From assembly GCF_000024925.1 (NCBI RefSeq), contig NC_013521.1, forward strand, positions 620,001 to 684,000: 64,000 nucleotides of DNA, written 5' to 3'. Shown in pieces: positions 1 to 64,000 of this stretch. The notes under the pieces are model-generated. The model was not told the origin of the DNA. It did not search any database and saw nothing but the letters and a program-made list of their open reading frames with translations. The translations under genes and the position numbers were made by a program. The stretch's first letter is position 1. Every line of letters starts with the position of its first letter. The stretch comes from Sanguibacter keddieii DSM 10542. Its GTDB lineage: Bacteria > Actinomycetota > Actinomycetes > Actinomycetales > Cellulomonadaceae.

Positions 1-11
1 CGCCTCAGACG

Positions 12-3000
12 GTGACGCTCGATCCCATCTCACTAGGAGGAGAGGAGGCGCAGGCATCTGCCCAAATCGTAGGAGGAATATTGGACTCGTCTGAATTTTA
101 TCAGAGGTTTGTGAATTTATATCCCCTCGAGAGGCCGGCGGGCGAACACGCCAGCCCACACGAGATGTTTTCAGCGCTCGACTTTAAACTTCGATTCCTG
201 TCAATCATAGCGAATTCCGTCTTAAGATCAAGTGACGAAATTGAAGCGCCGAAGATCGGGCGGTCACCCGGACTGGGCGCCTGGGTGTCATATTTGCGAG
301 TTTGTCGGGATACTCTCGGCCAGTCGCGGGGGGAAGCGTCCAAACTGACACATGGTGCGGTCGATAGTGCACTCACCGCCTACGATGGCGGGATCGATAT
401 GGGGATCAGCAAGATTCGTACCCCAAAGAAGCTACGCGACCACTTGGGGCACGGTGGAGCGTTGCCCCCATATGCTGAAGTTTCGGAGCCGCTCAGGGGG
501 TTGCTCGATTCAGTGGATGTAGCTATTGAAAAATTACTCGGAGCAACCGGCTTGGTTCTATCCGAATCGAACGGATCGACTCGAGCAAGTTTCAAATTCG
601 AAGACAGGGAGGTCTCAACCTGGCCGCTGATCTTCAGTCCGACCACCGATGAGTGGTGCATTTTTTCAAGGTATGTGGCGAACGGCCGGCCATCCTACTT
701 CTCCTTCGGTACGGATCGCGTCGAAGCGTCAAGTATTCCCGACAACCTAGGCGGAGCACTTAATCGGATCTTGGATTCCACCGCTCCGCGGGGGGCTCTT
801 GGGGCTTTCAAGGAGGATGTAACTAGCGATCTCCGTGGCTTCACCGAAGAGCTCGAGGAAGATCTGACTCCTGGTGATCGAGATCACGGTTTCGAGGTGT
901 GGTGGAAAAAGGCGACGGGCACAGGGATTGGCTTTGAGGAAAGAGTAGACTACTTCCGGCTCGGTCCGGATGACATGCGTCAATGGCGATCGCCTGAAAA
1001 ATGGGTGCCCTATTCTCGTTACCTTCGGGAGATTGCCAACTGGCCCCTAACGGCCCGCCGGATTCGAATAGCCTTAGAAGAGCACTCAAGGAAACTGGCG
1101 TCTCAAGAAGTTCAGAATCTGGGTTGGCGCCTGGGTGGGGAGGGGCAATACCGTGAGTCTTCGTTGCTGGTGACAGACCTGGATGGGTCCAATCGAAGCG
1201 AGTCATCATTCTCTGACCTGCTCAATTCTGTTGACGAGGACCTCCAGGCGAATAGGCCGCAAACGCAAGTCGTATTTGTCAACGGCGAAGCGGGCATAGG
1301 AAAAACCCGAGCGATGATCGGCGCTGCGCTTCATCGCGCAAGAACGATTGAGGAGGAGGCAGGAGAGCACCGTGATTCCGATCTGCCCCTTCTTCTATAC
1401 GTCGGCTCGTCTGGGCAGGTTTTGAGTCAACTCGATAACGTTATAGCTGCTGCGGTTTCAAGTACGCGAAGCATTACAGCCGCTGCCGTTAAGGCGCTCT
1501 GTCGAAACGGGCTCATGGCACTTCTCGTTGATGGATTCGACGAACTCTTGGGCAACGTCAGATATAACGATGCCTTAGGGTCCTTGCGCCCGTGGCTAGA
1601 AGACATGGGCGGGCGTGGGGTGCTGATGGTTTCGGCGCGCTCGTCTTACTACGTCGGTCAATACAAGGCAAGCGTAAGACGGGCGCACGAGGGCAGTGCC
1701 ATGAGCGTGCACCACAAAATCGCAGAGATTCAACTTTGGAAAGCGCGAGACATTCGAGAAGTATTAACTTCCTATGGGGTTGACCCGAGCGTGCTTGTCA
1801 ACTTGAGCGAAGAGGACCGGCAATTGCTCAGGCTCCCCTTCTTCACAAGGGCGTTCATCGAAATGTGCCTGTCTGAAGAAGCGGGCATCCCAACAGGAAC
1901 TTCCTTGCCCGAGCACTTGCTAGATCAGTATCTGACTCGTGAAGAAGGGAAAATACTTGATGAGTCGGGAAGATCTGTAATCTCTCACAGAGAACTGAAG
2001 ACTATGTTCAGCTATGTTGCAGAACTTATGGAGGAGAATTCGGAGCGGGAGGCGGATGACGAACTTCTTCGAACCGCTGCAATGTTCACGATCGACGATT
2101 CGCTCGAGTCGCGTACTGGTCTGGCTGAAAGATTGCCGAACCTTTGCGGGTTTGCGACCACCACCAGTGGTGGTGCTCAATTGCGGTTCAAGTTCCAGCA
2201 CGAACTTTTCTTTGACCAGTTTTTGGCAGACGCAGTGTCCCGTTATTTAGGTGGGAGTGAAGTATCGGAACGGTTCAAGGCAATGCTCGGGTCGTCCGTG
2301 TGGCGCACGGCAACGGTTAACCGGGTAGGTTCCAGCGTTTCGATAGATCGTCTTTCCTCCGTGCTTGGTGGTGATTTTGCGGACGGCGAGACTGCAGCGC
2401 GGAGAAGCACGGCGGCACTGAATGTGGGCAGCTTGTGGCAGACTCTGATATCCAGATCCAAATCGATGGATTGGACCATTCGCAGCGCGGACCTTATTGA
2501 CCCATTGGACCTGAGTGGGAGTGAGCCTGGCGTGATGGTAATGAGTAATGTGAAGGTCGAGTCTCTCGTCCTGCCTAGAAGGACTGGTTGGCGAATATCG
2601 CTGCAGAGCACAAGGATTCGCAGGATCCATGCTCAGATTCTAGACTTCAGTGGCTTGTCAGGCGTCGATGCGTCCGCGATTGTCGAGATCCTAACGCCAA
2701 ATCGTTTAATTGAAAAGCCTTCAGAGATCCGTGATGTTCTAGAGAAGTACGGCGCTCGTTTGGTCGACGCCGGCCCGACTCCAGAAGAGCGCAACAAAGT
2801 TCTGCCGGAGGCTGCAACATTTTTTCTGCGTCGGGCTATTGATAGAGGCGAGTATTTCTGGGTCCTCAAAAGGAACCATCGAACTCCAGATGACGACCTT
2901 CTCGCGCGGAAGAGAACGGAAGACGTTTATGGCAGAGAGGTCTGGCTCGCCTTTATCAAGGCAATGCTCGATTCGGGCTTAGCGGTGGAGGAATCTATTG

Positions 3001-3116
3001 CGAGATCGGGTTCCGCGAAGATCCGGGTCCGCTTACTGAAGAACGGTTCAGATATACTTGGTGAGGATCGCTCGGACGAGAGAGTTCGAGATTTCTGGCG
3101 CAGGATGATGCGTTGA
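12..3116 (+). CDS. NACHT/STAND-type P-loop NTPase, candidate defence protein (5' end uncertain)
   Basis: A 1034-residue protein with a P-loop NTPase in its middle. The Walker A motif GEAGIGKT lies at about residues 425-432. The Walker B-like stretch LLVDGFDELL (about 504-513) has the acidic pattern typical of NACHT and STAND ATPases. A helical segment with FQHELFFDQFLAD (about 735-748) resembles the winged-helix end of NACHT modules. The N-terminal 400 residues and the C-terminal 250 match nothing I recognise and may be sensor or effector parts. Base composition and codon use (many AT-ending codons) differ sharply from the rest of the window, which suggests horizontal transfer. The reading frame is open to the window edge, so GTG at 12 may not be the true start. 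Bacterial NACHT proteins are known anti-phage factors; that role here is inference. Confidence 0.7.
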   Translation: MTLDPISLGGEEAQASAQIVGGILDSSEFYQRFVNLYPLERPAGEHASPHEMFSALDFKLRFLSIIANSVLRSSDEIEAPKIGRSPGLGAWVSYLRVCRDTLGQSRGEASKLTHGAVDSALTAYDGGIDMGISKIRTPKKLRDHLGHGGALPPYAEVSEPLRGLLDSVDVAIEKLLGATGLVLSESNGSTRASFKFEDREVSTWPLIFSPTTDEWCIFSRYVANGRPSYFSFGTDRVEASSIPDNLGGALNRILDSTAPRGALGAFKEDVTSDLRGFTEELEEDLTPGDRDHGFEVWWKKATGTGIGFEERVDYFRLGPDDMRQWRSPEKWVPYSRYLREIANWPLTARRIRIALEEHSRKLASQEVQNLGWRLGGEGQYRESSLLVTDLDGSNRSESSFSDLLNSVDEDLQANRPQTQVVFVNGEAGIGKTRAMIGAALHRARTIEEEAGEHRDSDLPLLLYVGSSGQVLSQLDNVIAAAVSSTRSITAAAVKALCRNGLMALLVDGFDELLGNVRYNDALGSLRPWLEDMGGRGVLMVSARSSYYVGQYKASVRRAHEGSAMSVHHKIAEIQLWKARDIREVLTSYGVDPSVLVNLSEEDRQLLRLPFFTRAFIEMCLSEEAGIPTGTSLPEHLLDQYLTREEGKILDESGRSVISHRELKTMFSYVAELMEENSEREADDELLRTAAMFTIDDSLESRTGLAERLPNLCGFATTTSGGAQLRFKFQHELFFDQFLADAVSRYLGGSEVSERFKAMLGSSVWRTATVNRVGSSVSIDRLSSVLGGDFADGETAARRSTAALNVGSLWQTLISRSKSMDWTIRSADLIDPLDLSGSEPGVMVMSNVKVESLVLPRRTGWRISLQSTRIRRIHAQILDFSGLSGVDASAIVEILTPNRLIEKPSEIRDVLEKYGARLVDAGPTPEERNKVLPEAATFFLRRAIDRGEYFWVLKRNHRTPDDDLLARKRTEDVYGREVWLAFIKAMLDSGLAVEESIARSGSAKIRVRLLKNGSDILGEDRSDERVRDFWRRMMR

Positions 3117-3458
3117 ACAGTTGTCCACTTTCTGTCGGGTGGTCATGCGTCCCGTTTGGCTGGAATACGCTTGCATGCGATATTGATGTGGCGTATGGGC
3201 GGGTTAGCGCCGCCTCAGGTCTGATGGTGTCTAGCGAATGGCCCTGGCCAGGCTCGGAGTCCTAGCCTGGGTGCGAGGCCGGGTGAAGACTGTCCACAGG
3301 GTGACGAGCACCCTCGATCGCTCTTGCCAGGCACGGTAAAGTGCCCTGGACTGCCCTGCGCTCCGCCCCAGGCGACCAGTGACCGCCCGAACCGGCCGGC
3401 ACGGGTCACGGACCGGCGGAGACGATGGCGCGGGACCACCATCGGGAGGGGACGGACC
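3117..3458. other. Intergenic boundary between low-GC island and high-GC operon
   Basis: This gap of about 340 bp holds no convincing gene. Composition changes from mixed to strongly GC-rich near 3230, marking the downstream edge of the acquired segment. No tRNA, integrase site or terminal inverted repeat was seen. The right half should carry the promoter of the downstream kinase/phosphatase operon. Confidence 0.5.
3327..3349 (+). promoter_or_regulatory. Candidate promoter/operator of the FHA-PP2C-kinase operon
   Basis: Inverted repeat CCAGGCAC / GTGCC(C)TGG encloses GGTAAA, and TAAAGT (3337-3342) fits an actinobacterial -10 element. The -35 region is poor. If used, the leader to the GTG at 3459 is about 110 nt. 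This is weak evidence. Confidence 0.3.
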
Positions 3459-3845
3459 GTGAGCGAGCCGACTGCACGCCGTGCGCCGGGAGCACCGGCG
3501 GGGAACGGGCACATCGTGCTGCGCTTCTCCGACGGCACCGAGCACCGGCTGCGCGGCATGACGCTCGTCGGGCGCAACCCGCAGGCCGAGCCCGGCGAGA
3601 TCATCACCGACCTCGTGTCCGTCGTGGACCACGGCCGCTCCGTCTCCAAGACGCACCTGCTCGTCGGCATGGACTCCCGGGGCCTGTTCGTCCAGGACCG
3701 CCGCTCGACCAACGGCACCGTCGTCACCCTCCCGGACTCGCAGCAGATCCTCTGTGGCGAGGACCAGACCGTGCGCGTCCCGCCAGGTGCGACCGTCTCC
3801 TTCGGCGACCTCGGCTTCGTGCCTGACGCCGTCGAGAACGGCTGA
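3459..3845 (+). CDS. FHA domain protein
   Basis: A 128-residue protein that is essentially one FHA domain, a phosphothreonine-recognition fold. LVGRNPQ, SVSKTHL and STNGT give the usual Gly-Arg, Ser-x-x-His and Ser-Thr-Asn-Gly signature. The GTG at 3459 is preferred because a GGGAGGGGA ribosome site (3444-3452) sits at good spacing; an upstream in-frame start would add an unconserved Pro/Arg-rich stretch. It is the first gene of the kinase/phosphatase operon and probably binds phosphorylated partners of the kinase at 6197. Confidence 0.85.
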   Translation: MSEPTARRAPGAPAGNGHIVLRFSDGTEHRLRGMTLVGRNPQAEPGEIITDLVSVVDHGRSVSKTHLLVGMDSRGLFVQDRRSTNGTVVTLPDSQQILCGEDQTVRVPPGATVSFGDLGFVPDAVENG

Positions 3846-3849
3846 CGAG

Positions 3850-4695
3850 GTGTACACGACCTGGGGGACCGCGACCGACACCGGACGCGTCCGCACGCTC
3901 AACGAGGACGCCCTCCTCGCTCTGCCTCCGGTGTTCCTCGTGGCCGACGGCATGGGCGGCCACGAGGCCGGCGACGTCGCCAGCCGCGTGGTCGTCGAGG
4001 AGTGCTCCGTGCTCGTCGGTCGCACCTCCGTGACCATCGAGGACGTCCAGGACTGCTTCGAGCGCGCCGTCGCCCGCATGCACGACCTGCTCGGCGGGCG
4101 CAGCGGCGGGGCCACCGTCGCGGGCGCCGCCGTGGCGATGCACGAGGGCGCTCCCTACTGGCTCGTGTTCAACATCGGCGACTCCCGCGTCTACCGGCAC
4201 TCGGCCGACGGCTTCGGCCAGGTGAGCGTCGACCACTCCGTCGTCCAGGAGCTCCTCGATGCCGGGCAGCTGTCGGAGCACGAGGCCGTCGGGCACGCCG
4301 ACCGCCACGTCGTCACCCGGGCGCTGGCGACCGACTCCTCCTTCGAGCCCGACTACTGGATGATCCCCGTCGCGCCGGAGGACCGCCTGCTCGTCTGCTC
4401 CGACGGGCTCACCGACGAGCTCGACGACGCGGCCGTCCAGCGCCTGCTCGCGACCGAGACCGACCCCCAGGCCGCCGCCGAGGCGCTCGTCGCCGCAGCC
4501 GTGTCCGCCGGCGGCCGGGACAACGTCAGCGTCGTCGTCGTCGACGTGGCGACGGTCTGGAACCACCTCGGCTCGACCGACCTCACCAACGACAACGACA
4601 CCACCGTCAGCCGCGACGAGCACGTGGCCGTCGTGTGGGACGAGCAGAAGCACGGCATCACGCAGCCCCGCACCGCCCGCGGGGGCCCGAGATGA
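3850..4695 (+). CDS. PP2C-family Ser/Thr protein phosphatase
   Basis: A 281-residue cytoplasmic PP2C phosphatase that should reverse phosphorylation by the operon kinase. All core motifs are present: RTLNEDALL, VADGMGGHEAGD, SGGATVAG, GDSRVYR, the Asp-His-Ser of SVDHS, CSDGLTDE and GRDNVS, so the metal-binding acidic residues appear intact. The GTG at 3850 lies 4 nt past the preceding stop and gives the usual short N-terminus before TDTGRVRTLNED. An earlier in-frame GTG at 3787 would overlap the FHA gene. The stop overlaps the next start (ATGA). Confidence 0.92.
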   Translation: MYTTWGTATDTGRVRTLNEDALLALPPVFLVADGMGGHEAGDVASRVVVEECSVLVGRTSVTIEDVQDCFERAVARMHDLLGGRSGGATVAGAAVAMHEGAPYWLVFNIGDSRVYRHSADGFGQVSVDHSVVQELLDAGQLSEHEAVGHADRHVVTRALATDSSFEPDYWMIPVAPEDRLLVCSDGLTDELDDAAVQRLLATETDPQAAAEALVAAAVSAGGRDNVSVVVVDVATVWNHLGSTDLTNDNDTTVSRDEHVAVVWDEQKHGITQPRTARGGPR

Positions 4696-6200
4696 TCATC
4701 CCCGTCTACACGCACGGCGACTGGGTCGCGATCATCACCGACGGCGCCGTCGCCCTGCTGCCGCCCAGCATCGACGAGGCCCGTCTCACCCAGGTCTGGG
4801 ATGCGCTCCGCGAGAGCGCCGACCTCACCCACTCCCTCACCGTCCTGGCCCGGGGCGGGCTCGTCGGGCTGCCGCCCTTCGCCCTGGTGTCCGTGGTCGA
4901 CGGGCACGTCCGCGGGTTCCTGCGCGGCGACGTCCGCCTCCTCACGGCCGACGCCCACGGGACGAGCGAGCACTCCGCCGCGCACGTGGCCACCTGGGCC
5001 GAGATCAACGTCGCCGACGCCGGCGCAGTGACAGTCGCGGTGCCCGCGAGCGTCGCCCCCGTGGTCGACGGGGTGCGGATGCCGGCCCTCGCCGCTGTGG
5101 TCCGCGCGTCGAGCGTCGAGGTCCGCCTCCGCGACGCCGTCGCGGCGCCCCGACCTGCCCCCGTGGTCGAGGAGCCGGCCCCTGTCGTGGCGCTCTCCGA
5201 GACCACCACGCGCGACGGCCTCGAGGCCGACCTCGCCGACGGGCACCGCAGCACCGACGACGAGAACCGTCCCGGGGCCCCGTCACGCCGCGCAGCCCGC
5301 CGGGCGCTCGCCGCGGAGCACCCGGCCGAGCCCGTCGTCGCGCCGCAGCCGAGCCCCGACCCGGTGCGCGACGCCGAGCGTGCGCGCGAGTACGTCGCCC
5401 GCCGGGCCCGAGCACGCGCCACGGCGGCGGGGAGCCCTGCCTCGGGCTACGCCGCCAGCGCGAGCGGCTCGACGAGCACCTCGACGGGCGTCGTGCCTGA
5501 CGCCGTGCCGAGCCCCTCGGCGCGGGTTCCCGACGTCGCACCCGTGGCCCGCCGCGCGGCGACCGCGCAGCCCAGCACCTCCCACGCGGCGAGCGCGCAC
5601 CCCGTCGTCACGCGGGCCAGCGCGGCCGTGCCGCCGCCGCCGGTCGACACCCCGGTCGGCGAGATGACCGTCGTGCCCGCAGCCGAGCCGGAGCCCCTGC
5701 CGCTCGAGCTCACCGGTCCCGACGTCGAGGCGCTCCTCGGCGACGACGACAGGTTCGGCAGCACGGTGCTCTCGACGAGCCTCGTCGAGATCCGCCGCCA
5801 GATGTCCGGGCGCGAGGCCGGGGCTCTCCCCGGTCCGTTCCCCGTGCCTGCCGTCCCGCGGGTGCACAAGATCCGCATGTCCTCCGGCCTGCTCGTGCCG
5901 CTCGACCGTGCCGTGCTCATCGGCAGGGCCCCGGTCGTCTCGCGCGTCGCGGCCCGCGACCTCCCGCGCCTGGTCACGGTGGTGAGCCCCAACCAGGACA
6001 TCTCGCGGACCCACGCCCAGGTACACACCGTCGGCGAGGACGTCCTCGTGACCGACCTCAACTCGACCAACGGCATGCTCCTCACCGAGGTGGGCCAGGC
6101 ACCCCGCCGCCTGCGCTCGGGCGAGCCCACCCCGATCACCCCGGGGGCCCTCGTCGACCTCGGCGACGGCGTGACCTTCACGCTGGAGCGTGACCGGTGA
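4692..6200 (+). CDS. FHA domain protein with long disordered linker
   Basis: A 502-residue protein. A conserved N-terminal region (MIIPVYTHGDWVAIITDG, about 1-130) is followed by a long Ala/Pro/Arg-rich linker (about 150-330). A C-terminal FHA domain (about 405-500) carries LIGRAP, DISRTHAQ and NSTNG. It starts inside the phosphatase stop (ATGA) and ends inside the kinase start (GTGA), so translation is coupled in both directions. It probably acts as a phospho-dependent scaffold for the kinase; the N-terminal region's function is unknown. Confidence 0.88.
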   Translation: MIIPVYTHGDWVAIITDGAVALLPPSIDEARLTQVWDALRESADLTHSLTVLARGGLVGLPPFALVSVVDGHVRGFLRGDVRLLTADAHGTSEHSAAHVATWAEINVADAGAVTVAVPASVAPVVDGVRMPALAAVVRASSVEVRLRDAVAAPRPAPVVEEPAPVVALSETTTRDGLEADLADGHRSTDDENRPGAPSRRAARRALAAEHPAEPVVAPQPSPDPVRDAERAREYVARRARARATAAGSPASGYAASASGSTSTSTGVVPDAVPSPSARVPDVAPVARRAATAQPSTSHAASAHPVVTRASAAVPPPPVDTPVGEMTVVPAAEPEPLPLELTGPDVEALLGDDDRFGSTVLSTSLVEIRRQMSGREAGALPGPFPVPAVPRVHKIRMSSGLLVPLDRAVLIGRAPVVSRVAARDLPRLVTVVSPNQDISRTHAQVHTVGEDVLVTDLNSTNGMLLTEVGQAPRRLRSGEPTPITPGALVDLGDGVTFTLERDR

Positions 6201-8278
6201 GCGCCCGCCGTCAGCCCTCGATCCCGCCCAAGATCCCGGGCTACGAGTTCGTGCGGCTGCTCGGCATGGGTGGTTTCGCCGACGTGTTCGAGTACCGCCA
6301 GGAACTGCCGCGTCGGTCCGTCGCCGTCAAGGTGCTGCTGTCGGGGTCGCTCGACCAGGAGGCCCGCGAGGCCTTCTTCGCCGAGGCCAACGTCATGGCC
6401 CAGCTGTCGCACCACCCGTCGATCGTCACGGTCTACCACGCCGACATCGCCTCGGACGGGCGTCCGTACCTCGTCATGGAGTACTGCTCCCGCCCCGGGC
6501 TCGGCACGCGCTACCGCATGGAGCGGTTCACGGTCGCCGAGGTGCTGCGCACCGGCATCCGCGTGGCATCGGCCGTCGAGGCGGCGCACCACCTGGGGAT
6601 CCTGCACCGCGACATCAAGCCCGCGAACATCCTCGCGACCGACTTCGGCTGGCCCGCGCTCACCGACTTCGGCATCGCCTCGACCCTCGGGTCGTCGGCC
6701 GCCGCCACCGGCATGTCGATCCCGTGGGCCGCCCCCGAGCTGCTCGCCGAGCGGCCGACGGGCGACGCCCGCGGCGACGTCTACTCCCTCGGCGCGACCA
6801 TCTACTCCCTGCTCGTCGGGCGCTCGCCCTTCGAGGTGACCGGTCGCAGCAACAGCCCGGCCGACCTGCTCTCGCGCATCGAGCGTGCACCGCTGCCCAC
6901 CATCGACCGCGAGGACGTGCCGCCGGGCCTGTCGGCCGTGCTGGCGCGCGCCATGGCCAAGGACCCGGACCGGCGGTTCCTCAGCGCGCTCGCCCTCGCG
7001 CACGCGCTCCAGCAGGTCGAGCGCTCGATGCACCTGCCCGTCACCAGCATCGACCTGTCGCAGGACATCCTCCCCGAGGCCCCCTCCTCCCGCGGCGACG
7101 CCGACGGCTCGTCGGGCGACGGCTCGCGCGACGACCAGGTGACCCGCCTGCGCCCCGTGGTGAGCATCGACCCGCACGGCGGCCCCTCCGACCTCTCGCA
7201 GGGCTTCGCCGCACCCGCGGCTTCACCGGCCACCCGTGCGCAGGCCCGGGCCGCCCGCCGCCCGCAGGCGCCGCCGCCCCCGCTCCCCGGGACCGGGCAG
7301 GGAGCGTCGAGCTCCCGCGACGTCGACGAGGACGCGACCCGGCTGCGACCCATCACGACCATCACCGCCCAGACGTCCGTCCCCGACCAGCGCCAGCGCT
7401 CGTGGGGGACGACGGGCGGCGACGTCCCGACCGGCACCACCGGTGGCGTCCCGACGGGAACCACCGGTCGCGGACCGGCACGGGCTGCCGCGGTGCCCCC
7501 GCCGCCCGCGCCGGAGGGGACGAACCCCGCACAGGGCTATGCCGGTGCGCAGTCCTACCCTGAGCCGCAGCCCTACCCCGTGCCGCAGGCCTACCCTGCG
7601 CCGCAGCCCTACCCGCAGACGCTCGCCTGGCAGCAGCAGGGCCATCCGGCACAGGCCGGCCCTGTCGAGCAGACGGGCTACGTGCCGCAGCCCGGGCCGT
7701 CGGGGTACCCGTCGCCCGGGCACCCGGCGCAGCACGGCGCAGGCCACAGCCCGGAGGCGCCGTTCGCGCCGTCGGCGACGGCCTTCTCGCCCACGCCCGC
7801 CGAGATCCGTTCCCAGCACTACCGCAAGCCCTCGTCCGACGACGAGACCGGCCACCGCGGACCGCGGCGCGGGTGGGTCGTGGGTGCCGCGGCCGCCGTC
7901 GTCGTCGCCGCGCTGGTCACCGTCGGCGTGCTCACCCTCGGTCGCGACGCCGACCCGGACCCGCAGGCCACCGACGCCCCGCTGCCCACCCCGACCGCGG
8001 TCGAGGAGGCCACCGTCCCGGCGCCGGCCAAGCTCACCGGCATCGACCAGGGCGACGGCACCGCGGAGTTCACCTGGGAGAACCCGGACGAGCAGGAGGG
8101 CGACACCTACGTCTGGCGCGAGGTCACCGTCGGCTCTCAGGGGGAGGCTCGCCGCACCACCTCGAGCGAGGTCGTCGTCCCCCTCGACGACAGCACCGGG
8201 GTCGTCTGCATCGAGGTGTCGATCGTCCGTGACGACGGTCGCGCCTCGACCATGCCCGTCCAGGAGTGCAGCCGATGA
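6197..8278 (+). CDS. Membrane Ser/Thr protein kinase with FN3-like ectodomain
   Basis: A 693-residue Hanks-type kinase. The N-terminal catalytic domain (about 10-275) has the glycine loop GMGGFADVF, the lysine in AVKVLL, the catalytic HRDIKPAN, the TDFG magnesium motif and the APE motif, so it should be active. A Pro/Gln/Tyr-rich juxtamembrane linker contains repeated (A/E/V)PQPYP units. One membrane segment lies at about 559-581. The ectodomain of about 100 residues looks FN3-like, with two cysteines near the end. PASTA repeats, usual in PknB-type kinases, are absent. The GTG start overlaps the upstream stop, and the stop overlaps the next start. Confidence 0.93.
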   Translation: MSARRQPSIPPKIPGYEFVRLLGMGGFADVFEYRQELPRRSVAVKVLLSGSLDQEAREAFFAEANVMAQLSHHPSIVTVYHADIASDGRPYLVMEYCSRPGLGTRYRMERFTVAEVLRTGIRVASAVEAAHHLGILHRDIKPANILATDFGWPALTDFGIASTLGSSAAATGMSIPWAAPELLAERPTGDARGDVYSLGATIYSLLVGRSPFEVTGRSNSPADLLSRIERAPLPTIDREDVPPGLSAVLARAMAKDPDRRFLSALALAHALQQVERSMHLPVTSIDLSQDILPEAPSSRGDADGSSGDGSRDDQVTRLRPVVSIDPHGGPSDLSQGFAAPAASPATRAQARAARRPQAPPPPLPGTGQGASSSRDVDEDATRLRPITTITAQTSVPDQRQRSWGTTGGDVPTGTTGGVPTGTTGRGPARAAAVPPPPAPEGTNPAQGYAGAQSYPEPQPYPVPQAYPAPQPYPQTLAWQQQGHPAQAGPVEQTGYVPQPGPSGYPSPGHPAQHGAGHSPEAPFAPSATAFSPTPAEIRSQHYRKPSSDDETGHRGPRRGWVVGAAAAVVVAALVTVGVLTLGRDADPDPQATDAPLPTPTAVEEATVPAPAKLTGIDQGDGTAEFTWENPDEQEGDTYVWREVTVGSQGEARRTTSSEVVVPLDDSTGVVCIEVSIVRDDGRASTMPVQECSR

Positions 8279-11200
8279 GGCTCGGGCGCGGCGCCACGCG
8301 CGCCGAGCGTGCACGGTCCACCTCGGCCGTCGTCGCCGGCGTGACCGTCCCGGCCGTGCTGGCGATCATGGCCGTCATCGACCCGGGCGTGAAGATCGCC
8401 GAGGTCGACCTCAACGACGGCGCCGTGTGGGTCACCAACCGCTCCGAGCTCAAGCTCGGCCGCTACGACGCGACCGTCAAGGAGCTCAACGGCGGGCTCG
8501 TGGCGACCGACCCGTCCTTCGACGTGCTGCAGTCCGGTCAGGACGTCCTGCTCTCCGAGCCCCGGATGCTCTCGACCGTCGACCCCGCGACCATGGCGCT
8601 CTCCGCGCAGGCCGAGGTGCCCGCCGGCTCCACGGTGGCCATGGGTGCGGGTGTCGTCGCGATCACCTCGCCCGAGGGTTCCGTGTGGATCCGCACCATG
8701 ACGAGCCTGGCCTCCGTCACGAGCGACACCCCCGGCGACCTCGACCTCGGTGACGGGGCGCTCGCGACCGTCGACCCCGACGGCCTCGTGCTCGCCCTCG
8801 ACCCGACCGACGGCACCGTGCACCGGGGCGAGATGGTCGACGGGACCCTCGAGATCACCGACGCCGGGACCCTCGACGACGCCGCGGGCGTGCTGCCCGA
8901 CGCCGTCACCGCGGTCGACGGCCGGCTCGTCATGCTCGCGGGGACCACACTGCACGGCGACGGCTGGACCACCGAGGTGGTCGACGGTGCCGCGCCCGTG
9001 CTCCAGCAGTCCTCGTCGCAGGGCCCGGCCCTCGCGGTCGCGACCACCAGCCACCTGCTCGAGGTCGACCTCGGCTCCGGGGAGGTCGAGGCGACCCCCT
9101 CGACCGGTCGCGGCACGCCCGCAGCGCCCGTGCGCGTGGGCGAGTGCGTCTACGGTGCCTGGGCCAGCCCGACCGGCAGCTACCTCGTGCGCTGCGGCGA
9201 CGGCGACCCGACGGTCCTCGACCTCGAGCGCATGACCGCGCAGAGCACGCCGGTGTTCCGCGTCAACCGCGCGGTCGTCGCCCTCAACGACACCCTGCAG
9301 GGCAACATGTGGCTGCCCGACGAGATGCCGCGCGTCCAGGTGCCCAACTGGGACCAGATCGAGCAGGACGACGACACCACGGACACCGAGGAGGAGTCCG
9401 ACGAGGTCGAGTCCACCCAGCAGCAGCTCACCGAGTGCACCGCGCAGTCGGCCGCACCGGGTGCCGTCGACGACGACCTCGCCGTCCGCCCCGGGCGCTC
9501 GACCGTCCTCGAGGTCCTCAACAACGACACCGCCGGCGAGTGCGGCATCATCGCGATCAGCGAGCTCGACACGAGCGGCCTCGACGAGGGCTTCGCGGTG
9601 GTCGAGCCCGTGTTCGGCGGGCGCGCGCTCCAGGCCGTCGTGTCCCCGCAGGCCCAGGGCAGCGCGCAGCTGACCTACACGATCTCCGACGGCCGCGGCA
9701 ACAGCCCGCCCTCGACAGCCACCGTGACGCTCACCGCCGCCGACCCCGGGAGCAACTCGGCGCCGCTCGAGCTGCGCACCGGGTCGGTCGAGCTCGAGCA
9801 GGGCGCGACCGTGGACCACGACGTCCTCGCCGGGTGGGTCGACCCCGACGGTGACGAGCTCGTGCTCCTCGGCGCGGTCACCGACGGGACCGCGACGGTC
9901 CGCGCGCGCCAGAACGGCATGCTCACCGTCACCGCCGAGGGCGAGGCCCTCGGCCGCCAGACCGTCACCGTCGTGGTGAGCGACGGCATCGAGCAGACCA
10001 CCGGGCAGGTGACCGTCGACGTCCGCGCGACCGGCTCGCTGGCGCCCCGCATCGACCCGATCCACGTGGTCACCGAGGCCGGCAAGGACGTCGAGGTCGA
10101 CGTCCTCGAGTCGGTCCACAGCCTCTCCCGCGAGCCCGTGCGCCTCGCGAGCGTCGACGAGCCGCCCGGCACCACCGTCGAGGCCACCCTCGACGACGGC
10201 ACCTTCACCTTCACCGCGACCAACGCCGCCACGTACTACGTGCCGTTCTCCGTGGTCGCCTCGCCCCAGCAGGCGCAGGGCCTCGTCCGTGTCGACGTCG
10301 TCGAGCCGACCACCGAGCCGCAGCGCCCGGTCGCCGTGCGCGACCTCGCGCCGCTGCCCCGCGGCGGCGAGGTGATCGTCGACCCGCTCGCCAACGACGT
10401 CGACCCCGCCGGCGGCGTCCTCGTGGTGACCTCCGTCGCCGCGGTCGACGGCTCCGCGCTGCAGGCCGTGGTGGTCGACCACCGGTACGTCCGCATCAGC
10501 TCCCAGCGCGACCTCGCCGCCCCCGAGACCCTCGAGTACCGCGTGTCGAACGGCCTCGAGGAGGTCTCCGGCGAGATCCTCGTGCAGCCCGTCGAGCCCA
10601 CGGGCGAGGACCGCCCGCCGGTCCTCCAGGACCTCGAGGCGTCGGTGCGCACCACGGGCGTCGTGACGATCCCCGTGCTCGACAGCGCCGTCGACCCCGA
10701 CGGCGACGTGATGTCGGTCGTCCCCGACCTGCTCGAAGACCTCAGCCCCGAGCAGGGCCTGCTGTTCGCCTCGGGCGACGTGCTGCGCTTCCAGGCGACC
10801 GGCACCCCGGGCATCGTGGAGACGACGTACAGCGTCCAGGACACCGGCGGGAACGTCACGACCGCCCGGCTGACCATCTCGGTGCACGCCTCGGACCCCG
10901 AGACCAAGACCGCCCCGCGGCCCCGCGCGCTCACCGCGCGCACCTTCGACGGCGAGACCGTCCGCATCCCCGTGCCGCTCACCGGCATCGACGACGACGG
11001 CGACGGCGTCACCCTCCTCGGCCAGGGCGACAGCGTGCCCACCCTCGGGCGCATCGTCGCCGTGGGGGCCGACTACCTCGAGTACGAGGCCTTCCCCGGG
11101 TCCTCCGGCACCGACTCGTTCCAGTACGCCGTCGAGGACTGGACGGGGCAGCGCGCCCAGGCGACCGTCCGCGTCGGGATCTCCGCTCGCAGCGCGCAGG

Positions 11201-14200
11201 GACAGGCCATCGTCGCCCGCAACGACGAGGCGACGGTCCGGCCCGGCCAGCGCGTCGAGGTCCGCGTGCTGCGCAACGACGTCGACCCCTCGGGCGGCGA
11301 GCTCACCCTCGCCCCCGAGCTCGAGGTGCCCGAGGGCATCGAGGCGCACGTCGACAAGCGCCGTGTCGTGGTCACCGCGCCTGACCAGGCCACCGAGCCG
11401 CTCTCCATCGTCTACACCGTGACCAACGAGCTCGGTGCCACGGCCCGCGCGACCCTGACCGTCTACGTCGTCGACGACGCGCCCATCGCCCCGCCGATCG
11501 CCCGCGACGTCACGGTGGCCCCGATCGAGGTGGTCGACAAGACGAGCGTCGAGGTCGACGTGCTCGCCCTCGCCGAGAACCCCTCCGGGCCGCTGAGCGA
11601 CCTCGAGGTGCGGGTGCCGTCGTCGCACTCGGACGTCGCCCAGGTGGTCGCCGGCGACCGCGTGCTGGTCACCCTCACCGACCGCACCCAGAACATCCCC
11701 TACCGCCTGGTCAACACCCGGCCCGAGGCCGACGGCGCCGGCGCGTACGCCTTCATCACCGTGCCCGCCCTCGGCGACTTCCCGCCCACGCTGCGCCCCA
11801 AGACGCGCGAGCTGCGCGTGGCCTCCGGCGAGGAGCTCGAGATCTCCCTCGCCGAGTTCGTCCAGGTCGGCACCGGCAAGACCGCGCGCGTCCGCGACGC
11901 CGAGCGGGTCTCGGCGACGAACTCCGACCAGAGCGACCTCGTGGTCGACGACACCACCCTCCGGTTCGTCTCGGCCCCCGGCTACGCGGGCCCCGCCTCG
12001 ATCACGGTCGAGGTCACCGACGGTGCCACCCGCGACGACCAGGGCGCACGCCGCTCGACGCTCACGCTGCCCATCACCGTGTTCACCGAGGACGCCCGCC
12101 CGCCGACCTTCACGCCGAGCGAGCTCCTCGTGCCGCAGGGCGAGTCCACGAGCGTCGACCTGCTCGGGTTCACCCGTGGGCCCCAGGGAGCGTCGGCCGA
12201 GCAGAAGTACACCTACGAGGTGGTCCAGGCGCCCGGCAACGGGTTCCTCGCCTCGATCACCCCGGGCACCACGCGCCTCGCCGTGAGCGTCCCCGCCGAC
12301 GTCGCCCGCGGCACCCTCGGCAGCGCGACCGTGCGCCTCGGCTACGGGACCGAGGGGACCATGGACGTCCAGGTCACCTTCAAGGTCGCCGCGAGCTCGC
12401 GCCAGCTCGCCTCGCTCATGGTCCACGAGGCCGAGGGCGCCGCCGGTCGGGACACCACGATCAACGCGCTGGCCGGGGCAGGCAACCCCTTCAGCGAGCC
12501 GCTCACGCTGCTCAGCGCCTCGCCGGTCGTCGCCGCGCAGGGCACCGCGCGCGTCTCCGGCAGCAACGTGGTGATCCGGCCCGCCGAGGGCTTCACCGGG
12601 CAGATGGTCGTGCGGTACCGGGTCCGCGACGTCACCGGCGACCCGCTGCGCGAGGTCGACGGCACCATCCGCGTCGCCGTCCGCGACGTGCCCGGCGCAC
12701 CGTCGCCCCCCCGGGTCGGGGCCGTGACCAGCCGCGCCGTGCCGCTCGCCTGGGACGCGCCCACCACCAACGGCTCGCCCATCACCGGCTACCGGGTGAC
12801 CCGGTCGCCCGGTGGCCAGACGACGTCCTGCCCCACCACCACCTGCACCGTGACCGGCCTGAACAACGGGACGGAGTACACCTTCACCGTCGCGGCCGAG
12901 AACGCCCTCGGCTGGGGCCCCGAGTCGACCGCGAGCGTCCGGGCCACCCCGGACGCCGTCCCCGGCATCCCTGGCGCCCCGAGCCTCGAGGCCGGCGACC
13001 GCACGGTCACCGCCACCTGGAGCGCCCCCGCGAACGACGGGACGCCCGTCACCAAGTACACGGCCGAGCTCTCCGGACCCGGCGGCATCGTGTCCCGCGA
13101 GATCGCCGGGACCACCATCGTGTTCTCCGGCCTCGAGAACGGCTCCGGCTACACCGTCCGCGTCCGCGCCCACAACGCCGCCACCCCGCCCGAGGGCGGG
13201 GCCTGGAGCGACGGGTCGCGCGCCGCCGTGCCCGCCGGCCTGCCAGGGACCCCCGAGGTCAGCGCGGCACGGGTGGACACGGTGCTCGGCGGGCAGATCC
13301 GCGCCGCCTGGACCGCCGCCGGCTCGAACGGCGCCGAGGTCACCGGGTACAGCGTGGTCGCGCAGAGCCCGGGGCACCCGACGCTCACCGCGTCGGTCGG
13401 CGGCGGAGACCGCGAGACGCTGTTCACCTCCGTGGTCAACGGCGCGGAGTACACGGTGTCCGTCACCGCCCGGAACTCGGTGGGCGAGGGGGCGCCGGGC
13501 GTCAGCGCGCCGACCTCGACCTTCGCGCCGCCCAAGGCGCCGACCGGGGCGCGCGCTGCGGCTGCCTCGGGCCGGCCCTTCGGCGACGGCCAGGTCACGC
13601 TCTCGTGGAACGCCCCGACCGACACCGGTGGAGTGGGCATCCGCGTCGCGCGCTACGAGCTCGAGGGCCCTGGCGGCATAGAGAGCCTCGTCGAGACCAG
13701 CAAGACCGTCTCGCCGATCGCCGGCGGGACGCAGTCCGCCCAGTTCCGGGTCCGCGCGATCAACGACCGTGAGGCCGTGGGCGAGTGGACGACGATCGCG
13801 CCGGTCGACGTGCGGACCGTGCCGCAGAAGCCGGTCGTCACGATCACCCCCAACGGGTTCCGCAGCGTCAACGCGTCGTGGGTCGTCGAGAACAACGGTG
13901 GGTCGTCGGTGACCGGGTACAAGGTCTGGGTGAACGGCGCGGAGTCCTCGACGGCTGGGACCTCGATGTCGATCGACGTGCCGCTCGACGGTCTCGTCAC
14001 GGTCCAGGTCGTCGCCGTCAACGCCCAGGGCGACAGCCTGCCGGAGAGCAAGCAGGGCGGCCCCGCGGCATCGCAGCCGCCGACCGCCCCGGCCGCGGTG
14101 ACCGCGACGCCGATGGACGCGCCACCGTCGATCACGATGAACTGGAGCCCGGCGAGCGAGAACGGAAGCCCGATCACTGGGTATGAGTACCGACTGACGC

Positions 14201-14433
14201 GCCCGAACGGCACCGTCTCACGCTGGTACCAGGCTTCCGGTGGCCCCTCGGCCACGACCGCGACGGCCACTGCGGCGGAGCAGGGTGTCGGACCGGGGAT
14301 CTGGCGCGTCGAGGTGTCCGCGGTCAGCCCGAAGGGTCGGACGACGGCCCCGCCGATCGAGGTGACGATCGCTGAGCCACCCACGCCTGAGCCCGAGCCC
14401 ACCGACCCGGGCACGGACCCCGGCACGGGGTGA
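8275..14433 (+). CDS. Giant Ig-like/FN3 repeat surface protein
   Basis: A 2052-residue protein with an N-terminal signal-anchor (VVAGVTVPAVLAIMAVID, about 17-34). A region of about 340 residues with repeated VTNRSELKL/LEVDL-type strands resembles a beta-propeller. Next come several tandem cadherin/Ig-like modules marked by VLNNDTAG (about 415), ANDVDPAGG (about 706) and RNDVDPSGG (about 1000). About five FN3 modules follow from about 1472, with the WDAPTTNGSPITGYRV pattern. No LPXTG motif or second membrane segment is visible, so it is probably tethered by its N-terminus with the repeats outside. It corresponds to the fn3 component of PFNA-type operons and is a likely envelope or adhesion partner of the kinase. 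Confidence 0.9.
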   Translation: MRLGRGATRAERARSTSAVVAGVTVPAVLAIMAVIDPGVKIAEVDLNDGAVWVTNRSELKLGRYDATVKELNGGLVATDPSFDVLQSGQDVLLSEPRMLSTVDPATMALSAQAEVPAGSTVAMGAGVVAITSPEGSVWIRTMTSLASVTSDTPGDLDLGDGALATVDPDGLVLALDPTDGTVHRGEMVDGTLEITDAGTLDDAAGVLPDAVTAVDGRLVMLAGTTLHGDGWTTEVVDGAAPVLQQSSSQGPALAVATTSHLLEVDLGSGEVEATPSTGRGTPAAPVRVGECVYGAWASPTGSYLVRCGDGDPTVLDLERMTAQSTPVFRVNRAVVALNDTLQGNMWLPDEMPRVQVPNWDQIEQDDDTTDTEEESDEVESTQQQLTECTAQSAAPGAVDDDLAVRPGRSTVLEVLNNDTAGECGIIAISELDTSGLDEGFAVVEPVFGGRALQAVVSPQAQGSAQLTYTISDGRGNSPPSTATVTLTAADPGSNSAPLELRTGSVELEQGATVDHDVLAGWVDPDGDELVLLGAVTDGTATVRARQNGMLTVTAEGEALGRQTVTVVVSDGIEQTTGQVTVDVRATGSLAPRIDPIHVVTEAGKDVEVDVLESVHSLSREPVRLASVDEPPGTTVEATLDDGTFTFTATNAATYYVPFSVVASPQQAQGLVRVDVVEPTTEPQRPVAVRDLAPLPRGGEVIVDPLANDVDPAGGVLVVTSVAAVDGSALQAVVVDHRYVRISSQRDLAAPETLEYRVSNGLEEVSGEILVQPVEPTGEDRPPVLQDLEASVRTTGVVTIPVLDSAVDPDGDVMSVVPDLLEDLSPEQGLLFASGDVLRFQATGTPGIVETTYSVQDTGGNVTTARLTISVHASDPETKTAPRPRALTARTFDGETVRIPVPLTGIDDDGDGVTLLGQGDSVPTLGRIVAVGADYLEYEAFPGSSGTDSFQYAVEDWTGQRAQATVRVGISARSAQGQAIVARNDEATVRPGQRVEVRVLRNDVDPSGGELTLAPELEVPEGIEAHVDKRRVVVTAPDQATEPLSIVYTVTNELGATARATLTVYVVDDAPIAPPIARDVTVAPIEVVDKTSVEVDVLALAENPSGPLSDLEVRVPSSHSDVAQVVAGDRVLVTLTDRTQNIPYRLVNTRPEADGAGAYAFITVPALGDFPPTLRPKTRELRVASGEELEISLAEFVQVGTGKTARVRDAERVSATNSDQSDLVVDDTTLRFVSAPGYAGPASITVEVTDGATRDDQGARRSTLTLPITVFTEDARPPTFTPSELLVPQGESTSVDLLGFTRGPQGASAEQKYTYEVVQAPGNGFLASITPGTTRLAVSVPADVARGTLGSATVRLGYGTEGTMDVQVTFKVAASSRQLASLMVHEAEGAAGRDTTINALAGAGNPFSEPLTLLSASPVVAAQGTARVSGSNVVIRPAEGFTGQMVVRYRVRDVTGDPLREVDGTIRVAVRDVPGAPSPPRVGAVTSRAVPLAWDAPTTNGSPITGYRVTRSPGGQTTSCPTTTCTVTGLNNGTEYTFTVAAENALGWGPESTASVRATPDAVPGIPGAPSLEAGDRTVTATWSAPANDGTPVTKYTAELSGPGGIVSREIAGTTIVFSGLENGSGYTVRVRAHNAATPPEGGAWSDGSRAAVPAGLPGTPEVSAARVDTVLGGQIRAAWTAAGSNGAEVTGYSVVAQSPGHPTLTASVGGGDRETLFTSVVNGAEYTVSVTARNSVGEGAPGVSAPTSTFAPPKAPTGARAAAASGRPFGDGQVTLSWNAPTDTGGVGIRVARYELEGPGGIESLVETSKTVSPIAGGTQSAQFRVRAINDREAVGEWTTIAPVDVRTVPQKPVVTITPNGFRSVNASWVVENNGGSSVTGYKVWVNGAESSTAGTSMSIDVPLDGLVTVQVVAVNAQGDSLPESKQGGPAASQPPTAPAAVTATPMDAPPSITMNWSPASENGSPITGYEYRLTRPNGTVSRWYQASGGPSATTATATAAEQGVGPGIWRVEVSAVSPKGRTTAPPIEVTIAEPPTPEPEPTDPGTDPGTG

Positions 14434-14572
14434 AGGGTGACGCCGAGCCGCCTCCCGTCCCGCGTCCGGGGCGGGCGGCCGGTCATGATGTCCCCCAGAG
14501 CCCGCGACCAGCACCGCAGACCAGCACCACACCCGCAGCCCCGCTGCGACCGACAGAGAGCGTGACGTCCTG

Positions 14573-15568
14573 ATGACCTCGAACACGACCACCGGCCCCA
14601 TGACGGCCGAGCAGGCTGCCTGGTTCGCCCAGACCTTCAGCACGCTCGTCGACAACGTCGGCCAGGCCGTGCTCGGCAAGACGCACGTCGTGCGGCTCAC
14701 GCTCACGGCCATGCTCGCCGAGGGGCACATCCTCCTCGAGGACGCGCCCGGCACCGGCAAGACGATGCTCGCCAAGGCGCTCGCCGCGACCGTCGACGGC
14801 TCGCACCACCGCATCCAGTTCACGCCGGACCTCCTGCCCTCCGACGTCACCGGCGTCACCATCTACGACCAGAAGACGGGCGTCTTCGAGTTCCACAAGG
14901 GCCCGATCTTCGCCTCCGTCGTCCTCGCCGACGAGATCAACCGCGCCTCCCCGAAGACGCAGTCCGCGCTCCTCGAGGTCATGGAGGAGTCGCGCGTCAC
15001 CGTCGACGGCACCTCGTACCCGGTGGGCCGGCCGTTCATGGTCATCGCGACCCAGAACCCCATCGAGCAGGCCGGCACCTACCGCCTCCCCGAGGCTCAG
15101 CTGGACCGCTTCCTCATGAAGACGTCCCTCGGGTACCCCGACCACGCGTCGACCGTGCAGATCCTCGCCGGGTCTGCCGCCCGGGACCGCACCTCGGCCA
15201 TGACGTCGGTCATCACGTCGGCCGCCGTCGCGAGCATGGCCGACCTCGCCGCGTCCGTGTACGTCGACACGTCGATCAACGACTACGTCGCACGCCTCGC
15301 CGAGGCCACCCGCACCGACGCCGAGACCCGCCTGGGCGCCTCCGTCCGCGGGTGCCTCGCCCTCGTGCGCTGCGCCAAGGTGTGGGCCGCCGCGCAGGGG
15401 CGCGCCTACGTCGTCCCCGACGACGTCAAGGAGCTGGCCGTCGCCGTGCTCTCGCACCGACTGGTGCTCGACGTCGAGGCCGAGTTCGCCGGGGTCACCC
15501 CCGAGGAGATCGTCGAGCGCATCCTCACCGAGACCGTCCCGCCCACCGAACGAGCCACCCTGACATGA
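14573..15568 (+). CDS. moxR: MoxR-family AAA+ ATPase
   Basis: A 331-residue AAA+ ATPase of the MoxR class, a cytoplasmic chaperone that usually acts with DUF58 proteins. Visible motifs are Walker A APGTGKT, Walker [11 protein letters not shown], the SALLEVMEE segment and sensor ATQNPIEQ. It lies 139 bp after the giant surface gene and overlaps the DUF58 start by four bases (ATGA). The MoxR-DUF58-transglutaminase order is widespread, but the client of this complex is unknown. Confidence 0.93.
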
Positions 15569-16797
15569 GCACGCCCGCAGCACCCTCCGGCAGGAGGGCC
15601 ACGACCCAGCGTCTGGCACGCTCCGCCGTCCGGGGTGTGCGCGCGCGCAGCGCAGGGCTCACCGCGCTCGGCTGGGGCATGCTCGTCGCGTCCGTCGTCA
15701 CCCTCGTGGTCGGCCGCCGCTACGGCTGGGCCGAGCTCGTCGTCGCCGGGTGCGTGCTCGGTGTCGCGGTCCTCGTGTCCGCCGCCATGACCGTCGGGCG
15801 CTCGCACTACGCGGTGGACGTCGACCTCGCCGACCAGTCCGTCACCGTGGGCGAGCGCGCCATGGGGCGCATCGGCGTGCGCAACGTCGGGCGCCGCCGC
15901 CTGCTCCCGGCGCGCATCGAGCTGCCGGTCGGCATCGGCTCGGCTAGCTTCGCGCTGCCCAGCATGGCCGCCGGCGCCGAGCACGAGGAGGTCTACGCGA
16001 TCCCCACGACGCGCCGGGCCGTGGTGGTCGTCGGACCGGTGCGCTCGGTGCGCGCCGACCCGCTCGGCATGGCCCGCCGCGAGGTGCTCTGGACCGACCC
16101 GGTCGAGCTCTACGTCCACCCCGTGACGGTGTCGCTCGACGGCACCCGTGCCGGCCTGCTGCGCGACCTCGAGGGGCAGTCCACCCGCACCATCTCCGAC
16201 GACGACATGTCGTTCCACGCGCTCCGCGAGTACATCCCCGGCGACGACCGCCGCAGCATCCACTGGCGCACCAGCGCCCGCACGGGCACGCTCATGGTCC
16301 GCCAGTTCGAGGACACCCGGCGCACCCACACCGCCCTGGCCGTCTCGGCCGACACCGAGGACTACCGCGACGAGGAGGAGCTCGAGCTCGCCGTGAGCAC
16401 CTTCGCGTCGCTCGGCACCCACGTGGTCCGCGACGGGCTCGAGATCACCGCCCTCGCCGGGACCGCGAGGCTCCGAACCCAGACCCCTCGCCGGCTCCTC
16501 GACGACTGCGCCGGCATCGCCGCCGCGCCGCGCGCCGACGACGCCGTCGACCTCACCCGCACCGTCGCCCGGGTCGCCCCGACCGCCTCGATGGCCGTGG
16601 TCGTGACCGGCAGCGTGCCCAGCCGTGCGCAGCTGCGCAGCAGCTCGGCGCACCTGCCCGCCGGGCTGCGGACCGTCTTCGTGCAGTGCGAGCCCGGTGC
16701 CGAGGTCAGCCTCCGCACCCAGGGCCCGCTGTCCGTCTCCACCCTCGGCGCCGTCGAGGACCTCCCGCGCCTGCTCCGACAGCTGGTGACCGGGTGA
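15565..16797 (+). CDS. DUF58 domain membrane protein
   Basis: A 410-residue protein. Two membrane segments near the N-terminus (about 32-75) are followed by a vWA-like DUF58 region containing the signature [19 protein letters not shown] (about 220-240). It is translationally coupled to the MoxR gene upstream (ATGA) and the transglutaminase-like gene downstream (GTGA). DUF58 proteins are taken to be MoxR partners at the membrane; the biochemical activity is not established. Confidence 0.9.
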
Positions 16798-19220
16798 CCG
16801 GCCTGCTCGGCACGCGCCGACCACCCGAGACCACCACCGACTCGCAGGGCCGCAGCGTCCGGCTCGTCGGTGCACCGGTCGGCTCCCGGAGCCTCGGTGC
16901 GCAGCTCGTCGACGTCGTCGTGCTCGCCCTCGCCGTGCTCCTCGCCCTCGTGCCGCTCGTCCCCGTCTTCGGCCTGGGCGCCGCGGCGCCTGCCGTCGTC
17001 GGCGGCGTCGTGGTGGGCGCCGTGCTCGCCGTGGCCGCGCTCGTGCGCCGCTGGCCCGTCGTCGTCACCCTCGCCGCGACCTTCCTCGCGTACGTGCTGC
17101 TCGGCGGGCCGCTCGCCGCGCCGTCGACCACCACCGCCGGGGTGCTGCCGACCGGCCGCACCCTCGTGACGCTCGGTCAGGGCGTCGTGACGTCCTGGAA
17201 GCAGGTGCTCACCCTCGAGCCGCCGATCGGGACCAGCGGCACCGCGCTCGTCGCGCCCTTCGTCCTCGGGCTGGGTGCGGTGCTCGGCGGCGGGCTGCTC
17301 GCCGCGACGCGCGCGTCGACGGGGCGCGCCGCGTCGCTGCGCCTGCTGGGCGCCGTCGTGGTGCCGCCCGCCGTGCTCGTCCTGGCCATCCTGCTCGGCA
17401 CCGTCCAGCGGACCCTCGCCGTGGTGGTCGGCGCGACCGTGACCGTGCTGGTCGTGGTGTGGGTCGCGTGGCGTCGCGGCGGCTGGCGGCCGCAGCGCGT
17501 GCCGTCCCTCGCGGTCCTCGCGCTGCTGTCCGTCGGGGGCGGCGTGCTGCTCGCGCCGGTCGTCGCGAGCGACACCCCACGGTTCGTGCTGCGCAGCGTG
17601 ATCGTCCCGCCCTTCGACCCGCGCGACCACGCCAGCCCGCTGTCGGCGTACCGCGCGTTCATCAAGGACCAGCGCGAGACCGACCTGCTCACCGTCGACG
17701 GGCTCCCCGAGGACGGCCTCGTCCGGCTCGCGACCATGGACAGCTTCGACGGCGTGGTGTGGAACGTCGTCGGCGACGGCGAGCCGCAGGCCTCCGGAGC
17801 CTTCCGCAAGGTCGGCGACACCATCCCCGTCTCCACGAGCGCTGCCACGGTCTGGCAGGACGCCACCGTCGAGGTCCAGGTGGACGCGCTCGGCGGGCCG
17901 TGGCTGCCGACGGTCGGCGAGACCCGCTCGGTCACCTTCTCCGGGCCCGACGCGGACCGCGACCGCGAGGCGTTCCGCTTCAACGACGCGACCGGCACCG
18001 GGGTCCTCAGCACCTCGCTCGTCCCCGGGCAGCGGTACACCCTCGACGCCGTGGTCCCCGGCCCCGTCACCGACGAGGAGATCGGCTCCGCGCGGGCCAG
18101 CAGCCTCGCGCTCCCCGCGCCGCAGCAGGTCCCGGACGTGGTGGTCGAGCGCGCCAAGCAGGTCACCGCGAACGCGAGCTCACCTGCCGGCGCGGCCCGC
18201 GCGATCGAGACCTACCTCCACGACACGGGGTACTTCAGCCACGGCGACGACTACCCGTCGCTCGCCGGGCACTCCGCCTACCGCATGAACCTGCTGCTCG
18301 GCGACGACCTCATGGTCGGCGACGCCGAGCAGTACGCCTCGGTCATGGCGCTCATGGCCACCCAGTCCGGCCTCACCGCCCGCGTGGTGCTCGGCTTCGT
18401 GCCCACCGAGGAGCAGCGCGGCGACGACTCGATCACCTTCCAGGGCGGCGAGATCCAGGCCTGGACCGAGATCGCCTACGAGGGCGTCGGCTGGGTGCCG
18501 TACTTCCCGACCCCGGAGACCAACCGGACCCCCGAGACGGCCGACGAGGAGGTGCAGAACGAGCCGCAGCCGCAGGTCGTCCAGCCCCCGCCGCCGCCCG
18601 CCGAGCCCGTCGCACCGCCGTCGGACGACGCCGAGGACCCGTCGGTGACCACCAACGAGGAGGACACCGAGGCCGCGGGCGACCTCCGGGCCGTCCTCGT
18701 GGTCGTGGCGGTTGTGGCCGTCCCCCTCCTGCTCCTCCTGGTGCCCGTCCTCGTGGTGCTCGCGCTCAAGGCGCGCCGCCGTCGTCGGCGCCGCAGGGCC
18801 CCGACCGCGGAGCAGCAGATCAGCGGCGGGTGGGACGAGGTCCTCGACACCGCGCACGACTTCCGGGTCCCCCCGCCGACCGACGCGACACGTCGTGAGG
18901 CGTCGCGGGCGCTGCTCGAGACCTTCCCGAAGGCCCCCGTCGCGCTGCTCGCCGAGCAGGCCGACGCGGCGGTGTTCTCGGCCGACGGCGCAGGGACCCG
19001 AGGGGTGTCGCGCTACTGGGCGTCCGTCGACGAGACGGTCCGAGCGATCCGTGGGCACGGCTCGACGTGGGCGCGCCTGCGGGGCTCGGTGTCCCTCACG
19101 TCGCTGCGTCGTCGTCGTGGGGAGCGGTCTCGGGCGAGGGCCCGGGAGCGCGCGACCGGTCGAGACGACCGACGTGCTCGAGCACCGCGCGCTGCACGGC
19201 GGGGTGCGCGACGGTCCTGA
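16794..19220 (+). CDS. Transglutaminase-fold membrane protein, catalytic triad lost
   Basis: An 808-residue protein with about seven N-terminal membrane helices (to about 255). An extracytoplasmic transglutaminase-like domain spans about 440-590. A Pro-rich spacer, one more helix (about 632-656) and a cytoplasmic DUF4129-like tail follow. The fold's landmarks are easy to align, but each catalytic position is changed. The usual G-x-C-(E/Q) segment reads GDAEQYAS (Ala511). The usual HAWVE reads QAWTE (Gln555). The usual GW-x-x-(F/Y)-D-P reads GWVPYFP (Phe571). Spacings (44 and 16) match active enzymes, so this is probably a pseudoenzyme with a binding or structural role. The Arg-rich last 42 residues lie antisense to the convergent hydrolase gene. 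Confidence 0.9.
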
Positions 19221-19890
19221 AGTGGCCCATCACCGGCAGCTGCACGTTGGTAGCCCCGGCCAGCCCGCTGCCGCCGGGGACGTGCGGGTCGAAGATCCCG
19301 TAGACGCTCACGATGCGCCGGTGCGCGCCGACCTCGCGGGCCAGCGCGCGCATCGCCGGGAAGCGTGGGGAGAGCGCCCGCACCGGGCGTGACGGGAAGT
19401 ACGTCGCGTAGACCGACCCCGCGAAGGGCGTGTTCACGGCGACCATGCCGACGACGTCGTCGCCCGCCCCGGGGTGGGACATGAGGGCCTTGCCGACGAG
19501 CCCGCCCTTCGAGTGCGCGAGCAGCACGACCGGGCCGGCGCCGGCCTCGGCGAGGCGTTCGGTGACGAGCCGGGCGGACGTCTCGAGGTCGGACAGGTTC
19601 CACCGCAGGCCCGGCACGGTGAGGACCGGGTGCCCGGCGTCGTGCAGCACGCGGGCCAGCGGCTCGAGGAAGAACCACGTCTCGTAGATGCCGGGGAGCA
19701 GCACCACGGGTGTGCGGGTGCCGGAGGCGAGGGCGGCGGGGTCCGGGCGGGTGAGCAGGCCGCGGAGCTGGCGCCACACGACGTAGACGTAGTCGGAGGT
19801 CCAGGCCCACCAGCCGCGCGGGACCCGACGCGCGGCGCGGACGCTCGCGCGCAGTCGGTCCCACGTCCCGGGCTGGCTCACGCCGGTCAC
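19096..19890 (-). CDS. Alpha/beta-fold lipase/esterase
   Basis: A 264-residue hydrolase. The nucleophile elbow is LLAHSKGGLVG. The oxyanion region is VVLLPGIYETWFF. A likely acid sits in GIFDPHVPG, and a histidine follows in GHFRTVAHP. It lacks an obvious signal peptide. It begins at GTG 19890, inside the stop of the upstream hydrolase (4-base overlap), so the two are cotranslated. Its 3' end overlaps the transglutaminase-like gene on the other strand by 125 bp. The substrate is unknown; a lipid or ester is likely. Confidence 0.82.
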   Translation of the reverse strand: MTGVSQPGTWDRLRASVRAARRVPRGWWAWTSDYVYVVWRQLRGLLTRPDPAALASGTRTPVVLLPGIYETWFFLEPLARVLHDAGHPVLTVPGLRWNLSDLETSARLVTERLAEAGAGPVVLLAHSKGGLVGKALMSHPGAGDDVVGMVAVNTPFAGSVYATYFPSRPVRALSPRFPAMRALAREVGAHRRIVSVYGIFDPHVPGGSGLAGATNVQLPVMGHFRTVAHPAVQRAVLEHVGRLDRSRAPGPSPETAPHDDDAAT

Positions 19891-20690
19891 CGCCGCAGGT
19901 GGTCCATGACGAGGGCGGCGACCTCGTCGCTGTGGTCGTAGATGACCGCGTGCGCGGCCCCCGGCACCTCTTCCCAGCGGCCCTTGGTGGGCAGCCCGGC
20001 GACGAGGTCGACCCACCCCTCGGGGGCGACCCAGTCGTGGACGCCGCGGAGCACCAGGACCGAGGCGTCGACCTCGGCGAGGCGCTCCTCGATGGGGTAC
20101 CGCATCATCCGCGGCAGGGTCTGCGCGAACCACCGCGGGCCGCAGCGCACGTACCCGCTCATCGCGATGCGGCGCGTGCGCGAGGACTCGAAGACGGTGC
20201 TCTGCAGGAACCGCAGTGCCTGGAGGGTGGTCGAGCGCTCCTCGACGTTGACGGGCGGGCCGATGAGCACGGCGTGCGTGGACAGCCCGGGGTGCTGGGC
20301 GAGCACCTCGGTGACCACCTGGGCACCCATCGAGTGCCCGATGATCACCGGGTCCACGAGCCCCTGCTGCTCGATCCACCCCCCGACCAACCGGCCGAAG
20401 TCCGCGATCTCGAGGGGGTGCGAGGGCCGCGGGACGCCCGCGAAGCCGGGGAGGTCGACGAGGTAGACCATCCCGACCTTCGCGAGCGTCAGCGCGAGCC
20501 GCTCGAAGTACTGCGAGGAGACGCCGATCCCGTGCACCAGCACGAAGTCGCGGCGGTCGGCCGAGTCCACCTCGATGAGCTCGTCGACCGACGCCCGCCA
20601 GATGCGCAGGTACAGCCCGTCGTGCTCGACGCGCGTCACCTGGATGTTCAGGCCGTTGGGTGCGCTCGACGCGCGAAGGGTGTGCGGCAC
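19887..20690 (-). CDS. Alpha/beta hydrolase
   Basis: A 267-residue single-domain hydrolase. LVHGIGVSSQYF supplies the oxyanion hole, IIGHSMGAQ the nucleophile serine, LRGVHDWVAP the acid and VPGAAHAV the histidine, so the triad looks complete. The GTG start has a GAGGTC-type ribosome site just upstream. It is the first gene of a two-gene operon with the lipase-like gene downstream. The specific substrate cannot be told from sequence. Confidence 0.85.
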   Translation of the reverse strand: MPHTLRASSAPNGLNIQVTRVEHDGLYLRIWRASVDELIEVDSADRRDFVLVHGIGVSSQYFERLALTLAKVGMVYLVDLPGFAGVPRPSHPLEIADFGRLVGGWIEQQGLVDPVIIGHSMGAQVVTEVLAQHPGLSTHAVLIGPPVNVEERSTTLQALRFLQSTVFESSRTRRIAMSGYVRCGPRWFAQTLPRMMRYPIEERLAEVDASVLVLRGVHDWVAPEGWVDLVAGLPTKGRWEEVPGAAHAVIYDHSDEVAALVMDHLRR

Positions 20691-20757
20691 CGGAAGACCT
20701 CGTCTCAGCTGAAGACCAGATCGTAACCGCTACCCCCACCCCGCACCCGCCCGCCCT

Positions 20758-20819
20758 CATGCCCGGGGCGCGAGGCCGAGGCCCCCTGGGGGGGACCTGG
20801 TCAGCGCGCCCCGGGCATG
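20758..20819 (-). terminator. Long GC-rich stem-loop after the ice-binding gene
   Basis: A perfect 15-bp inverted repeat (arms 20758-20772 and 20805-20819) has a 32-nt loop that itself contains a G/C-rich fold. It lies 28 bp past the stop of the ice-binding-type gene and before the hydrolase operon. No U-tract follows; a terminator or processing site is the likeliest role. Confidence 0.6.
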
Positions 20820-20846
20820 GGAGGGGTGGGTCAGGGGAGAGATGGG

Positions 20847-21971
20847 TCAGGGGCGGGTGCCTCGGCGGCGGCGGACGGCGAGGGTGGTGACGCCCAGGGC
20901 TACGAGGACTCCGCCGGCGAGCAGGAGCGGGGCCGCGTCGGTGCCGGTCTCCGAGAGGTCCTCGTCGCGGTACCGGTCGCTCTCGGTGGTCGAGCGTCGG
21001 TCTCCGGGAGACGACGCGGTGGGGCTCGGCGGGACGACGACGCCCGCGTCCGGGCCGGTGGGCGGTGCGCCGGGCACCTCGGGGGTCGGCACGGGCGTCT
21101 CCGAGGGGACTGCGGGCGGTGCCGTGGTCGGGGCGACCGTCGGCGCCGGGGTGTCCGTCGGGGTGTCTGTCGGCGTGTCCGTCGCGGTCGGTGTGTCCGT
21201 CGGCGTGGGGGTCACGACGTCGCACACCGGCGCGGTGATGGTGTTCGTGTCGAGGGTGACCTCGCCGGTCTGGGCGAGCGCACGGCCCTCGAGCGTGGCG
21301 CCTGTCGCCATGCTGATGGACGTCGAGGCCATGACCGTCCCGACGAAGTCGGTGCCGCTGCCGATCGTGGCGCTCTCGGCGACCTGCCAGTAGACGTTGC
21401 ACGACGCGGCGTCGTCGAGGAACACCACGGCGCTGTCGGAGGCGGTCGTGAGGCCCGAGGTCAGCTGGAAGACGAAGACGGCCGCGGGGTCGCCGAGGGT
21501 GTTCAGCGTGAGCGTCCCGGTGAGCTGCGCGGCAGGGAGCCGGTAGGTGCCGGGCGTCAGGGTCTGCCCACCGAGCTCGGCGGGCAGGCTGGTGAAGGGT
21601 GTGCGTCCGGCGGCGTCGCCGTAGGCCGTGGAGAGGTCGGCCTTCGCCTGCAGCGCGTCGGCGTCGCCGAGGTGCGTCTCGCCGCCGACGAGCCCTGGCG
21701 GGAAGCCGGGGGCCGTGGTGCCCGGGCTGACCCCGAGGCTCTGCCCGAGGACGCTCGGGCCGGTGTTGGTGACCGTCTCGGCACCGAGCACGGAGAAGGT
21801 CTCCGCGGTGCCGAGCGGGACGGGTGGGTCTGCTGCCTCGGCGGGCAGCTGGCTCAGCACGACCAGGGTGGACCCCAGGGCGAGCACCGCGACGACGGAG
21901 ACGGCGAGCGGACCGCCCCCGCCCGTGCGCGCGGATCGGATCGGACGGACTCTGCTGGGTGCAGTCATCAT
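20847..21971 (-). CDS. Ice-binding (DUF3494) domain surface protein with sortase-type anchor
   Basis: A 374-residue secreted protein. A signal peptide (about 18-46, ending near AEAA) precedes a DUF3494/ice-binding-like domain (about 55-240) with AETFSVLGAETVTNTG, TPGTYRLPAAQLTGTLTL and SDSAVVFLDDAASCNVYWQV. A Thr/Pro/Asp repeat stalk (TPTDTPTATDTPTDTP) follows. The end carries LSETG, a hydrophobic helix and RRRR, a cell-wall sorting signal with a non-standard pentapeptide. The first ATG of the pair at 21971 is chosen because GAGAGG lies 7 nt upstream. Such domains bind ice in cold-adapted organisms, but many family members are surface adhesins of untested function. Confidence 0.85.
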   Translation of the reverse strand: MMTAPSRVRPIRSARTGGGGPLAVSVVAVLALGSTLVVLSQLPAEAADPPVPLGTAETFSVLGAETVTNTGPSVLGQSLGVSPGTTAPGFPPGLVGGETHLGDADALQAKADLSTAYGDAAGRTPFTSLPAELGGQTLTPGTYRLPAAQLTGTLTLNTLGDPAAVFVFQLTSGLTTASDSAVVFLDDAASCNVYWQVAESATIGSGTDFVGTVMASTSISMATGATLEGRALAQTGEVTLDTNTITAPVCDVVTPTPTDTPTATDTPTDTPTDTPAPTVAPTTAPPAVPSETPVPTPEVPGAPPTGPDAGVVVPPSPTASSPGDRRSTTESDRYRDEDLSETGTDAAPLLLAGGVLVALGVTTLAVRRRRGTRP

Positions 21972-22150
21972 CAGGCAGCCTCTCGTAGGGCGCCCCGAGA
22001 CGGGGACGCCGGAGGGGCCGTCCAGATCGAGAAAGCACCGGCGGCACGGTCGACCGCCTGACCTGAGTAGAGCACCCCGCACGGGCCTGCGCGAGGGCTC
22101 GGGTCGCCCCGCAGGTCAGCGCGGCGCGCCTTCCCGGCGGGACGCGCCAG

Positions 22151-22170
22151 GAGGGGCCCTGAGGCCCCTC
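22151..22170 (-). terminator. Hairpin terminator of the PadR-HAAS pair
   Basis: GAGGGGCC-CTGA-GGCCCCTC forms a perfect 8-bp stem with a 4-nt loop. It overlaps the stop codon of the HAAS-domain gene. Confidence 0.6.
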
Positions 22171-22603
22171 AGGAGTCGGTCTGGCCCAGCCGCCAGGCTG
22201 CCGCGCGGCGACGCGAGCGGACGGCGAGGACGACGACCATGGCCGCGAAGGTCGCGATCAGGAGCGCACCGCCGACGATCCGGGCCCACGGAGGCAGCCC
22301 CCAGAGCTCCGCGGTCTCGTCGAGGAGCCCGAAGACCCCGCTGATGACGAGGAACGCCCCGCCGAAGCCGAGGAGCCCGGCCGACACGGCGAGCGTGAGG
22401 AGTCCGCGCTCGCGGGAGCGCGGGGCGAACTGGTCGGCGTAGCGGGCGACGGGCCCGAAGGCCTCGACGGGGTCCTCGCCGGACTCGGCGAGGTGGCTCT
22501 CGACCTCGCGGACGATCTGCGCGACCGCGTCGGCCGGGACGTCGCGCAGGTCGAGCGTCTCGGCGAGCTCGTTCGTGTACTCGGTGTGCGGTCGCTCGGT
22601 CAT
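22169..22603 (-). CDS. HAAS-domain membrane protein (DUF1700/DUF1129-like)
   Basis: A 144-residue protein. An N-terminal helical HAAS-type domain (about 10-60, VPADAVAQIVREVESHLAESGEDP) is followed by two membrane helices (about 70-92 and 102-124). The start overlaps the PadR stop (ATGA). HAAS domains are characteristically encoded beside PadR regulators and are thought to pass a membrane or partner signal to them. Confidence 0.8.
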   Translation of the reverse strand: MTERPHTEYTNELAETLDLRDVPADAVAQIVREVESHLAESGEDPVEAFGPVARYADQFAPRSRERGLLTLAVSAGLLGFGGAFLVISGVFGLLDETAELWGLPPWARIVGGALLIATFAAMVVVLAVRSRRRAAAWRLGQTDS

Positions 22604-22944
22604 GACGTGCCTCTCGTCCCCATGATGATCGCGGTGCTCGCCTCGGTGAAGGCGGCCCAGTCCCTGCGGTGCGCCTCGAGGCGCACCGTCCCTGCCTCGG
22701 TGAGGGCGTAGTACTTGCGGCCGGGGCCGCTCGTCCCCTCGCGCCACGTCGCGGTGACGTCGCCGTCCTGCTCGAGCCGCGCCAGGAGCGGGTAGAGGGT
22801 GCCGCCCTTGACCACGCCCATGCCGCCGTCGGCGAGGCGCTGGGCGATCACGTACCCGTAGGTCTCGCCCTCGCTGACGATCGACAGGACGGCGCCGCTG
22901 AGAGCGCTGCGCAGCCACTCGGCGGGCCAGCTCGGTGTGTCCAT
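22600..22944 (-). CDS. PadR-family transcriptional regulator
   Basis: A 114-residue winged-helix repressor. Visible are YGYVIAQRLADGG, the recognition segment VVKGGTLYPLLARLEQDGDV and the wing RKYYALTEAG, all typical of PadR. The ATG at 22944 is preferred over an upstream GTG. It has almost no leader and no ribosome site, and a TAGGTT -10-like element ends 16 nt upstream. It probably controls itself and the coupled membrane protein through three repeats just upstream. Confidence 0.88.
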   Translation of the reverse strand: MDTPSWPAEWLRSALSGAVLSIVSEGETYGYVIAQRLADGGMGVVKGGTLYPLLARLEQDGDVTATWREGTSGPGRKYYALTEAGTVRLEAHRRDWAAFTEASTAIIMGTRGTS

Positions 22945-22958
22945 GGGTAGATGGTGGC

Positions 22959-23003
22959 ACAACCTAGGTGACGCGACAACCTAGGTCGCTCCGCAACCTA
23001 CGG
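22959..23003 (-). repeat. Three 17-bp-phased repeats at the padR promoter
   Basis: ACAACCTAGGT occurs at 22959-22969 and 22976-22986, and a variant GCAACCTACGG at 22993-23003, with exact 17-bp phasing. The core ACCTAGGT is palindromic. The copy nearest the gene contains the likely -10 (TAGGTT on the minus strand). This is a probable autoregulatory operator array. Confidence 0.6.
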
Positions 23004-23011
23004 GACGTGCC

Positions 23012-24874
23012 TCAGGTGAGCGTGACGGCGCCGAGGCGGAGGTCGTCGCCGACGCACCGGACGGTCACCCGCGACTGACCGCCGACCGGTGTCGCCGTGC
23101 CCTGCGGGAGCGCTCGCGTCGCCCCGGACCAGGTGTCGCCCGACCAGCCGCCCGGCACCTCCACGCCGTCGATGCTCACCTGGACGGCACGGTCTGCCGC
23201 TCCGACCCCGTCCGCCGGGCACACGTCGAGGGTGACGGCGAGCCGCCCGGCCGCGAGCGTCGCCTCCCCGAGGGAGACGTCGTACGCGACGCTGTCGCCG
23301 TCCTGCAGCAGCACCCAGAGCCGCCCGGCGCGGGCGCGCTCGGCGGGGTCGGCCGCGAAGGGGTTCGCGCCCTCCTCACCGCCGTGGCGCTCGACCGTGA
23401 CACCGTCGTCCGCACGGAACGAGCCCGGCGCGGCGGGAGGCGCGCCTCCCGCTCGTGCCCCCGGCGCGTCCGACGACCGCGCCGACGTCTCCCACGACAC
23501 CCCTTCGCCGTGCGTCCCGTAGGCGTAGGCGGGCAGCTCGACGGGCGTGCGGCGGAGCAGCGCGGCGACCACCTCGGGGTGCCACTCGCAGCGCTCCAGG
23601 CGCATCGCGTCGACGAGCGCGACGAGCGTCTCCCACGCGTCCTCGGGCGCGGGCTGCGGCCCGGTCCCGGCGACGAAGGCCTGGACGTCGGCCCAGCCGG
23701 CCGGAGGGACCACGACGGCGGGGGAGTGCGGGTTGTCGAGCTTCTTCCACGTCCAGAAGTTCCAGCCGATGCCCTGGCCCTCGTACAGCCCGAAGGCCGT
23801 CGCGAGCCACGAGGGTGCGTTCTCGCCACCCTCGCCCATGTACAGCGGCAGCCCGAGCCGGTCACGCACCTCGAGGAAGGTCGCGATGCCGTCGAGGTCG
23901 GGGGCGGCCCAGTACCGGTGGAACTGGATCACGGAGCGCTCGTCCCACACCTCGGTGAAGATCGAGACGTCGCTCGCCCAGTGCGTGCCCTCGTACATGA
24001 TCAGGTGGTCCGGGTCCACGGCCCGGACGGCGGCGGTGAGGTCGCGGTACAGGGCCACGAGGTCGTCCCGGTGACGCACGGCGTGCTCGTCGGGCAGCGG
24101 CTCGTTGAGCAGGTCGTAGGCGGCCACGGTCTCGTCGCCGGCGTACCGCCGGGCGATCTCCGTCCACAGCCGGACGGTGAGCGCCCGGTACCGCTCGTCG
24201 GTGAAGAGCTCGGGACGCCCCCGCGGGGAGTCGTCGATGTTCGTGCCCGTCTGGCCGCCGGGTGCCCCGTGCAGGTCGAGGACCACGTGCAGCCCGGCCT
24301 CGCGGCACCAGCCGACGCAGGCGTCGACGAGGGCGAGGCCCTCCTCGAGGAACGTCCCGTCGTCGTCCATGACCACCCGGGCGTTGATCGGCAGCCGCAC
24401 GTGGTCGAAGCCCTCGGCGGCGATGCGGTCGACGTCCGAGCGGGTGAAGAACGCCTCGCGGAACCCGGCCCAGAAGGCCGCGGCCCGCTCGTCGCCGACG
24501 AGCCTCGCGACGAGCGCCTCGATCTCCCGCGGCGACTGCGCCGGGACGCCGGAGCCCGCGGCGGGGTCGACGTGCGGCAGGCGCCACATGTAGCCCTCGG
24601 GGAGCAGCCAGGTCCCGATGCCCACGCCCCGGAAGAGCGCCCGCTCGCCCGCGCCGTCCACCACCTGCGTGCCGTTCCTGCGGACGACGCCCGCTGGCCT
24701 CCCGGCGGGCGGGCCGCCCGCCCGGGACACGGTGGTGGTAAAGGCGCTCGCGGCGCTGGTCCTCGGGCTGGCGCTGGTGCTCTCGGTCTGCGGGTCGGTG
24801 TGGTCGAGGGGAGTCATCGGGTGGTCCGTCCGTCGGTTCGGGGTGGTGGTCCGGCGCTGTGGCCGGGTGGTCAT
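23012..24874 (-). CDS. Glycoside hydrolase family 5-type enzyme, no signal peptide
   Basis: A 620-residue protein. Residues about 75-420 form a (beta/alpha)8 clan-A glycosidase with the acid/base in YDLLNEP (Glu258) and the nucleophile in LYMGEGG (Glu348). HVRLPIN, HVVLDLHGAPGGQ and VIQFHRYW are typical of exo-glucanase-like GH5 enzymes. A C-terminal beta-sandwich-like region (about 500-620) may bind carbohydrate. No signal peptide is seen, so it likely acts in the cytoplasm on imported oligosaccharides. The start is uncertain: ATG 24874 and ATG 24817 are both possible and neither has a ribosome site. The nearby sugar importer may feed it. Confidence 0.85.
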   Translation of the reverse strand: MTTRPQRRTTTPNRRTDHPMTPLDHTDPQTESTSASPRTSAASAFTTTVSRAGGPPAGRPAGVVRRNGTQVVDGAGERALFRGVGIGTWLLPEGYMWRLPHVDPAAGSGVPAQSPREIEALVARLVGDERAAAFWAGFREAFFTRSDVDRIAAEGFDHVRLPINARVVMDDDGTFLEEGLALVDACVGWCREAGLHVVLDLHGAPGGQTGTNIDDSPRGRPELFTDERYRALTVRLWTEIARRYAGDETVAAYDLLNEPLPDEHAVRHRDDLVALYRDLTAAVRAVDPDHLIMYEGTHWASDVSIFTEVWDERSVIQFHRYWAAPDLDGIATFLEVRDRLGLPLYMGEGGENAPSWLATAFGLYEGQGIGWNFWTWKKLDNPHSPAVVVPPAGWADVQAFVAGTGPQPAPEDAWETLVALVDAMRLERCEWHPEVVAALLRRTPVELPAYAYGTHGEGVSWETSARSSDAPGARAGGAPPAAPGSFRADDGVTVERHGGEEGANPFAADPAERARAGRLWVLLQDGDSVAYDVSLGEATLAAGRLAVTLDVCPADGVGAADRAVQVSIDGVEVPGGWSGDTWSGATRALPQGTATPVGGQSRVTVRCVGDDLRLGAVTLT

Positions 24875-24949
24875 CGGATGGTCAGCGGGCGGTCAGGGGG
24901 AGGTGCTGGTGCGGTCGTGAGGTGGTCGTCGTCGGGCCCGGTGGTCGTC

Positions 24950-24955
24950 TACGCT
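24950..24955 (+). promoter_or_regulatory. -10 element of tetR, leaderless arrangement
   Basis: TACGCT lies 8 nt before the ATG at 24964, and there is no ribosome site between them. Transcription would therefore start at or next to the start codon. Confidence 0.5.
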
Positions 24956-24963
24956 TCGCTGGT

Positions 24964-25629
24964 ATGGCACCTGAGCAGAGTCCTCCGACGGCCGCCGACG
25001 CCCCCGACGTCGTGACCTCCGAACCCGTCGGCGTGCAGAAGGCCCGCACCCAGCGCCGCCGCAAGGAGATCCTCGAGGCGGCGCTCACCACCTTCGCGAA
25101 CAAGGGGTTCTACAACGCCTCGCTCGCGGAGATCGCCGACGAGGTGGGCATCTCGGCGGCCGGCATCCTGCACCACTTCAAGACCAAGGACCAGCTCCTC
25201 ACGGAGGTGCTGCACACCCGCGACATGGTCGACATCGAGGAGGCCGCGCACGGCCAGGAGCTGGTCGGGCTCGACTTCCTGCGGCACCTGGTCGACACGG
25301 CGGCGCTCAACAGCACCCGGCCCGGCATCACGCAGCTGTACGCCGTGATGTCGGCCGAGTCGGTGACCACCGACCACCCGGCCCAGGAGTGGTTCCGGGA
25401 CCGGTACGTGGGCCTGCGCGAGATGGTCCAGACCGCCCTCGCCCAGGCCCGCGACATCGGCGAGCTGCGTGACGACGCCGACGTCACCGAGACGGCGATC
25501 GCGATCATCGCCGTGATGGACGGGCTGCAGGTCCAGTGGCTGCTGGACCCGGGCGCCGTCGACATGGCGGCCGTCACGCACCGCACCATCGACGCCCTCG
25601 TCGCCTCCCTGGCCCCCGAGGAGGACTGA
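24964..25629 (+). CDS. TetR-family transcriptional regulator
   Basis: A 221-residue regulator. The N-terminal helix-turn-helix (about 28-75) reads RRKEILEAALTTFANKGFYNASLAEIADEVGISAAGILHHFKTKDQLL, shown here as its diagnostic parts: EILEAALTTFANKG, IADEVGISAAGILHHF and KTKDQLL. A C-terminal ligand domain follows. It is divergent from the GH5 gene and convergent with the sugar importer, 26 bp apart at the 3' ends. It is a candidate regulator of the GH5 and importer genes; a TetR-like GAACGTTC palindrome lies at the importer promoter (29420-29427). Confidence 0.9.
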   Translation: MAPEQSPPTAADAPDVVTSEPVGVQKARTQRRRKEILEAALTTFANKGFYNASLAEIADEVGISAAGILHHFKTKDQLLTEVLHTRDMVDIEEAAHGQELVGLDFLRHLVDTAALNSTRPGITQLYAVMSAESVTTDHPAQEWFRDRYVGLREMVQTALAQARDIGELRDDADVTETAIAIIAVMDGLQVQWLLDPGAVDMAAVTHRTIDALVASLAPEED

Positions 25630-25638
25630 GGGGCGCGG

Positions 25639-25672
25639 TCAGCCCTCGATCGCCGTCAGCCCTTGATCGCCC
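25639..25672. repeat. Tandem 17-bp repeat at the permease stop codon
   Basis: Two adjacent 17-bp copies (25639-25655 and 25656-25672) match at 15 positions and each contains the stop-codon complement TCA. The permease ends at the inner copy, and the outer copy is a relic beyond the stop. Confidence 0.6.
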
Positions 25673-26597
25673 CGGTGAGCACCCCCTTGGTGAAGTACCG
25701 CTGGGCGAAGGGGTAGAGCATGAGGATCGGCACCGTCGCGACGACGATGACGGCCATCTGGAGGGTCTGCCCGGGCGGCGGCGGCTGGTCCGGTGCCTGG
25801 ATCGAGGTGAGCGCCGAGCCCTGGACCACGTACTGGTTGAGGACCACCTGGATGGGCCACTTGGACGTGTCGTTGAGGTAGATCATCGCGTTGAAGAACG
25901 AGTTCCAGTACCCGACCGCGTAGAACAGCGCGATGACGGCCAGCACCGCCTTGGACAGCGGGATGACGATGCGCGTGAAGATCCGCCAGTCGCTCGCCCC
26001 GTCGAGCCGGGCCGACTCGAAGAGCTCGCTGGGCAGCCCCATGAAGAAGTTGCGCACCACCACCATGTTGAAGGCGGAGATGAGCCCCGGGACGATGAGC
26101 GACCAGTACGAGTCGAGCAGCCCGAGCGACCGCACGAGCAGGTAGTTCGGGATGATCCCGGCGCCGAACAGCATGGTGCACAGGACCATGACGAGGATCG
26201 TCTTGGCCCCCGGGACGTCCTTGGTGCGCATGAGCCCGTAGGCGAGCGTCGTGGTGAAGATCATCGACAGCGTGGTGCCCACGGTGGTGATGCCGATCGA
26301 CACGAGCATCGCCCGCGTGACGACGTCCCCGCCGAGGATCGACCGGTAGGCGTCGAGCGAGAAGGTCGTCGGGAAGAACCCGCCCGACGCCGCGGCCTCG
26401 CGCGAGGCGAAGCTCATCGCGATGACGTACACGAAGGGGTAGAGCATGACGAGGACGATGAGCGCGATGGTGATCGCCTTGAGGAGCTGCACCCCCGGCG
26501 AGGGGGTGCCCATCCAGACGGGGCGCTTGCCGGACGGCCGGTAGACCGGCTCGACACGGTCGAGCAGGGGTGCTGGCGCCTGCGGTGCTGCTGTCAT
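25656..26597 (-). CDS. CUT1 sugar ABC transporter permease (YtcP/LplC type)
   Basis: A 313-residue membrane protein with six predicted helices. The EAA loop reads ESARLDGASDWRIFTRIVIPLS (diagnostic part SARLDGASDW). The C-terminus YFTKGVLTGAIKG is typical of LplC/YtcP permeases. The ATG at 26597 overlaps the upstream permease stop by one base. With the neighbouring permease it forms the membrane channel for an oligosaccharide. No ATPase gene is nearby, so a shared MsmK-like ATPase elsewhere is expected. Confidence 0.92.
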   Translation of the reverse strand: MTAAPQAPAPLLDRVEPVYRPSGKRPVWMGTPSPGVQLLKAITIALIVLVMLYPFVYVIAMSFASREAAASGGFFPTTFSLDAYRSILGGDVVTRAMLVSIGITTVGTTLSMIFTTTLAYGLMRTKDVPGAKTILVMVLCTMLFGAGIIPNYLLVRSLGLLDSYWSLIVPGLISAFNMVVVRNFFMGLPSELFESARLDGASDWRIFTRIVIPLSKAVLAVIALFYAVGYWNSFFNAMIYLNDTSKWPIQVVLNQYVVQGSALTSIQAPDQPPPPGQTLQMAVIVVATVPILMLYPFAQRYFTKGVLTGAIKG

Positions 26598-27637
26598 CAG
26601 AACAACCCTCCGGTCCCGAGCCTCTTGGCGAACTTGTTGGCGGCGATCACGAGGATCGTGCCGATGACTCCCTTGAACAGCCCCGCTGCTGTCGACAGGC
26701 CCCAGTCGCCGCCCGCGATGCCGCGGTAGTAGACGAAGGTGTCGAGCACCTCGGCGGCGTTCGCGCCGACCGCGGGCTGCTGGAGCAGCAGCTGTTCGAA
26801 CCCGACGGTGAGCACGTTGCCGATGGTGAGGATGAGCAGCAGCGTGATGACCGGGACGAGGCCGGGGAGCGTGATGTGCCAGGTGCGCCGGGCCGCCCCG
26901 GCACCGTCCACGGCAGCCGCCTCGTAGAGCTCTGTGGGGATGCCGCTGATCGCGGCGAAGAAGATGATCGTGCCCCAGCCGATGTCCTTCCAGATCACCT
27001 GCGAGACGACGAGCGCCTTGAAGGTGTCGGGGTCGGACATGATGTTGACGTTGTCGATCCCGATGGCCGAGAACAGCTCTGCCGCGGGGCCGGCGCCGCC
27101 GAACACCTGCTGCCAGATCGAGATGACGATCACCCACGAGATGAAGTGGGGCAGGTAGACGATCGACTGGACCACCCGCTTGACCCGCTCGGAGATCAGC
27201 GAGTTGAGCAGGAGCGCCAGCAGGATCGGTGCGGGGAAGGCGAAGGCGATCTGCAGGAACGAGATGATGAGCGTGTTCTGCAGCGCACCGAGGAACTGCG
27301 GGTCGGAGAACATCGCGGTGAAGTTCTGGAAGCCGACCCACTCGGAGCCGCCGACGCCCCAGTAGGGGGAGTAGTCCTGGAACGCGACGACGTTGCCGAG
27401 CAGCGGGACGTAGGCGAACAGCAGGAAGAACAGCAGCCCGGGGAGGATGAACGCGTAGGTCCACCGTTCCCGCTTCATGCGGGTCCAGACGGAGGCCTGC
27501 TCGCGCACGACGTGCTGGAGGCGCGGGTCCGGGGTCTTGCGGCGGCGTCGAGACGGTCCGCGCCGACCGCTCGGGTCGTCGCTCCCCGCCCGAGGGGCGC
27601 CGGCCTGTGCCGGCGCCCCGTCCTGGGTCACGGACAT
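26597..27637 (-). CDS. CUT1 sugar ABC transporter permease (LplB type)
   Basis: A 346-residue permease with a charged N-terminal tail, then six helices starting at about 60 (YAFILPGLLFFLLFAYVPLLG). The EAA loop contains ELYEAAAVDGAGAARRTWH. The C-terminus ANKFAKRLGTGGLF is typical of LplB. It sits between the binding protein (4-bp gap) and the second permease (1-bp overlap) in one operon. Confidence 0.92.
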   Translation of the reverse strand: MSVTQDGAPAQAGAPRAGSDDPSGRRGPSRRRRKTPDPRLQHVVREQASVWTRMKRERWTYAFILPGLLFFLLFAYVPLLGNVVAFQDYSPYWGVGGSEWVGFQNFTAMFSDPQFLGALQNTLIISFLQIAFAFPAPILLALLLNSLISERVKRVVQSIVYLPHFISWVIVISIWQQVFGGAGPAAELFSAIGIDNVNIMSDPDTFKALVVSQVIWKDIGWGTIIFFAAISGIPTELYEAAAVDGAGAARRTWHITLPGLVPVITLLLILTIGNVLTVGFEQLLLQQPAVGANAAEVLDTFVYYRGIAGGDWGLSTAAGLFKGVIGTILVIAANKFAKRLGTGGLF

Positions 27638-27641
27638 GCGG

Positions 27642-29348
27642 TCAGGCCTGCTCGGCGAGGGCGGTCTCGTACGCCTCGCGGACCTGGTCGCCGCCGGCCT
27701 TGCGCCAGGCGTCGCGGTACTCGTCGAGCTGGTCGAGCGACATGCGCCCGGACACGATGCCGTTGCGGTAGTCGGTGTCGACCGCGGAGAGCTTGGCGCC
27801 CTCGCTCACGTTGGGCTCGTTGTAGAGGCCGACGACGGGGCTGGGCACGGTCGCCGCGACCAGCGGCTCGAGGGACTGCTGGAAGTTCTCGACGAACTCG
27901 AGCGAGGCGGGTGCCACGACGAAGGACGGCGACTTGAACGCACCGAGCCACTGGAGCGCGGCGCGGTCGTTGTTGGCGGTCTCGTCGCCGAGGTCGACGA
28001 TCGCATTGCCCTCGCCGAGCTCGTAGTTGTAGCCCTCGGCGCCGGTGTGGATGAACAGGGCCTCGGTGCTGCCGTCGGGCGCGCGCCAGTAGTTGATGAC
28101 GTCGAGCAGCTCCGCGAGGCGCTCCGGGTCCTCGGCGGCCCTCGCCGAGATCGAGACCATGCCCCAGTAGCCGTCGTTGCGCTGCACGACGATCTCGCCG
28201 CCGTCGAAGGCCGGCGGGACGAACATGCGCGGGTCGGCCCCCTCGGTGATGTCGACGGTGTCGCGCAGGATGTTGGCGCCGAAGTACCCGTTGAAGGAGT
28301 CGACGGTGAGGGCGAGCTGGCCGTTGGTGAACATCTCGGCGGCCTTGTTGCCCTGCGTCGCGAGCGCCAGGGCGTCAGGGTGGTAGACCCCGGCCTTCCA
28401 GAGCCTGGTGTGGTACTCGAGGACGTCGGCGTAGGCGTCGGTCTCGATGACGTTGACGAGCTTGCCCGAGTCGTCGAGCTGCCACGTGGTCCCGGCCCGG
28501 AACATCCACTCGACGACGGCCTGGAGCTTGCCGTCGAAGGCGCCGATGCCCCAGTGCTGCTTGCCGTTCACCGACCTGAGGTCGGCCACGGCGGTCATCA
28601 TCTCGAGGAAGCCCTCGGCGTCGGCCGGCATCTCGTCGAAGCCGGCCGCGGCCATGAGGTCCCAGCGGATCGCGGGGAAGTTGGTGAGGTACGGGTCTTC
28701 GTTCGGGATGCCGAACAGGTGCCCGTTCTTGGCCGAGGCCTTCCAGGCGTTCGACCCGACGTTGGCGAGGTTGGGCCAGCGCAGGACCTCGTCGCCGGCG
28801 AGCGCCTCGGAGAGGTCGGCGAACACGCCGTCGTTGATCGCCTTGGCGGCGACGGCGTTGGTGTCCTGGACGAACAGGAGGTCGGGGACGTTGCCCGAGG
28901 CGATGGTCGTGGCCATCTTCTCGTTGTAGGTGTCGAAGGCGACCAGGGTGGGCTCGAAGGTCCCGCCGAGGCGCTCGTTCAGCCCGGCCCAGTACTCGTT
29001 GGCGGGGGCGGACTGGGGCGGTGCGCCCCACAGGACCTGGAAGGTCGTGACCTTCCCGCCCGAGAGCGGCGCTGCGGTCACGGAGTCGTAGTACTCCTGG
29101 ATGGGCTGGGTGTAGATGGTCGGCATGCCCTCGACCGCGCTGACGATGCCGCCGGGGACCTCGCGCGGCGCGACGTAGGTGGGGAGGGCGAGGGCCTTGG
29201 CCTCGCGGGGGTTCGGGCGTCCTCCGCCACCTCCGCCGCCGGAGCACGAGGCGAGGGTCACGGTCATCGCCGCGAGACCGGTGAGGCTGAGGAAGCCGCG
29301 TCGGCTGAGAGGTGTGCTGAGTCGGTGACCGATGGGTGCCGAGGACAT
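27642..29348 (-). CDS. Extracellular sugar-binding lipoprotein (LplA/YtcQ type)
   Basis: A 568-residue solute-binding protein. The N-terminus has a twin-arginine-like SRRGFLSL and a lipobox LASC with a glycine-rich linker, so it is probably exported by Tat and lipid-anchored. The large size (over 500 residues) fits the LplA/YtcQ group that binds complex oligosaccharides. An AAAGGAGA ribosome site precedes the ATG. It is the first gene of the importer operon, with a good promoter at 29389-29417. Confidence 0.92.
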   Translation of the reverse strand: MSSAPIGHRLSTPLSRRGFLSLTGLAAMTVTLASCSGGGGGGGRPNPREAKALALPTYVAPREVPGGIVSAVEGMPTIYTQPIQEYYDSVTAAPLSGGKVTTFQVLWGAPPQSAPANEYWAGLNERLGGTFEPTLVAFDTYNEKMATTIASGNVPDLLFVQDTNAVAAKAINDGVFADLSEALAGDEVLRWPNLANVGSNAWKASAKNGHLFGIPNEDPYLTNFPAIRWDLMAAAGFDEMPADAEGFLEMMTAVADLRSVNGKQHWGIGAFDGKLQAVVEWMFRAGTTWQLDDSGKLVNVIETDAYADVLEYHTRLWKAGVYHPDALALATQGNKAAEMFTNGQLALTVDSFNGYFGANILRDTVDITEGADPRMFVPPAFDGGEIVVQRNDGYWGMVSISARAAEDPERLAELLDVINYWRAPDGSTEALFIHTGAEGYNYELGEGNAIVDLGDETANNDRAALQWLGAFKSPSFVVAPASLEFVENFQQSLEPLVAATVPSPVVGLYNEPNVSEGAKLSAVDTDYRNGIVSGRMSLDQLDEYRDAWRKAGGDQVREAYETALAEQA

Positions 29349-29388
29349 CCGCTTCTCCTTTGAAGGTGGTGATGCTCAATCAGGCACG

Positions 29389-29431
29389 ACGGTAGCGCTC
29401 GGTCTGGAAATTGTCTAACGAACGTTCAGTA
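29389..29431 (-). promoter_or_regulatory. Promoter and TetR-like operator of the sugar importer
   Basis: On the minus strand, -35 TAGACA (29417-29412), a 17-nt spacer and -10 TACCGT (29394-29389) make a good promoter. The palindrome GAACGTTC (29420-29427), flanked by TAAC and AGTA, abuts the -35 and resembles TetR-family operators. Confidence 0.6.
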
Positions 29432-29516
29432 AGTGATCGTGACCTGCGAGGATGTGCCGACGGAACCGGTCGGGCGCACGACGGTGGCCCCGCGTCGCCG
29501 TCGCCTGTACGTTCGT

Positions 29517-29528
29517 ACGCATGTCGGT
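29517..29528. promoter_or_regulatory. Inverted repeat upstream of the FHS-type MFS gene
   Basis: GTACG-TT-CGTAC is a perfect 5-bp inverted repeat in the 234-bp gap between the divergent importer and MFS genes. It is a possible operator; the cognate regulator is unknown. Confidence 0.35.
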
Positions 29529-29582
29529 GGTCCACCTCGCGCCCACCGCTCGTCGCTCCTGTGAAAGGCAGCCCACCCCGCC

Positions 29583-30827
29583 GTGTACTCGCTCCTCCTG
29601 GCGATCATCTACATCGCCTTCATCAGCCTCGGCCTCCCGGACTCCCTCGTCGGGGCCGGGTGGCCGGTCATGCACCAGGACCTCGGCGTCCCGGTGGCCT
29701 ATGCCGGCATCGTGACCATGATCATCGCCAGCGGCACGATCGTGTCCAGCCTCGCCTCGGAGCGGGTCACCCGCCGCCTCGGCACCGGCGTCGTCACGGC
29801 CGTCAGCGTGGGGCTCACCGCCGCCGCCCTCGTCGGCTTCTCCGTCTCCGGCTCGTTCTGGGTGCTGTGCTTGTGGGCTGTCCCCTACGGGCTGGGAGCC
29901 GGCGCGGTCGACGCGGCCCTCAACAACTACGTGGCCCTGCACTACGCGGCCCGGCACATGAACTGGCTGCACAGCTTCTGGGGGCTGGGGGCGTCGATCA
30001 GCCCGTTCATCATGAGCTACGCCCTGACCTCCGGCCAGGGGTGGTCGAGCGCCTACCGGATCGTCGGTCTCACCCAGGTCGTGCTCACGTTCGTGCTGAT
30101 CGTGAGCCTGCCGGTGTGGGGGAAGGCCGCCCGGTCGGCCCCGCCCGGGCACGACGTCGCCGGCGGTGACGAGCAGGCGACCGGACTCGAGCCGTCGGGC
30201 CGAGGCAGCACCCACGTGCCGCTCGCCGAGGCGCTGCGCATCCCCGGGGTGGTGCTGGTCCTGGTCGCCTTCTTCGCCTACTGCGCGCTCGAGAGCACGG
30301 CGATCCTGTGGGCGGCGACGTATCTGGTCACCGACCGGGGAGTCGACCCGGCCACGGCGGCAGCCTTCGCCTCGCTGTTCTTGATCGGCATCACCGGTGG
30401 ACGGTTCTTGGCCGGGTTCTTCGCCGACCGGGTCGGCGACCGGCACCTGATCCGCGGGGGCTTCGTGACGGTCGGCCTCGGTGTCGTGATGCTCGCGCTC
30501 CCTCTGGAGACCGACGCGCCGGCGCTCGTCGGTCTCGTGGCCGTCGGGCTGGGGTGCGCACCGATCTACCCGGCGATCATCCACTCCACCCCGGTGAACT
30601 TCGGCCGACGCAGCTCGCAGGCGATCATCGGCATCCAGATGGCCGCCGCGTACACCGGTTCCACCCTGGCACCGCCGGCGTTCGGCCTGGTCTCGACCGG
30701 GGTCGGGATGTGGACGTTCCCGCTGTTCCTCGCCGTGCTGGCGGCTCTGGGCCTGCTCATGTCCGAGCGCCTCAACCGGCTCGTCGGACGCCGAGCACAG
30801 GTCGACGAGGTCGCTCCGCCGTCCTGA
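29583..30827 (+). CDS. MFS transporter, FHS-like sugar permease
   Basis: A 414-residue protein with about twelve membrane helices. FISLGLPDSLVGAGWPVM at the first helix, VDAALNNYVALHY and WLHSFWGLGASISPF are typical of the FHS/fucose-permease-like branch of MFS. GTG 29583 is the first usable start, with AAAGG about 15 nt upstream, a rather long spacing. It is divergent from the sugar importer. The likely substrate is a sugar or related metabolite, but this cannot be fixed from sequence. Confidence 0.85.
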   Translation: MYSLLLAIIYIAFISLGLPDSLVGAGWPVMHQDLGVPVAYAGIVTMIIASGTIVSSLASERVTRRLGTGVVTAVSVGLTAAALVGFSVSGSFWVLCLWAVPYGLGAGAVDAALNNYVALHYAARHMNWLHSFWGLGASISPFIMSYALTSGQGWSSAYRIVGLTQVVLTFVLIVSLPVWGKAARSAPPGHDVAGGDEQATGLEPSGRGSTHVPLAEALRIPGVVLVLVAFFAYCALESTAILWAATYLVTDRGVDPATAAAFASLFLIGITGGRFLAGFFADRVGDRHLIRGGFVTVGLGVVMLALPLETDAPALVGLVAVGLGCAPIYPAIIHSTPVNFGRRSSQAIIGIQMAAAYTGSTLAPPAFGLVSTGVGMWTFPLFLAVLAALGLLMSERLNRLVGRRAQVDEVAPPS

Positions 30828-32537
<1,710 letters not shown>

Positions 32538-32635
32538 CGGTCACCGGTCTCGGCCGGGAACCGCACCCGTCGGACCGCCCGGTACACGGTCGCGCGGGAC
32601 CCCCGAACCACCTCCCAGCCCCTCTCGCCTGCCCG

Positions 32636-33850
32636 TCAGCCGGCCGCGACGGTCAGCCCCAGCTCGGCGCGCGGGTCGCGCACGGTGCTCTCGAGGCCGC
32701 GGGACAGCACGCCGGTCTCGCGGAGCTCGGCGGCGGTGATGCGTCGTCCGCCGGCGTCGGCGGAGGCGTAGATCGCCGTGACGATCTCGAGGGGACGACG
32801 GGCCGACGACGCGACGTCGGGCAGCACGGTCCCCTCGCGCAGCGCGCGGAAGGTCTCGCGGATCAGGGGGATGTGCCCGCTGGGCTCGTCCTCCTCGGGG
32901 AACGCCCACCCGGCCGCCTCCTCTGCCGGCACGACCGGCGCCGGGGTGATCCGCCAGTTCTCGGTCGCGTGCCCGTAGAGGTGCTCGACCTCGATGGTCG
33001 CGCGCTCGCAGTCGACCCGCACGTGGCTGGTCTCGCGCGGGCATAGCGTCGAGGACACCGCGGTCGCGACGACGCCGTTGCGGAACAGGATGGTCGCGGT
33101 CGACGCGTCCTCCATGTCGGTCTCGCGGTCGAGGCGCCACGTCTGGGCGCTGATCTCCTGCCAGTCCCCGAGCAGGTGCGCGAGCAGGTCCATCTGGTGG
33201 ATCCCGTGCCCGAGCGTCGTCCCTCCGCCCTCGGTGTCCCAGCGGCCGCGCCAGTCGACGGCGTAGTAGTCGGTCCCGCGGTACCAGAGCGTCTCGCACT
33301 GGGCGATGAGCGGCCGGCCGAGCGCGCCTGACCGCAGGAGGTCCCGGACGTGCGCCGCCCCGGTGCCGGTGCGCTGCTGGAAGATGATGGCGAAGGCCAG
33401 GCCGGCCTCGTCGCAGGCCTCCTGCATGTCGTCGAGCTCGGCGAGGGACAGTGCCGGGGGCTTCTCGCACACCACGTGCACGCCGGCCGCGACCGCCTGG
33501 AGCGTCTGCTCGCGGTGCAGGTCCGGCGGGGTGCACAGGTGCACGACGTCGACGGTCTCGGCCGCGAGCAGCTCCTCGAGGGTCTCGTAGCGCCCCGGGA
33601 CCGCGTACCGGTCCGCGAAGGCCTCGCGCCGCTCGGCGTTGCGGTTGGAGCACGCGACGAGCTCGGCCAGCGGGTCGAGGGCGAGGGCCTGCGCGTGGAG
33701 GTGGGCCACGGCGCCGGTGCCGATGATCGCGGCGCGGACCGGGCGGTCGTGCCCGATCGGCTCCCACGCGGCGCGCTCCGCCGTCGTCGTGGTGCCGGGC
33801 GGGCCTCCGTGCGCAGGGGTCGCCGAGGCGGGGAGTGCAGAGTCAGACAT
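32636..33850 (-). CDS. Gfo/Idh/MocA-family oxidoreductase
   Basis: A 404-residue NAD(P)-dependent sugar or polyol dehydrogenase-like protein. The Rossmann motif AAIIGTGAVAHLHAQAL lies at about 39-55, the catalytic-loop EKPPALSLAE at about 128, and a C-terminal substrate domain follows with GHGIHQMDLLAHLLGDW. It follows the LacI gene by 49 bp on the same strand and probably shares its transcript. The rhamnose locus next door suggests a related sugar substrate; this is inference. Confidence 0.88.
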   Translation of the reverse strand: MSDSALPASATPAHGGPPGTTTTAERAAWEPIGHDRPVRAAIIGTGAVAHLHAQALALDPLAELVACSNRNAERREAFADRYAVPGRYETLEELLAAETVDVVHLCTPPDLHREQTLQAVAAGVHVVCEKPPALSLAELDDMQEACDEAGLAFAIIFQQRTGTGAAHVRDLLRSGALGRPLIAQCETLWYRGTDYYAVDWRGRWDTEGGGTTLGHGIHQMDLLAHLLGDWQEISAQTWRLDRETDMEDASTATILFRNGVVATAVSSTLCPRETSHVRVDCERATIEVEHLYGHATENWRITPAPVVPAEEAAGWAFPEEDEPSGHIPLIRETFRALREGTVLPDVASSARRPLEIVTAIYASADAGGRRITAAELRETGVLSRGLESTVRDPRAELGLTVAAG

Positions 33851-33899
33851 CGTCGTTCGCTCCGTCAGGTAGTGCGTGGTGGTGTGAGGTGGTCAGGTG

Positions 33900-34943
33900 T
33901 CAGCCGGCGTGGCTCGACGCGCGGACGATCAGCTCGGGCTGGAACTGCACCTGCTCGTGCCGGAACCGGTCGCCCTGCGTGTGCTGGGACAGCAGCAGGT
34001 CGGCGGCCCGGTACCCGAGCTGGTGGGTGGGCTGGCGGACCGAGGTGAGCGGGGTGGCGAGCTCGCCGGCGAAGTTCACGTCGTCGTACCCGACCACGGC
34101 CATCTCGCCGGGCATCGCGATGCCCTCGGCGCGCAGCGTGCGCTGGACTCCGAGCGCCACGAGGTCGTTGACGCAGAACACGGCGGTCGGCCGGTCGACG
34201 CCGGCCGTGGTCGTGGCGAGCAGGTGGCGCATCGCGGCCTCGCCGCCGTCGGCGTTGAGGGCGGAGGCGGTGATCTCGGTGAGGTGCGTCGCCGGGTCGA
34301 GGCCGGCGGCGTCGAGCGCGCGGAGCAGGCCGGCGTGGCGGTCGCCGCACTGCCGGATGCTGTGCGCGCCGTTGACGAAGGCGATGTGCGTGTGTCCCTC
34401 CGCGACGAGGTGGTTCCCGGCGAGCTGCCCGCCGACGACGTCGTTGACCGCGGCGGACGAGATGTCGGGGACGGGGGAGGTCGCGTCGAGCAGCACCACG
34501 TTGACTCCTCGGGCGCGCAGCTCGAGCAGCGGCTCGATGTCGTCCGTCGAGGGGACGACGAGGACCCCGTGCACGCCGTGCTCCTCGAACAGCTTGAGGT
34601 AGCGGGCCTCACGGTCCGGGTCCTCGTCCGAGCTCGCCAGCATGAGCGTGAAGTCGTCCTCGGCGAGGCGGTCCTCGATGCCGCGGGCCACCTCGGTGAA
34701 GAACGGGTTGCCGATGTCCAGGACGATCGCGCCGACCGTCGTGATGGTCCCCGCACGCAGCTGACGGGCCGAGCCGTTGGGCACGAAGTGCAGCTCGCCG
34801 ATGGCGGCCTCGACGCGCTCGCGGGTCGTGGGGGAGACGCGGTCGGGCCGGTTGAGGACGTTCGAGACGGTCCCGACCGAGACGCCGGCGGCTCGCGCGA
34901 CGTCGCTGATGGAGCTCCGCTTGCGCGCAGTGGGCGTGGTCAC
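33900..34943 (-). CDS. LacI-family repressor of the rhamnose locus
   Basis: A 347-residue regulator. The N-terminal helix-turn-helix has ISDVARAAGVSVGTVSNVL and a hinge with RVSPTTRERVEAAI. A periplasmic-binding-type sugar domain follows (GAIVLDIGNPFF through VVGYDDVNFAGELATPLTSV). The GTG start is preceded by AAAGG. It is divergent from rhaM, and matching 14-bp operators sit at the rhaM and rhaI promoters. It therefore most likely represses rhamnose use and is released by rhamnose or a pathway intermediate. Confidence 0.9.
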   Translation of the reverse strand: MTTPTARKRSSISDVARAAGVSVGTVSNVLNRPDRVSPTTRERVEAAIGELHFVPNGSARQLRAGTITTVGAIVLDIGNPFFTEVARGIEDRLAEDDFTLMLASSDEDPDREARYLKLFEEHGVHGVLVVPSTDDIEPLLELRARGVNVVLLDATSPVPDISSAAVNDVVGGQLAGNHLVAEGHTHIAFVNGAHSIRQCGDRHAGLLRALDAAGLDPATHLTEITASALNADGGEAAMRHLLATTTAGVDRPTAVFCVNDLVALGVQRTLRAEGIAMPGEMAVVGYDDVNFAGELATPLTSVRQPTHQLGYRAADLLLSQHTQGDRFRHEQVQFQPELIVRASSHAG

Positions 34944-35015
34944 CGTGTCTGGCCTTTCGATGGGTGGGCGTCGGGGCGCGTCGTCGGGCCCCGGTGCCCT
35001 TGGATCCTACGGCGC

Positions 35016-35072
35016 TTGACCCGCCGAGAACGTGGGACGTAGCGTCCTCGGCATCGCAGTGAACCGATTCAC
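35016..35072 (+). promoter_or_regulatory. rhaM promoter with LacI operator
   Basis: -35 TTGACC (35016-35021), an 18-nt spacer and -10 TAGCGT (35040-35045) are followed by the near-palindrome GTGAACCGATTCAC (35059-35072). The operator lies just past the expected start of transcription, a roadblock position typical of LacI repressors. The divergent lacI promoter, with a possible TAGGAT -10 on the other strand at 35009-35004, overlaps this region. Confidence 0.75.
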
Positions 35073-35113
35073 AAGAATGTAGCGCATCGCTACCGAGGAC
35101 GAGGAGGTCCGTC

Positions 35114-35464
35114 GTGGCCAGAGTGTGCTTCGTGTCCCAGGTCGACCCCGCCCGGCTCGACGAGTACCGCGCGCATCATGCCGCCGTGTGGCCCGAGATG
35201 CTCGAGGCCCTGCGCGACTGCGGGTGGCGCGACTACCACCTGTTCCTGTCGCCCGAGGGTCTCCTTGTGGGGTTCGTCGACGTCGACGACTACGAGCAGG
35301 TCCAGGCGGCGATGGGGCGGACCGCGGTGAACGCCCGCTGGCAGGCCGAGATGGGGCAGTTCTTCGTGTCTGACGAGACCGCCCCCGACGAGGGCATGGT
35401 GCGCCTCGACCAGGTGTTCCACCTCGAGGCGCAGCTCGCGGACGCCGGTCTCCCGACGCGCTGA
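35114..35464 (+). CDS. rhaM: L-rhamnose mutarotase
   Basis: A 116-residue ferredoxin-like-fold enzyme that interconverts alpha- and beta-L-rhamnose. Diagnostic features are the N-terminal RVCFVSQVDP, the conserved YRAHHAAVWPEM histidine pair, GWRDYHLFL and MGQFF. Length is usual for RhaM. GTG 35114 has a strong GAGGAGG ribosome site (35101-35107). It is the first gene of the rhamnose cluster. Confidence 0.93.
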   Translation: MARVCFVSQVDPARLDEYRAHHAAVWPEMLEALRDCGWRDYHLFLSPEGLLVGFVDVDDYEQVQAAMGRTAVNARWQAEMGQFFVSDETAPDEGMVRLDQVFHLEAQLADAGLPTR

Positions 35465-35512
35465 GGGCCCTGGTGGCGGGTCGGGGTGCCGCTCGCCGTC
35501 GTCCTCCCGGTG

Positions 35513-35560
35513 TTGACGGGCGAGGCGGGACGTCCGTACAGTTCTCTTGAAACGATTCAC
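35513..35560 (+). promoter_or_regulatory. rhaI promoter with LacI operator
   Basis: -35 TTGACG (35513-35518), an 18-nt spacer and -10 TACAGT (35537-35542). TTGAAACGATTCAC (35547-35560) covers the expected start point and shares the NTGAANCGATTCAC core with the site before rhaM. Confidence 0.75.
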
Positions 35561-35578
35561 AACGAGGTGGAGAGCCAG

Positions 35579-36754
35579 ATGTCACACGCTGAACTGAGCG
35601 CCGACGCGCGCACCGCGCTGCTCGCGCAGACCATAGAGCTGCCCTCCTGGGCCTTCGGCAACTCCGGGACCCGGTTCAAGGTGTTCGCGCAGGAGGGTGT
35701 CCCACGTGACCCCTTCGAGAAGATCGCGGACGCTGCACAGGTGAATCGATACACGGCGACGGCGCCGCGCGTCTCCCTGCACATCCCGTGGGACCTCACC
35801 GACGACTACGAGAAGCTCTCCGCGCACGCGAAGGACCTCGGCGTCGAGATCGGTGCCATCAACTCGAACCTCTTCCAGGACGACGCCTACATGCTCGGGT
35901 CGCTCACGCACCCCGACCCCGTCGTCCGCAAGAAGGCCGTCGAGCACCACCTCCAGTGCATCGACGTCATGCGCGCCACCGGCTCGACCGACCTCAAGCT
36001 CTGGCTGCCCGACGGCCTCAACTACCCGGGCCAGGACAACCTCCGCGCCCGTCAGGACCGCCTCGCCGACGGTCTCGCGGAGATCTACGCGGCCCTCGAC
36101 CCCCAGCACCGGCTGGTCGTGGAGTACAAGTTCTTCGAGCCGTCCTTCTACGCCACCGACATCCCCGACTGGGGCACCGCGCTGCTGCACTGCCTCGCCC
36201 TCGGCCCGCAGGCCGTCGTCGTCCTCGACACCGGGCACCACGCCCCGGGCACCAACATCGAGTTCATCGTCGCCCAGCTGCTGCGCCAGGGACGCCTCGG
36301 CGCCTTCGACTTCAACTCGCGCTTCTACGCCGACGACGACCTCATGGTCGGTGCCGCCGACCCGTTCCAGCTGTTCCGGATCATGCACGAGATCGTCCAG
36401 GCGGGTGCGCTCGCGCCCGACTCGGGCGTCAACTTCATGCTCGACCAGTGCCACAACATCGAGCCCAAGATCCCCGCGCAGATCCGCTCGGTGATGAACG
36501 TCCAGGAGGCCACCGCCAAGGCGCTCCTCGTCGACGCCGCCGCCCTCGACACCGCGCAGCAGTCCGGTGACGTGCTCGGCGCGAACGGCGCGCTCATGGA
36601 CGCCTACAACACCGACGTCCGTCCGCTGCTCGCCGGTCTCCGCGAGGAGCAGGGCCTGCACCCGGACCCGCTCGCCGCCTACGCCGCGTCGGGCTACGCC
36701 GAGAAGATCGTCGCCGAGCGTGTCGGCGGCACGCAGGCCGGATGGGGAGCCTGA
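35579..36754 (+). CDS. rhaI: L-rhamnose isomerase
   Basis: A 391-residue TIM-barrel isomerase converting L-rhamnose to L-rhamnulose. RVSLHIPWD, LKLWLPDGLNYPGQD, VVEYKFFEPSFYATD and VVLDTGHHAPGTNIE carry the metal and substrate ligands of the RhaI-type (Pseudomonas stutzeri-like) isomerases, not the E. coli RhaA type. ATG 35579 follows AGGTGGAGAG. It has its own promoter and operator, plus a third operator-like sequence at codons 55-59. The aldolase/dehydrogenase gene follows after 1 bp. Confidence 0.93.
   Translation: MSHAELSADARTALLAQTIELPSWAFGNSGTRFKVFAQEGVPRDPFEKIADAAQVNRYTATAPRVSLHIPWDLTDDYEKLSAHAKDLGVEIGAINSNLFQDDAYMLGSLTHPDPVVRKKAVEHHLQCIDVMRATGSTDLKLWLPDGLNYPGQDNLRARQDRLADGLAEIYAALDPQHRLVVEYKFFEPSFYATDIPDWGTALLHCLALGPQAVVVLDTGHHAPGTNIEFIVAQLLRQGRLGAFDFNSRFYADDDLMVGAADPFQLFRIMHEIVQAGALAPDSGVNFMLDQCHNIEPKIPAQIRSVMNVQEATAKALLVDAAALDTAQQSGDVLGANGALMDAYNTDVRPLLAGLREEQGLHPDPLAAYAASGYAEKIVAERVGGTQAGWGA
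35741..35754. promoter_or_regulatory. Intragenic LacI operator-like site in rhaI
   Basis: GTGAATCGATACAC matches the two promoter operators at 12 and 11 of 14 positions. It uses AAT and CGA codons, uncommon in this gene, in place of the usual AAC and CGC. It lies 194 bp downstream of the rhaI operator. Confidence 0.55.
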
Positions 36755-36755
36755 C

Positions 36756-38825
36756 ATGACGACCACCTCGAGCACCACCACGCCAGCGGCCGACCTCGTC
36801 GCGCGATCCAACCGCCTGGGCGCCGACCCGCGGACCACCAACTACGCCGGCGGCAACACCTCCGCCAAGGGCACCGAGACGGACCCGGTCACGGGCGAGC
36901 CGGTCGAGCTGCTCTGGGTCAAGGGATCCGGCGGCGACCTCGGCACGCTCACCGAGAAGAACCTCGCGGTGCTGCGCCTCGACCGCCTGCGCGCGCTCAC
37001 CGGGGTGTACCCCGGCGTGGAGCGCGAGGACGAGATGGTCGCGGCCTTCGACTACTGCCTGCACGGCAAGGGCGGCGCGGCACCGTCGATCGACACCGCG
37101 ATGCACGGTCTCGTGGACGCCCCGCACGTCGACCACCTGCACCCCGACTCCGGCATCGCCCTGGCGACCGCCGCCGACGGCGAGGCCCTCACGGCCGAGT
37201 GCTTCGGCGACCGCGTGGTGTGGGTCCCGTGGCGCCGCCCCGGGTTCCAGCTCGGCCTCGACATCGCGGCCGTCAAGGACGCCAACCCGCAGGCCATCGG
37301 CTGCGTCCTCGGCGGGCACGGCATCACCGCCTGGGGCGAGACGAGCGACGAGGCCGAGGCGCGCAGCCTCGAGATCGTCGCGACGGCCGAGGCCTTCATC
37401 GCCGAGCGCACCGAGCGGCTCGCCGCCGAGGGGAAGCACCCCTTCGGTGCGGTCGTCCCCGGGTACGAGGCCCTCGACCCGGCCGAGCGCCGCACCAAGG
37501 CCGCGAGGCTGGCCCCGGTGATCCGCGGGCTCGCGTCGACCGACGCACCGCAGGTCGGGCACGTCACGGACTCCGACGTGGTCCTCGACCTGCTCTCGCG
37601 CGAGCATCTCGCCGAGCTCGCGGCGCTCGGGACCAGCTGCCCCGACCACTTCCTCCGGACCAAGGTCAAGCCGCTCGTCGTCGACCTGCCGGCCTCCGCG
37701 TCCGTCGAGGAGATCTCGGCGCGGCTCGTGGAGCTGCACGCCTCCTACCGGGACGACTACCAGGGCTACTACGACCGGAACGCGACCCCGGACTCCCCGG
37801 CGATCCGCGGCGCAGACCCGGCGATCGTCCTGGTCCCGGGCGTCGGCATGTTCTCCTTCGGCAAGAACAAGCAGACCGCGCGCGTCGCGGGCGAGTTCTA
37901 CGTCAACGCCATCAACGTGATGCGCGGCGCCGAGGCGATCAGCACCTACGCACCGATCGACGAGGCCGAGAAGTTCCGCATCGAGTACTGGGCGCTCGAG
38001 GAGGCCAAGCTCCAGCGCATGCCCGCGCCCAAGCCGCTCGCCACCCGCGTCGCGCTCGTCACCGGAGCCGGCTCCGGCATCGGCCGGGCCATCGCCGAGC
38101 GCCTCGCCGCCGAGGGGGCGTGCGTCGTCATCGCGGACCTCAACCTCGAGGGCGCGCAGGAGGTCGCCGACCAGCTCGGCGGGCCCGACGTGGCCGTCGC
38201 GGTCCGCGCCGACGTGACGAGCGAGGACGACGTCGCCGCACTCGTCGACGAGGCCGCCCTGGCCTTCGGCGGGGTCGACCTCGTGGTCAACAACGCCGGC
38301 CTGTCGATCTCCAAGCCGCTGCTCGACACCACGGCCAAGGACTGGGACCTCCAGCACGACGTCATGGCCAAGGGGTCGTTCCTCGTCGCCCGCGAGGCGG
38401 CACGCGCGATGATCGCCCAGAAGATGGGCGGCGACATCGTCTACATCGCGTCGAAGAACTCGCTCTTCGCCGGGCCGAACAACATCGCCTACTCGGCCAC
38501 CAAGGCCGACCAGGCGCACCAGGTGCGGCTGCTCGCGGCCGAGCTCGGCGAGCACGGCGTGCGGGTCAACGGGGTCAACCCCGACGGCGTGGTGCGCGGC
38601 TCGGGCATCTTCGCCGGCGGCTGGGGCGCCAAGCGTGCTGCGGTCTACGGCGTCGCCGAGGAGGACCTCGGTGCGTACTACGCGCAGCGGACCCTCCTCA
38701 AGCGCGAGGTGCTCCCCGAGCACGTGGCCGCAGCGGTCTACGCCCTCACCGGGCCGGACCTCAGCCAGACCACCGGCCTGCACGTGCCCGTCGACTCGGG
38801 CGTCGCGGCGGCGTTCCTGCGATGA
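36756..38825 (+). CDS. rhaEW: Bifunctional rhamnulose-1-phosphate aldolase/lactaldehyde dehydrogenase
   Basis: A 689-residue fusion. The N-terminal class II aldolase domain (about 1-400) has the zinc ligands in HVDHLHPDS and a further histidine in GGHGITAWGE. The C-terminal short-chain dehydrogenase (about 425-689) has the cofactor motif TGAGSGIGRAIAE, NNAGLSIS and the catalytic Tyr-x-x-x-Lys in AYSATKADQ. It should cleave rhamnulose 1-phosphate to DHAP and L-lactaldehyde and oxidise the latter. The stop overlaps the rhaB start (ATGA). Confidence 0.92.
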   Translation: MTTTSSTTTPAADLVARSNRLGADPRTTNYAGGNTSAKGTETDPVTGEPVELLWVKGSGGDLGTLTEKNLAVLRLDRLRALTGVYPGVEREDEMVAAFDYCLHGKGGAAPSIDTAMHGLVDAPHVDHLHPDSGIALATAADGEALTAECFGDRVVWVPWRRPGFQLGLDIAAVKDANPQAIGCVLGGHGITAWGETSDEAEARSLEIVATAEAFIAERTERLAAEGKHPFGAVVPGYEALDPAERRTKAARLAPVIRGLASTDAPQVGHVTDSDVVLDLLSREHLAELAALGTSCPDHFLRTKVKPLVVDLPASASVEEISARLVELHASYRDDYQGYYDRNATPDSPAIRGADPAIVLVPGVGMFSFGKNKQTARVAGEFYVNAINVMRGAEAISTYAPIDEAEKFRIEYWALEEAKLQRMPAPKPLATRVALVTGAGSGIGRAIAERLAAEGACVVIADLNLEGAQEVADQLGGPDVAVAVRADVTSEDDVAALVDEAALAFGGVDLVVNNAGLSISKPLLDTTAKDWDLQHDVMAKGSFLVAREAARAMIAQKMGGDIVYIASKNSLFAGPNNIAYSATKADQAHQVRLLAAELGEHGVRVNGVNPDGVVRGSGIFAGGWGAKRAAVYGVAEEDLGAYYAQRTLLKREVLPEHVAAAVYALTGPDLSQTTGLHVPVDSGVAAAFLR

Positions 38826-40393
38826 CGGGGGCAGCAGCCTTCGTCGCGGTCGACCTCGGGGCCTCGAGCGGGCGCGTGATCGTCGGGCGCGTGCTCCCCG
38901 GGGACGCGCCCGACGGCGGCGGGACCCGTGTCGAGCTGCACGAGGTCACGCGGTTCCCCAACGGCCCGGTCGAGGTCGACGGGACCCTGCACTGGGACGT
39001 GCTGCGGCTGCACCAGGGGATCCTCGACGGGCTGCGCGCCGCCGTTCGCGAGACGCAGGCGCGCGGTGACGTCCTGGCGGGGATCGGCATCGACTCGTGG
39101 GCTGTCGACTACGGGCTGCTCGACGCCGACGGCGCGCTGCTCGGCAACCCGGTCCACTACCGGGACTCCCGCACCGACGGCGTCCCGGGCACTGTCTACG
39201 CGGCGGTCGGCGCCGACGAGCACTACGCGGTCAACGGCCTCCAGACGCAGCCCTTCAACACCGAGTTCCAGCTGGTCGCCTCCGCCGGGACCGCGCAGGC
39301 CGGCGCCGCGCGCAGGTTGCTGCTCATCCCGGACCTCCTCACGGCGTGGCTCACCGGGAGGCAGGTCGCCGAGGTGACCAACGCGTCGACCACGGGGCTG
39401 CTGGACGTCGGGTCGCGGCAGTGGTCCGTGCCGCTCGTCGCCCGGCTCCGCGAGGCGTTCCCCTCCCTGCCCGAGCTGCTCGGCGCGGACGGTCTGCTGC
39501 CCGGGCTGGTCGAGCCCGGCACGGTCGTCGGGCCGCTGTCGGACGCCGTCGCCCGGGCCGTCGGTGCGCCCTCCGGGGTCCCGGTGGTCGCCGTCGGCTC
39601 GCACGACACGGCCTCCGCCGTGGTGGCCGTGCCCGCCGAGACCGACCGCTTCGCGTACGTCTCCTGCGGCACGTGGTCGCTCGTCGGGCTCGAGCTCGAC
39701 GAGCCGGTGCTCAGCGCGGCGAGCCGCGAGGCCAACTTCACCAACGAGCTCGGTGTCGACGGGACCGTCCGGTACCTGCGCAACGTCATGGGGCTGTGGC
39801 TGCTGCAGGAGTCCCTGCGCACCTGGAACGCCGCGGGACTGCCCGCCGACCTCCCGGACCTGCTCGCCGAGGCGGCTCGCGTCCCGGCGCTCACCACGGT
39901 GATCGACGTGGACGCCCCCGAGTTCCTGGCACCTGGCGACATGCCCGCGCGGATCGCGGCTGCCGCCGAGCGCAGCGGCCAGACGCCGCCGCAGTCGCAG
40001 GCCGAGACGGTCCGCTGCATCCTCGACTCCCTCGCCGTCGCCTACCGCCGCGCCGTGCAGCAGGCGAGCGAGCTCTCCGGCCGCGAGGTCGAGGTCGTGC
40101 ACATGGTCGGCGGGGGAGTGCGCAACGAGCTCCTGTGCCAGCTCACCGCCGACGCCACCGGGCTTCCCGTGGTGGCGGGCCCCGTCGAGGGCGCGGCCCT
40201 CGGCAACGTGCTCGTCCAGGCGCGCGCCGCCGGTGTGCTGAGCGGTGACCTCGCAGCGCTCCGCGAGGTCGGTGCCCGCGGCGTCGAGCTGCGCCGGTAC
40301 ACGCCCGGGGCCGGGGCGGGCAGTCTCGGCGTCGAGCACTGGGCCGCGGCGGCCCTGCGGGTCGACGGGCGAGCGGTCGCGGCAGCGACCTGA
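38822..40393 (+). CDS. rhaB: Rhamnulokinase
   Basis: A 523-residue FGGY-family kinase that phosphorylates L-rhamnulose. FVAVDLGASSGRVIVG is the N-terminal phosphate loop, and GIGIDSWAVDYGLLD, VNGLQTQPFNTEFQL and HMVGGGVRNELLCQLTAD are hallmarks of RhaB. It is translationally coupled to the aldolase gene and ends the rhamnose operon. No rhamnose transporter gene lies inside the cluster. Confidence 0.94.
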   Translation: MTGAAAFVAVDLGASSGRVIVGRVLPGDAPDGGGTRVELHEVTRFPNGPVEVDGTLHWDVLRLHQGILDGLRAAVRETQARGDVLAGIGIDSWAVDYGLLDADGALLGNPVHYRDSRTDGVPGTVYAAVGADEHYAVNGLQTQPFNTEFQLVASAGTAQAGAARRLLLIPDLLTAWLTGRQVAEVTNASTTGLLDVGSRQWSVPLVARLREAFPSLPELLGADGLLPGLVEPGTVVGPLSDAVARAVGAPSGVPVVAVGSHDTASAVVAVPAETDRFAYVSCGTWSLVGLELDEPVLSAASREANFTNELGVDGTVRYLRNVMGLWLLQESLRTWNAAGLPADLPDLLAEAARVPALTTVIDVDAPEFLAPGDMPARIAAAAERSGQTPPQSQAETVRCILDSLAVAYRRAVQQASELSGREVEVVHMVGGGVRNELLCQLTADATGLPVVAGPVEGAALGNVLVQARAAGVLSGDLAALREVGARGVELRRYTPGAGAGSLGVEHWAAAALRVDGRAVAAAT

Positions 40394-40464
40394 CCGACGG
40401 GCCCGTCAGGTCTCCCGGCGCTGCGGGGAGCGCCTGTGCGACCGAGCCGACCGGGGTCTGCGCG

Positions 40465-41412
40465 TCACCCGGTGACAGCGCCGGCGCGCGGTGCCCGGGC
40501 TCCGAGGAGCGGGGTGGAGCGGGGGAGCCCCAACCGTCCGCGGGTGAGGGCGACGGTCGCCGCGGCGGCGATCGTCGCACCGACGAGCAGCACGTGGACG
40601 GCGCCGTCGACCGTCGGGAACATCTCCGCCCAGAAGACCGAGACGGTCGAGTTCACGCTCACGTGGAACAGCATGACCACCGGGAGGCTCTGCCCGGACC
40701 GGTTGAACAGCCACATGACCACCACGTTGAACATGGCGCTGAAGGCGACGAACACGACGGCGTCCAGCACCGTCACCTCGGGCCACGACCCCCACTCGGT
40801 GAAGAACAGCGGCAGGTGCCAGACGCCCCACAGCGGACCGAGGATCGCGGCCGCGCCGAGGGGACCGAACCGGTCCTGGAGCGGGGGGAGCGCGAAGTCG
40901 CGCCACCCGGGCTCTTCGGCGAGGCCGGTCGTGAGCATCTGGAATGCGAGCATCGGGACGTACAGCGCCACGGCGCTCAGTGTCGGACCGCGCACGTCGC
41001 CTCCCGCGGCGACGGCGCCGAGAGCGAGGACCGCCGTCGGGACGGCGAGCAGCGCGACCGCGTACCACCGGCCGGGCACACGCCACCGCAGCAGCCGGCC
41101 GACCCAGACGCGCAGCCCGGCCCGTCCGCCGGTGAGCGCCGTGACGACGAACGCCGCGCCGAGCGGCCCGAGGTACGCGCCGAAGAGCATCCCGGTGATC
41201 TGCGTGCTGCCCAGGACCTCGGGGAACGAGAACGGCAGGAGCCCGACACCGTTGTCGGAGAGGATCCACGGGAGCCAGGCGAGCCAGCTGAGGCCGAGCG
41301 CGAGCGTGAAGAACGCGACGAGCGGGTGCCGCCGGACGAGGTCTCCGGCCTTCCCGCCGGACGTGGGCGTGGCGCCCGGAGGTGCCGGGGTCGAGGTGTC
41401 GGTGCGGGACAT
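40465..41412 (-). CDS. CPBP-family intramembrane metalloprotease
   Basis: A 315-residue membrane protein with about eight helices. The CPBP (Abi/CAAX-like) motifs are present: Glu-Glu-x-x-x-Arg in LAEEPGWRDFAL, GPLWGVWHLPLFF, and the histidine/asparagine in LFHVSVN. Such proteins are intramembrane proteases or prenyl-protein peptidase relatives, sometimes tied to bacteriocin immunity. It stands alone here, so no specific client is suggested. Confidence 0.88.
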   Translation of the reverse strand: MSRTDTSTPAPPGATPTSGGKAGDLVRRHPLVAFFTLALGLSWLAWLPWILSDNGVGLLPFSFPEVLGSTQITGMLFGAYLGPLGAAFVVTALTGGRAGLRVWVGRLLRWRVPGRWYAVALLAVPTAVLALGAVAAGGDVRGPTLSAVALYVPMLAFQMLTTGLAEEPGWRDFALPPLQDRFGPLGAAAILGPLWGVWHLPLFFTEWGSWPEVTVLDAVVFVAFSAMFNVVVMWLFNRSGQSLPVVMLFHVSVNSTVSVFWAEMFPTVDGAVHVLLVGATIAAAATVALTRGRLGLPRSTPLLGARAPRAGAVTG

Positions 41413-41587
41413 GGAGGCCTCCCTGGTCGGTCGAGCCCCCGTGGTCCGAGGGCACGATCGACACTAGGAACCGGCGGGTCACGCCTCTAGGCCCAGGAGG
41501 ACCGATCGGCAGACCTCCATCGAAAGACGCAACCTGCACGCGACGGACGCCCCGAGCCCGCTGAGGTCGGCCGTGGAGGAGACAGGG

Positions 41588-42646
41588 TCAGTCGGTGAGC
41601 GCGAGGATGAACTCCTCGACGACCTCGCCGCGCCCGTTGGCGAAGCCGGAGTCCTCGCTGACGACCTCGAAGCCGCAGCGCCTCAGCACGGTGAGCGACC
41701 CGATGTTGTCCTTGGCGGTGCGGGCGTGCATCGGGCGGTCGGGGACCTCGGCGAGGATCGCGCGCAGCGCCTTGGTCGCGATGCCGCGGCCCCAGAACTC
41801 GCGGCCGATCCAGTAGGTGAGCTCGTGCTCGCCGTCCTCGACGTAGGTGCTGATGCTCCCCGCCACGCGGCCGCCCACGAGGATGGTGCGTGCCGTGACC
41901 TGAGGGTCCTCGCGCAGCACGGTCCACCGGGCGTCGAAGCGCCCGCGGTCCGTGGGGTCCTTGACGGTGAAGGCCGCGATGCGGTTGGCCTCGCGGTCCT
42001 GCTCCATGCGGAAGAACACGTCGAGGTCGGCTGAGAGGAGCGGGCGGAGCACGACGTCCGCCGGCGCGGCCACGAGCTCGACCTCGAAGCCGGCCGCATT
42101 CTGCAGGAAGGCCGCATAGTGGCCGGGGCGTCCGTCCGACGGCTTGCCGCCTGCCCACGGGTAGCGGTCGGCGAAGAGCGGGGTCCACCCGTTCTGCTGC
42201 GCTGCGGCGTAGAGGCGGTCGACCCGCGCCTGCGAGCCGGAGTGCAGGGCGAGGTGGTTGAGGCCGGGACGGAGCCTGTCGTGCTCGGACGAGGAGAGCG
42301 CGCTCGACTGCTCGAACACGAGGTAGGTGCCGCCGAGCCGCGTGCTGAAGCCGGTGTCCCAGGACTGGAACGGGGAGTAGCCGAGCTCGGTGAGCAGCCA
42401 GCCCCACGAGGCGCGCGCCTCCTCGAGGTCGGGGACCCAGATCTCGAGGTGGTGCAGCGTCCCGCGCGCGGACGCCAGGGGCGCCGAGGGGCCCGGGGTC
42501 GGTGCGGGAGTCGGCGCAGCGACGGGGGCGTCGGTGGCTGCGGCGGTCGGGGCGGTGGGCGCGTCGGGGACCGCCGGCTCCGGACGGCTCGTGGCCGTGG
42601 AGGGCTGGTGGGGGGACGACGCGGTCGTCTCGGGCTGGACAGTCAC
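41588..42646 (-). CDS. VOC (glyoxalase-like)-GNAT acetyltransferase fusion
   Basis: A 352-residue fusion. An N-terminal Pro/Ala/Thr-rich tail of about 60 residues precedes a VOC domain (about 63-198), with potential metal ligands in LHHLEIWV, LNHLALH and FEVELVA. A GNAT domain (about 202-350) follows, with the acetyl-CoA loop GREFWGRGIATKAL and NIGSLTVLRRCGFE. GTG 42646 is chosen because a TACCGT -10-like element lies 6 nt upstream, implying a leaderless message. An upstream in-frame ATG at 42814 would overlap the divergent chemoreceptor promoter. Substrates are unknown; detoxification or drug modification is possible. Confidence 0.8.
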   Translation of the reverse strand: MTVQPETTASSPHQPSTATSRPEPAVPDAPTAPTAAATDAPVAAPTPAPTPGPSAPLASARGTLHHLEIWVPDLEEARASWGWLLTELGYSPFQSWDTGFSTRLGGTYLVFEQSSALSSSEHDRLRPGLNHLALHSGSQARVDRLYAAAQQNGWTPLFADRYPWAGGKPSDGRPGHYAAFLQNAAGFEVELVAAPADVVLRPLLSADLDVFFRMEQDREANRIAAFTVKDPTDRGRFDARWTVLREDPQVTARTILVGGRVAGSISTYVEDGEHELTYWIGREFWGRGIATKALRAILAEVPDRPMHARTAKDNIGSLTVLRRCGFEVVSEDSGFANGRGEVVEEFILALTD

Positions 42647-42818
42647 TCTCCCACGGTACGCGGAGGTCGGGATCGAGGGCGTGAGCCTGGGCGAATTGCG
42701 ACGTGTGCTGATCTTCACGTTCTGTCCACGTGACACAGGTGCGCGGAGGTCGATGTTCCCCCAGATCCTGCGGCTCGCAACTGGTACGGCCATCTCGTTC
42801 CTCACAGTCGTCAACGCT

Positions 42819-42845
42819 TCAACTACTGGCCCGGTGTGCCGATGA
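42819..42845 (+). promoter_or_regulatory. Sigma-28-like promoter of the GAF chemoreceptor
   Basis: TCAAC (42819-42823), 14 nt and GCCGATGA (42838-42845) match the flagellar/WhiG-type sigma consensus, whose -10 is GCCGATAA. The same arrangement precedes the other chemoreceptor at 47209-47235. Confidence 0.6.
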
Positions 42846-42917
42846 GGACGGTGGAGGGGGTCACTTCAACCGGAGTACGACCGAGGCAGCGCCGCAGGGC
42901 GCCAGAGGAGCACCACC

Positions 42918-44471
42918 ATGTTCACGCTACGACGCAGCACCACCGAGAGGGACGCCGCCCACGAGCTGGCCGAGGCACGCCAGAACACCGCCGCGGTGAC
43001 GGCGGTCGTCGACGCGCTCGCGCGCAGCCGCGAGAAGCAGGACGCCGTCCAGCGCGTCCTCGACGTCGTCCGAGAGCAGTTCGGCTGGGCCTACGGCTCC
43101 TACTGGCGGATCGCCGACGACCGCCCCGAGCTCGAGTTCGCCCAGGAGTCGGGCACCGTCGGCGAGGAGTTCCGTGCGGTGACGGCGACGGCGTCGTTCC
43201 GCGAGGGCGTCGGTCTGTCCGGGCGGGCCTGGAAGTCCCGCGACCTCGTGGTCGTGGAGGACCTCGGCGAGCTCCGCGACTGCGTCCGCGCACCCGCGGC
43301 CCAGCGCGTCGGCGTGCGCAGCGGCATCTGCTTCCCGTTGTCCGAGGACGGCCAGGTCGCCGGGACCATGGACTTCTTCGCGACCGAGGTCCTCGACCTC
43401 TCCCCGCAGCGGGTCGAGACCCTCCGCAGCATCGGCGTCCTCGTCTCGCAGGCGCTCGAGCGGGTCGTGGTCGCCGAGCGTCAGGCGCTCGACAAGCAGG
43501 ACGTCGACGCGGTGAGCTCGGTGCTGCGCCACGTCTCGGTCGCCCAGACCCGTTCGGAGGCGCTCGACGGCGCCCTCGACTCGATCCGCGCCGACTTCGG
43601 CTGGGACTACGGCTCGGTGTGGCAGGTCGACGAGGCCGCGCAGGTCCTGCGGTTCGGACGCGAGTCCGGTTCGGTCAACGAGGAGTTCCGCGCGGTGACC
43701 CGGTCCGCCTCCTTCGCCGAGGGCGTCGGCGTCGCCGGGCGCGCGTGGCGGACCCGCGACCTCGTGTTCGTCAGCGACCTCGCCGAGGTCACGGACTGCG
43801 TCCGTGCACCGGCCGCGCAGCGCGCCGGGGTGAAGTCCGGGGTCTGCCTGCCGATCCTGGTGCGGGGGAGGGTCGTCGGGACGATGGACTTCTTCTCGAC
43901 GTCGACCCTCGTGCTCTCGCGGGGGCGTCAGGAGGCGCTGCGCAACACCGCCTTCCTCGTGGGGCAGGCGCTCGAGCGCGTCGAGGCCGCGTCGCGGCTG
44001 ACCGACGCGGGCAACGAGCTCGTCGTCTCCATCGAGGAGGTCGAGCGCAACGTCCTGTCCGCGTCGGCGGTCGCGACGGAGAGCCTCGTCCTCACCGAGC
44101 GCGCGAACGTCGAGGTGACGCGGCTGGGTGAGTCCTCGGAGCAGATCGGCAGCGTCGTGAGCACCATCGGGCGCATCGCCGCGCAGACGAACCTGCTGGC
44201 CCTCAACGCCGCCATCGAGGCGGCCCGAGCCGGCGAGGCAGGGCGCGGCTTCGCGGTCGTCGCCAACGAGGTGAAGGACCTCGCGGTCGAGACCGCCCGC
44301 GCGACCAGCGACGTCGAGGGGCGCATCTCCGCGATCCAGCAGCTCGTGGACGACGTGGTCGGGTCCCTGGTGAGCATCGGGTCGTCGGTCGAGCGCATCA
44401 ACGAGACACAGACGACGATCGGCGGGGTCCTCACCGAGCAGGCCGCCGTCACCCGCGCGATCCTCGGCTGA
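42918..44471 (+). CDS. Soluble chemoreceptor with two GAF domains
   Basis: A 517-residue cytoplasmic methyl-accepting chemotaxis protein without membrane helices. Two GAF domains (about 35-185 and 205-355) are clear duplicates of each other. Each has FGWxYGS, EEFRAVT, DCVRAPAAQR and SG(I/V)C(F/L)P, so each keeps two cysteines 16 residues apart (122/138 and 294/310). The signalling hairpin (about 365-517) contains the tip [27 protein letters not shown] precedes the ATG. The ligand is unknown; the paired cysteines would suit a redox or cofactor-based sensor. Confidence 0.9.
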   Translation: MFTLRRSTTERDAAHELAEARQNTAAVTAVVDALARSREKQDAVQRVLDVVREQFGWAYGSYWRIADDRPELEFAQESGTVGEEFRAVTATASFREGVGLSGRAWKSRDLVVVEDLGELRDCVRAPAAQRVGVRSGICFPLSEDGQVAGTMDFFATEVLDLSPQRVETLRSIGVLVSQALERVVVAERQALDKQDVDAVSSVLRHVSVAQTRSEALDGALDSIRADFGWDYGSVWQVDEAAQVLRFGRESGSVNEEFRAVTRSASFAEGVGVAGRAWRTRDLVFVSDLAEVTDCVRAPAAQRAGVKSGVCLPILVRGRVVGTMDFFSTSTLVLSRGRQEALRNTAFLVGQALERVEAASRLTDAGNELVVSIEEVERNVLSASAVATESLVLTERANVEVTRLGESSEQIGSVVSTIGRIAAQTNLLALNAAIEAARAGEAGRGFAVVANEVKDLAVETARATSDVEGRISAIQQLVDDVVGSLVSIGSSVERINETQTTIGGVLTEQAAVTRAILG

Positions 44472-44511
44472 CGTCGGCGGACCGGCGCCGTGCCGGACCC
44501 CGGGACACGCA

Positions 44512-44543
44512 GACGGCCCGCCCCCTCTCGGGGACGGGCCGTC
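44512..44543. terminator. Bidirectional terminator between chemoreceptor and CNNM genes
   Basis: A 14-nt inverted repeat (GACGGCCCG-C-CCCC against GGGG-A-CGGGCCGTC) with a 4-nt loop lies between the convergent genes, 40 bp past the chemoreceptor stop. Confidence 0.75.
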
Positions 44544-44555
44544 GACGGGTGGACG

Positions 44556-45584
44556 TTACGCGCGGGCCAGGGTCGGGCTCTCGGGTGCCCGGGGGAACAG
44601 GCGCGACAGCACGTCGGACAGGGTGATGACCCCGAGCACGGTCTCCTCGTCGGTGACGACGGCAAGATGGTTGCGGGTCTCGCGCATCGTCGCGAGAGCG
44701 CTGTACACGGGGGTGTCCGGCGCGAAGGACGGCACCGTGCGGACGAGGTCGCCGACCGGCTGGTCGTCGGCCCGGCCGAGGGTGTCACGGACGTGCACGA
44801 ACCCCGAGATGGACTCGGGCGCCCCGACGAGGATGCGCAGGTGACCCGACGAACGGGTCGCGTCCTGCACGTCGGAGACGGTCGCCCCCACGGGGACCGT
44901 CGTCGGGTGCGTGCCCTCGGTGAGGAGGTCGCGGACCGTCAGCGCCTGGAGGTCCAGGGCGCCCGACAGCTGCGAGACGTACGCGGCCTCGAGCGACCCG
45001 ACACTCGCCGAGTGCTCGACCAGCTGACGCAGGTCGTCCGGGTTCTGACCGTTGCTCACCTGGTCGGCGGGCTCGACGCCCACCTTGACCAGGCACCAGT
45101 TCGCCATGCGGTTGAGGGCGACCAGGAGCGGCCGGGTGAACCACATGAACCCGCGCATCGGGATGGCGAGCAGCGTCGCGGACCGCTCAGGGTGCGCGAT
45201 GGCCCACGACTTCGGCGCCATCTCGCCCACGACGAGGTGCAGGAACGTGACGATGACGAGCGCGAGCACGAAGCCTGCGACGTCAGCGACCCACAGCGGC
45301 GCACCCCACCCCTCGATCACCGGGGTGATCGCGTAGTGCACGGCGGGCTTGGTGATGGCGCCGAGCGCCAGGGTGCAGGCGGTGATGCCGAGCTGCGAGC
45401 CGGCGAGCAGCACGGTCAGCTCGGTCGAGCTGCGCAGCGCGGCGCGCGCCGCCCGGCTCGTCGGGGCGGCGTCCTCGAGGCGGTGCCGCTTCGCCGCGAG
45501 CAGCGCGAACTCGACGGCGACGAAGAACGCGCTGAGGACGATGAGCAGCGCCGTGACGGCGACGACGATCCAGGGGTTGCTCAT
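44556..45584 (-). CDS. CNNM/CorC-family protein (DUF21 + CBS pair), short form
   Basis: A 342-residue membrane protein. The DUF21 transmembrane domain (about 1-185) has AFFVAVEFALLAAKR and GEMAPKSWAIAHPE. A CBS-domain pair (about 205-335) follows. The C-terminal CorC_HlyC domain of the longer neighbour is missing. Family members are magnesium or other divalent-cation transporters or regulators, long annotated as hemolysins. Its start overlaps the upstream gene's stop (ATGA), so the two are probably made as partners. Confidence 0.9.
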   Translation of the reverse strand: MSNPWIVVAVTALLIVLSAFFVAVEFALLAAKRHRLEDAAPTSRAARAALRSSTELTVLLAGSQLGITACTLALGAITKPAVHYAITPVIEGWGAPLWVADVAGFVLALVIVTFLHLVVGEMAPKSWAIAHPERSATLLAIPMRGFMWFTRPLLVALNRMANWCLVKVGVEPADQVSNGQNPDDLRQLVEHSASVGSLEAAYVSQLSGALDLQALTVRDLLTEGTHPTTVPVGATVSDVQDATRSSGHLRILVGAPESISGFVHVRDTLGRADDQPVGDLVRTVPSFAPDTPVYSALATMRETRNHLAVVTDEETVLGVITLSDVLSRLFPRAPESPTLARA

Positions 45585-47032
45585 CGGGCGTCCTCTCCGT
45601 CGGTGCTGGGTTCGGCGCGGTCGGCGACCGGCTGCCGGTGCGCGGCGCCCTCGAGCTCAGGCTCCGGGGCGGGCTCGGGTGGCTCGGCAGGGACGAGGAC
45701 CCGGACGAGGGACGGCACGTGCCGGTCCACGTCGAGCACCTCGGCCGACAGCCAGACGGGCTCCGGCTCGCCGGCGTCGGCGAGGTCGGAGCGGTCCAGC
45801 GGCAGCTGGACCAGCACCGTCGTGCCGACGTCCGGCAGCGACCCGTGCTCGGCGATGACGAGCCCGGCGATCGTCTCGTAGTCACCGCGCGGGAGGTCGT
45901 GGTCGACGGCGCGCTCGACCTCGTCGATGTGCACGTCACCGGCCATGACCCACCGGCCGTCGTCGTCGCGCGGGGCGATCGTCGGGGTGGCGGGGTCGTG
46001 CTCGTCGGTGATCTCGCCGACCAGCTCCTCCGCGAGGTCCTCGGCGGTGAGCACGCCGGCGAAGCCGCCGTACTCGTCGATGACGCAGGCCAGCTGGTTG
46101 TGCGTCGACGTGAGGTGGTTGAGGGCGTCGGGGAGCGCCATGGTCGTGGGGACCATGACGGCAGGGCGCATGAGCTCCGTGACCGGGGTCTCGCCGCCCC
46201 TCGTCGTCCGGAGCACGTCGTCGAGGTGCACGACCCCGAGGACCTGCTCGTCGAGCGCCAGCACGGGGTAGCGGGAGTGGCCGCTGGCCATGGTCTCGCG
46301 GACGTGCGTGAGGGTGTCGTCCTCGTGGAGGACGTCGACGCGGGCGCGCGGGATCATCGCGTGCTCGGCGTCCTGCTCGGGGAAGTCGAGGATGCGGTCG
46401 AGCAGCACGGAGAGCTCCGCGGGCAGGTCTCCGCTGACGCGGGAGTCGGCCACGATGTGCTCGAGGTCTCGAGCGGTCGCGGAGTGCTCGACGTCGTGCA
46501 CCGGCTCGATCTTCAGGGCGCGCAGCAGCAGGTTCGACGCCTGGTCGAACACCCGGATGAGCCAGCCGAAGGCCTTGAGGTAGACGGTCGTGGACGTCGC
46601 GAGCCACAGTGCGACCGGTTCGGGCCGGGCGATGGCGAGGTTCTTGGGGAACAGCTCGCCGAAGAGCATCTGCACGAAGGTCGAGAAGACCAGCGCGATG
46701 ACGGTGCCGACCGCGATGCCGACGCCGGTGGGCACACCGACGCCACCGAGGGCGTCGCCGAGCGCCTGGCCGACGAGCGGCTCGGCCACGTAGCCGACGA
46801 GCAGGGTGGTCACGGTGATGCCCAGCTGGGCACCGGACAGCATGAAGGAGGTCCGCCGGGTGACGGCGAGGGCGCGCTTGGCGCCGGCGTCACCTGCTGC
46901 GGCGCGGGCGTTCAACCGGGAGCGGTCGACGGCCATGTAGGCGAACTCTTGGGCGACGAAGTATCCGGTCGCCGCGGTGATCACGACGATCACCACGAGT
47001 CCGATCAGGAGGGTCACAATCCACACGGGCAC
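45581..47032 (-). CDS. CNNM/CorC-family protein (DUF21 + CBS + CorC_HlyC)
   Basis: A 483-residue membrane protein. DUF21 (about 1-195) has GYFVAQEFAYMAVDRSRL and GELFPKNLAIARPEP. A CBS pair (about 215-340) is followed by a CorC_HlyC domain (about 360-450) and an acidic/Pro-rich tail. Related bacterial proteins move magnesium. GTG 47032 is preceded by AGGGG, which is the arm of a stable hairpin (47035-47071), so translation is probably regulated. The second CNNM gene is cotranslated downstream. Confidence 0.9.
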   Translation of the reverse strand: MPVWIVTLLIGLVVIVVITAATGYFVAQEFAYMAVDRSRLNARAAAGDAGAKRALAVTRRTSFMLSGAQLGITVTTLLVGYVAEPLVGQALGDALGGVGVPTGVGIAVGTVIALVFSTFVQMLFGELFPKNLAIARPEPVALWLATSTTVYLKAFGWLIRVFDQASNLLLRALKIEPVHDVEHSATARDLEHIVADSRVSGDLPAELSVLLDRILDFPEQDAEHAMIPRARVDVLHEDDTLTHVRETMASGHSRYPVLALDEQVLGVVHLDDVLRTTRGGETPVTELMRPAVMVPTTMALPDALNHLTSTHNQLACVIDEYGGFAGVLTAEDLAEELVGEITDEHDPATPTIAPRDDDGRWVMAGDVHIDEVERAVDHDLPRGDYETIAGLVIAEHGSLPDVGTTVLVQLPLDRSDLADAGEPEPVWLSAEVLDVDRHVPSLVRVLVPAEPPEPAPEPELEGAAHRQPVADRAEPSTDGEDAR

Positions 47033-47034
47033 TC

Positions 47035-47071
47035 ACATCCCCTCGTGTCAACGTTCGGCACAAGGGGATGT
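47035..47071 (-). promoter_or_regulatory. Hairpin masking the ribosome site of the CNNM operon
   Basis: In the minus-strand RNA the arm ACATCCCCT-t-GTG pairs with CAC-g-AGGGGATGT (12 of 13 pairs) around an 11-nt loop. The 3' arm contains the AGGGG ribosome site, 7 nt before the GTG start. It looks like a translational switch; the signal (ion, temperature or protein) is unknown. Confidence 0.65.
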
Positions 47072-47208
47072 CTACTGTCTGCGTCCATCATCACTCTCAG
47101 TCGGGGGTATGAAGATCGGAGGTAGCAAGATAACGGGCGGCTGTGCAGGAAGGTTCCCGGTCGTGGCCCGGGTGTGGGCCGACGGCTGAGACTCACACCG
47201 TCCAACGC

Positions 47209-47235
47209 TCAACTACCTCCTGGCGGTGTCGATGA
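47209..47235 (+). promoter_or_regulatory. Sigma-28-like promoter of the membrane chemoreceptor
   Basis: TCAAC (47209-47213), 14 nt and GTCGATGA (47228-47235). It has the same spacing as the promoter at 42819-42845, and CAACGCT(T) also precedes both. Confidence 0.6.
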
Positions 47236-47272
47236 GCCCCGGTTCCTCCCCCTGAAGATATCGGAGCACACC

Positions 47273-48889
47273 ATGAGCGACACCCACCGCAGACCACCCA
47301 CCCGCAGGATCCACGACCTCAGCGTCCGCACCAAGGTCCTCGGCGCCGTGACCACCGCGACCACCGTCGCCCTCGCCGTCGGGATCCTCGGCCTCCAGGC
47401 CCTCGCGTCGTCGGCCGCCACGACCGAGAACCTCTACGAGGAGAACGTCCTCGGCGTCGTCTACGCCGGCGACATGGACCTCGCCATGAACGACATGCGC
47501 CTGCGGTCGCGCGACGCCATCCTCGCCCTCGACGAGGCGGGCGTCCGCGACAGGCTCGCCGAGCTCGACGACGCCCAGGCCACGTTCGACGCCGCCGAGC
47601 ACCTCTACGCCAACACCCCGCTCGACGCGGCACGCGAGCAGACCCTCGCGGACCTCAACGACACCGTCGACCAGTACCTGCAGGTGCAGCGCGAGGTCAT
47701 GGCACCGCTCGCGCTCGCGGACGACGTCCGTGGGTGGATGGAGGCCAACGACGAGCAGTCGCGACCGCTCACCACCGCCATGAACGAGCAGATCTCGTCC
47801 CTCGTCGAGACGGAGCGCGCCCTCGCCGCCACGGCGGTCGAGGACTCCGAGACCCACTACGCCCAGCAGCGGACGGTGTCGGTCGTCGTGCTGGTGCTCG
47901 GCGCGGTCCTCGCGCTCGCCCTCGGGTGGTTCGTCGCACGCCGCATCTCCCGCGACGCGGCGGCCGTGCAGGAGGTCGCCGAGCACCTCGCCGACGGTGA
48001 CCTCACCAGGTCGTCGGGGCTGACGTCGCGGGACGAGATGGGGCGCATGGGCGCTGCGCTCGACGTCGCGACCGGACGGCTCGCCGAGGTGATGGGCACC
48101 GTCGTGCGGTCGGCGGACGCGGTCGCGGCGGCGTCGGAAGAGCTGTCCGCCAGCTCGCAGCAGATGGCGGCCGGGGCCGAGGAGACCTCGGTGCAGGCGG
48201 GTGTCGTGTCCGCAGCGGCGGTCCAGGTGTCCGGGAACATCCAGACGGTGGCGGCGGGTGCCGAGGAGATGGGCGCCTCGATCCGGGAGATCTCGCAGTC
48301 GGCCGGAGACGCGGCGCGCGTGGCCGGCGAGGCCGTGACCGCGGCCGGGTCGGCGACCGGGTCCGTCGCGGCGCTGGGGACGTCGTCGCAGCAGATCGGC
48401 GAGGTGGTGCGGGTGATCACGACGATCGCCGAGCAGACGAACCTGCTGGCGCTCAACGCGACCATCGAGGCCGCTCGCGCCGGCGAGGCGGGCAAGGGCT
48501 TCGCGGTGGTCGCCTCCGAGGTGAAGGAGCTGGCGCAGGAGACGGCGCGGGCCACGGAGTCGATCGGCCGGCTGGTGGAGACCATCCAGTCGGACACCGC
48601 AGGCGCGGTGGGTGCGATCGAGCACATCTCCGGCGTGATCGCCTCGATCAACGACTACCAGCTGACGATCGCCTCGGCGGTCGAGGAGCAGACGGCCACG
48701 ACCACGGAGATGAGCCGGAACGTGGGCGACGCGGCCACCGGGGCGGGGGAGATCGCCGCGAACATCACGGGTGTCTCGGACGCGGCGGTGTCCACGACTC
48801 AGGCGCTGTCGCAGACGACGGCGGCGGTCGCGGAGCTGGCGCACATGGCCGCAGACCTCCGCCGGTCGGTGGCTGCCTTCACGTACTGA
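47273..48889 (+). CDS. Membrane methyl-accepting chemotaxis protein
   Basis: A 538-residue chemoreceptor. It has an N-terminal membrane helix (about 22-45), an extracellular four-helix-bundle sensor (about 46-195), a second helix (about 200-220) and a HAMP domain (about 222-275). The signalling domain carries the tip [20 protein letters not shown] and the sequence [15 protein letters not shown]. The ATG at 47273 is the start giving a short basic N-terminus; TCGGAG precedes it. The ligand is not predictable. No cheR, cheB or cheA gene is in the window. Confidence 0.93.
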
Positions 48890-48910
48890 CGACGGCCGCG
48901 CACCGACGAC

Positions 48911-48948
48911 GACGGGGCGCGGGACCGGCCCGGGGACCGCGCCCCGTC
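48911..48948. terminator. Bidirectional terminator between chemoreceptor and mtr
   Basis: Perfect 12-bp inverted repeat (GACGGGGCGCGG / CCGCGCCCCGTC) with a 14-nt loop between convergent genes. Confidence 0.8.
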
Positions 48949-48991
48949 GAGCCGGATGCGGCAGGATCGGCGGCGCCCGGTGCCGAGGCGG

Positions 48992-50425
48992 TCAGGTGAG
49001 GTCGAGGCCGAGCAGCGCGTTCTCGGTGACCTCGGGCAGCGCGGGGTGGATCCAGTACTGCCGGTCGGCGACCTCGCGCACGTCGAGGTCGAAGGCCATC
49101 ACGGTGATCATCTGCTGGATGAGGGTGGAGGCCTGCGGACCCATGTAGTGGGCTCCCAGCAGCCGCCCGGTGGTGCGGTCTGCGACGAGCTTCACCAACC
49201 CGGTCGTGTCCTCCATGGCCCAGCCGTAGGCGACGTCCCCGTACCGCTGCAGCGACGTGGCGACGTCGTGCCCGGCGTCCCGGGCCTGCTGCTCGGTCAT
49301 GCCGACGGTGGCGACCTGCGGGTCGGTGAACACCGCCGAGGGGACGTTCTCGTGGGGCATGCGGCGCAGGTCCTCGGGGTGGAGCAGGTTGTGGCGCACC
49401 GCGCGCATCTCGGCGTTGGCGACGTGCTTGAGCATGAACGGCGACGAGACGTCGCCCAGGGCCCACACCCCCGGCGCGGAGGTCGAGCGGCCGTTCGGGT
49501 CGACGTCGACGCGCCCGTCGTCGGTCGTCGCGATGCCGGCGGCGGCGAGGTCCAGGAGGTCGGCGTTGGGCGTGCGGCCGGTGGCGACCAGCAGCGCCTC
49601 GGCGGTCACGGCTGAGCCGTCGTCGAGCCGCAGCGTGACCCCGTCGGCGTCCTGGTCGGCGCCGACGACGCCGCGCCCGGCGAGGACGGTGAACCGTTCG
49701 GCGGCCATCCGGTTGAAGGGTTCGTGCAGGTCCGCGTCGAGCGTGCGCAGCAGGGACGAGCGGGCGACGATCGTCACCGCGGTGCCGAGGGCCTCGAAGA
49801 CGTGCCCGAGCTCCATCGCGATGTAGCCGCCCCCGAGGATCACGAGGGACCTCGGCAGCGTGGGCAGCCGCATGATGTCCTCGTTCGTGTGGAAGTGCAC
49901 CCCGGAGTCGGCGATCACCTGGGGGACCACCGGGCGCGAGCCCGCCGCGACGACCACCTGGTCTGCGGAGATGATCTTCTGGTGGGTGCCCTGGCCGGTG
50001 CGCAGGGTGCGTTCACCGACGAACACGGCGTGCTGGTCGTAGACGTCGATGTTCGGGGTCTGCGGACCGCGCCGGTAGGCCTCGCCGCCGGCTGCGAACG
50101 GGTCGATGCGCTGGTCGAACACCCGCGAGACGATCCCGGGCCAGTCCACACCGTGCACCGCGGCGTCCAGGCCCAGCCGTCCCGCGTGCTCGGTGGCCCG
50201 GGCCACGTCGGCCGTGTAGACGAACATCTTGGAGGGGATGCAGCCGACGTTGAGGCAGGTCCCGCCGAAGCGGCCCTCCTCGACGATCGCGACGGACCAG
50301 CCGTCGAGCTCCGGGCCCGGCAGCGAGTTGCCGGAGCCCGCGCCCAGGACGATGAGGTCGTAGTGGGCGTCGGCGTCGAGGTCGGCGTCGAGGTCGCGGT
50401 CGGTGCCGGGCTCGGTGGCGGTCAC
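48992..50425 (-). CDS. mtr: Mycothione reductase
   Basis: A 477-residue FAD/NAD(P)H disulfide reductase that recycles mycothiol disulfide. The FAD loop reads IVLGAGSGNSLPG, the redox pair is in GGTCLNVGCIPSK, the NAD(P)H loop is ILGGGYIAMELGHVF, and the interface histidine-glutamate is in YWIHPALPEVTENALL. The GSGNS variant is typical of mycothione reductases rather than lipoamide dehydrogenases. GTG 50425 is chosen because AGGAG lies 5 nt upstream; an earlier GTG at 50473 lacks this. Confidence 0.9.
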   Translation of the reverse strand: MTATEPGTDRDLDADLDADAHYDLIVLGAGSGNSLPGPELDGWSVAIVEEGRFGGTCLNVGCIPSKMFVYTADVARATEHAGRLGLDAAVHGVDWPGIVSRVFDQRIDPFAAGGEAYRRGPQTPNIDVYDQHAVFVGERTLRTGQGTHQKIISADQVVVAAGSRPVVPQVIADSGVHFHTNEDIMRLPTLPRSLVILGGGYIAMELGHVFEALGTAVTIVARSSLLRTLDADLHEPFNRMAAERFTVLAGRGVVGADQDADGVTLRLDDGSAVTAEALLVATGRTPNADLLDLAAAGIATTDDGRVDVDPNGRSTSAPGVWALGDVSSPFMLKHVANAEMRAVRHNLLHPEDLRRMPHENVPSAVFTDPQVATVGMTEQQARDAGHDVATSLQRYGDVAYGWAMEDTTGLVKLVADRTTGRLLGAHYMGPQASTLIQQMITVMAFDLDVREVADRQYWIHPALPEVTENALLGLDLT

Positions 50426-50606
50426 GGTGGCTCCTGGTGCGCGAGGGCGGGTGGGCGAGCTCGGGGTCTTCACGCGCTCACGCTAGACCCGCCCCTCCGT
50501 CGGCGCTCACCGCCTCGAGCGAGCCACGGGGGCCGCGAGACGCCCGCGTCCGCATCGCAAGACGCCTGCTCACATCGCGGCACGCCAGTGCGACAGTCAT
50601 CCCATC

Positions 50607-50699
50607 ATGCGCCGCGACACGACCGTGCTCCAGCACGTCAGCCCCCTTGCACAGCCCCGCCTCTCCGGCGCCGGCTGCTGTTGTCGCTGTAGCCGCTGA
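50607..50699 (+). CDS. Polycysteine leader peptide ORF (putative attenuator)
   Basis: A 30-codon ORF starting MRRDTTVLQHV and ending CCCRCSR just before its stop: four cysteine codons within five. Short actinobacterial upstream ORFs ending in cysteine runs are known in mycobacteria to act as cysteine-responsive attenuators. It lies 329 bp before the ABC importer operon on the same strand, in a long region without another gene. No ribosome site precedes the ATG. A GACAGT (50592-50597) could be a -10 element giving a nearly leaderless message. Confidence 0.6.
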   Translation: MRRDTTVLQHVSPLAQPRLSGAGCCCRCSR

Positions 50700-50787
50700 G
50701 CGGTTCGCCACCAGACTCGCAGCACGGCCCAGGGCAGGGGCCAGACACGTGAGACGGTCCCCGACCGCTCCCTGATCGCCGTCACCA

Positions 50788-50804
50788 CCCGCGCACCGCG
50801 CGGG
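50788..50804 (+). terminator. GC hairpin in the importer leader
   Basis: CCCGCGC-ACC-GCGCGGG, a perfect 7-bp stem with a 3-nt loop, lies between the polycysteine ORF and the importer. It could serve as the conditional terminator of an attenuator. A weaker fold (50691-50705) overlaps the leader ORF stop. The remainder of 50700-51028 shows no gene. Confidence 0.45.
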
Positions 50805-51028
50805 ACTCGCTGACCTCGACCAGGCCGCTCGACCCCTCGAGCCCCTCCGCACCCCGGCCCGTCGACCCGACGGACCCGGTCGTCGCACCTCCGCTCCCGC
50901 ACCCCGGACGCCCGGGGCTGCCGAGGAGCACCCGCGCACCCCCTCACCCCTCACGTCCCGGTCGACGCCGGGAGCGTGCCATCCTCGCCCGAGCGGTCCA
51001 CCGACCGTCCGGGCAGAACGGACCACCT

Positions 51029-52552
51029 GTGCGAATCCCCACCGCGGCCAAGGCCGCAGCGGCCCTGATCACCGCCTCCCTCGTCCTCACCGCGTGCTCC
51101 GCAGACGCCTCGGACACCGAGGCGGGCTCCGGCAGCACCTCGGCGACCGGGTTCTCCGACGAGATCGTCATCGGCTCGACCAACGAGCCCACCGGCCTGG
51201 TCCGCAACGTCGGCGGCAGCTCCGGCATCTCGCAGACCATGACGCGCAACGTCTACGAGGGCCTCACCTCGGTCGACGTGGACGGCACCGTGGTCCCCAC
51301 GCTCGCCGAGTCCTGGGACGTGTCCGAGGACGGCCTCACCTACACCTTCCACCTGCAGCAGGGCGTCACCTTCCACGACGGCACGCCGTTCACCGCGGCC
51401 GACGTCGCGTGGAGCATCTCGGAGGCCATCGGCCCCGACTCCAAGAGCGCTCGCAAGAACGACCTCCTCGTCATCACCGACATCGCCCAGCCCGACGAGG
51501 AGACCGTGGAGCTCACGCTCTCGCGCCGCAGCCAGTCGCTGCTGTTCAACCTCGCGTCGGTCACCGTCGTCAAGGACGGCGACACGGAGCTCACCAGCGA
51601 CAACGGCACGGGGCCGTACCGGTTCGTCGAGTGGACGCAGGGCGACCACCTCACCATCGAGCGCAACGCCGACTACTGGGGCGAGCAGCCCAAGAACGAG
51701 GGCGTGACCTTCCGGTTCTTCAAGGACACCACCGCGCTCAACAACGCGCTGCTCACCGGTGACCTCGACCTCGTCATCGCCGAGGACTCCCCGGACCAGC
51801 TCCTCCAGTTCGAGGGCAACGACGACTTCACCATCACCGAGGGCACCTCGACCACCAAGCAGCTGTGGGCCTTCAACGACCGCGAGGCTCCCTTCGACGA
51901 CGTCCGCGTCCGCCAGGCGCTCTACAAGGCTCTCGACCGCGAGCGCATCCTCGACACCGTGTGGGATGGCTACGGCCAGGTCATCGGCTCGATGGTCCCC
52001 CCGACGGACCCGTGGTTCATCGAGAACCTGGCCGACGAGCACGCCTACGACCCCGCAGCCGCCGAGGCGCTCCTCGACGAGGCCGGCGTGTCCGACCTCG
52101 AGATCACGGTCGACTACGTGGCGGGCGAGCCGTCCGACACGATCGCGCAGCTCATCCAGACGGACCTCGCGGACGTGGGTGTCACGCTGACGCTCAACCC
52201 GATCGACGACGCGACCTGGTACCAGAAGATCTACACGGACCACGACTTCGAGACGACGATCATGGGTCACGTGAACCCGCGCGACGTCGTCTGGTACGCG
52301 AACCCGGACTTCTACTGGGGCTACGACAACGCGGACGTCCAGCAGTGGGTGGCTGACGCCGACGCGGCGACGTCCGAGGAGGAGCAGGTCGAGCTGCTCA
52401 CGCAGGTCAACCAGACCATCGGCGAGGAGGCGGCCACGGCGTGGCTGTACCTCGACCCGCAGATCCGCGTGGCCCGCTCGGAGATCAGCGGCTTCCCGGT
52501 CGACCAGGTGACGGAGAGCTTCTACGTCGCCGACATCGTCCGCGCTGACTGA
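51029..52552 (+). CDS. Peptide/nickel-type ABC transporter substrate-binding lipoprotein
   Basis: A 507-residue family-5 solute-binding protein. The signal peptide ends in the lipobox LTAC (Cys about 23). The mature protein has NVYEGLTSVDVDGTVVPTLA, YTFHLQQGVTFHDGTPFTAADV (diagnostic part VTFHDGTPF) and PFDDVRVRQALYKALDRERI. It binds a peptide or other small ligand outside the membrane for the following permeases and ATPases. The polycysteine leader suggests a sulfur-containing ligand such as a thiol peptide; this is inference. Confidence 0.92.
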   Translation: MRIPTAAKAAAALITASLVLTACSADASDTEAGSGSTSATGFSDEIVIGSTNEPTGLVRNVGGSSGISQTMTRNVYEGLTSVDVDGTVVPTLAESWDVSEDGLTYTFHLQQGVTFHDGTPFTAADVAWSISEAIGPDSKSARKNDLLVITDIAQPDEETVELTLSRRSQSLLFNLASVTVVKDGDTELTSDNGTGPYRFVEWTQGDHLTIERNADYWGEQPKNEGVTFRFFKDTTALNNALLTGDLDLVIAEDSPDQLLQFEGNDDFTITEGTSTTKQLWAFNDREAPFDDVRVRQALYKALDRERILDTVWDGYGQVIGSMVPPTDPWFIENLADEHAYDPAAAEALLDEAGVSDLEITVDYVAGEPSDTIAQLIQTDLADVGVTLTLNPIDDATWYQKIYTDHDFETTIMGHVNPRDVVWYANPDFYWGYDNADVQQWVADADAATSEEEQVELLTQVNQTIGEEAATAWLYLDPQIRVARSEISGFPVDQVTESFYVADIVRAD

Positions 52553-52572
52553 CACGGACTGACCAGATCACC

Positions 52573-53643
52573 ATGACGTCGTCCCTGCACCCTCCCGCGG
52601 TCGAGCAGCAGCCTGCCGCGCCACCGGCACGTGCACCCAGGCGCGCCCTCAGGGCGAGCGGACCGATGCTCCGGTACGTGGCGGTCCGCCTCGTGACCCT
52701 CGTCGTGTCGCTCGTGCTCGCGGCCGTCGTGGTGTTCGTCGTGCTGCGCCTCCTCCCGGGGGACAGCGCGGGCACGACGCTGGGTGTGGGGACGACGACG
52801 GACCAGCTGGACCAGCTGCGCAGCGAGCTGGGCACCGACCGGTCGGCGCTGACGCAGCTGGGCCAGTGGGCCGGGGCTCTCCTGTCGGGCGACCTCGGCA
52901 CGTCCTTCGTGTCGAGGCTGCCGGTCGGCGAGCTCATCAGCAGCAAGCTCCCCATCACGGTGCCGCTGAGCCTGGCGGCCTTCGTGCTGTCGGTGCTCGT
53001 GTCGGTGCCGCTCGGCGTGATCGCCGCGGTCAGGCGCCGCGGCGTGATCGGCGTCGCGGTGTCGGCGGTCTCCCAGCTGGGGGTCGCGGTCCCGGTGTTC
53101 TGGGTGGGCGTGCTGCTCGTGTGGGTCTTCGCGCTGCGCCTCGGGGTGCTGCCGCCGGGCGGGTTCCCACGGCAGGGCTGGGACGACCCGGCCGCCGCGG
53201 TCCGGTCGCTCGTGCTGCCCGTGGTCACGGTGTCGATCGCGATGTCGTCGGTGATGGTCCGGTACGTGCGGTCGGCGACGCTCGACGTCCTCGACCAGGA
53301 CTACATCAGGACGGCACGGTCGCTCGGCTATGGCCGGTGGCAGGCGCTCGCGCGGCACGGTCTGCGCAACGGCGCGGTTCCGGTGGTCGCGATCCTCGGC
53401 ATCGAGCTCGCGACGTCGCTGCTCGGCGCGGTGGTCATCGAGAACGTGTTCGCCCTGCCGGGCCTGGGCACGCTGCTGCTCGACTCGGTCAACGGCCGGG
53501 ACCTCCCCGTGGTCCAGGCGCTCGTCCTGGCGATCACGGCGGTGGTGCTCGTCGTCAACTTCTTCGTCGACCTGCTGCAGCGGGCCATCGACCCGCGCCT
53601 GCGGCACGGGTCGACGCTCGGCACGTCAGGAGGCTCGCGATGA
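52573..53643 (+). CDS. ABC transporter permease (DppB/OppB type)
   Basis: A 356-residue membrane protein with six helices. RYVAVRLVTLVVSLVLAAVV at the start, the EAA-like loop DYIRTARSLGYGRWQALARHGLRN (diagnostic part IRTARSLGYG) and VVIENVFALPGLGTLLLD are classic for the OppB/DppB class. It begins 20 bp after the binding-protein gene. Its stop overlaps the next start. Confidence 0.93.
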   Translation: MTSSLHPPAVEQQPAAPPARAPRRALRASGPMLRYVAVRLVTLVVSLVLAAVVVFVVLRLLPGDSAGTTLGVGTTTDQLDQLRSELGTDRSALTQLGQWAGALLSGDLGTSFVSRLPVGELISSKLPITVPLSLAAFVLSVLVSVPLGVIAAVRRRGVIGVAVSAVSQLGVAVPVFWVGVLLVWVFALRLGVLPPGGFPRQGWDDPAAAVRSLVLPVVTVSIAMSSVMVRYVRSATLDVLDQDYIRTARSLGYGRWQALARHGLRNGAVPVVAILGIELATSLLGAVVIENVFALPGLGTLLLDSVNGRDLPVVQALVLAITAVVLVVNFFVDLLQRAIDPRLRHGSTLGTSGGSR

Positions 53644-54560
53644 CCGACCAGCTGGACGCGCCCCGCGTCCCCGCAGGTGCTGACGCGGAGAAGAGCGAGA
53701 CTGAGAAGGTCGAGGTCACCGCGCCGCGCCGCGCGTCGGCCCGCCGCCTGCGCAGCCCGTCCTTCGTCGCCGGTGCCTCGATGGTCTCCGTCGTGGTGCT
53801 CGTCGGCCTCGTGGCGTTCTTCTGGACCCCGTACACGATCGGCAGCCGGGGGACGGGCGAGCGTCTGGGCGGACCGAGCGCCGAGTTCTGGCTGGGCACG
53901 GACAAGCTCGGCCGGGACGTGCTGAGCCAGCTCATGGCGGGCGCCACCAACGCGGTGGTGGTCGCGGTGTGCTCCGTGGCGATCGCGGCCGCGATCGGGA
54001 TCACGCTCGGCATCCTCGCGGCCTCGACCACCCGGTGGGTCGACGTCGCGGTCCTCAACGTCGTCGACCTCATGATCGCCTTCCCGACGCTGCTGCTCGC
54101 GATGCTCATCGTCACGGTGCGCGGTGCGTCGTTGTCGTCCGTCATCGCGGCGATCGGCATCTCGGGTGCGGCGGTGATCGCGCGGATCACGCGGGTCAAC
54201 GCCTCGCGGGTGCTCCGCGAGGACTACGTGGTCGCCGCCGCCGCGTCGGGCACGGGGTGGTGGGGGACGGTCCGGCGGCACGTGCTGCCCAACGTCGCCC
54301 CGACGCTGCTCGTCCAGCTCATGCTGCTGGCCGGGGCCGCGATCCTCGCCGAGGCGTCGTTGTCCTACCTCGGGCTCGGCCCCCGACCGCCCTACGCGTC
54401 GTGGGGCCGGATGCTCAACGAGGCGCAGTCGACCATCACGGCGGCGCCGCTCGCCGCGATCCTGCCCGGCCTGCTCATCGCCTGGACGGTGCTGGGCCTC
54501 AACCTGCTCGGGGACGGCATCCGCGAGCGCAGCGACCCGAGCCTGCGAGGAGACCGATGA
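53640..54560 (+). CDS. ABC transporter permease (DppC/OppC type)
   Basis: A 306-residue permease with a charged N-terminal tail. GTDKLGRDVLSQLMAGATN and the loop REDYVVAAAASGTGWWGTVRRH are OppC/DppC features, as is EASLSYLGLGPRPPYASWG. AGGAGG precedes the ATG, which overlaps the previous stop. Six helices are predicted. Its stop overlaps the first ATPase start. Confidence 0.93.
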   Translation: MTDQLDAPRVPAGADAEKSETEKVEVTAPRRASARRLRSPSFVAGASMVSVVVLVGLVAFFWTPYTIGSRGTGERLGGPSAEFWLGTDKLGRDVLSQLMAGATNAVVVAVCSVAIAAAIGITLGILAASTTRWVDVAVLNVVDLMIAFPTLLLAMLIVTVRGASLSSVIAAIGISGAAVIARITRVNASRVLREDYVVAAAASGTGWWGTVRRHVLPNVAPTLLVQLMLLAGAAILAEASLSYLGLGPRPPYASWGRMLNEAQSTITAAPLAAILPGLLIAWTVLGLNLLGDGIRERSDPSLRGDR

Positions 54561-55354
54561 CCGGCCTGGAGGTCCGCGACCTGACGGTGCGCACGTCGGG
54601 CGGACGCACACTGCTCGACTCCGTGAGCTGGGAGGTGCCCTTCGGCGGGCGTCTCGGCATCATCGGCGAGTCCGGGTCGGGCAAGTCGCTCACCGCCGCG
54701 GCGGTCCTCGGGCTGCTGCCCGAGGGCATGACGGCCACCGGCCAGGTGCTGCTCGACGGGCGTGACCTGCTGACGCTCGGCGAGCGCGCGATGCGCCGGG
54801 TCCGTGGGGCGCAGGTCGCGATGGTGTTCCAGGAGCCGCTCACCGCCCTCGACCCGCTGATGACGGTCGGGCGGCAGGTCGCGGGTCCGCTGCGCCTGCA
54901 CCGCGGGGTGTCCCGCGCGAGGGCTCGCGAGCTCACGGCCGACCTGTTCCGGCTGGTGCGCCTCGACGACGCCGAGCGCATCCTCGGCTCGTACCCGTGG
55001 CAGCTGTCGGGAGGCCAGCGTCAGCGCGTCAGCCTCGCGATGGCCCTGGCCTGCGAGCCGCGCGTGCTGCTCGCCGACGAGCCGACCACCGCTCTCGACG
55101 TGACGGTCCAGGCCGAGATGCTCGACCTGCTCGACGACCTCATCGAGCGCACCGGGACGACGCTGGTGTTCGTCTCGCACGACCTGCCGGTCGTCGCCCG
55201 GGTCGCCCGCGACCTCGTGGTGATGCGCTCGGGGCAGGTGGTCGAGGCGTCGACCGTCGCGCAGGCCCTCGAGGCGCCCGCGCACCCGTACACCCGCCAG
55301 CTGCTCGCCGCCGCGCGCGCCGTCAGCCGGCTGCCTCAGGAGGACGAGCGATGA
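54557..55354 (+). CDS. ABC transporter ATPase (DppD/OppD type)
   Basis: A 265-residue ATPase. Walker A is GESGSGKS, the Q-loop FQEPLTALDPLMTVG, the signature LSGGQRQRV, Walker B VLLADEPTTALD and the switch histidine SHD. It lacks the long C-terminal oligopeptide-binding extension with an iron-sulfur-type cysteine set found in many OppD proteins. It is coupled at both ends to its neighbours. Confidence 0.93.
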   Translation: MTGLEVRDLTVRTSGGRTLLDSVSWEVPFGGRLGIIGESGSGKSLTAAAVLGLLPEGMTATGQVLLDGRDLLTLGERAMRRVRGAQVAMVFQEPLTALDPLMTVGRQVAGPLRLHRGVSRARARELTADLFRLVRLDDAERILGSYPWQLSGGQRQRVSLAMALACEPRVLLADEPTTALDVTVQAEMLDLLDDLIERTGTTLVFVSHDLPVVARVARDLVVMRSGQVVEASTVAQALEAPAHPYTRQLLAAARAVSRLPQEDER

Positions 55355-56172
55355 GCGAGGACACAGCGGCCGGCGAGAGCGACGGAGCAGGCACGACCTC
55401 GGGCGTCCCTCTCCTCGCGCTGCAGGGCGTCCGCCGGGAGTTCGGCGGTCGCGGTCGGACGACAACGGCCCTCGACGGCGTCGACATCGCCGTGCACGAG
55501 GGGCGCAGCGTCGGGATCGTGGGGGAGTCCGGGGCGGGGAAGTCGACGCTGCTGCGACTCATGCTCGGCCTGGACACCCCGACGTCGGGGCAGGTCACGT
55601 ACCGCGGCCAGACCCTCGACCGCCGTGACCGGGCGCGGCTCAAGCGCTTCCGGCGTGAGGTGCAGGTCGTGTTCCAGGACCCGCGCTCGTCGCTGGACCC
55701 GCGCATGACCGTCGCGCAGATCGTCGCCGAGCCGCTGCAGTCGCTGCGCATCGGCGCCGACCAGCGCGAGCGTTCTGCGCGCGTCGACGAGGTGCTCGGC
55801 TGGGTGGGCCTCGACGCCGACGCGCGGCGCAAGTACCCGGCGCAGTTCTCGGGCGGGCAGCGCCAGCGCATCGCCATCGCGCGGGCCCTCGCCCCGTCGC
55901 CGAAGGTGCTCGTCGGCGACGAGCCGGTGAGCGCGCTCGACGTCTCGGTGCGCCAGCAGATCATGGAGCTGCTGGCCCGGCTGCGCGCCGAGCTGGGCCT
56001 CACCCTGGTGCTGGTCAGCCACGACGTGGCGATCGTCGGGCAGCTCTGCGAGGAGACCGTCGTGCTGCGCGGCGGTCGCGTCGAGGAGGCGGGCGAGACC
56101 CGTCAGGTGCTCACGCGACCGGCGTCGCCGTACACCCGCGCCCTGCTCGACGCGGTGCCGACGCTGGGGTGA
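55351..56172 (+). CDS. ABC transporter ATPase (DppF/OppF type)
   Basis: A 273-residue ATPase. Walker A is GESGAGKST, the Q-loop FQDPRSSLDPRMTV, the signature FSGGQRQRI, Walker B VLVGDEPVSALD and the switch SHDV. The C-terminus SPYTRALLDAVP is typical of the family. CAGGAGGA precedes the ATG. It is the last gene of the five-gene importer operon. Confidence 0.93.
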   Translation: MSEDTAAGESDGAGTTSGVPLLALQGVRREFGGRGRTTTALDGVDIAVHEGRSVGIVGESGAGKSTLLRLMLGLDTPTSGQVTYRGQTLDRRDRARLKRFRREVQVVFQDPRSSLDPRMTVAQIVAEPLQSLRIGADQRERSARVDEVLGWVGLDADARRKYPAQFSGGQRQRIAIARALAPSPKVLVGDEPVSALDVSVRQQIMELLARLRAELGLTLVLVSHDVAIVGQLCEETVVLRGGRVEEAGETRQVLTRPASPYTRALLDAVPTLG

Positions 56173-56217
56173 GCGGTGCGGGGCGAGCAGGGTCGGTGGG
56201 AGCGCCATCGGCGTCGA

Positions 56218-56260
56218 TGTTAAATTTAACAACGCTTCGTCGAGGATGTTAAGTTTAACA
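56218..56260. promoter_or_regulatory. Twin AT-rich palindromes forming the AAA ATPase promoter
   Basis: TGTTAAATTTAACA (56218-56231, perfect) and TGTTAAGTTTAACA (56247-56260, one central mismatch) lie 29 bp apart. The first contains a TTAACA -35-like box, and the second contains TAAGTT, a -10-like box 7 nt before the GTG at 56263. A dimeric repressor binding both would fully occlude the promoter. Confidence 0.75.
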
Positions 56261-56262
56261 AC

Positions 56263-57513
56263 GTGCGCACATCTCGTGACAATCCATTCCAACCTGGCTC
56301 CGACGTCGTCCCGGCCGTCTGGGCCGGTCGGACGGCGCACCTGAGCGACTGGCGTGACGTCCTGAGGCCGAGGCTCATCGACGGGCTCTTCGAGCGAGGA
56401 CGCACGGTCCTCGGCGAGCCGGGGCTGGGCAAGTCGTCGCTCGTGCGTCGGATCGCTGACGACGCGGAGCGGGCCGGCGACTGGGTGACGCCACAGATTC
56501 GGATCGCACTCGGCTCGGACCCGATCAAGCGGCTCGCGACCGAGGCCCTCCGCCTCGCTGACAAGGCGGGCCTGTCTGCGGCTCGGGAGCACCGCGTGGG
56601 ACGACTCCTCGAACGGGTCCAGTCGGTCGCGGTCAGCGGTGCGTCGCTCTCGCTCCGAGCGTCGGAAGGGCACGAGCCGCACACAGACCTGACTGACCTC
56701 TTGGTCGAGATCGGCCTCGCCGCGGTCGACCGGGGGAACGTGGTCCTCATCCACCTCGACGAGATCCAGAACATCACCGACGAGGTCGCGCTCTCGCAGG
56801 TGCTCATCGCCCTCGGCGACTCGATCACCCGGAAGGTCGAGGTGCGCGTCCCCTCGATCGGTACCGTCGAGCGTTCGCTGCCCATCGCGGTGTACCTGAC
56901 GGGGTTGCCGGAGTTCGACGAGACGTCAGGGGCTCGGAAGGGTGCGACGTTCGCCCGTCGGTTCCGCACCACCGTCCTCGAGCCGATCGACGACGACGAC
57001 CTGCGCAGTGCCCTGCGTCTGTTCGTCGTCTCCGGGTGGGGGGTCTCGGACGACGCCGGCGGCGTGGGTGTCGTCCGGATGGAGGAGGCTGCGACCGAGG
57101 CGATCATCGACCTCTGCCGCGGAGAGCCGTTCCTGTTCCAGCTGGTGGGCGAGCGGGCCTGGTATGCAGGGACTGGATCCGTGGTCACTCGCGGCGAGGT
57201 CCTCGACGGGTGGCGTCAGGCGCAGTCGGAGGCCGTCGCTCACGTCGAACGGATCCTCGACAGGTTGCCTGACCGAGAGCGTGACTTCGTCATGGCGATG
57301 GCCGAGCTGTCCCCGGGAGCACGGTCTTTGTCCGAGATCGCGGCCGCGGCCGGGTTCTCGAAGGCTGCCGACGCGGGGACCGCCTCGCAGCGCCTGGACC
57401 GTGTGCGCGGGATCATCAGCCGAGGGCGGCCCTACACGTTCCGCCACCGCGCGGTCGAGGCGTTCCTCACGAGCGACTGGCCGGACGGCACCGGGTCCTC
57501 GCGGACCCTCTGA
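56263..57513 (+). CDS. AAA-type ATP-binding protein
   Basis: A 416-residue ATPase of the ORC/Cdc6-like or archaeal-ATPase group. The N-terminal NPFQPGSDVVPAVWAGR is a family hallmark. Walker A is GEPGLGKSS (about 51-59), Walker B VLIHLDEIQN (about 163-172), and a sensor-like AVYLTGLPE and a C-terminal winged-helix-like region with GEPFLFQLVGERAW follow. It stands alone with an apparently leaderless GTG start directly behind twin palindromes. Its function is not established; relatives occur in accessory regions. No toxin or regulator gene is adjacent. Confidence 0.82.
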   Translation: MRTSRDNPFQPGSDVVPAVWAGRTAHLSDWRDVLRPRLIDGLFERGRTVLGEPGLGKSSLVRRIADDAERAGDWVTPQIRIALGSDPIKRLATEALRLADKAGLSAAREHRVGRLLERVQSVAVSGASLSLRASEGHEPHTDLTDLLVEIGLAAVDRGNVVLIHLDEIQNITDEVALSQVLIALGDSITRKVEVRVPSIGTVERSLPIAVYLTGLPEFDETSGARKGATFARRFRTTVLEPIDDDDLRSALRLFVVSGWGVSDDAGGVGVVRMEEAATEAIIDLCRGEPFLFQLVGERAWYAGTGSVVTRGEVLDGWRQAQSEAVAHVERILDRLPDRERDFVMAMAELSPGARSLSEIAAAAGFSKAADAGTASQRLDRVRGIISRGRPYTFRHRAVEAFLTSDWPDGTGSSRTL

Positions 57514-57555
57514 CGAGCCGGGCGCCGGTCGAGACCGGGCGATAGCATCGTCCGG

Positions 57556-58854
57556 GTGCCAGCACACTCCTTCACCCTCGACCACTTCCCCGCAGCAGCC
57601 GACGACCGCACCCGCGCGTGGACGCGCGCCGTGCGCCAGGCCTTCCTCGAGCCCGACCCGACGCCAGCCCGGCTGGAGTACCTCGTCGAGCAGACCGTGG
57701 CCGACGACGCGACGCTCGTGGCGGCGTACCCCGACGGCGAGGAGACCCTCGACGGTGAGCGGCGTCCGGTCGGGACCTGCACGACGATGGCCGGCACCAT
57801 CAACCTCGGAGCCGGTCTGCTGCCCGCGACGCTCTTCACCTCGGCGACCGTCCGGCCCACCCACCGGCGCCGCGGCCTGCTGCGCCGCATGGTCGAGGAC
57901 GCCCTCGTGCGGACGTCGGGTGCTGGGCACAGCATGGTGCTGCTCACCGCGACCGAGGGCAGCATCTACGAGCGCTTCGGCTTCGGCGCCGCCGTGTGGC
58001 GGTCGACCCTCACCGTCGACACCCGCGGCGGCCTCCCGCTGCGCTCGCGCGGCAGCGGTCAGGTGCAGCAGGTCGGCACGGAGTGGCTGGTCGGCCAAGC
58101 CCCGGCGGTCTTCGACAGGTTCCACGAGGGAGCCCTCGGGTCGGTGAGCCGCCGGGCCGCCTACACCGACCGCGTCGCCCGCGAGAACGACAGCGACCGG
58201 TTCGACCGCGCCGTCCGCGGGCTCGCGCACGTCGGCGACAGCGGCGAGGTGGACGGCTTCGCCTTCTACCGGTCCCTCGAGGGCACCGCCACCGTCGAGG
58301 TCCTCGACCTCGTCGCCGCCACGGACGACGCCTACCTGGCGCTGTGGTCGACCCTCGGTGGGCTCGACCTCGTCGACACGGTGACCTTCCCCCGCGCGTC
58401 GGCCGACGAGGTGCTGCGGCACGCCGTGTCCGACCCCCGCCGGGTGTCGACGACCCTGGTGCAGGACGAGCTGTGGGTGCGGGTGGTCGACCCCGCCGCC
58501 GCGCTCGCGCAGCGTGCCTACATGCCCGGCCTCGACGAGTCCCTCGTGCTGCGGGTCTACGACCCGCTCGGCCACGCCGCAGGCGACCTGCGGCTCCGCG
58601 TCGCGGACGGCGTCGCCGTGGTCGAGCCTGTCGTCGTAGACGGTGCCGAGAACCGGGCGGAGGACGGCCACGTCGACGAGGACTGGGACCTGTCTCTCGA
58701 CGTGTCGACGCTCGGCACCCTGCTCGTGGGTGGCCTGTCGGCGACCCAGCTCGCCCGGTCGGCGCGGCTCGTCGCCCGCGACGGCGCAGCCCTCGCGCAG
58801 GCCGACCGGGTCTTCTCGATCGCCGACACCCTGCGGTTCTACTCGCACTTCTGA
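57556..58854 (+). CDS. Eis-like GNAT N-acetyltransferase
   Basis: A 432-residue acetyltransferase of the Eis type. An N-terminal GNAT domain has the acetyl-CoA loop RPTHRRRGLLRRMVED (about 100-115) and the segment SIYERFGFGAAVW. A second degenerate GNAT and a sterol-carrier-like C-terminal domain follow. The protein ends in Phe with SIADTLRFYSHF, matching Eis proteins whose terminal carboxylate serves in catalysis. A TAGCAT -10-like element 7 nt before GTG 57556 implies a leaderless message. Eis enzymes acetylate amines, including aminoglycosides; the substrate here is unknown. Confidence 0.88.
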   Translation: MPAHSFTLDHFPAAADDRTRAWTRAVRQAFLEPDPTPARLEYLVEQTVADDATLVAAYPDGEETLDGERRPVGTCTTMAGTINLGAGLLPATLFTSATVRPTHRRRGLLRRMVEDALVRTSGAGHSMVLLTATEGSIYERFGFGAAVWRSTLTVDTRGGLPLRSRGSGQVQQVGTEWLVGQAPAVFDRFHEGALGSVSRRAAYTDRVARENDSDRFDRAVRGLAHVGDSGEVDGFAFYRSLEGTATVEVLDLVAATDDAYLALWSTLGGLDLVDTVTFPRASADEVLRHAVSDPRRVSTTLVQDELWVRVVDPAAALAQRAYMPGLDESLVLRVYDPLGHAAGDLRLRVADGVAVVEPVVVDGAENRAEDGHVDEDWDLSLDVSTLGTLLVGGLSATQLARSARLVARDGAALAQADRVFSIADTLRFYSHF

Positions 58855-58873
58855 GGCGGTCAGGCTCCCTGCT

Positions 58874-58887
58874 CCCCTCCTGAGGGG
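58874..58887. terminator. Short hairpin between convergent genes
   Basis: CCCCTC-CT-GAGGGG lies between the convergent acetyltransferase and GntR genes. It is short and without a U-tract, so a terminator role is tentative. Confidence 0.35.
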
Positions 58888-58905
58888 CGTGCCGCCCTGT
58901 GCGTC

Positions 58906-59595
58906 TCAGAGGTCGTAGAAGTGCTCCAGGGCCAGCTCGGCCCGAACGCCGTCGAGGGTCCTCACGGCCTCGACCAGCTCGTCCATCGTCTGCGCGAGGT
59001 CGTCCAGGTCCAGGTCTGACGGCTGGAAGGACCGGGACGCGTGGAAGTGCGCCGCCTCGAGGACCGTCCGCGTCGCACCGGTGAGGACCGGGTTCGAGCA
59101 GGCGTCGAGGAACGCGTGGATGAGCAGCAGGTGCGACTGCGCGATCGTGGCCGTGTCGCCGCCCTCGAGCGCAGACCGTACGTCGAGCGCGTGCTCGACG
59201 ATGCTGTCGGACCGGGCTTCGTCGAGCCCGGGGACCGTGATGCGGGCGACCCCGCCGAGCAGCGCCCCGATGGTCTGCGTGTACTCGACGAGCCGGCTCG
59301 GGTCGGGGGTCGCGACGCGGGTGTGGCTCTGGGCGCGGGTCTCGACGAGCCCCTCGTCGACGAGGTCGTGGATCGCCGCGCGGAGCGGCACCCGCGAGAC
59401 CTCGAGCCACTCGACGAGCTCCTGGTCGTTGAGCCTCTCGCCCGGCCGGAGCGTCCCGTCGAGGATCGCCGTGCGCAGGGCTGCTGCCGCGCGCTCTCGT
59501 GACGAGAGGGGGCGCACGGTGCTCTTGCTGGCGGGAGGGACTGGCACGCGGGACCTCTCGGCTCGTCTCTGCTGGTCGTGGGGGCTCTCGCTCAT
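58906..59595 (-). CDS. GntR-family regulator (FCD-type)
   Basis: A 229-residue regulator. The winged helix (about 30-95) has ALRTAILDGTLRPGERLNDQELVEWLEVSRVPLRAAIHDL, shown by its parts ILDGTLRPGERLND and VSRVPLRAAIHDL. An all-helical FCD-like ligand domain follows. ATG 59595 follows GGAG at acceptable spacing. A 27-bp near-palindrome 109 bp upstream is a candidate operator shared with the divergent small-protein gene. The effector is unknown. Confidence 0.88.
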   Translation of the reverse strand: MSESPHDQQRRAERSRVPVPPASKSTVRPLSSRERAAAALRTAILDGTLRPGERLNDQELVEWLEVSRVPLRAAIHDLVDEGLVETRAQSHTRVATPDPSRLVEYTQTIGALLGGVARITVPGLDEARSDSIVEHALDVRSALEGGDTATIAQSHLLLIHAFLDACSNPVLTGATRTVLEAAHFHASRSFQPSDLDLDDLAQTMDELVEAVRTLDGVRAELALEHFYDL

Positions 59596-59703
59596 GCTAA
59601 CCGGCTCCGTCGAGGAGACCGGGGCCGGCCTCGCGGCAGGACGGCGGCAGCGTGCCCGGCCGTCGTCGGCACACCCGCCCAGGAGGACCAAGGTCCCCGG
59701 GAT

Positions 59704-59730
59704 CAACTGGGATACTAAGTAGCCTAGTTG
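59704..59730. promoter_or_regulatory. 27-bp near-palindrome upstream of gntR
   Basis: Arms CAACTnGGnTACT and AGTAnCCnAGTTG match at 11 of 13 pairs around one central base. The site is AT-richer than its surroundings and lies between the divergent gntR and small secreted-protein genes, the expected place for a shared operator. Confidence 0.55.
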
Positions 59731-59806
59731 TGGTGGTCGCGACGACCACGGCGACGAGGTGCGGCGAGACGCGCCGACTCGCGCCGGAGGAGAGAGGACG
59801 CAGGGC

Positions 59807-60097
59807 ATGGCTGTCTGCTCTCCCGACCGACGGCTGCCGAGGTGCGCAGCCGTCGCTGCCCTCGTCGGCGGGGTCGTCCTGGGTGCGCCAGCCGTCGCGG
59901 GAGCCTCGGTCCAGGTCACCCACCCGTCGCCGTGCGCGGCGTCTCGTGCCGCGTCGCACGCGACAGCCCCCGAGCCGGTGTCGGCGGTCCACGACTGCCC
60001 GACCGGGCTCCCGCACCCTGACCTCCTCGCCGTCGTCCTGCTGGTCGCCGCCGTCACGACCGCGGGAGCGGCCGTCGGCGTGCGTCGGCGCCTCTAG
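59807..60097 (+). CDS. Small exported membrane-anchored protein
   Basis: A 96-residue protein I do not recognise. A signal peptide (about 13-32, AAVAALVGGVVLGAPAVAGA) precedes a 45-residue exposed segment with two cysteines. A C-terminal membrane helix (LLAVVLLVAAVTTAGAAVG) and RRRL end the protein. ATG 59807 is chosen because a GGAGGAGAGAGGA stretch lies upstream. It is divergent from gntR and 50 bp before the sigma-like gene on the same strand, so the two may be cotranscribed. Confidence 0.65.
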   Translation: MAVCSPDRRLPRCAAVAALVGGVVLGAPAVAGASVQVTHPSPCAASRAASHATAPEPVSAVHDCPTGLPHPDLLAVVLLVAAVTTAGAAVGVRRRL

Positions 60098-60147
60098 CGC
60101 GGGCGCGCGTCGTGCCCGGACCGCGTGCGAGGACGGAGGGGGTGCCC

Positions 60148-60807
60148 GTGCTGGACGGCCTTCCCGACAGCCTGCTCGTCGAAGAGCTCCGACGCGGGAC
60201 CTGCGACGCCGGCCTCGTGCTGTGGAGACGCCACGTCGAGGACGCCCGGGCGGTGGCGACGTCGGTGGTCGACGACCCGGAGGTGGCCGAGACCGTCCTG
60301 CGGCGTGCCTTCGCGTCCCTGCTGGACGACGTCGCCGCGGGGACCGACGCGGTCTCGGGCTTCGCCGCTCACCTGCACACGAGCGTGCTCCTCGGTGCGC
60401 GCCTGCACCGGACCGACGAGCCGGAGGCCGCGATCCTGCGAGCGTTCAGGATGCTCGACCGGCTCGACCAGAGGGTGCTCTGGGCGGCGCTCGTGGACGG
60501 GGAGTCGCACGTGGGCATCGCCCTCGCCACCTCGACCTGGCCCGAGGACGTCGCCGTCCTCGTCGGACGTGCCGAGGTGCGGCTGCACACGGCGTGGCTC
60601 GACCAGCTTCGGCTGGACGAGCAGGCGAGCGACACCTGCTGGTGGGTGACGAGCCGGAGCGCTCTCCTGCGGCACGGGCTGCGCGGGCCTGCGGCCACCG
60701 AGCGGTACCTGCAGCACCTGCGCGGCTGCGAGGCCTGCGCCGCGTTCGCCGTCGACGACGAACGCTTCCCGCTCAACCTCCTGGACGTGCTGGTCCCTCG
60801 GCGGTAG
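60148..60807 (+). CDS. Degenerate ECF-sigma-like protein with C-terminal zinc-finger-like motif
   Basis: A 219-residue protein. The N-terminal half (VLWRRHVEDARAVATSVVDDPEVAETVLRRAFASLL, seen in parts WRRHVEDARAVA and ETVLRRAFASLL) follows the helical pattern of ECF sigma region 2. The middle (ILRAFRMLDRLDQRVLWAALVDGESHVGIA) follows region 4, but many conserved residues differ. The C-terminus YLQHLRGCEACAAFA has the His-x3-Cys-x2-Cys arrangement of anti-sigma zinc fingers. GTG 60148 follows GGAGGGGG. It may be a sigma-like regulator carrying its own inhibitory motif; this is inference. Confidence 0.55.
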   Translation: MLDGLPDSLLVEELRRGTCDAGLVLWRRHVEDARAVATSVVDDPEVAETVLRRAFASLLDDVAAGTDAVSGFAAHLHTSVLLGARLHRTDEPEAAILRAFRMLDRLDQRVLWAALVDGESHVGIALATSTWPEDVAVLVGRAEVRLHTAWLDQLRLDEQASDTCWWVTSRSALLRHGLRGPAATERYLQHLRGCEACAAFAVDDERFPLNLLDVLVPRR

Positions 60808-60813
60808 CGGTGC

Positions 60814-61632
60814 TCAGCGCAGGCCGAGCTCGGCGAAGACGGCGGCCAGCCCGGCCTCGAGCGGCGGCGCGGCGACCAGGTCCGCGGCGTCGAGGACGCG
60901 CTGGTGCGAGCCCTCGATGGCGACGGCCGTGTCCGCCAGCTCGAGCATCTCGACGTCGTTGATGCCGTCTCCGAAGGCGACGATCTCGTCGTCGTGCGCC
61001 CCGAGGTGGTCGACGACGGCCCGGATGCCGACGGCCTTGTGCACGTCGAGGAGGTGGATCTCGCCGCTGTGGTCGTCGGCGTGCGCGAGGGAGGTGGGGA
61101 CGTGTCCCAGGCCCGGACCGACCGCGTCGAGGACCTCCGCCGCCGTCCACGCCGACTCGAGGTAGGTCGCCTTCGCGAAGGACGTCTGCGACAGGTCGGC
61201 GCGAGCCTCGACCATGTCCAGGAAGTCGACGGTCCCGTCCGGGCCGCCGGGGGCGGTGAGCAGGGCGCGGAGCCGGTCGGGGACGCCGGGGTGGGCGTAC
61301 ACGCCGTCGGGTGCCTCGAGGATGTACGCCGCCCCGCTGCTGTCGAGGGCGCTGCGCACCCGCACGGCGAGGTCCTCGGGGATGCGGCGGTCGACGAGCA
61401 CGGTGCCCCCGACCTCCACGTAGCAGCCCGCGGAGGCCACGATCCCGTCGAAGCCGATGTCGAGGATGCCCCGCGGGAGCATCCCGGCCGACCGTCCGGT
61501 GCACAGCAGCACCCGGTGCCCGGCGGCACGGGCGGCGACCACCGCCGCCTCGTGGGCTGCGGGCACCGCACCGTGGTGGGCGTAGGTGCCGTCGATGTCG
61601 ACGAACACGAGCCTGCGGTCGGAGCGGCTCAT
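60814..61632 (-). CDS. HAD-superfamily (Cof-type) phosphatase
   Basis: A 272-residue HAD hydrolase. FVDIDGTYAHHG is motif I with both aspartates, LLCTGRSAGM is motif II, a lysine lies in LLDVHKAVGI and FGDGINDVEMLELAD is motif IV. The Cof-type cap domain lies between. It likely dephosphorylates a small sugar or nucleotide phosphate. The start overlaps the upstream phosphatase stop (ATGA). It is convergent with the sigma-like gene, 6 bp apart. Confidence 0.88.
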   Translation of the reverse strand: MSRSDRRLVFVDIDGTYAHHGAVPAAHEAAVVAARAAGHRVLLCTGRSAGMLPRGILDIGFDGIVASAGCYVEVGGTVLVDRRIPEDLAVRVRSALDSSGAAYILEAPDGVYAHPGVPDRLRALLTAPGGPDGTVDFLDMVEARADLSQTSFAKATYLESAWTAAEVLDAVGPGLGHVPTSLAHADDHSGEIHLLDVHKAVGIRAVVDHLGAHDDEIVAFGDGINDVEMLELADTAVAIEGSHQRVLDAADLVAAPPLEAGLAAVFAELGLR

Positions 61633-63332
61633 CGGGCGTCACCTGCGGGCAGCACGCGCACCAGGACGAGCGCGACGTCGTCCGTGGGGGTCGGCGCGAG
61701 AGACGACAGGACGTGCTCGGCGAGGTCGACGATCGTGCGTGCGTGCCCGTCTGCCAGGGCATCGGTGAGCTGCGCGAGGCCCGTCGAGAGGATCTCGCCC
61801 CGACGTTCGACGAGACCGTCGGTGTAGAGCACGAGGGTGTCACCCTCGTGCAGGAGCTCCTCGTGCTCTCGGCGGTCGAAGCCCTGGGTGATGCCCAGCG
61901 GGATGTCGTTGGTCCGGCGCAGCAGCTCGACGCTGCCGTCCGCACGGACGACCGCAGGGTAGGGGTGCGCCGCGTTCGACCACCGCAGGGTGCGCGAGGT
62001 GCCGGTCGAGCCGGGCGCGGGCTCCTCGATCTGCGCCACGACCGCGGTCGCGGTGCTGTGGTTCCCCAGGTCGAGGCCCGCGATGGCGGTGTCCGCCCGC
62101 TCGAAGATCCGCGCCGGGCTCTGCTCGCTGTCGAAGGCGATCGCGCGGACGAGGCCGCGGAGCTGACCCATCGCTGCCGCGGCGACGTGGTCGTGCCCGG
62201 TCACGTCACCGACCACCAGGGTGGTGCACCCGTTCTTGGTGAGGAACGAGTCGTACCAGTCCCCACCGATCTGCAGGTCCTCGCGGGACGGCTGGTACCA
62301 CGCCATGAGGTCGAGACCGCAGGGCTGGACGGGCGGCGTGAGCATCGACTGCTGCAGCGCGATCGAGGTCTCTCGTGACTGGCGCTCGGTCGCCTCGATG
62401 AGCGCGGTGCGCGCGTCACGGGCGTCGAGGACGGCTCGCTGCGCGCTGACCGCCTGGAGCGCGCCCGAGAGCGCAGAGGCGATGAGCTCGACGAAGGAGA
62501 CGAGAGAGGAGTCGACCGGGCGCATCGGGGACCCCTCGGCCACGAGCAGCCCGACCATGGAGCCGTGGTCGTCGACGACCAGCGGCACGGCGACGTCGTG
62601 CCCGACGAACTGCGTGCGTCCCTCGCGCAGCACGGCGGCGTAGAGGCCCTCCGGGTCCGTCAGGTCGAGGCCGACGTCGCTGCCGGGGACCGCGACCAGC
62701 TGCCCGTCGGACTCGAGCATGATCGCGCTCCGGCTCAGGTCGACGCTCTCGGCCAGGACCTCCAGGGCGAGGCCCATGCGGTCGACACCGTCGCCCCTGC
62801 TGGTCTGCATCTGGCTGTGCAGGTCGTCGAGGGTGGAGAGCCTGCGCACGGAGACCACCTGGTCGGTGATCTCCGCGGAGATGTCCATGACGCCGACCAC
62901 CTGACCGGTGGAGTCGACGAGCGGGCTGCACGAGAAGGTGAAGTAGGTCTCCTCGTCGAAGCCCGACCGGTTCATGACGATCTTGTGCTCCGCGCCGCCC
63001 ACGGGGGCGACGGTCGAGAAGACCATCCCGAACATGGTCTCGACGTCGTCCCAGATCTCGGTCCAGACCTCGCGGATGGGCTTGCCCATCGCGTGCTGGC
63101 GCTTGTTCGGCCCGAGGATCTGCGCGTAGCCGTCGTTGTAGATCATGGTCATCTCCGGGCCCCAGGCGATCATCACCGGGAACTGCGTGCTGAAGCACAG
63201 CCGGACGGACTGCCGCAGCGTCTCGTCCCAGGTGGACGGGTCCCCCAGCGGGGTCTCGTGCCAGGGGAAGGCCATCGCCTCACGGCCGGACTGGCTGCTG
63301 TGGGCGGTGTGGGAGAACCACTCAGAGATCAC
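61629..63332 (-). CDS. PAS-GAF-SpoIIE (PPM) Ser phosphatase
   Basis: A 567-residue soluble signalling phosphatase. The PAS domain (about 40-165) has MIYNDGYAQILGPNK and FTFSCSPLVDSTGQVVGVMD. A GAF domain (about 185-320) follows. The C-terminal PP2C/SpoIIE domain (about 345-560) has QIGGDWYDSF, VVGDVTGHDHVAAAAMGQLRG, HPYPAVV and LVLYTDGLVERR, with metal-binding aspartates present. Such RsbU-like enzymes dephosphorylate anti-sigma antagonists. GTG 63332 has TATCCT 6 nt upstream and no ribosome site, suggesting a leaderless message. It is coupled to the HAD gene. Confidence 0.9.
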   Translation of the reverse strand: MISEWFSHTAHSSQSGREAMAFPWHETPLGDPSTWDETLRQSVRLCFSTQFPVMIAWGPEMTMIYNDGYAQILGPNKRQHAMGKPIREVWTEIWDDVETMFGMVFSTVAPVGGAEHKIVMNRSGFDEETYFTFSCSPLVDSTGQVVGVMDISAEITDQVVSVRRLSTLDDLHSQMQTSRGDGVDRMGLALEVLAESVDLSRSAIMLESDGQLVAVPGSDVGLDLTDPEGLYAAVLREGRTQFVGHDVAVPLVVDDHGSMVGLLVAEGSPMRPVDSSLVSFVELIASALSGALQAVSAQRAVLDARDARTALIEATERQSRETSIALQQSMLTPPVQPCGLDLMAWYQPSREDLQIGGDWYDSFLTKNGCTTLVVGDVTGHDHVAAAAMGQLRGLVRAIAFDSEQSPARIFERADTAIAGLDLGNHSTATAVVAQIEEPAPGSTGTSRTLRWSNAAHPYPAVVRADGSVELLRRTNDIPLGITQGFDRREHEELLHEGDTLVLYTDGLVERRGEILSTGLAQLTDALADGHARTIVDLAEHVLSSLAPTPTDDVALVLVRVLPAGDAR

Positions 63333-63432
63333 CCGGGGAGGATACAGGCGGCTCCTGACAGGCGCCGGGCCAGCGCCGGGCGGGCGCGGTGCCAGCGCGT
63401 GGCCGGCGTCGGTCCGGCAGCGCCTCGGCAGG

Positions 63433-64000
63433 TCAGGCCTCTGACCACTCCCCGGTCGTGAGGAACTGCTCCATGCGCTCCAGGTGCGGGGCCACGTCGA
63501 AGCCCTGCGCGGCGACCCAGGCGTCGTCGTAGTAGGTGCTCGCGTAGCGTGCGCCGCCGTCGCACAGCAGGGTGACGACGCTGCCCTGCTCGCCGGCGGC
63601 GAGCATCTGGGCGACGAGCTGGAAGGCGCCCACGAGGTTGGTGCCCGTCGAGCCGCCCGCCCAGTGCATGGTGCGCTCCTGGAGCAGCCGGATCGCCGCG
63701 AGCGACGCGGCGTCGGGCACCGGGATCATCTCGTCGACGAGCTCGGGCACGAAGGACGGCTCGACCCGTGGCCGGCCGATCCCCTCGATGCGGCTCGAGA
63801 GGCCGGTGGTGTACGAGAGGTCGCCGGTGCTCCACCCGCCGTAGAAGGCCGACCCCTCGGGGTCCACCACGGCGATGCGCGTGGGGTGGCGCCGGTAGCG
63901 GACGTAGCGGCCGAAGGTCGCGCTCGTGCCGCCGGTGCCTGCGCCGACCACCACCCAGGACGGCACCGGGTGCCGCTCGGCCGAGAGCTGGGCGAAGGTG
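63433..64000 (-). CDS. PLP-dependent cysteine synthase-family protein, partial
   Basis: The C-terminal 188 codons of a gene whose 5' part lies beyond the window; the frame is open to the last base. FAQLSAERHPVPSWVVVGAGTGGTSAT, seen in parts WVVVGAGTGGTSAT and RYVRYRRHP, is typical of the fold-type II PLP enzymes (cysteine synthase/cystathionine beta-synthase group). So are GSTGTNLVGAFQLVAQM and TLLCDGGARYASTYYDD. The exact reaction cannot be assigned from this part. Confidence 0.85.
   Translation of the reverse strand, partial: TFAQLSAERHPVPSWVVVGAGTGGTSATFGRYVRYRRHPTRIAVVDPEGSAFYGGWSTGDLSYTTGLSSRIEGIGRPRVEPSFVPELVDEMIPVPDAASLAAIRLLQERTMHWAGGSTGTNLVGAFQLVAQMLAAGEQGSVVTLLCDGGARYASTYYDDAWVAAQGFDVAPHLERMEQFLTTGEWSEA

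Follow-up and report, generated by a model that had tools for sequence, protein, structure and literature searches.

The genome of Sanguibacter keddieii DSM 10542 (Cellulomonadaceae) is one contig of 4.25 Mb. We analyzed a stretch of 64,000 nucleotides from it (positions 620,001 to 684,000 of NC_013521.1), which we will call the window; coordinates are those of the window unless a contig position is named. The window contains an operon with an SBP_bac_5 binding protein, two BPD_transp_1 permeases, and two ABC ATPases, which makes it an Opp/Dpp-type importer, as the first-pass annotation of this DNA had recognized. Downstream of permease 1, each gene begins a few bases before the preceding one ends, an arrangement of the kind seen in translationally coupled operons. 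The divergent neighbor is mycothione reductase (mtr; TIGR03452, 748 bits versus a cut-off of 636), and 555 bp (50474-51028) separate mtr from the importer. An empty leader of 600 bp had been described here; the gap is real, but it is not quite that long. A 30-codon ORF whose product ends in CCCRCSR had also been reported, and it is indeed present: this upstream ORF (uORF) runs from ATG to TGA at 50607-50699 on the plus strand and encodes the peptide MRRDTTVLQHVSPLAQPRLSGAGCCCRCSR. The features of the locus are:

50592-50597, plus strand: -10-like box GACAGT, 9 nt before the ATG of the uORF, with 3 of 6 matches to TATAAT.
50607-50699, plus strand: uORF of 30 codons plus TGA; a uORF lies at the same position in 27 of 27 testable orthologous loci.
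50676-50690, plus strand: putative sensor codons TGC TGT TGT CGC TGT (Cys Cys Cys Arg Cys), the single match in the window.
50700-50768, plus strand: segment after the stop codon that is able to fold into a hairpin (GCGGTTCG...CGACCGC); the predicted fold is common to Sanguibacter inulinus.
50700-51028, plus strand: untranslated leader, C-rich and G-poor (C-over-G skew), a possible Rho entry region.
50788-50804, plus strand: 7-bp GC hairpin CCCGCGC-ACC-GCGCGGG, 88 nt past the stop codon, with no T tail.
51029-52552, plus strand: solute-binding lipoprotein, SBP_bac_5 (PF00496, E = 1.3e-88).
52573-53643, plus strand: permease 1, OppB/DppB type (PF00528, PF19300).
53640-54560, plus strand: permease 2, OppC/DppC type (PF00528); its start overlaps permease 1.
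54557-55354, plus strand: ABC ATPase 1, OppD type (PF00005).
55351-56172, plus strand: ABC ATPase 2, OppF type (PF00005), with a weak oligo_HPY match (26.3 bits versus a cut-off of 27.1).

Elsewhere in the window, the first 3.3 kb (1-3323) have no gene call and are lower in GC content (0.54) than nearly all of the other gaps: of the 19 others listed, 18 reach at least 0.64.

The cysteine codons form the motif TGYTGYTGYNNNTGY (codon pattern CCCxC), which the 64-kb window contains just once, at 50676-50690; a CCCxC codon pattern appeared in 2 of 100 shuffles. When the 900 nt upstream were shuffled base by base, 3 of 2000 shuffles produced an ATG ORF with at least three cysteines in its last 10 codons; among background windows of 900 nt, taken from ten relatives, 5 of 260 had one. 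The uORFs of the window and of two other importer loci (L116 and L004) had no match over the cut-off to the NCBIfam leader-peptide models NF042934 and NF042936, so no leader-peptide model matched these sampled importer leaders, and none of the three leaders matched a Pfam family. Searched with Rfam covariance models at E-values up to 1, the region 50400-51100 showed no match to a known riboswitch or T-box.

We found the importer (at E ≤ 1e-120) in 30 of 221 genomes of the family. Cellulomonas telluris (L037), added from the named collection, gave a total of 31 importer loci, all at least 58% identical; the closest named relative of the importer is that of Sanguibacter inulinus (97% identical). 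Four of the 31 loci (L120, L122, L129, and L134) were left out because they have too little upstream DNA. In all 27 testable loci, we found an ATG uORF with a cysteine end at the equivalent position, 23 of them by a fixed scan and 4 by reading the sequence (L118, L119, L131, and L037, with 2, 2, 2, and 1 cysteines in the last 10 codons). Thus, both the ORF and its cysteine run are kept in relatives, which was the check proposed by the first-pass annotation. Named loci with the uORF are from Sanguibacter, Oerskovia, and Cellulomonas, and the number of cysteines at its end ranges from 1 to 6. Examples are MFLDLSAPTRTPSTGRHGSTSAARCCRCL from Oerskovia, MRHTTPAARTRACRPLSTAACCCRR from Cellulomonas, MYANTVQKSHAVVRVTATTCCCCCC from genome G022, and MHNNTFPVINTVPRVAGTVCCRCC from genome G017. 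Between clades, the cysteine end alone is kept and the remainder of the peptide shares little. Six Cellulomonas-type leaders, when aligned, lose their conservation directly 3' of the stop codon.

At more distant homologous importers (44-52% identity), the fixed scan identified a Cys-ended uORF at 0 of 62 loci, and a looser rule (two cysteines in the last 7 codons) likewise gave 0 of 62; two further loci in this identity range were excluded for having too little upstream DNA. The fixed scan also gave matches that look like chance, namely a second ORF in L006 and an ORF 835 nt upstream in the distant homologue L017. The motif RRHVDL, a Streptomyces-type leader motif, had no match upstream of the importers of 113 loci.

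Two loci deserve separate mention. The leader of Cellulomonas telluris ends in ...ARASCRG, with one cysteine, and the related L131 ends in ...ARACCRG. The genome that holds L131 (G126) is the sole importer-bearing genome of genus g20 with strong matches to PAPS/APS reductase, so the cysteine sensor may be decaying in this branch. At L119 / L045 (Cellulomonas timonensis), the region that should contain the start codon for the binding protein, immediately upstream of the importer, is replaced by about 90 nt that are unrelated to L118. The replacement begins CTGTCTCTATACC, which we take to resemble a transposon end, and might stem from misassembly. No start codon could be assigned to the binding protein at L119, so tests of leader structure and composition used the other 26 leaders.

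The ATG of the uORF is often preceded by a promoter-like element. At 17 of 25 distinct loci, a -10-like box that agrees with TATAAT at four or more of its 6 bases lies 8-11 nt upstream of the start codon of the uORF, as compared to 155 of 12248 background positions (1.3%). The boxes of relatives include TACAGT, GATAGT, CATACT, and AATACT. A scan for sigma-70 promoters gave no full match. The boxes would suit a uORF whose mRNA is leaderless or nearly so.

Similar leaders precede other genes of cysteine supply. The cysK gene of S. keddieii (at contig position 2724187; TIGR01139, over the cut-off) has a uORF 154 nt upstream that ends in SSPCCLQCL (L225). Using a rule of at least two cysteines in the last 8 codons of an ORF with an ATG or GTG start within 400 nt upstream, we found a Cys-ended ORF before cysK in 20 of 20 chosen genomes of the family (S. 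keddieii included); by this rule, 18 of 320 background windows of the same loci also matched. Among 10 cysK paralogues, drawn from the 19 weaker matches listed, none had a Cys-ended ORF in the 450 nt upstream, and the three that we profiled each scored best with cystathionine beta-synthase, though just short of the cut-off. A purine-rich stretch precedes the GTG or ATG of many cysK leaders, which, unlike the importer leader, thus have the look of Shine-Dalgarno-led ORFs.

In relatives, a Cys-ended uORF also precedes the gene with a strong NIR_SIR match, which we take as a SirA-type sulfite reductase. This was so in 10 of 12 chosen relatives (L207-L212 and L214-L217), and 8 of these leaders have three or more cysteines among their final 8 codons (one, from a genome of the same genus as S. 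keddieii, ends in ...SDSICCCC), while 4 of 144 background 400-nt windows of those loci satisfied the matching rule. Three sirA leaders were scanned with the leader-peptide models. The leader of G089 (L207) was over the cut-off for NF042934, a "putative leader peptide" (32.6 of 27 bits), but below it for NF042936, the "Ms4527A family Cys-rich leader peptide" (26.4 of 45), which did not match the tested importer leaders either; the sirA leaders of G004 and G210 matched neither model.

The genome of S. keddieii may have further members of this set. It has 56 TGYTGYCGNTGA sites, and of the 30 that we examined, one lies in an ATG ORF with a cysteine end while the other 29 have no ATG start in an open frame. 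The one is the uORF MFTSTHAAVTRASAPRRPVMCCRARSMPGGCCR, ending ...MCCRARSMPGGCCR (L175:1411-1512, contig positions of about 521935-522036), which lies 247 nt before a MetQ/NlpA-family lipoprotein (PF03180, 203 bits; TIGR00363 is below its cut-off) that is followed by an ATP-binding-like reading frame. We also scanned 8 loci of this genome with SsuA-like or PF01053 proteins and obtained matches in two. In L219 (1229-1252, near contig position 3579892), a 7-codon ORF encoding MTMRMCC, with TACGAT 6 nt before its ATG, lies about 225 nt before an O-acetylhomoserine/O-acetylserine sulfhydrylase (NF005872, over the cut-off); it is possibly a Met/Cys leader, or else chance. In L206, the matching GTG ORF overlaps the frame and we took it to be chance. 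Cys-ended leaders thus precede the importer, cysK, and the MetQ/NlpA-family lipoprotein in S. keddieii, and also sirA in relatives.

These leaders share an unusual choice of cysteine codon. TGT accounts for 3 of the 4 cysteine codons in the uORF of the window, while the ratio of TGT to TGC is 3:100 in ordinary genes (37 gene calls of the window). In the uORFs of the 27 importer loci, the ratio is 78:22, but these loci are not independent, as there are 23 distinct uORF sequences among 26 leaders. The last 8 codons of 20 cysK leaders have a ratio of 43:14. Ten sirA leaders have 31:19, versus 1:42 in the sirA coding parts that were read, and chance Cys-ended ORFs in the background windows have 14:35. 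Because the cysK and sirA leaders lean the same way and the background ORFs do not, the bias seems to belong to the sensors rather than to one local RNA structure.

The importer tends to occur where sulfate reduction is missing. We found no candidate for PAPS/APS reductase in the genome of S. keddieii (14 of 14 control genomes were positive), and no strong NIR_SIR match: the best is 2.9e-25, as compared to mostly 1e-39 to 1e-46 or so in genomes of the family that have the reductase, and it is probably a nitrite reductase. The five PALP proteins of this genome are threonine ammonia-lyase, CysK, threonine synthase, L-cysteine desulfhydrase (Cds1), and TrpB, with no cystathionine beta-synthase among them. 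Across the family, 18 of 30 importer genomes and 41 of 191 other genomes lack a strong match to PAPS/APS reductase (Fisher p = 3e-5, ignoring shared descent). Within genus g20 (Cellulomonas), the counts are 15 of 16 and 11 of 65 (p = 1e-8, again ignoring descent), and in the genus of S. keddieii the two importer-bearing genomes lack the reductase while four others have it. Four reductase matches with E of 6e-7 to 2e-5 were scored as lacking in these counts, and 35 genomes without a reductase match were assigned by exclusion and by their place in the numbering. Some of the importer-free genomes without a reductase are incomplete assemblies. The association is not universal, as 12 of the 30 importer-bearing genomes keep strong reductase matches; Oerskovia and others carry both the importer and the reductase. 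Given the cysK and sirA leaders, and with sulfate reduction absent here, we suggest that the importer leader points to cysteine supply.

What the binding protein carries is harder to see from its fold. Cysteine 23 of the lipoprotein is invariant in an alignment of 23 rows (A2). When the AlphaFold model of the protein (mean pLDDT 77) was compared to known structures with Foldseek, YliB, CtaP, DppA, AgaA, and NikA matched almost equally. The top two were YliB (1uqw), which we take to be the glutathione-binding protein GsiB, and then the Listeria cysteine-transport protein CtaP (5isu). This ranking of a predicted model is compatible with a cysteine source, yet it fails to tell the substrates apart, so it is a weak hint. 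In the accessible text of the source, CtaP (Lmo0135) is described as an Opp-like binding protein that acts with two permeases in high-affinity cysteine uptake (PMC10269559). CtaP is likewise Opp-like and is the second match to our protein both by phmmer and by Foldseek. However, it is about 26% identical and falls outside the four entries over the threshold of the family profile; we rejected it as an orthologue and make no claim of orthology.

The first-pass annotation had also pointed to mtr. The gene is the divergent neighbor, as claimed, but in a comparison of 13 relatives (the queries being Mtr, permease 1, the binding protein, and flanking genes), mtr was not found in the flank, 6-7 kb upstream, of any of the 13 importer loci. 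Since the arrangement is not conserved, we do not count mtr as a functional neighbor. About 7.4 kb downstream of the importer, Cds1 lies on the minus strand (63559-64000, continuing to contig position 684413; NF052478, 604.9 versus 600 bits). Cds1 could release sulfide from imported cysteine.

We propose that the short ORF is very probably a ribosome-read cysteine sensor, or attenuator, for the importer operon. A ribosome would initiate at the 5' end of the mRNA, or close to it, and then read the 30 codons of the uORF. When charged tRNA-Cys is plentiful, it would pass the cysteine codons, terminate, and leave, and expression of the importer would be cut short. When cysteine is scarce, the ribosome would stall on the cysteine run near the stop codon, and the importer would be made. 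It would then take up a cysteine-containing compound, such as a peptide, cystine, or a thiol. The comparison of genomes supports the existence of the uORF, its conservation, its cysteine end, its position, the codon bias, the company of cysK and sirA, and the missing sulfate reduction. From these we infer translation, stalling, the direction of control, the output step, and the substrate. The core of the first-pass annotation, a cysteine-responsive leader before the importer, is therefore supported by the conservation at 27 of 27 loci along with the cysK and sirA leaders and the absence of sulfate reduction.

This kind of attenuator is already known from mycobacteria, and the peptide-type importer would be a new target. 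The available text of Shell et al. 2015 (PMC4633059) describes leaderless polycysteine ORFs before cysA2, Rv0485, and nirA and proposes cysteine-dependent attenuation, and papers citing Canestrari et al. 2020 (PMC8764745) credit it with cysteine-dependent attenuation. As described in those parts of the sources, the mycobacterial leaders are like the one in the window in being short, Cys-ended, located before an operon for cysteine or sulfur (the role in cysteine supply being our proposal for the importer), and perhaps also leaderless or nearly so. The mycobacterial set includes nirA/Msmeg_4527, which we take as the counterpart of the sirA leaders of Cellulomonadaceae, and none of the three loci named in that text is an importer. 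In contrast, the leaders described here are from Cellulomonadaceae, control a peptide-type importer if our proposal is correct, have a long untranslated gap, lack support for pairing with the ribosome binding site (RBS), and make strong use of TGT. In a literature search by title and the opening of the abstract, with thin coverage of subscription journals, we found no polycysteine leader before a peptide importer.

Other explanations of the uORF account for fewer of these observations. Meaningless ORFs are common in GC-rich leaders, and several longer ORFs overlap this region, so the uORF might be a chance ORF in an untranslated leader. But similar ORFs were rare in the shuffles (3 of 2000), and the presence of the uORF at every testable orthologous locus and at 0 of 62 distant homologues refutes this reading in substance; we give it almost no weight. 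Alternatively, the ORF might encode a functional small protein rich in cysteine, perhaps metal-binding or thiol-sensing, with no sensing by codons. Such a protein would make sense of the CCCRC cluster, and models of the nickel family do match the importer, albeit below their cut-offs (168.7 of 393 bits for the binding protein and 272.7 of 350 for a permease). However, the peptide outside the cysteine end diverges between clades, its cysteines differ in spacing and in number (1 to 6), TGT is preferred among their codons, and similar cysteine ends are found at cysK and sirA, all of which make a functional peptide very improbable. It could also be that the leader senses cysteine while the substrate of the importer is no source of cysteine but, for instance, an ordinary peptide or a metal complex. 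SBP_bac_5 is a broad family, and Foldseek gives almost the same E-values to proteins that bind glutathione, dipeptides, and nickel. Yet in genera g1 and g20 the importer accompanies a loss of sulfate reduction, and YliB and CtaP rank first and second (the weak hint discussed above), so we consider a substrate unrelated to cysteine to be quite unlikely.

If the uORF is a cysteine sensor, how might it act on the importer? The leader of the window, 50700-51028, holds the most C-over-G-skewed 300-nt stretch of the window. In 25 of 26 leaders, the skew is reached by at most 2% of windows of the same length from the same locus (the exception is L006). The argument for Rho from C-richness is weakened because leaders without the uORF are also C-rich: the mean skew is 0.243 in leaders with the uORF versus 0.169 in 62 homologous leaders without it. 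The gap from the uORF to the importer start is 145-446 nt in the 26 leaders, and a scan of 50400-51100 for T-tailed (intrinsic) terminators found none. Because of the long gap and the lack of a T-tailed terminator, our preferred guess is premature termination of transcription in the long C-rich leader, probably linked to Rho, to which we would give roughly even chances. The logic would be like that of tnaC of E. coli, where, according to the available text (PMC3902921), Rho-dependent attenuation involves a leader peptide, a spacer, and a stalled ribosome that permits transcription. The resemblance, which we offer just as an analogy, lies in a leader peptide of 24-36 residues and a spacer before the structural genes; as far as that text describes it, tnaC stalls on free tryptophan via the nascent chain, whereas for the importer leader we propose codon starvation, and the peptide is not conserved.

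Termination might instead be caused by hairpins after the stop codon, without Rho. In 20 of 26 leaders, the 60 nt next to the stop are more stable than the 60 nt that follow (z averages -1.1 over all 26 but is +0.3 for the leader in the window), which gives modest support to a hairpin-forming segment after the stop as an element. The predicted folds are specific to clades: several Cellulomonas leaders have mutually exclusive hairpins (GCGTC/GACGC repeats), and in Oerskovia the cysteine run is predicted to pair with the segment after the stop. We thus rejected a single conserved fold of the leader. The 7-bp GC hairpin 88 nt past the stop that had been noted before is present, but it shrinks to 5 bp in S. 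inulinus and is followed by no T run, so it is neither a conserved element nor a T-tailed terminator. We think hairpin termination without Rho is unlikely. We also consider it unlikely that the leader hides the RBS of the importer until a ribosome stalled on the cysteine run uncovers it, in the mycobacterial style. According to the available part of a 2026 paper (PMC13236596), this is the mechanism cited for M. smegmatis, and there are short hairpin arms just upstream of the RBS in L004, L133, and L006. But across the 26 leaders, duplexes between the cysteine run and the RBS are weaker than those with shuffled tails (mean z of +1.1), so direct pairing is not supported. The computed opening energy of the RBS also showed no consistent change with a stalled ribosome (p = 0.38), so a shift in its accessibility is not supported either, and a gap of 145-446 nt is long for such a mechanism.

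Taken together with the leaders of other genes, a cysteine-sensing uORF before the importer raises a broader idea, which we hold tentatively, at somewhat less than an even chance. One type of cysteine-codon sensor would govern several routes of supply (sirA, cysK, the importer, and perhaps the MetQ-type importer and the sulfhydrylase), the importer would stand in where sulfate reduction has been lost, and the rare codon UGU would be favored as if for sensitivity to uncharged tRNA-Cys. If this is true, then a shortage of cysteine today triggers scavenging in lineages where it used to trigger sulfate reduction. The sensor would extend ribosome-read control by cysteine beyond mycobacteria and onto a nutrient importer, and it would give a branch of the large family of peptide importers a testable class of substrates, the sources of cysteine. 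The bias towards TGT raises a concrete question about codon choice in sensors of amino acids. Furthermore, because cysK, sirA, and the importer share this kind of leader in related genomes, the family may offer a natural test of how a regulon that operates at the level of RNA is kept when a pathway that it served is lost.
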